A stretch of DNA of 8,915 bases from Treponema sp. (GTDB lineage Bacteria > Spirochaetota > Spirochaetia > Treponematales > Treponemataceae): contig JAGADS010000141.1 of the NCBI GenBank assembly GCA_017613485.1, forward strand, positions 1 to 8,915, in the 5' to 3' direction. The position numbers and the translations under genes were made by a program. How positions within the stretch are numbered: the first letter of the stretch is position 1; every line of letters starts with the position of its first letter. This document shows positions 1 to 8,915 of this stretch, piece by piece. Below the pieces are notes generated by a model. That model was not told the DNA's origin and searched no databases. It saw only the letters and a program-made list of their open reading frames with translations.

Positions 1-1
1 A

Positions 2-592
2 GGAAAGCCTTTTGCTCTCAGGGTAATGCATTCCTTGAACGATGCCTGCAAGAAATGGAAGGAAGCAGAGCACATAGATTATTCAGTTTACGGTACACCT
101 CTTGAAAGCACCACATACAAGTTTGCAAAGTGCCTTAAAAAGCGCTTCGGAATCATACCGGGTGTCACCGACAAGAACTATATCACTAACAGCTATCACG
201 TAAACGTAACCGAGAAGATCGATGCCTTTACAAAGCTTACGTTTGAGTCAGAATTCCAGCAGCTGTCACCGGGAGGAGCCGTCTCGTATGTTGAGGTTCC
301 GCACATGGAGAACAACATCCCGGCGGTTATGACGCTGCTTCGCCACATATACAACAACATCATGTATGCAGAGCTGAACACAAAGAGCGACTACTGCCAG
401 AAATGCGGATATACTGGAGAAATTCAGATTATTAACGATGCGGACGGAAAGCTGGTGTGGGAATGCCCCAACTGCGGAAACCATGACCAGGCAACCATGA
501 ACGTGGCACGCCGTACTTGCGGTTATATTGGAACTCAGTACTGGAACCAGGGACGTACCCAGGAAATCAAGGAGCGGGTACTGCATCTATAA
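2..592 (+). CDS. nrdD: Anaerobic ribonucleoside-triphosphate reductase, C-terminal part (5' truncated)
   Basis: Class III ribonucleotide reductase reduces ribonucleoside triphosphates to deoxynucleotides with a glycyl radical and works only without oxygen. The reading frame is open from base 2 with no start in view, so the gene enters from outside the window. The Met encoded at base 26 is internal (GKPFALRVMHSLNDA). Counting from that Met, two CxxC pairs (Cys124/127 and Cys147/150) match the family's zinc site. The motif RRTCGYIG follows, in which Gly166 (codon 521-523) is the expected radical residue. The end, IKERVLHL, is typical of the family. nrdG begins two bases after the stop, so the two are almost certainly one transcript. 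The family is about 600-700 residues long, so only the last third is here. The identification is firm. Confidence 0.97.
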   Translation, partial: GKPFALRVMHSLNDACKKWKEAEHIDYSVYGTPLESTTYKFAKCLKKRFGIIPGVTDKNYITNSYHVNVTEKIDAFTKLTFESEFQQLSPGGAVSYVEVPHMENNIPAVMTLLRHIYNNIMYAELNTKSDYCQKCGYTGEIQIINDADGKLVWECPNCGNHDQATMNVARRTCGYIGTQYWNQGRTQEIKERVLHL

Positions 593-594
593 CC

Positions 595-1083
595 ATGTAT
601 TACGGGGAAATAAAGAGAACTGACATTGCAGACGGAGAGGGTGTACGCGTATCATTGTTCGTGTCGGGCTGCAGGATTCATTGCCCCGGCTGCTTCAACA
701 CGAAGACATGGGATTTTCAGTTCGGAAAGGTGTTTACAAAAGACACGGAAGACGAAATTCTGTCGTATCTTGCACCTGAATACATAAGCGGTCTCACGGT
801 GCTGGGAGGGGAACCCTTTGAGGAGGAAAATCAGAGGGTTCTGGCACCGTTTTTACATAGAGTAAGGGAAACATATCCCAAAAAGACAATCTGGTGCTAT
901 ACAGGCTATGTCTATGACGTTGACCTTCTGCCGAAGAACGGAAAAAAGCATATTGAATGTACTCAGGACATGCTCTCCTGCATAGATGTTCTTGTGGACG
1001 GACCTTTTGTTCTGGAATTGAAGGATTTGAACCTTATGTTCCGGGGCTCTTCAAATCAGAGGATTCTGCATTTAAAAAATTAG
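595..1083 (+). CDS. nrdG: Anaerobic ribonucleotide reductase activating protein (radical SAM)
   Basis: NrdG uses a [4Fe-4S] cluster and S-adenosylmethionine to place the glycyl radical on NrdD. The 162-residue product is of normal length. It carries the cluster motif Cys26-x3-Cys30-x2-Cys33 (SGCRIHCPGCFN). Further on are LGGEPF (the GGEP-type SAM-binding segment), WCYTGY, and DVLVDGPF with the C-terminal FRGSSNQRI, all characteristic of the family. The frame stays open upstream to a TTG at 517, but that extension lies inside nrdD, encodes the wrong sequence and would destroy the conserved N-terminus. ATG 595 is therefore chosen. No strong ribosome site sits at the usual distance (AAGGAG is about 22 bases upstream, inside nrdD), so translation is probably coupled to nrdD. 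Its stop overlaps the stop of the convergent lipoprotein gene. Confidence 0.96.
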   Translation: MYYGEIKRTDIADGEGVRVSLFVSGCRIHCPGCFNTKTWDFQFGKVFTKDTEDEILSYLAPEYISGLTVLGGEPFEEENQRVLAPFLHRVRETYPKKTIWCYTGYVYDVDLLPKNGKKHIECTQDMLSCIDVLVDGPFVLELKDLNLMFRGSSNQRILHLKN

Positions 1084-1466
1084 GATTTTGTGTAGACCAG
1101 ACCGTCAATTGTGATGGTGCCGTCATCGTTAAACTGGATTTTTCCCTCATATTCATCTTTCGGAATCAGTTCGCCCTTGTTTTTTGCCCATGTCTGCCCG
1201 TTGTCGTAGGAAGTCTGCTTGGCGGTGGTATAGAATTTATCGCCGTCTATCCGATAAGTGCCCTTGATGCAGATAGTCGTGAACATGATGTCTATGTTCA
1301 GTTTGTAATCCGAGTCCTGGAATTCATAGCTTGAGACATTGTTGCTTGCAGTCCACTTACCCAAAAGCCTGTTTTCCTTCTTGCATGAAAAGATAAGAAA
1401 GGATGCGGCGCAGATGAGGATAAAACACACATGTCTGAATAATCTTTTATAATTGAAAAGTCTCAT
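1080..1466 (-). CDS. Small lipocalin-like lipoprotein of unknown function
   Basis: The 128-residue product has a basic N-terminus (MRLFNYKRLFRH), a hydrophobic segment (residues 13-27) and a lipobox ending LIFSC at Cys28, so it should be exported and lipidated. The mature part begins with LLGKWTA. It has GTYRIDGDKFY in the middle and a C-terminal IQFNDDGTITIDGLVYTK. This pattern of an N-terminal GxW followed by beta hairpins is typical of small lipocalin-like or DUF5640-type lipoproteins; the fold assignment is inference. No enzymatic residues are recognisable. The gene is convergent with nrdG and overlaps its stop by four bases. A good -10 box lies only seven bases upstream of the ATG, and no Shine-Dalgarno sequence is present. 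A later GTG start at codon 13 would remove the positive charges of the signal peptide and is less likely. Confidence 0.82.
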   Translation of the reverse strand: MRLFNYKRLFRHVCFILICAASFLIFSCKKENRLLGKWTASNNVSSYEFQDSDYKLNIDIMFTTICIKGTYRIDGDKFYTTAKQTSYDNGQTWAKNKGELIPKDEYEGKIQFNDDGTITIDGLVYTKS

Positions 1467-1473
1467 ACACTAT

Positions 1474-1479
1474 ATTATA
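1474..1479 (-). promoter_or_regulatory. -10 box of the lipocalin-like lipoprotein gene; possibly leaderless
   Basis: Read on the minus strand, a perfect TATAAT (1479 to 1474) ends seven bases before the ATG at 1466. A start point about seven bases downstream of the box falls at or next to the A of the start codon, leaving almost no leader. Upstream on the minus strand is a T-rich tract (1492-1509) without a clear -35 hexamer. The 59-base gap to the ATPase gene contains nothing else recognisable except this T-rich stretch, which may also help end ATPase transcription. Confidence 0.5.
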
Positions 1480-1525
1480 ACACATTTTCCCAAAAAAAGA
1501 AAAAAATTTTTAAGAGTTTCACACA

Positions 1526-2851
1526 TCAATCTTTAATGTATTTTTTCAATTTGAATATAATGTACAGCGGGAGGCTCCATATATGGGTATTACCGTCCAT
1601 GTTGTTGCCGGTGTTTTTGAGTGAAAGCTTGAATGCGAATTTCGGGCTATATCTTGTGCAGAAAAGATGCAGGCTTTTTGCTTTGGTGTTGTCCGCGGAT
1701 TTAACTTCGAGGGGGAAAATCACTCCGTCGTAATCAGATATGAAATCGATCTCGGCATCGGCCTTAGTACGCCAGAAATAGCAGGGAATACCCTCGCATT
1801 TCAGCTGCGTCATCACATAGTTTTCCGTGAACGCTCCCTTGAACTGGATGTATGAATTGTCATCTTCCAGAATTGTCCTGTAATTCACATTTGACTTTTT
1901 TCTAAGGAGTCCAACGTCCGCCATGTAGACTTTGAAATAAGTTTCATCCTTCATGCTTTCAAGCGGAAGCTGAGGTGTCTGGACAAGATTCAGCTTGTAG
2001 ACAAGACCTGCATTTACAAGCCACTCAAGGGCATTCTCCAAATCCTTCGCACGTGCTCCTTCCTTTACATGTGAGAAAATGAACTTGTTGTTTTCCTTTG
2101 CAATCTGTACCGGGACTGAATTCCAGATCTGTCTGATTTTAATTGCTGTTTCTGCCGGGGCATGTTTTCCGAAGTCATCAGCATAATCCTTCAGAATCTG
2201 ATCTTGAACCTCATCAACTTGTTTATAGTCATGGGTCTCAATCCATGTGCGCACGACTTCCGGCATTCCGCCCACTATGTAATAGTTCTTCAGATATTTT
2301 TCCAGTGGTGATTTGTAAAGCTCTGTGATTTCCCTTTGCAAGTCAAAACTTTTCACTCCGTCTATATATTTTTGCCCGCTGTCCGCAATTACAAATTCCT
2401 CAAAGCTCATCGGGAACATTTCAAGCCGCTCAACCTTGCCGACCGGAAACGAGATGCCCTCTTCCCTGAGTGCCACACCCAAAAGCGATCCCGCCGCAAT
2501 CAGATGAAGACTAGGCATTCCCTCGCAGAAATATTTGAGAGCTTGAATCGCCCTGGGGCAGTCCTGAATCTCATCAAAAACAACAAGTGTCTTGCCTGCC
2601 TCTATCTTATGACCTAAAATAACCGTGGAAAGCTCATCAAGAATCCGTGCTGTGTTGAAATCATAGTCAAAGATTGTCTTTATGGCATTGTTGCCGTCAA
2701 AATTGAAATATGCAAGGCTTTCAAACTGAGACGAGCCGAATTCCTTGATAAGATAGGTTTTTCCGCACTGTCTGACTCCTGTTACAAGAAGCGGTTTCCT
2801 TGTTTTTTTGTTCTTCCATTCAATCAGTTTCCCAAGAGCTTTTCTTTCCAT
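1526..2851 (-). CDS. AAA_14 / DUF4143 family ATPase
   Basis: This 441-residue protein has the AAA_14-DUF4143 architecture. Walker A is GVRQCGKT (25-32) and Walker B is TLVVFDEIQD (88-97). A sensor-like segment, AAGSLLG (119-125), follows, then FPMSFEEF (146-153) and YYIVGGMPEVV (190-200), all typical of the family. The C-terminal half contains FTENYV (341-346) and the pair AEIDFI...LEVKSA (366-386). With Glu343, Asp369, Glu382 and Lys384 this resembles a PD-(D/E)XK nuclease site. The family is abundant in anaerobes and spirochaetes, but its physiological role is poorly known; DNA-related or defence-like roles are guesses. GAGGG at 2864-2860 lies eight bases before the ATG, which fixes the start. 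The gene is divergent from the acidic lipoprotein gene and shares its upstream regulatory region. Confidence 0.93.
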   Translation of the reverse strand: MERKALGKLIEWKNKKTRKPLLVTGVRQCGKTYLIKEFGSSQFESLAYFNFDGNNAIKTIFDYDFNTARILDELSTVILGHKIEAGKTLVVFDEIQDCPRAIQALKYFCEGMPSLHLIAAGSLLGVALREEGISFPVGKVERLEMFPMSFEEFVIADSGQKYIDGVKSFDLQREITELYKSPLEKYLKNYYIVGGMPEVVRTWIETHDYKQVDEVQDQILKDYADDFGKHAPAETAIKIRQIWNSVPVQIAKENNKFIFSHVKEGARAKDLENALEWLVNAGLVYKLNLVQTPQLPLESMKDETYFKVYMADVGLLRKKSNVNYRTILEDDNSYIQFKGAFTENYVMTQLKCEGIPCYFWRTKADAEIDFISDYDGVIFPLEVKSADNTKAKSLHLFCTRYSPKFAFKLSLKNTGNNMDGNTHIWSLPLYIIFKLKKYIKD

Positions 2852-2870
2852 TTTTTTTACCCTCGTACAA

Positions 2871-2900
2871 ATTATAGCATTATTCGGTTGAAAAACGCAA
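2871..2900 (-). promoter_or_regulatory. Sigma-70-type promoter of the AAA_14/DUF4143 ATPase gene
   Basis: On the minus strand, TTGCGT (2900-2895), an 18-base spacer and a perfect TATAAT (2876-2871) form a good housekeeping promoter. Transcription should start near 2864, right at the ribosome site GAGGG (2864-2860), giving a leader of only about 13 bases. The -35 box and spacer coincide with the proximal copy of the 24-nt direct repeat described separately. Confidence 0.65.
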
Positions 2901-2932
2901 GGGTAACCGCATTATTCGGTTGAAAAACGCAA
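2877..2932. repeat. Two perfect 24-nt direct repeats over the ATPase promoter
   Basis: Positions 2877-2900 and 2909-2932 are identical over 24 bases. They begin GCATTATTCGG and end AAAAACGCAA, and are separated by eight bases (period 32). The proximal copy contains the -35 box and spacer of the ATPase promoter. The distal copy repeats the -35-like hexamer but lacks a following -10. It is either a small tandem duplication or a pair of binding sites for a regulator of the ATPase gene; the sequence alone does not decide. Confidence 0.75.
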
Positions 2933-2942
2933 AATCCCAAAA

Positions 2943-3009
2943 ATCGGTGAGTTAACTCACTGAATTTCGGTGCGTAAACTCACTGAATTTCAGTGGGTAA
3001 AACTCACTG
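2943..3009 (+). promoter_or_regulatory. Array of three tandem palindromic operator-like sites (array 1)
   Basis: Three dyad sites follow each other. Site 1 is GTGAGTTAACTCAC (2947-2960), a perfect 14-bp palindrome. Site 2 is GTGCGTAAACTCAC (2970-2983). Site 3 is GTGGGTAAAACTCAC (2993-3007). Their centres lie about 23 bp apart, roughly two helical turns. With flanks, the half-site extends to ACTCACTGAA. The array sits just upstream of the lipoprotein promoter. Bases 2940-2985 reappear at 5145-5190 with a single mismatch. This is the expected layout for cooperative binding of a dimeric transcription factor. The factor itself is not identified; the NarL-type regulator encoded at 6695 is a candidate (inference). 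Confidence 0.75.
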
Positions 3010-3010
3010 G

Positions 3011-3039
3011 AATTATTATACGGGGGGGTATATTATAAT
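3011..3039 (+). promoter_or_regulatory. Promoter region of the acidic lipoprotein gene with a G7 tract
   Basis: A -10 box follows operator array 1, either TATTAT (3031-3036) or TATAAT (3034-3039). No convincing -35 hexamer is present, as is usual for activator-dependent promoters. A run of seven G (3022-3028) lies directly in front of the -10. With TATTAT, the distance from the last operator site to the -10 is 23 bases, the same as at the second array. A change in tract length would move the operator relative to the -10 box. Confidence 0.55.
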
Positions 3040-3073
3040 CACAAAATTAAATCTTTATTCAAGGAGAAACAAA

Positions 3074-3559
3074 ATGAAAAGATTTTCTAAGGTTATGGTT
3101 GTATTGGCGGCATTGCTTTTGGGCTGTGCATTTATCGGATGCTCAAATAGTCCAGAATCAGGTGGTGGAACAACAGTAGCAGGTGCAAGAGCATACAACA
3201 TAAAAGAAGTCAAAGTGTATGTATATCCAGATCCAAATAGTTTTAACCATACATCAACTACGTATACCAAGGTAAGCCCCGAATGGAATGATTGGATGGA
3301 ATATCGGGCAGATCTGGGGCTGGGTCCTACTGTTTATTATAAGAAATTATATAAGGAAGGTGAAGGTGATGTTCCTACTTACAGTTTTACGGGTGAAGAA
3401 GGTTCTTTTCGAGAAGAGGAAGAGTTTGAAGAATATCTAGAAGGCATTACTTCAAATGATGATGTGACTGTGGCTAAATATGGTGATGATATTGAAATTG
3501 ATGTTGGTAACAGTTTTAGTGATCATATTGAATTTTTTTACGATTGTTTTGGAAACTAA
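3074..3559 (+). CDS. Acidic lipoprotein of unknown function
   Basis: The 161-residue product starts MKRFSKVMVVLAALLLGCAFIGCSNSPESGG with interruptions only in length here: a basic start, a hydrophobic core, and a lipobox at FIGC (Cys23; LLLGC at Cys18 is the alternative). A Gly/Ser linker follows. The mature part has aromatic stretches (VKVYVYPDP, VYYKKLY) and a strongly acidic region around residues 115-130, then a C-terminus rich in Asp and Phe. No family is recognised. AAGGAGA at 3061-3067, seven bases before ATG 3074, sets the start. A longer frame from GTG 2993 would begin inside the operator array and bury the signal peptide. The gene is monocistronic, between a regulated promoter and a strong terminator, which suggests a surface or periplasmic product made on demand. 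Being lipidated, it is probably membrane-anchored. Confidence 0.85.
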   Translation: MKRFSKVMVVLAALLLGCAFIGCSNSPESGGGTTVAGARAYNIKEVKVYVYPDPNSFNHTSTTYTKVSPEWNDWMEYRADLGLGPTVYYKKLYKEGEGDVPTYSFTGEEGSFREEEEFEEYLEGITSNDDVTVAKYGDDIEIDVGNSFSDHIEFFYDCFGN

Positions 3560-3600
3560 ATGTTGTTAATTAAGCAGATGCGATAAGTATCTGACCTTAT

Positions 3601-3632
3601 GCCGGTGGGAATAATCCTGCCGGCTTTTTTTT
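3601..3632 (+). terminator. Rho-independent terminator after the acidic lipoprotein gene
   Basis: GCCGGTGGGA (3601-3610) pairs with TCCTGCCGGC (3615-3624) around the loop ATAA, giving a 10-bp stem with two G-U pairs. A run of eight T (3625-3632) follows. It lies about 40 bases after the lipoprotein stop and separates that transcript from the downstream ATPase gene. Confidence 0.93.
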
Positions 3633-3661
3633 GTGTGGCGGGGCGGTAAATGCCGGGGTTC

Positions 3662-3690
3662 TTGAAACAAAACTTCTGTTGCTATATAAT
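3662..3690 (+). promoter_or_regulatory. Sigma-70-type promoter of the ATPase_2/DUF234 gene
   Basis: TTGAAA (3662-3667), a 17-base spacer and a perfect TATAAT (3685-3690) make a strong promoter. The predicted start point is near 3697, in the middle of the 22-bp palindrome. The ATG at 3723 is served by GGAG at 3713-3716, six bases upstream. Confidence 0.8.
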
Positions 3691-3719
3691 TTACTCTAGA
3701 GTAAATTACTTTGGAGTAA
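3687..3719 (+). promoter_or_regulatory. 22-bp perfect palindrome plus a second dyad at the ATPase start point
   Basis: Positions 3687-3708 are a perfect palindrome with core TTTACTCTAGAGTAAA. It overlaps the last bases of the -10 box and the predicted start point. A second, imperfect dyad, TTACT-TTGG-AGTAA (3706-3719), follows and contains the ribosome site. The half-site GAGTAAAT occurs at 3699-3706 and again at 3714-3721. A repressor bound here would block both promoter escape and ribosome binding. The regulator is unknown; autoregulation by the ATPase is possible but unsupported. Confidence 0.65.
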
Positions 3720-3722
3720 ATA

Positions 3723-5138
3723 ATGGATAAGGAAAACGAGATATTCATCGGCAGGGCAGCTGAACTCAGTTTTTTGGAAAAGCTTTATAATTCCAGGAAT
3801 TTTGAGATGCTCATTCTGCATGGCCGCCGCAGGATAGGTAAAACTTATCTTCTCGGTCATTTTGCAGGCCTGCACTCAAAAAACACAGTTTATTTTACAG
3901 GCGACAAATCCTCGGAAAAAACAAACGTAAAGAATTTTTGTGACGAGCTAAATAAAGTTCTGAATGCAGGAGATTTCCTTAACTCATTTGAAAAATGGAG
4001 CGATGTATATTCCTTTATCAAAAGAACCGAAATCAAAGAGCGCCTTGTAATCATAATCGATGAGTTCACTTATCTTTACAGCTCAAATCCGGCGTATGAT
4101 TCAGGGCTTCAGATAGCAATAGACACAATCCTCAGGAAGAAAAACATTTTCCTTATTCTCTGCGGGTCGGAGGTGTCTGTAATCGAGGATATAATCGACA
4201 ATTCATCAAAGCCACTATATGGCCGTAAGACTGCCGAGCTTAAGCTTTTTCCGTTCACATACAGGGAAGCGCGGGAGTTCTTTCCCAAATACAATGATGA
4301 GCAGGCTCTGTGCGCCTATTCAATACTGGGCGGGATTCCTTTTTACCTTACGCTTTTTGACGACAGCCGTTCAATCAAGGAGAACATAATCACTCACTGC
4401 CTTTCTACCACAGGAGTTCTTTTTAACGAGATAGAGACGCTTCTTAGGATGGAGCTTAAGGAAACGTATTTTTACAAGAGCATAATGCTTGCCATAAATG
4501 CAGGGGCATCGACATTTGAAAAGATAAGGGACAAGGTGGGGGAGGAGCCTGCAAAAATCGCAAAGTATATGAGCGTGCTGTGCAACCTGGGTTTCATAAA
4601 GAGGGAGGTTCCGTGCGGTGAAAAACAGACCAGCCGCAATACGCTTTATTCAATCTGCGACAATTATTTTGCATTTTATTTTATGTTCATTTTTAAGAAG
4701 CAGAACATGCTGAACGGTCTAATCTCTCCGAAACTGTTTTACGAGCGAGAGATTACAAAGGAAAGCCTGAATACATTTATCGGTCATCGCTTCGAGTCTA
4801 TCTGCGAGGCATACCTCAAGGAGCTTTTTTACAACGGCAAGATGCCTTTTTTTGCCGAGAATCTTGGGCGCTGGTGGGGTAACAATCCGGTCCTTAAAAG
4901 GCAGGAGGAGATAGATTTGATTGCAACCGATGAGGAGAACGCCCTTTTCTGCGAGAGTAAATATACAGAGAAAAAATTCAATGAGGGGCAGCTCAAGGAT
5001 TTGGAGGATGCCTCCCTGAGCATAAACCGTCCGAATAAATACTTCATGATTTTTTCAAGGAAAGGCGTTACAAGCGGAGTTGAAAAAGCGATAAAAGGCA
5101 AAGACAGATATTATGTTGTCACGCTAAAAGAATTGTAG
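3723..5138 (+). CDS. ATPase_2 / DUF234 family ATPase with PD-(D/E)XK-like C-terminus
   Basis: This 471-residue protein begins with the family signature FIGRAAELSFLE (8-19). Walker A is GRRRIGKT (34-41), Walker B is LVIIIDEF (108-115), and LCGSEVS (146-152) acts as the sensor segment. KPLYGRKTAELKLFPF (163-178) and the ILGGIPFYL box (201-209) are typical of the archaeal-type ATPase_2 family. A winged-helix-like region comes next (about 245-315). The DUF234 C-terminus (about 350-471) has FESICEAYLKEL, GRWWG, EEIDLIA (395-401) and LFCESKY (408-414). This last set is an E-D-ESK arrangement like PD-(D/E)XK nucleases. The biological role is not established for the family; nuclease activity is inference. 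The gene has its own promoter, palindromic operator and ribosome site, and no co-transcribed partner upstream. Confidence 0.92.
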   Translation: MDKENEIFIGRAAELSFLEKLYNSRNFEMLILHGRRRIGKTYLLGHFAGLHSKNTVYFTGDKSSEKTNVKNFCDELNKVLNAGDFLNSFEKWSDVYSFIKRTEIKERLVIIIDEFTYLYSSNPAYDSGLQIAIDTILRKKNIFLILCGSEVSVIEDIIDNSSKPLYGRKTAELKLFPFTYREAREFFPKYNDEQALCAYSILGGIPFYLTLFDDSRSIKENIITHCLSTTGVLFNEIETLLRMELKETYFYKSIMLAINAGASTFEKIRDKVGEEPAKIAKYMSVLCNLGFIKREVPCGEKQTSRNTLYSICDNYFAFYFMFIFKKQNMLNGLISPKLFYEREITKESLNTFIGHRFESICEAYLKELFYNGKMPFFAENLGRWWGNNPVLKRQEEIDLIATDEENALFCESKYTEKKFNEGQLKDLEDASLSINRPNKYFMIFSRKGVTSGVEKAIKGKDRYYVVTLKEL

Positions 5139-5144
5139 AAACTG

Positions 5145-5190
5145 AAAATCGGTGAGTTAACTCACTGAAATTCGGTGCGTAAACTCACTG
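5145..5190 (+). promoter_or_regulatory. Array of two tandem palindromic operator-like sites (array 2)
   Basis: This 46-base segment matches 2940-2985 with one mismatch. It holds GTGAGTTAACTCAC (5152-5165) and GTGCGTAAACTCAC (5175-5188), again 23 bp from centre to centre. It begins just after the ATPase stop codon and lies immediately upstream of the promoter of the two-component operon. Conservation of dyads and spacing at two unlinked promoters argues for one shared DNA-binding regulator. Confidence 0.75.
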
Positions 5191-5217
5191 GATTTGTATT
5201 TTTGTATGCTGTATAAT
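5189..5217 (+). promoter_or_regulatory. Promoter of the histidine kinase / response regulator operon
   Basis: A perfect TATAAT lies at 5212-5217. At the 17-base position there is only TGGATT (5189-5194), a poor -35 that abuts the last operator dyad. This suggests an activator-dependent promoter, with the factor replacing -35 contacts. GGGGAG (5234-5239), eight bases before ATG 5248, is the ribosome site of the first reading frame. Confidence 0.6.
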
Positions 5218-5247
5218 AATTCAAAAAATAAAAGGGGAGAATATAAT

Positions 5248-5526
5248 ATGAATGAGAAAAAAACTTTTAAACACATAATTGAAATTGCTCTGGTCGTAAT
5301 CGTCGGATTTGGCTTATGACAGGGTTATCTTCGCATTCAACGGCGAGAATCTCAGTTTCCTTGCGTCTGCCATTCTTGGACGTATCCCTGTTACGATTCT
5401 TGACAGGATCATTACAACCTTTGCTGGTTTTGGAATATTCAAGCTGTATTCAAAAATAAAATCTGCTATACAGAAAAAAGTACGGGGGGGGTACAGCTTC
5501 CTAGCGAATCTGAGAATAAAGTATGA
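5248..5526 (+). pseudogene. Frameshifted small membrane protein at the head of the two-component operon
   Basis: A well-placed ribosome site and ATG 5248 start a 23-codon frame (MNEKKTFKHIIEIALVVIVG..) that stops at TGA 5317. The protein-like sequence continues in the +1 frame from about 5311: AYDRVIFAFNGENLSFLAS and later LDRIITTFAGFGIFKLYSKI. It has two likely membrane segments and resembles the end of a multi-pass membrane protein; no family is certain. One extra T in the TTT at 5308-5310 would explain the first shift. Slippage at TTA-TGA-C is a weaker alternative. The second frame then runs through a run of eight G into the kinase gene, to TGA 5597. With nine G it would return to the original frame and end at a TGA overlapping the kinase ATG (ATGA, 5523-5526). 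This could be a decayed gene, a phase-variable gene or a sequencing error. Confidence 0.55.
5484..5491 (+). repeat. Poly-G tract (G8) before the histidine kinase gene
   Basis: Eight consecutive G lie in the sequence TAC-G8-TACAGC, 31 bases upstream of the kinase ATG. Tracts of this length are prone to slippage in replication. Tract length sets where translation of the upstream frame ends: TAG 5502 with seven G, TGA 5597 with eight, and TGA overlapping the kinase start with nine. Confidence 0.85.
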
Positions 5527-6476
5527 AAAAGCTTCCCTTCATCTTTTTGATTTCAATAGTCCTCTTCTCATGCAGTCTGGAGAAAAAACCGCTTTCTGAG
5601 TCATCTTCTGATTCACATTCTACCGTAGAGATTTCCGAGCTTTCATTGTCTGATGCACAGAATATGATTCTTCAACTTGAGGAAAAGAACAGACTCCTTG
5701 AGGAAACGCACCAGATTCTCTTTAAGTATTTTATCTGCCTGATTGCGACCATTATAACGATAGCCGCCATTCTTGTGTTTCTAAATGCCAAGGAGAGTAA
5801 ACGCAAGGATAAAATCATCTACAATTCAGAGCAGTTCCTTCAGCATTCAATCAAGGTACAGGAGGCAGAGCGCAAGAGGATAAGCCAGGAGCTGCATGAT
5901 TCTGTGGCACAAAGCCTGCGTTACGTATCGCTTCTGGCAGAAAACCTTGATGACAAAGAGGCGGCCGCTCAGATTATCAAGACACAGAATAACAACATAG
6001 ACAGCATAAGAAGACTGTGCTACAACCTTACTCCCCCTGCAATAAACGGAGAAAACCTGATTCCTGTAATCAACCTTTTGGGACAGAAACTCTTTGACCC
6101 TGAGCATACGGATTTTCAGTTCCGTGTTGTCTGCGAGCCGAGCGTTGATTTTGACAAATGGAATGATGATGAGCTCTTGAACATTTACCGCATCATTCAG
6201 GAAAGCCTCCAGAACATTCAGAAACATGCAAGGGCCTGTGAGACAACAGTGCTTTTCAGGAAAGGGGAAAATGACGGGCTTAAAATCATCGTGACGGATG
6301 ACGGCTGCGGAATGGATGAGAAATTATTGAATCAGATTAACAGCGGATTTTTTGAGAATGTTGAGGATATGCATTTTGGACTGAGGAATATTTTTGAGCG
6401 CGTGAAATTTCTTAAGGGAAGCGTCACTTATTTTTCCGAGGAGAATGCGGGAACAAGAATTGTCCTGGAGGTTTAG
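5523..6476 (+). CDS. Lipid-anchored NarL-family sensor histidine kinase
   Basis: The 317-residue protein starts with a lipoprotein signal peptide (MKKLPFIFLISIVLFSC, Cys17). A short Ser-rich periplasmic part and a coiled-coil-like stretch (about 42-66) follow, and then one membrane helix (about 69-88). The cytoplasmic part has a HisKA_3 dimerisation domain with ERKRISQELHDSVAQSLR; His125 is the phosphoacceptor. The HATPase_c domain has its N-box at IIQESLQNIQKHA (214-226), G1 at VTDDGCGM (247-254) and GLRNIFERV (276-284). These are the features of NarL/DegS-type kinases, and all catalytic boxes look intact. No classical sensor domain is present, so sensing would rest on the 50-residue outer segment, the membrane helix or a partner, perhaps the broken membrane protein upstream. 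The ribosome site is weak (GAG at 5512-5514), fitting translational coupling. The partner regulator is encoded at 6695. Confidence 0.93.
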   Translation: MKKLPFIFLISIVLFSCSLEKKPLSESSSDSHSTVEISELSLSDAQNMILQLEEKNRLLEETHQILFKYFICLIATIITIAAILVFLNAKESKRKDKIIYNSEQFLQHSIKVQEAERKRISQELHDSVAQSLRYVSLLAENLDDKEAAAQIIKTQNNNIDSIRRLCYNLTPPAINGENLIPVINLLGQKLFDPEHTDFQFRVVCEPSVDFDKWNDDELLNIYRIIQESLQNIQKHARACETTVLFRKGENDGLKIIVTDDGCGMDEKLLNQINSGFFENVEDMHFGLRNIFERVKFLKGSVTYFSEENAGTRIVLEV

Positions 6477-6687
6477 ATGCATGGTGTCATGCTGAACTTG
6501 ATTCAGCATCTGTTGATGAGATTCCGAATCAAGTTCGGAATGACGGTTTTTGCTTGGAATGACGATTTTTATGCTGGAGTTAGATGCATGGTGTCATGCT
6601 GAACTTGATTCAGCATCTGTTGATGAGATTCCGAATCAAGTTCGGAATGACGATTTTTGCTTGGAATGACAATTTTTATGCTGGAGA
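6474..6687. repeat. Tandem duplication of a 107-bp hairpin-bearing repeat
   Basis: Two copies (6474-6580 and 6581-6687) differ internally by only two G/A substitutions. Each carries two perfect 8-bp hairpins. The first, ATGCTGAA-CTTGA-TTCAGCAT, is at 6489-6509 and again at 6596-6616. The second, ATTCCGAA-TCAAG-TTCGGAAT, is at 6521-6541 and again at 6628-6648. The two loops are complementary, and GAACTTGATTC in the first hairpin can pair fully with GAATCAAGTTC in the second, so an alternative long stem is possible. Translation gives LNLIQHLLMRFRIKFGMT, a signature seen where dispersed palindromic repeats are wrongly called as proteins. The unit is probably a REP/MITE-like element. The first copy starts exactly at the kinase stop codon. 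The second copy's end supplies GGAG for the response regulator. Confidence 0.88.
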
Positions 6688-6694
6688 TTTGAAT

Positions 6695-7315
6695 ATGAAA
6701 AAAAGCTTTTACATAGTTGACGATCATGAGATGCTCAGGCTTGGAACGATTTCATACATAGAGAACAACTCAGGCTGGATTTGCATTGGAAGCACAGGCG
6801 ACCACAATCAGGTTATGCTGGAACTTGAAAAACTGTCTGTTGAGGGAAGGCTACCGTCTGTATTGATTTCCGACTTGAATTTTTATGGCGAGGACACAGG
6901 ATTTTCTCTTGTAAAAAACATTCATGAGAAATACCCTCAAATAAAGATAATCGTATACTCCATGTATTTTGCACCTGGTGTCGTTCAGAATGCAGTGCAG
7001 AACGGAGCACATGGCTATATCTCAAAGAATGCCTCTTCCGCCGAGCTGCTTTCGTGCATGGACAAGGTAGTTGAAGGGGAGCTTTTCATACAGGATGAGC
7101 TTCAGAAAAATCTGTTCAAGTATACTGCCATTACAGATGCCCTGACGAACAGGGAAAAAGCTGTCCTTGATCTTCTTGTCCGGCATTATACCAACGACCA
7201 GATTTCAGAAGAGCTTGGCATAAAAAGACGTGCGGTTGAAAACTACATATCAAGTATCTACGTTAAGACAGGCATAAACGACAGGGCAGAGCTTCTCCTA
7301 AGATACGGAAAGTAA
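6695..7315 (+). CDS. NarL/LuxR-type response regulator
   Basis: The 206-residue protein has an N-terminal receiver domain (about 4-118). It contains the acidic pair Asp9/Asp10, the phosphoacceptor Asp60 in VLISDLNF, the switch Ser89 in IIVYSM, and Lys111 in GYISKNAS. A LuxR-type helix-turn-helix follows (about 147-203): LTNREKAVLDLL..YTNDQISEELGIKRRAVENYISSIYVKTG. It should bind DNA as a dimer after phosphorylation by the kinase encoded just upstream. The start is ATG 6695, with GGAG (6683-6686) eight bases ahead. A longer in-frame start at 6584 would translate the repeat element and displace the receiver domain. The dyad symmetry of the operator arrays at 2943 and 5145 is compatible with binding by such a regulator, implying autoregulation and control of the acidic lipoprotein gene (inference). 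Confidence 0.95.
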   Translation: MKKSFYIVDDHEMLRLGTISYIENNSGWICIGSTGDHNQVMLELEKLSVEGRLPSVLISDLNFYGEDTGFSLVKNIHEKYPQIKIIVYSMYFAPGVVQNAVQNGAHGYISKNASSAELLSCMDKVVEGELFIQDELQKNLFKYTAITDALTNREKAVLDLLVRHYTNDQISEELGIKRRAVENYISSIYVKTGINDRAELLLRYGK

Positions 7316-7333
7316 GTGCTTGTGGCAGGACTG

Positions 7334-8545
7334 TTATTCTTCCGGGAGAACTTCCAGAAGGTTGTGCATTATATTCTGGATGTATTCCGGGGGTATGCGG
7401 TCCTGGCTCAAAAGGTTTTTCCCGGGGTTCTGCCTTAGTGCGGCAAATGTGTTTTTCTCCTGCTGCGTAAGGTTTCGTGGAATTGAATTATTCTTGAGCG
7501 GTGTTCCTTTCTCCAGATACTGTGCAAAGTGAACGAGGGTCTCATCATCCATGCAGAGCGGTTCGGTTTTGGGGAATGAGATTCTGAATGTTGAAAGCAT
7601 GTCAAAGCCGAATTCACTGATTGTCCCGAAATAGAACAGCCGATAAAGCGTGAACCACTGGCACAGTTTTAATGCATTGAGTGTATATGAGTTGGCAAAA
7701 ATGCAGAGGCAGTTTTCCGTGCGTGGAAAGCTAAGGTATGCTCCCTCTGTGTCCACAAGTATTACCGTTGTAATATCCCTCAGAAAATCAGTCTGATCAA
7801 GGTGAATGAAATCGTTGAGTGTGAGAGAGATCTCTTCCGGGGCAAGTGCTCCAAGCCGTGCGGGGTTTGCAATGGAAAGCGTGCGAAATCTGATGAAGAA
7901 TGAGCGCGGTTTTTCCTGTCCGGGATATTTGAGACGTATTCTGTTTTCGGGTATGGGTTCCCTTTCCTGTTGAACTTTCGGCTGCTCTGGTGCTTTTTTT
8001 GGAGGTGTTTTTGGCTGTGGCTCGAATATTTCAACCGGTTCTTCAAATATGGCCGTTTCTTCCGTTTTTTTGGGCTTTGTCTCTTCCTGAGCGTTTATGG
8101 CGATTCCACTCCAGAATTTTACGTTCTGCCTGTAATCCTGAACAAGATGCGGTATGTTCTCAAATGCCCATTCCTTGAGCTGCTCCTTTGTGATCTTGCG
8201 GTCTTTCTGAAGCATCAGTATGGCGGTGCGGAGGTTCTTTACCTCATCTTTTTTGTCTATGAACGAAAGATAGTCGTCTTCTGTAGCAAAAAAAATCTTG
8301 CGGATATATGTTTGCGGTCCCTTGCTCCTTGTGACGATGGTCTCGGTTTCCAGGGAATAGCCTGTGCCTGTGTTTGCCTTGGAGTAACGCAGTATGTCCG
8401 GGTCTCCGTTGGCCTGTCCGGTGATCTGCAGGGGAAAGAATGCACCGATTTCATCCCTAGGGGTTCCGCATAAAATCGTGATTATGTATCTCTGAAAATC
8501 TCCGTATGACTCAAGCGCGCGGTCTTTTATCTCGTTAACAGTCAT
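7334..8545 (-). CDS. Orphan JetD-like protein (DUF3322-DUF2220) with altered Toprim active site
   Basis: In Wadjet systems JetD is the Toprim nuclease that cuts plasmid DNA held by the SMC-like JetABC complex. This 403-residue product has the same layout. The N-terminal DUF3322-like region (about 30-150) has FFPLQI, then GPQTYIRKIFFATEDDYLSF and W145. The C-terminal DUF2220 region has VDTEGAYLSFP (264-274, Glu267), NALKLCQWF (290-298), FGTISEFGF (306-314), PKTEPLCMDDETLVHFAQY, and the end NLTQQEKNTFAAL..SQDRIPPEYIQ. In active JetD the segment near 306 reads like YWGDIDTHGF. Here both metal-binding Asp are replaced by Thr308 and Ser310, so nuclease activity is doubtful. A Pro/Lys/Glu-rich linker (about 154-205) separates the domains and is unusual. 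No jetA, jetB or jetC lies beside it. A weak ribosome site (GGGTGG, 8555-8550) precedes ATG 8545. Family assignment is from recalled motifs. Confidence 0.8.
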   Translation of the reverse strand: MTVNEIKDRALESYGDFQRYIITILCGTPRDEIGAFFPLQITGQANGDPDILRYSKANTGTGYSLETETIVTRSKGPQTYIRKIFFATEDDYLSFIDKKDEVKNLRTAILMLQKDRKITKEQLKEWAFENIPHLVQDYRQNVKFWSGIAINAQEETKPKKTEETAIFEEPVEIFEPQPKTPPKKAPEQPKVQQEREPIPENRIRLKYPGQEKPRSFFIRFRTLSIANPARLGALAPEEISLTLNDFIHLDQTDFLRDITTVILVDTEGAYLSFPRTENCLCIFANSYTLNALKLCQWFTLYRLFYFGTISEFGFDMLSTFRISFPKTEPLCMDDETLVHFAQYLEKGTPLKNNSIPRNLTQQEKNTFAALRQNPGKNLLSQDRIPPEYIQNIMHNLLEVLPEE

Positions 8546-8661
8546 TTATCCACCCAAATCCATAGTACGTTGTTTCCTATAATATATCCCACTAAAATGG
8601 AAAAGTCCACTAGAATTTCTAGCCTGAATAGTGTAAAATATATATTTAAGTGGAGGAAATT
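8546..8661. promoter_or_regulatory. Divergent promoter region of the JetD-like and LEA2-like lipoprotein genes
   Basis: This 116-base gap carries promoters for both directions. Rightward, TAAAAT (8635-8640) is a likely -10, and GGAGG (8653-8657) is the ribosome site for ATG 8662. Leftward, on the minus strand, an AT-rich TATATTATA block (8578-8586) is the likely -10 for the JetD-like gene. Two direct repeats, CCACTAAAAT (8589-8598) and CCACTAGAAT (8607-8616), lie between them 18 bp apart and could be regulator sites. No convincing -35 boxes are seen. Confidence 0.45.
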
Positions 8662-8915
8662 ATGAAAAGAAATTCTGTTGTTGCGTTGCTTTTTGCAGTA
8701 ACTGTCTCTGTCTTTACTTTTTCATGTGGAAGCCTTGGTGCTTTAGGTGATTTGCTGCAGACCCCTTCGTTGAGCATGGAAGGAATTTCAATCAAATCCC
8801 TTGATACCGAGGGAATCACGTTCAACTGTGATTATGCCATAAAGAATCCATACGGCGTGTCACTTTCCCTTGCAGGACTGAATGCCGACATTTCCTACGA
8901 GAACTCAAAAGTTAC
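8662..8915 (+). CDS. LEA2/WHy-like lipoprotein, 3' truncated by the window end
   Basis: The frame is open to the last base (84 complete codons seen). The N-terminus, MKRNSVVALLFAVTVSVF, followed by TFSC, is a lipoprotein signal with Cys22. The mature part includes SMEGISIKSLDTEGITFNCDY, read here in two blocks (SMEGISIKSL and DTEGITFNCDY), then AIKNPYGVSLSLAGLNADISYEN. A strand with the motif NPY/NPN followed by a hydrophobic segment and a 'gl.adi.y' segment is the signature of LEA type 2 / water-stress (WHy) domains. Bacterial members are usually small periplasmic lipoproteins, and their role is not firmly known. GGAGG (8653-8657) four bases before the ATG sets the start. It is divergent from the JetD-like gene. 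Confidence 0.8.
   Translation, partial: MKRNSVVALLFAVTVSVFTFSCGSLGALGDLLQTPSLSMEGISIKSLDTEGITFNCDYAIKNPYGVSLSLAGLNADISYENSKV

Follow-up and report, generated by a model that had tools for sequence, protein, structure and literature searches.

BvgA is a response regulator of the NarL family, as is RcsB, which acts on envelope genes through a 14-bp palindrome in the Rcs envelope response, a pathway with a lipoprotein in its sensory chain. At the Bordetella fha and ptx promoters BvgA binds as head-to-head dimers in tandem, with centres 22 bp apart, an inverted heptad at the strong site and the last dimer abutting the -35 element; BvgA activates, and its targets include surface adhesins (PMC7250471). 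Here we analysed an 8,915-nucleotide stretch of a Treponema sp. contig (the window), in which two palindromic arrays adjoin the promoters of a lipoprotein gene and a two-component operon. These arrays are very probably docking sites that switch on the operon itself together with genes for surface or secreted proteins. We put the probability that they are binding sites of the operon's NarL/FixJ-type regulator, activating both its own operon and the lipoprotein gene, at roughly 0.85.

Both arrays, read on the plus strand, are built from the same units. Positions 2940-2985 and 5145-5190 are identical at 45 of 46 bases, sites start 23 bp apart throughout both arrays, and the linkers between them are 9 bases each (TGAATTTCG and similar); the near-identity, the 23-bp period and a third site in array 1 had all been claimed in the original prediction and were confirmed. 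Array 1 consists of a distal site (GTGAGTTAACTCAC, 2947-2960) that is a perfect inverted heptad, a middle site (GTGCGTAAACTCAC, 2970-2983) and a promoter-proximal site (GTGGGTAAAACTCAC, 2993-3007), and array 2 of a distal (GTGAGTTAACTCAC, 5152-5165) and a promoter-proximal site (GTGCGTAAACTCAC, 5175-5188). The 14-mer GTGAGTT-AACTCAC is an inverted heptad without mismatch. The earlier description of the sites as palindromes stood, except that the 15-bp proximal site of array 1 has a 7-base centre and is not a 14-mer. The array sites are not explained by chance: a 20-base site description allowing up to three mismatches matched six times in the window, confined to four sites, two of which it hit on either strand, and missed the 15-mer at 2993; 200 dinucleotide shuffles gave a mean of 0.01 and a maximum of 1 match.

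Each array lies beside a core promoter with a recognizable -10 and a poor -35, as originally proposed. The lipoprotein promoter (3008-3036, plus strand) has TGGAAT (3008-3013) and, after 17 nt, TATTAT (3031-3036), and the operon promoter (5189-5217, plus strand) has TGGATT (5189-5194) and, again after 17 nt, TATAAT (5212-5217); both -35 hexamers compare poorly with TTGACA. This geometry recurs among 66 oriented arrays drawn from the single-site matches of four genomes (G001-G004), first-pattern loci and the upstream regions of regulator operons. A -10-like hexamer started exactly 23 bases past the proximal site in 42 of the 66 arrays (32 of 51 once near-duplicates were removed), whereas the other 53 offsets held a mean of 2.6 arrays each and never more than 8; its absence at offset 23 from 24 of the 66 counts against the model. 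Among 21 sites from regulator-bearing genomes without a first-pattern match, 13 had the offset-23 hexamer; two of these 21 (G056 and G088 9624) were already in the 66 and those of G025, G087 and G164 are near-identical, and the hexamer was found in 11 of the 19 lying outside the 66. If the spacer is taken as 17 bp, the six bases directly following the site form the -35 hexamer, for which base counts gave TGGAAT and TGGATT as commonest; this consensus, TGGAWT, is likewise a poor match to TTGACA. The fixed offset of 23 to the -10 means that the last site abuts the -35 position, which is the place of an activator substituting for -35 contacts. The proximal site was a 15-mer with a 7-base centre in 51 of the 66 arrays; an upstream neighbour at a 9-bp gap was recognizable for 26 proximal sites and not for 40, and in G173 and G197 the second sites lay 52 bp away.

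Array 1 precedes an acidic lipoprotein of 161 amino acids (3074-3559, plus strand), which had no match in Pfam or NCBIfam; a relative (MKRFSKVMVVLAALLLGCAFIGC...) sits downstream of a site in G061. Array 2 precedes a three-gene operon on the plus strand (membrane protein, histidine kinase and NarL-type response regulator) that is conserved in Treponema. Its first gene (5249-5521) is broken in the window, which counts against the model, with an N-terminal start, a stop and a C-terminal part in a different frame, the middle being missing. In most relatives read the membrane protein is intact, at about 205 amino acids; it had no match in Pfam (two relatives tested) or NCBIfam, and a database search returned 147 relatives, the few named ones among the 120 listed belonging to Treponema or Spirochaetaceae. 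The kinase (5523-6476, 317 amino acids) contains HisKA_3 and HATPase_c and has a lipobox-like N-terminus; in the relatives inspected by eye, too, a short hydrophobic N-terminal stretch is followed by a lipobox-like motif. The nearest relatives (G197, G173 and G061) share the length of 317 amino acids, and the outer part is longer in G001-G003. The gene at 6695-7315 encodes the proposed binder of the arrays, a protein in which Response_reg (PF00072) is followed by a GerE (PF00196, LuxR-type) helix-turn-helix, both above cut-off, bearing out the original assignment of array 2 to an operon with a NarL-type regulator. Receiver residues D9, D10, D60, S89 and K111 were invariant among four aligned orthologues and, with roles assigned by position, supply the acidic pair, phospho-acceptor aspartate, Thr/Ser and lysine expected of NarL/FixJ proteins; 28 of 34 aligned relatives retain RAVENYIS in the DNA-binding helix. 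The best NCBIfam equivalog score of the regulator was 78 bits, below the cut-off of 300. A HisKA_3-type partner kinase lies in the same operon, and the gene order is retained in relatives, where the kinase-regulator gap, when both genes are marked, is 0 to about 80 bases; in the window it is 218 bases and includes a repeat, a genuine dispersed palindromic repeat being present at 6473-6686.

Motif and regulator co-occur across related genomes, in keeping with the original prediction, which had called for such a search. The sample comprised 196 genomes of the genus of JC4, incomplete assemblies sampled evenly out of a larger group. Of these, 32 encoded a regulator with at least 52% identity to that of the window, including partial query matches (G021, G024 and G134) and internal stops (G021, G024 and G089); a further seven (G008, G063, G083, G090, G117, G155 and G168; 38-46% identity), which bring the matches at E<=1e-45 to 39, were left out of the count. 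The pattern GTGNGTAAAACNCAC was found in 30 of the 32 regulator genomes and in 12 of the 164 others, near the level of a reversed control pattern (14 of 196 genomes); with all 39 counted, the figures were 31 of 39 and 11 of 157. This second pattern was chosen after the promoters had been read and was tried on 14 genomes of each kind (12 of 14 versus 0 of 14) before being run on all 196. The first pattern was found in 18 of 32 versus 5 of 164, and in a small second genus in two of three regulator-bearing genomes and none of four others, the regulator matches there being partial. Fisher's test for 30 of 32 versus 12 of 164 gave p = 2e-23, uncorrected for kinship; the genomes are related, so this value overstates their independence. 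Physical linkage is the stronger point: by comparison of coordinates, 21 of the 30 genomes that have both carry a site within 5 kb of the regulator gene. Counted against the model are G024 and G113, where the regulator is present and the pattern search found no match, and G167 and G063, where the sites are convincing but no close regulator was found, perhaps owing to incomplete assemblies.

A scan for two sites in register, with one genome per species, found ten loci, nine of them in four treponeme-type genomes (UBA1233, RUG12833, JC4 and RUI560). The tenth (L008), from a Streptomyces contig, is one isolated match in GC-rich sequence and probably a chance hit. In the four treponeme-type genomes (G001-G004) single-site matches on both strands numbered 13, 35, 3 and 4, against 4, 1, 0 and 3 for a reversed control; the count for G004 is barely above its control, which counts against the model.

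In the loci read, arrays had one to three sites and mostly stood 30-170 bp 5' of start codons. The original prediction had raised the concern that the motif might be scattered inside genes; instead, sites other than those before the operon lay mostly 5' of lipoprotein or exported-protein genes. The three-gene operon lies downstream of sites in ten genomes (G001, G002, G003, G056, G061, G088, G173, G176, G187 and G197), and other downstream genes encode lipoproteins, one of them with a PF03781 domain, BspA-type proteins with leucine-rich repeats (the single one tested had PF13306) and a solute-binding protein (PF01547). Under a crude classification, 46 of the 66 arrays preceded this operon or an exported-protein gene: the next gene encoded a lipobox protein in 27, another protein with a hydrophobic N-terminus in 10 (including the broken operon gene of the window) and the operon membrane protein in 9. 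Thirteen had neither signal, and seven had no frame of 80 amino acids within 300 bp. Of the remaining frames at the same loci that were 150 amino acids or longer, 36 of 121 had either signal, by a home-made rule with visible errors in both directions. Orientation was decided by the 15-mer together with the gene downstream, a choice that favours the downstream-gene count, and one G001 site was entered both ways. Judged by eye, 15 of the 21 later sites were similarly placed, 11 before a lipoprotein or exported protein and 4 before an operon-type membrane-protein gene; such genes were preceded by sites in G128 and G148. Weak or single matches were left outside the 66 (G001 C2, G002 C30:15873, G057, two in G093, G193, G176 C60:15325, C70 and C106, G172 C35, G096 C6:22, G088 7027 and G009 C18:2101), and some of these fall inside reading frames; a further match, G002 C46:8784, was also outside the set.

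We read upstream DNA for 24 copies of the operon (20 from relatives in which the membrane protein comes first, three with only the kinase start marked, and the window), and 11, including the window, had a site within about 260 bp. No site was seen within that distance, in stretches of sometimes only 170 bp, for the other 13 (G006, G096, G051, G025, G164, G087, G061b, G197b, G119, G113, G172, G127 and G148), and these copies somewhat lower our confidence in the regulator model, as the figure of 0.85 reflects. In three of them (G025, G087 and G164) a site lay about 570 bp upstream, with a small lipoprotein gene between it and the operon.

Sites, spacing, promoter geometry, linkage and co-occurrence are all read from the sequence itself. 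In the mechanism we propose, each palindrome of 14-15 bp, an inverted heptad of the form GTGNGT-N2-3-ACTCAC, would hold one dimer, and dimers would stack every ~23 bp, or two helical turns, until they reach the -35 position, where they would recruit sigma-70 RNA polymerase to promoters with a weak -35 (TGGAWT). The phosphorylated regulator would thereby activate its own operon through array 2 and the lipoprotein gene through array 1. We read the arrays as activating operators because their geometry and surface-protein targets agree with those of BvgA; binding, dependence on phosphorylation and activation rather than repression are what we infer. The small regulon originally envisaged is thus upheld by the co-occurrence of motif and regulator and by the sites upstream of operons, and outgrown in that relatives have more than two target promoters, the wider predicted set there comprising exported proteins, among them lipoproteins and BspA-type repeat proteins. 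More speculatively, the kinase may itself be a lipoprotein whose regulator controls mainly genes for lipoproteins and exported proteins; in such a self-referential sensor the kinase and the membrane protein might sense lipoprotein export or surface contact and adjust surface lipoproteins, a possible but doubtful spirochaete counterpart of Rcs or Bvg with unrelated sensor parts.

The same regulator could instead bind and repress, with dimers beside the -35 blocking RNA polymerase, since the sites adjoin the core promoter and position alone leaves the sign of regulation undefined. The consistently poor -35 and the fixed -10 geometry are, however, as expected for an activator that replaces -35 contacts, and BvgA, with the same layout, activates (PMC7250471); we consider repression unlikely. 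An alternative sigma factor reading TGGAATT at the -35 is not favoured, since the -10 has the usual TATAAT form and palindromes lie upstream. Near-identical copies a few kilobases apart, in a window that also holds a true dispersed palindromic repeat (6473-6686), might suggest that the arrays are themselves a dispersed repeat or recombination site (REP, iteron or cassette end) without regulatory role. Such elements, integron-type sites included, were ruled out by the promoter phasing and gene positions: the arrays have one to three units, are phased to promoters, stand mostly 5' of start codons and occur largely in regulator-bearing genomes, leaving this reading barely credible.

A different protein might also bind the sites. 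GTGA-N6-TCAC is the core of the Crp consensus, and class II Crp sites occupy the same place relative to the promoter as the last site here. The perfect 14-mer reads GTGA-N6-TCAC, with the half-site letters and spacing of Crp type, the position of the last site relative to the -10 suits a Crp/Fnr-type regulator, and nearly all genomes have HTH_Crp_2 matches. This core, common to Crp/Fnr regulons and the 14-mers, is nevertheless not that of most proximal sites, whose centre is N7 in 51 of 66 (N6 occurring only in 14-mers), and first halves are frequently GTGG or GTGC. HTH_Crp_2 matches are present in 192 of the 196 genomes (126 over cut-off) and so do not track the motif. At a threshold of 1e-8, set afterwards, a better match was present in 11 of the 30 genomes that have both the regulator and the motif, and absent from 19, perhaps in part because assemblies are incomplete; the 19 include the site-rich G001, G002 and G176, several have weaker matches over the Pfam cut-off, mostly to the helix-turn-helix core in longer frames, and in G119 and G187 the search gave no match at E<=0.001. 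Binding by a Crp/Fnr-type protein is accordingly more improbable still than repression, and binding by the NarL-type regulator is the reading we retain.

The promoter layout is of a known type, and the motif and regulon are apparently undescribed. Among the titles and abstract openings searched, a body that leaves most subscription journals outside, no treponeme regulon or motif of this kind was described, and the exact 14-15-mers did not occur in papers of the literature searched. Regulator, probable operator and target list predict one another across ~30 genomes, and a single purified protein plus a single reporter would allow a direct test of how treponemes control their surface proteins.

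Set against described systems, the regulator most resembles DesR, VraR, DevR and NarL, the closest solved structures by sequence, which share the receiver-then-GerE order over nearly the whole length, although even the best match, DesR, reaches only E 2.8e-19. With RcsB it shares NarL type, a 14-bp palindrome, envelope genes and a lipoprotein link; unlike in Rcs, no phosphorelay was seen here, and the kinase itself has the lipobox-like N-terminus. Nor was a BvgS-type multidomain kinase found: at E<=0.001 the kinase showed no domains other than HisKA_3 and HATPase_c. Compared with BvgA, the heptad differs (fha site TAAGAAATTTCCTA versus GTGAGTTAACTCAC here), centres are 23-23.5 rather than 22 bp apart, which also counts against the model, and the proximal site is mostly 15 bp. 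What the two have in common is the architecture: inverted-heptad sites in tandem, two helical turns apart (about 22 bp for BvgA-type heptads, 23 bp in the window), the last abutting the -35 (42 of 66 arrays), and surface-protein targets. The BvgA promoter layout thereby extends into another phylum, which suggests that part of the NarL family uses it generally.

Both predicted operator arrays in the window are bordered by AAA ATPase genes, one of the AAA_14/DUF4143 type (1526–2851) beside array 1, the tandem palindromic sites ahead of the lipoprotein gene (2947–3007), and one of the ATPase_2/DUF234 type (3723–5138) beside array 2, ahead of the two-component operon (5152–5188). In two relatives' genomes (G061 and G197), a gene end resembling that of the ATPase_2/DUF234 gene lies upstream of the operon. 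Immediately upstream of array 1 lie two identical copies of a 24-bp direct repeat (2877–2900 and 2909–2932).

Arrays in relatives also occur in other settings. In G009, an array (locus L152, 2628; C4:9627) stands ahead of a further NarL-like response regulator frame that differs from the first, an arrangement that could reflect a regulatory cascade. A variant array, GTGCGTAAAACTCACT...GTGCGTTCACACT... (L037 1505, L152 1661, L211 and L181 1533), was seen in G002, G009 and G127 and, in less similar form, in G054; the gene that follows it is conserved and shared between G002 and G127 (MAKSKKEPEDF...). At offset 23, where a -10-like hexamer usually starts after the promoter-proximal site (42 of 66 arrays), none was found for the variant arrays of these four genomes. 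Upstream of the operon in the treponeme-type genome G001 (L044), the array and the membrane-protein gene are separated by a short lipoprotein-like reading frame, about 42 codons long (MKKFLFAIVVSLCVVMCMNAC...).

That membrane-protein gene, the first of the operon, is intact in most relatives, but the window copy (5249–5521) has lost its middle and changed frame, and is thus broken. Between the kinase and regulator genes, the window carries two tandem copies of a 107-bp palindromic repeat (6473–6686), a 26-base piece of which was present in five of the nine relatives tested, at up to 18 copies per genome. No further Wadjet genes were seen within the window besides that for a 403-aa protein (7334–8545), which matches the Wadjet JetD C-terminal domain (E = 7e-18).

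The histidine kinase frame of Treponema sp. JC4 (L045, 1014–2175) is split into two frames that overlap, a split that belongs either to the strain itself or to its assembly. By eye, the operon's histidine kinases, in relatives and in the window (5523–5580), open with a lipobox-like motif (LFSC, LASC, LVSC, LVCC and similar), a start that seems unusual among kinases.
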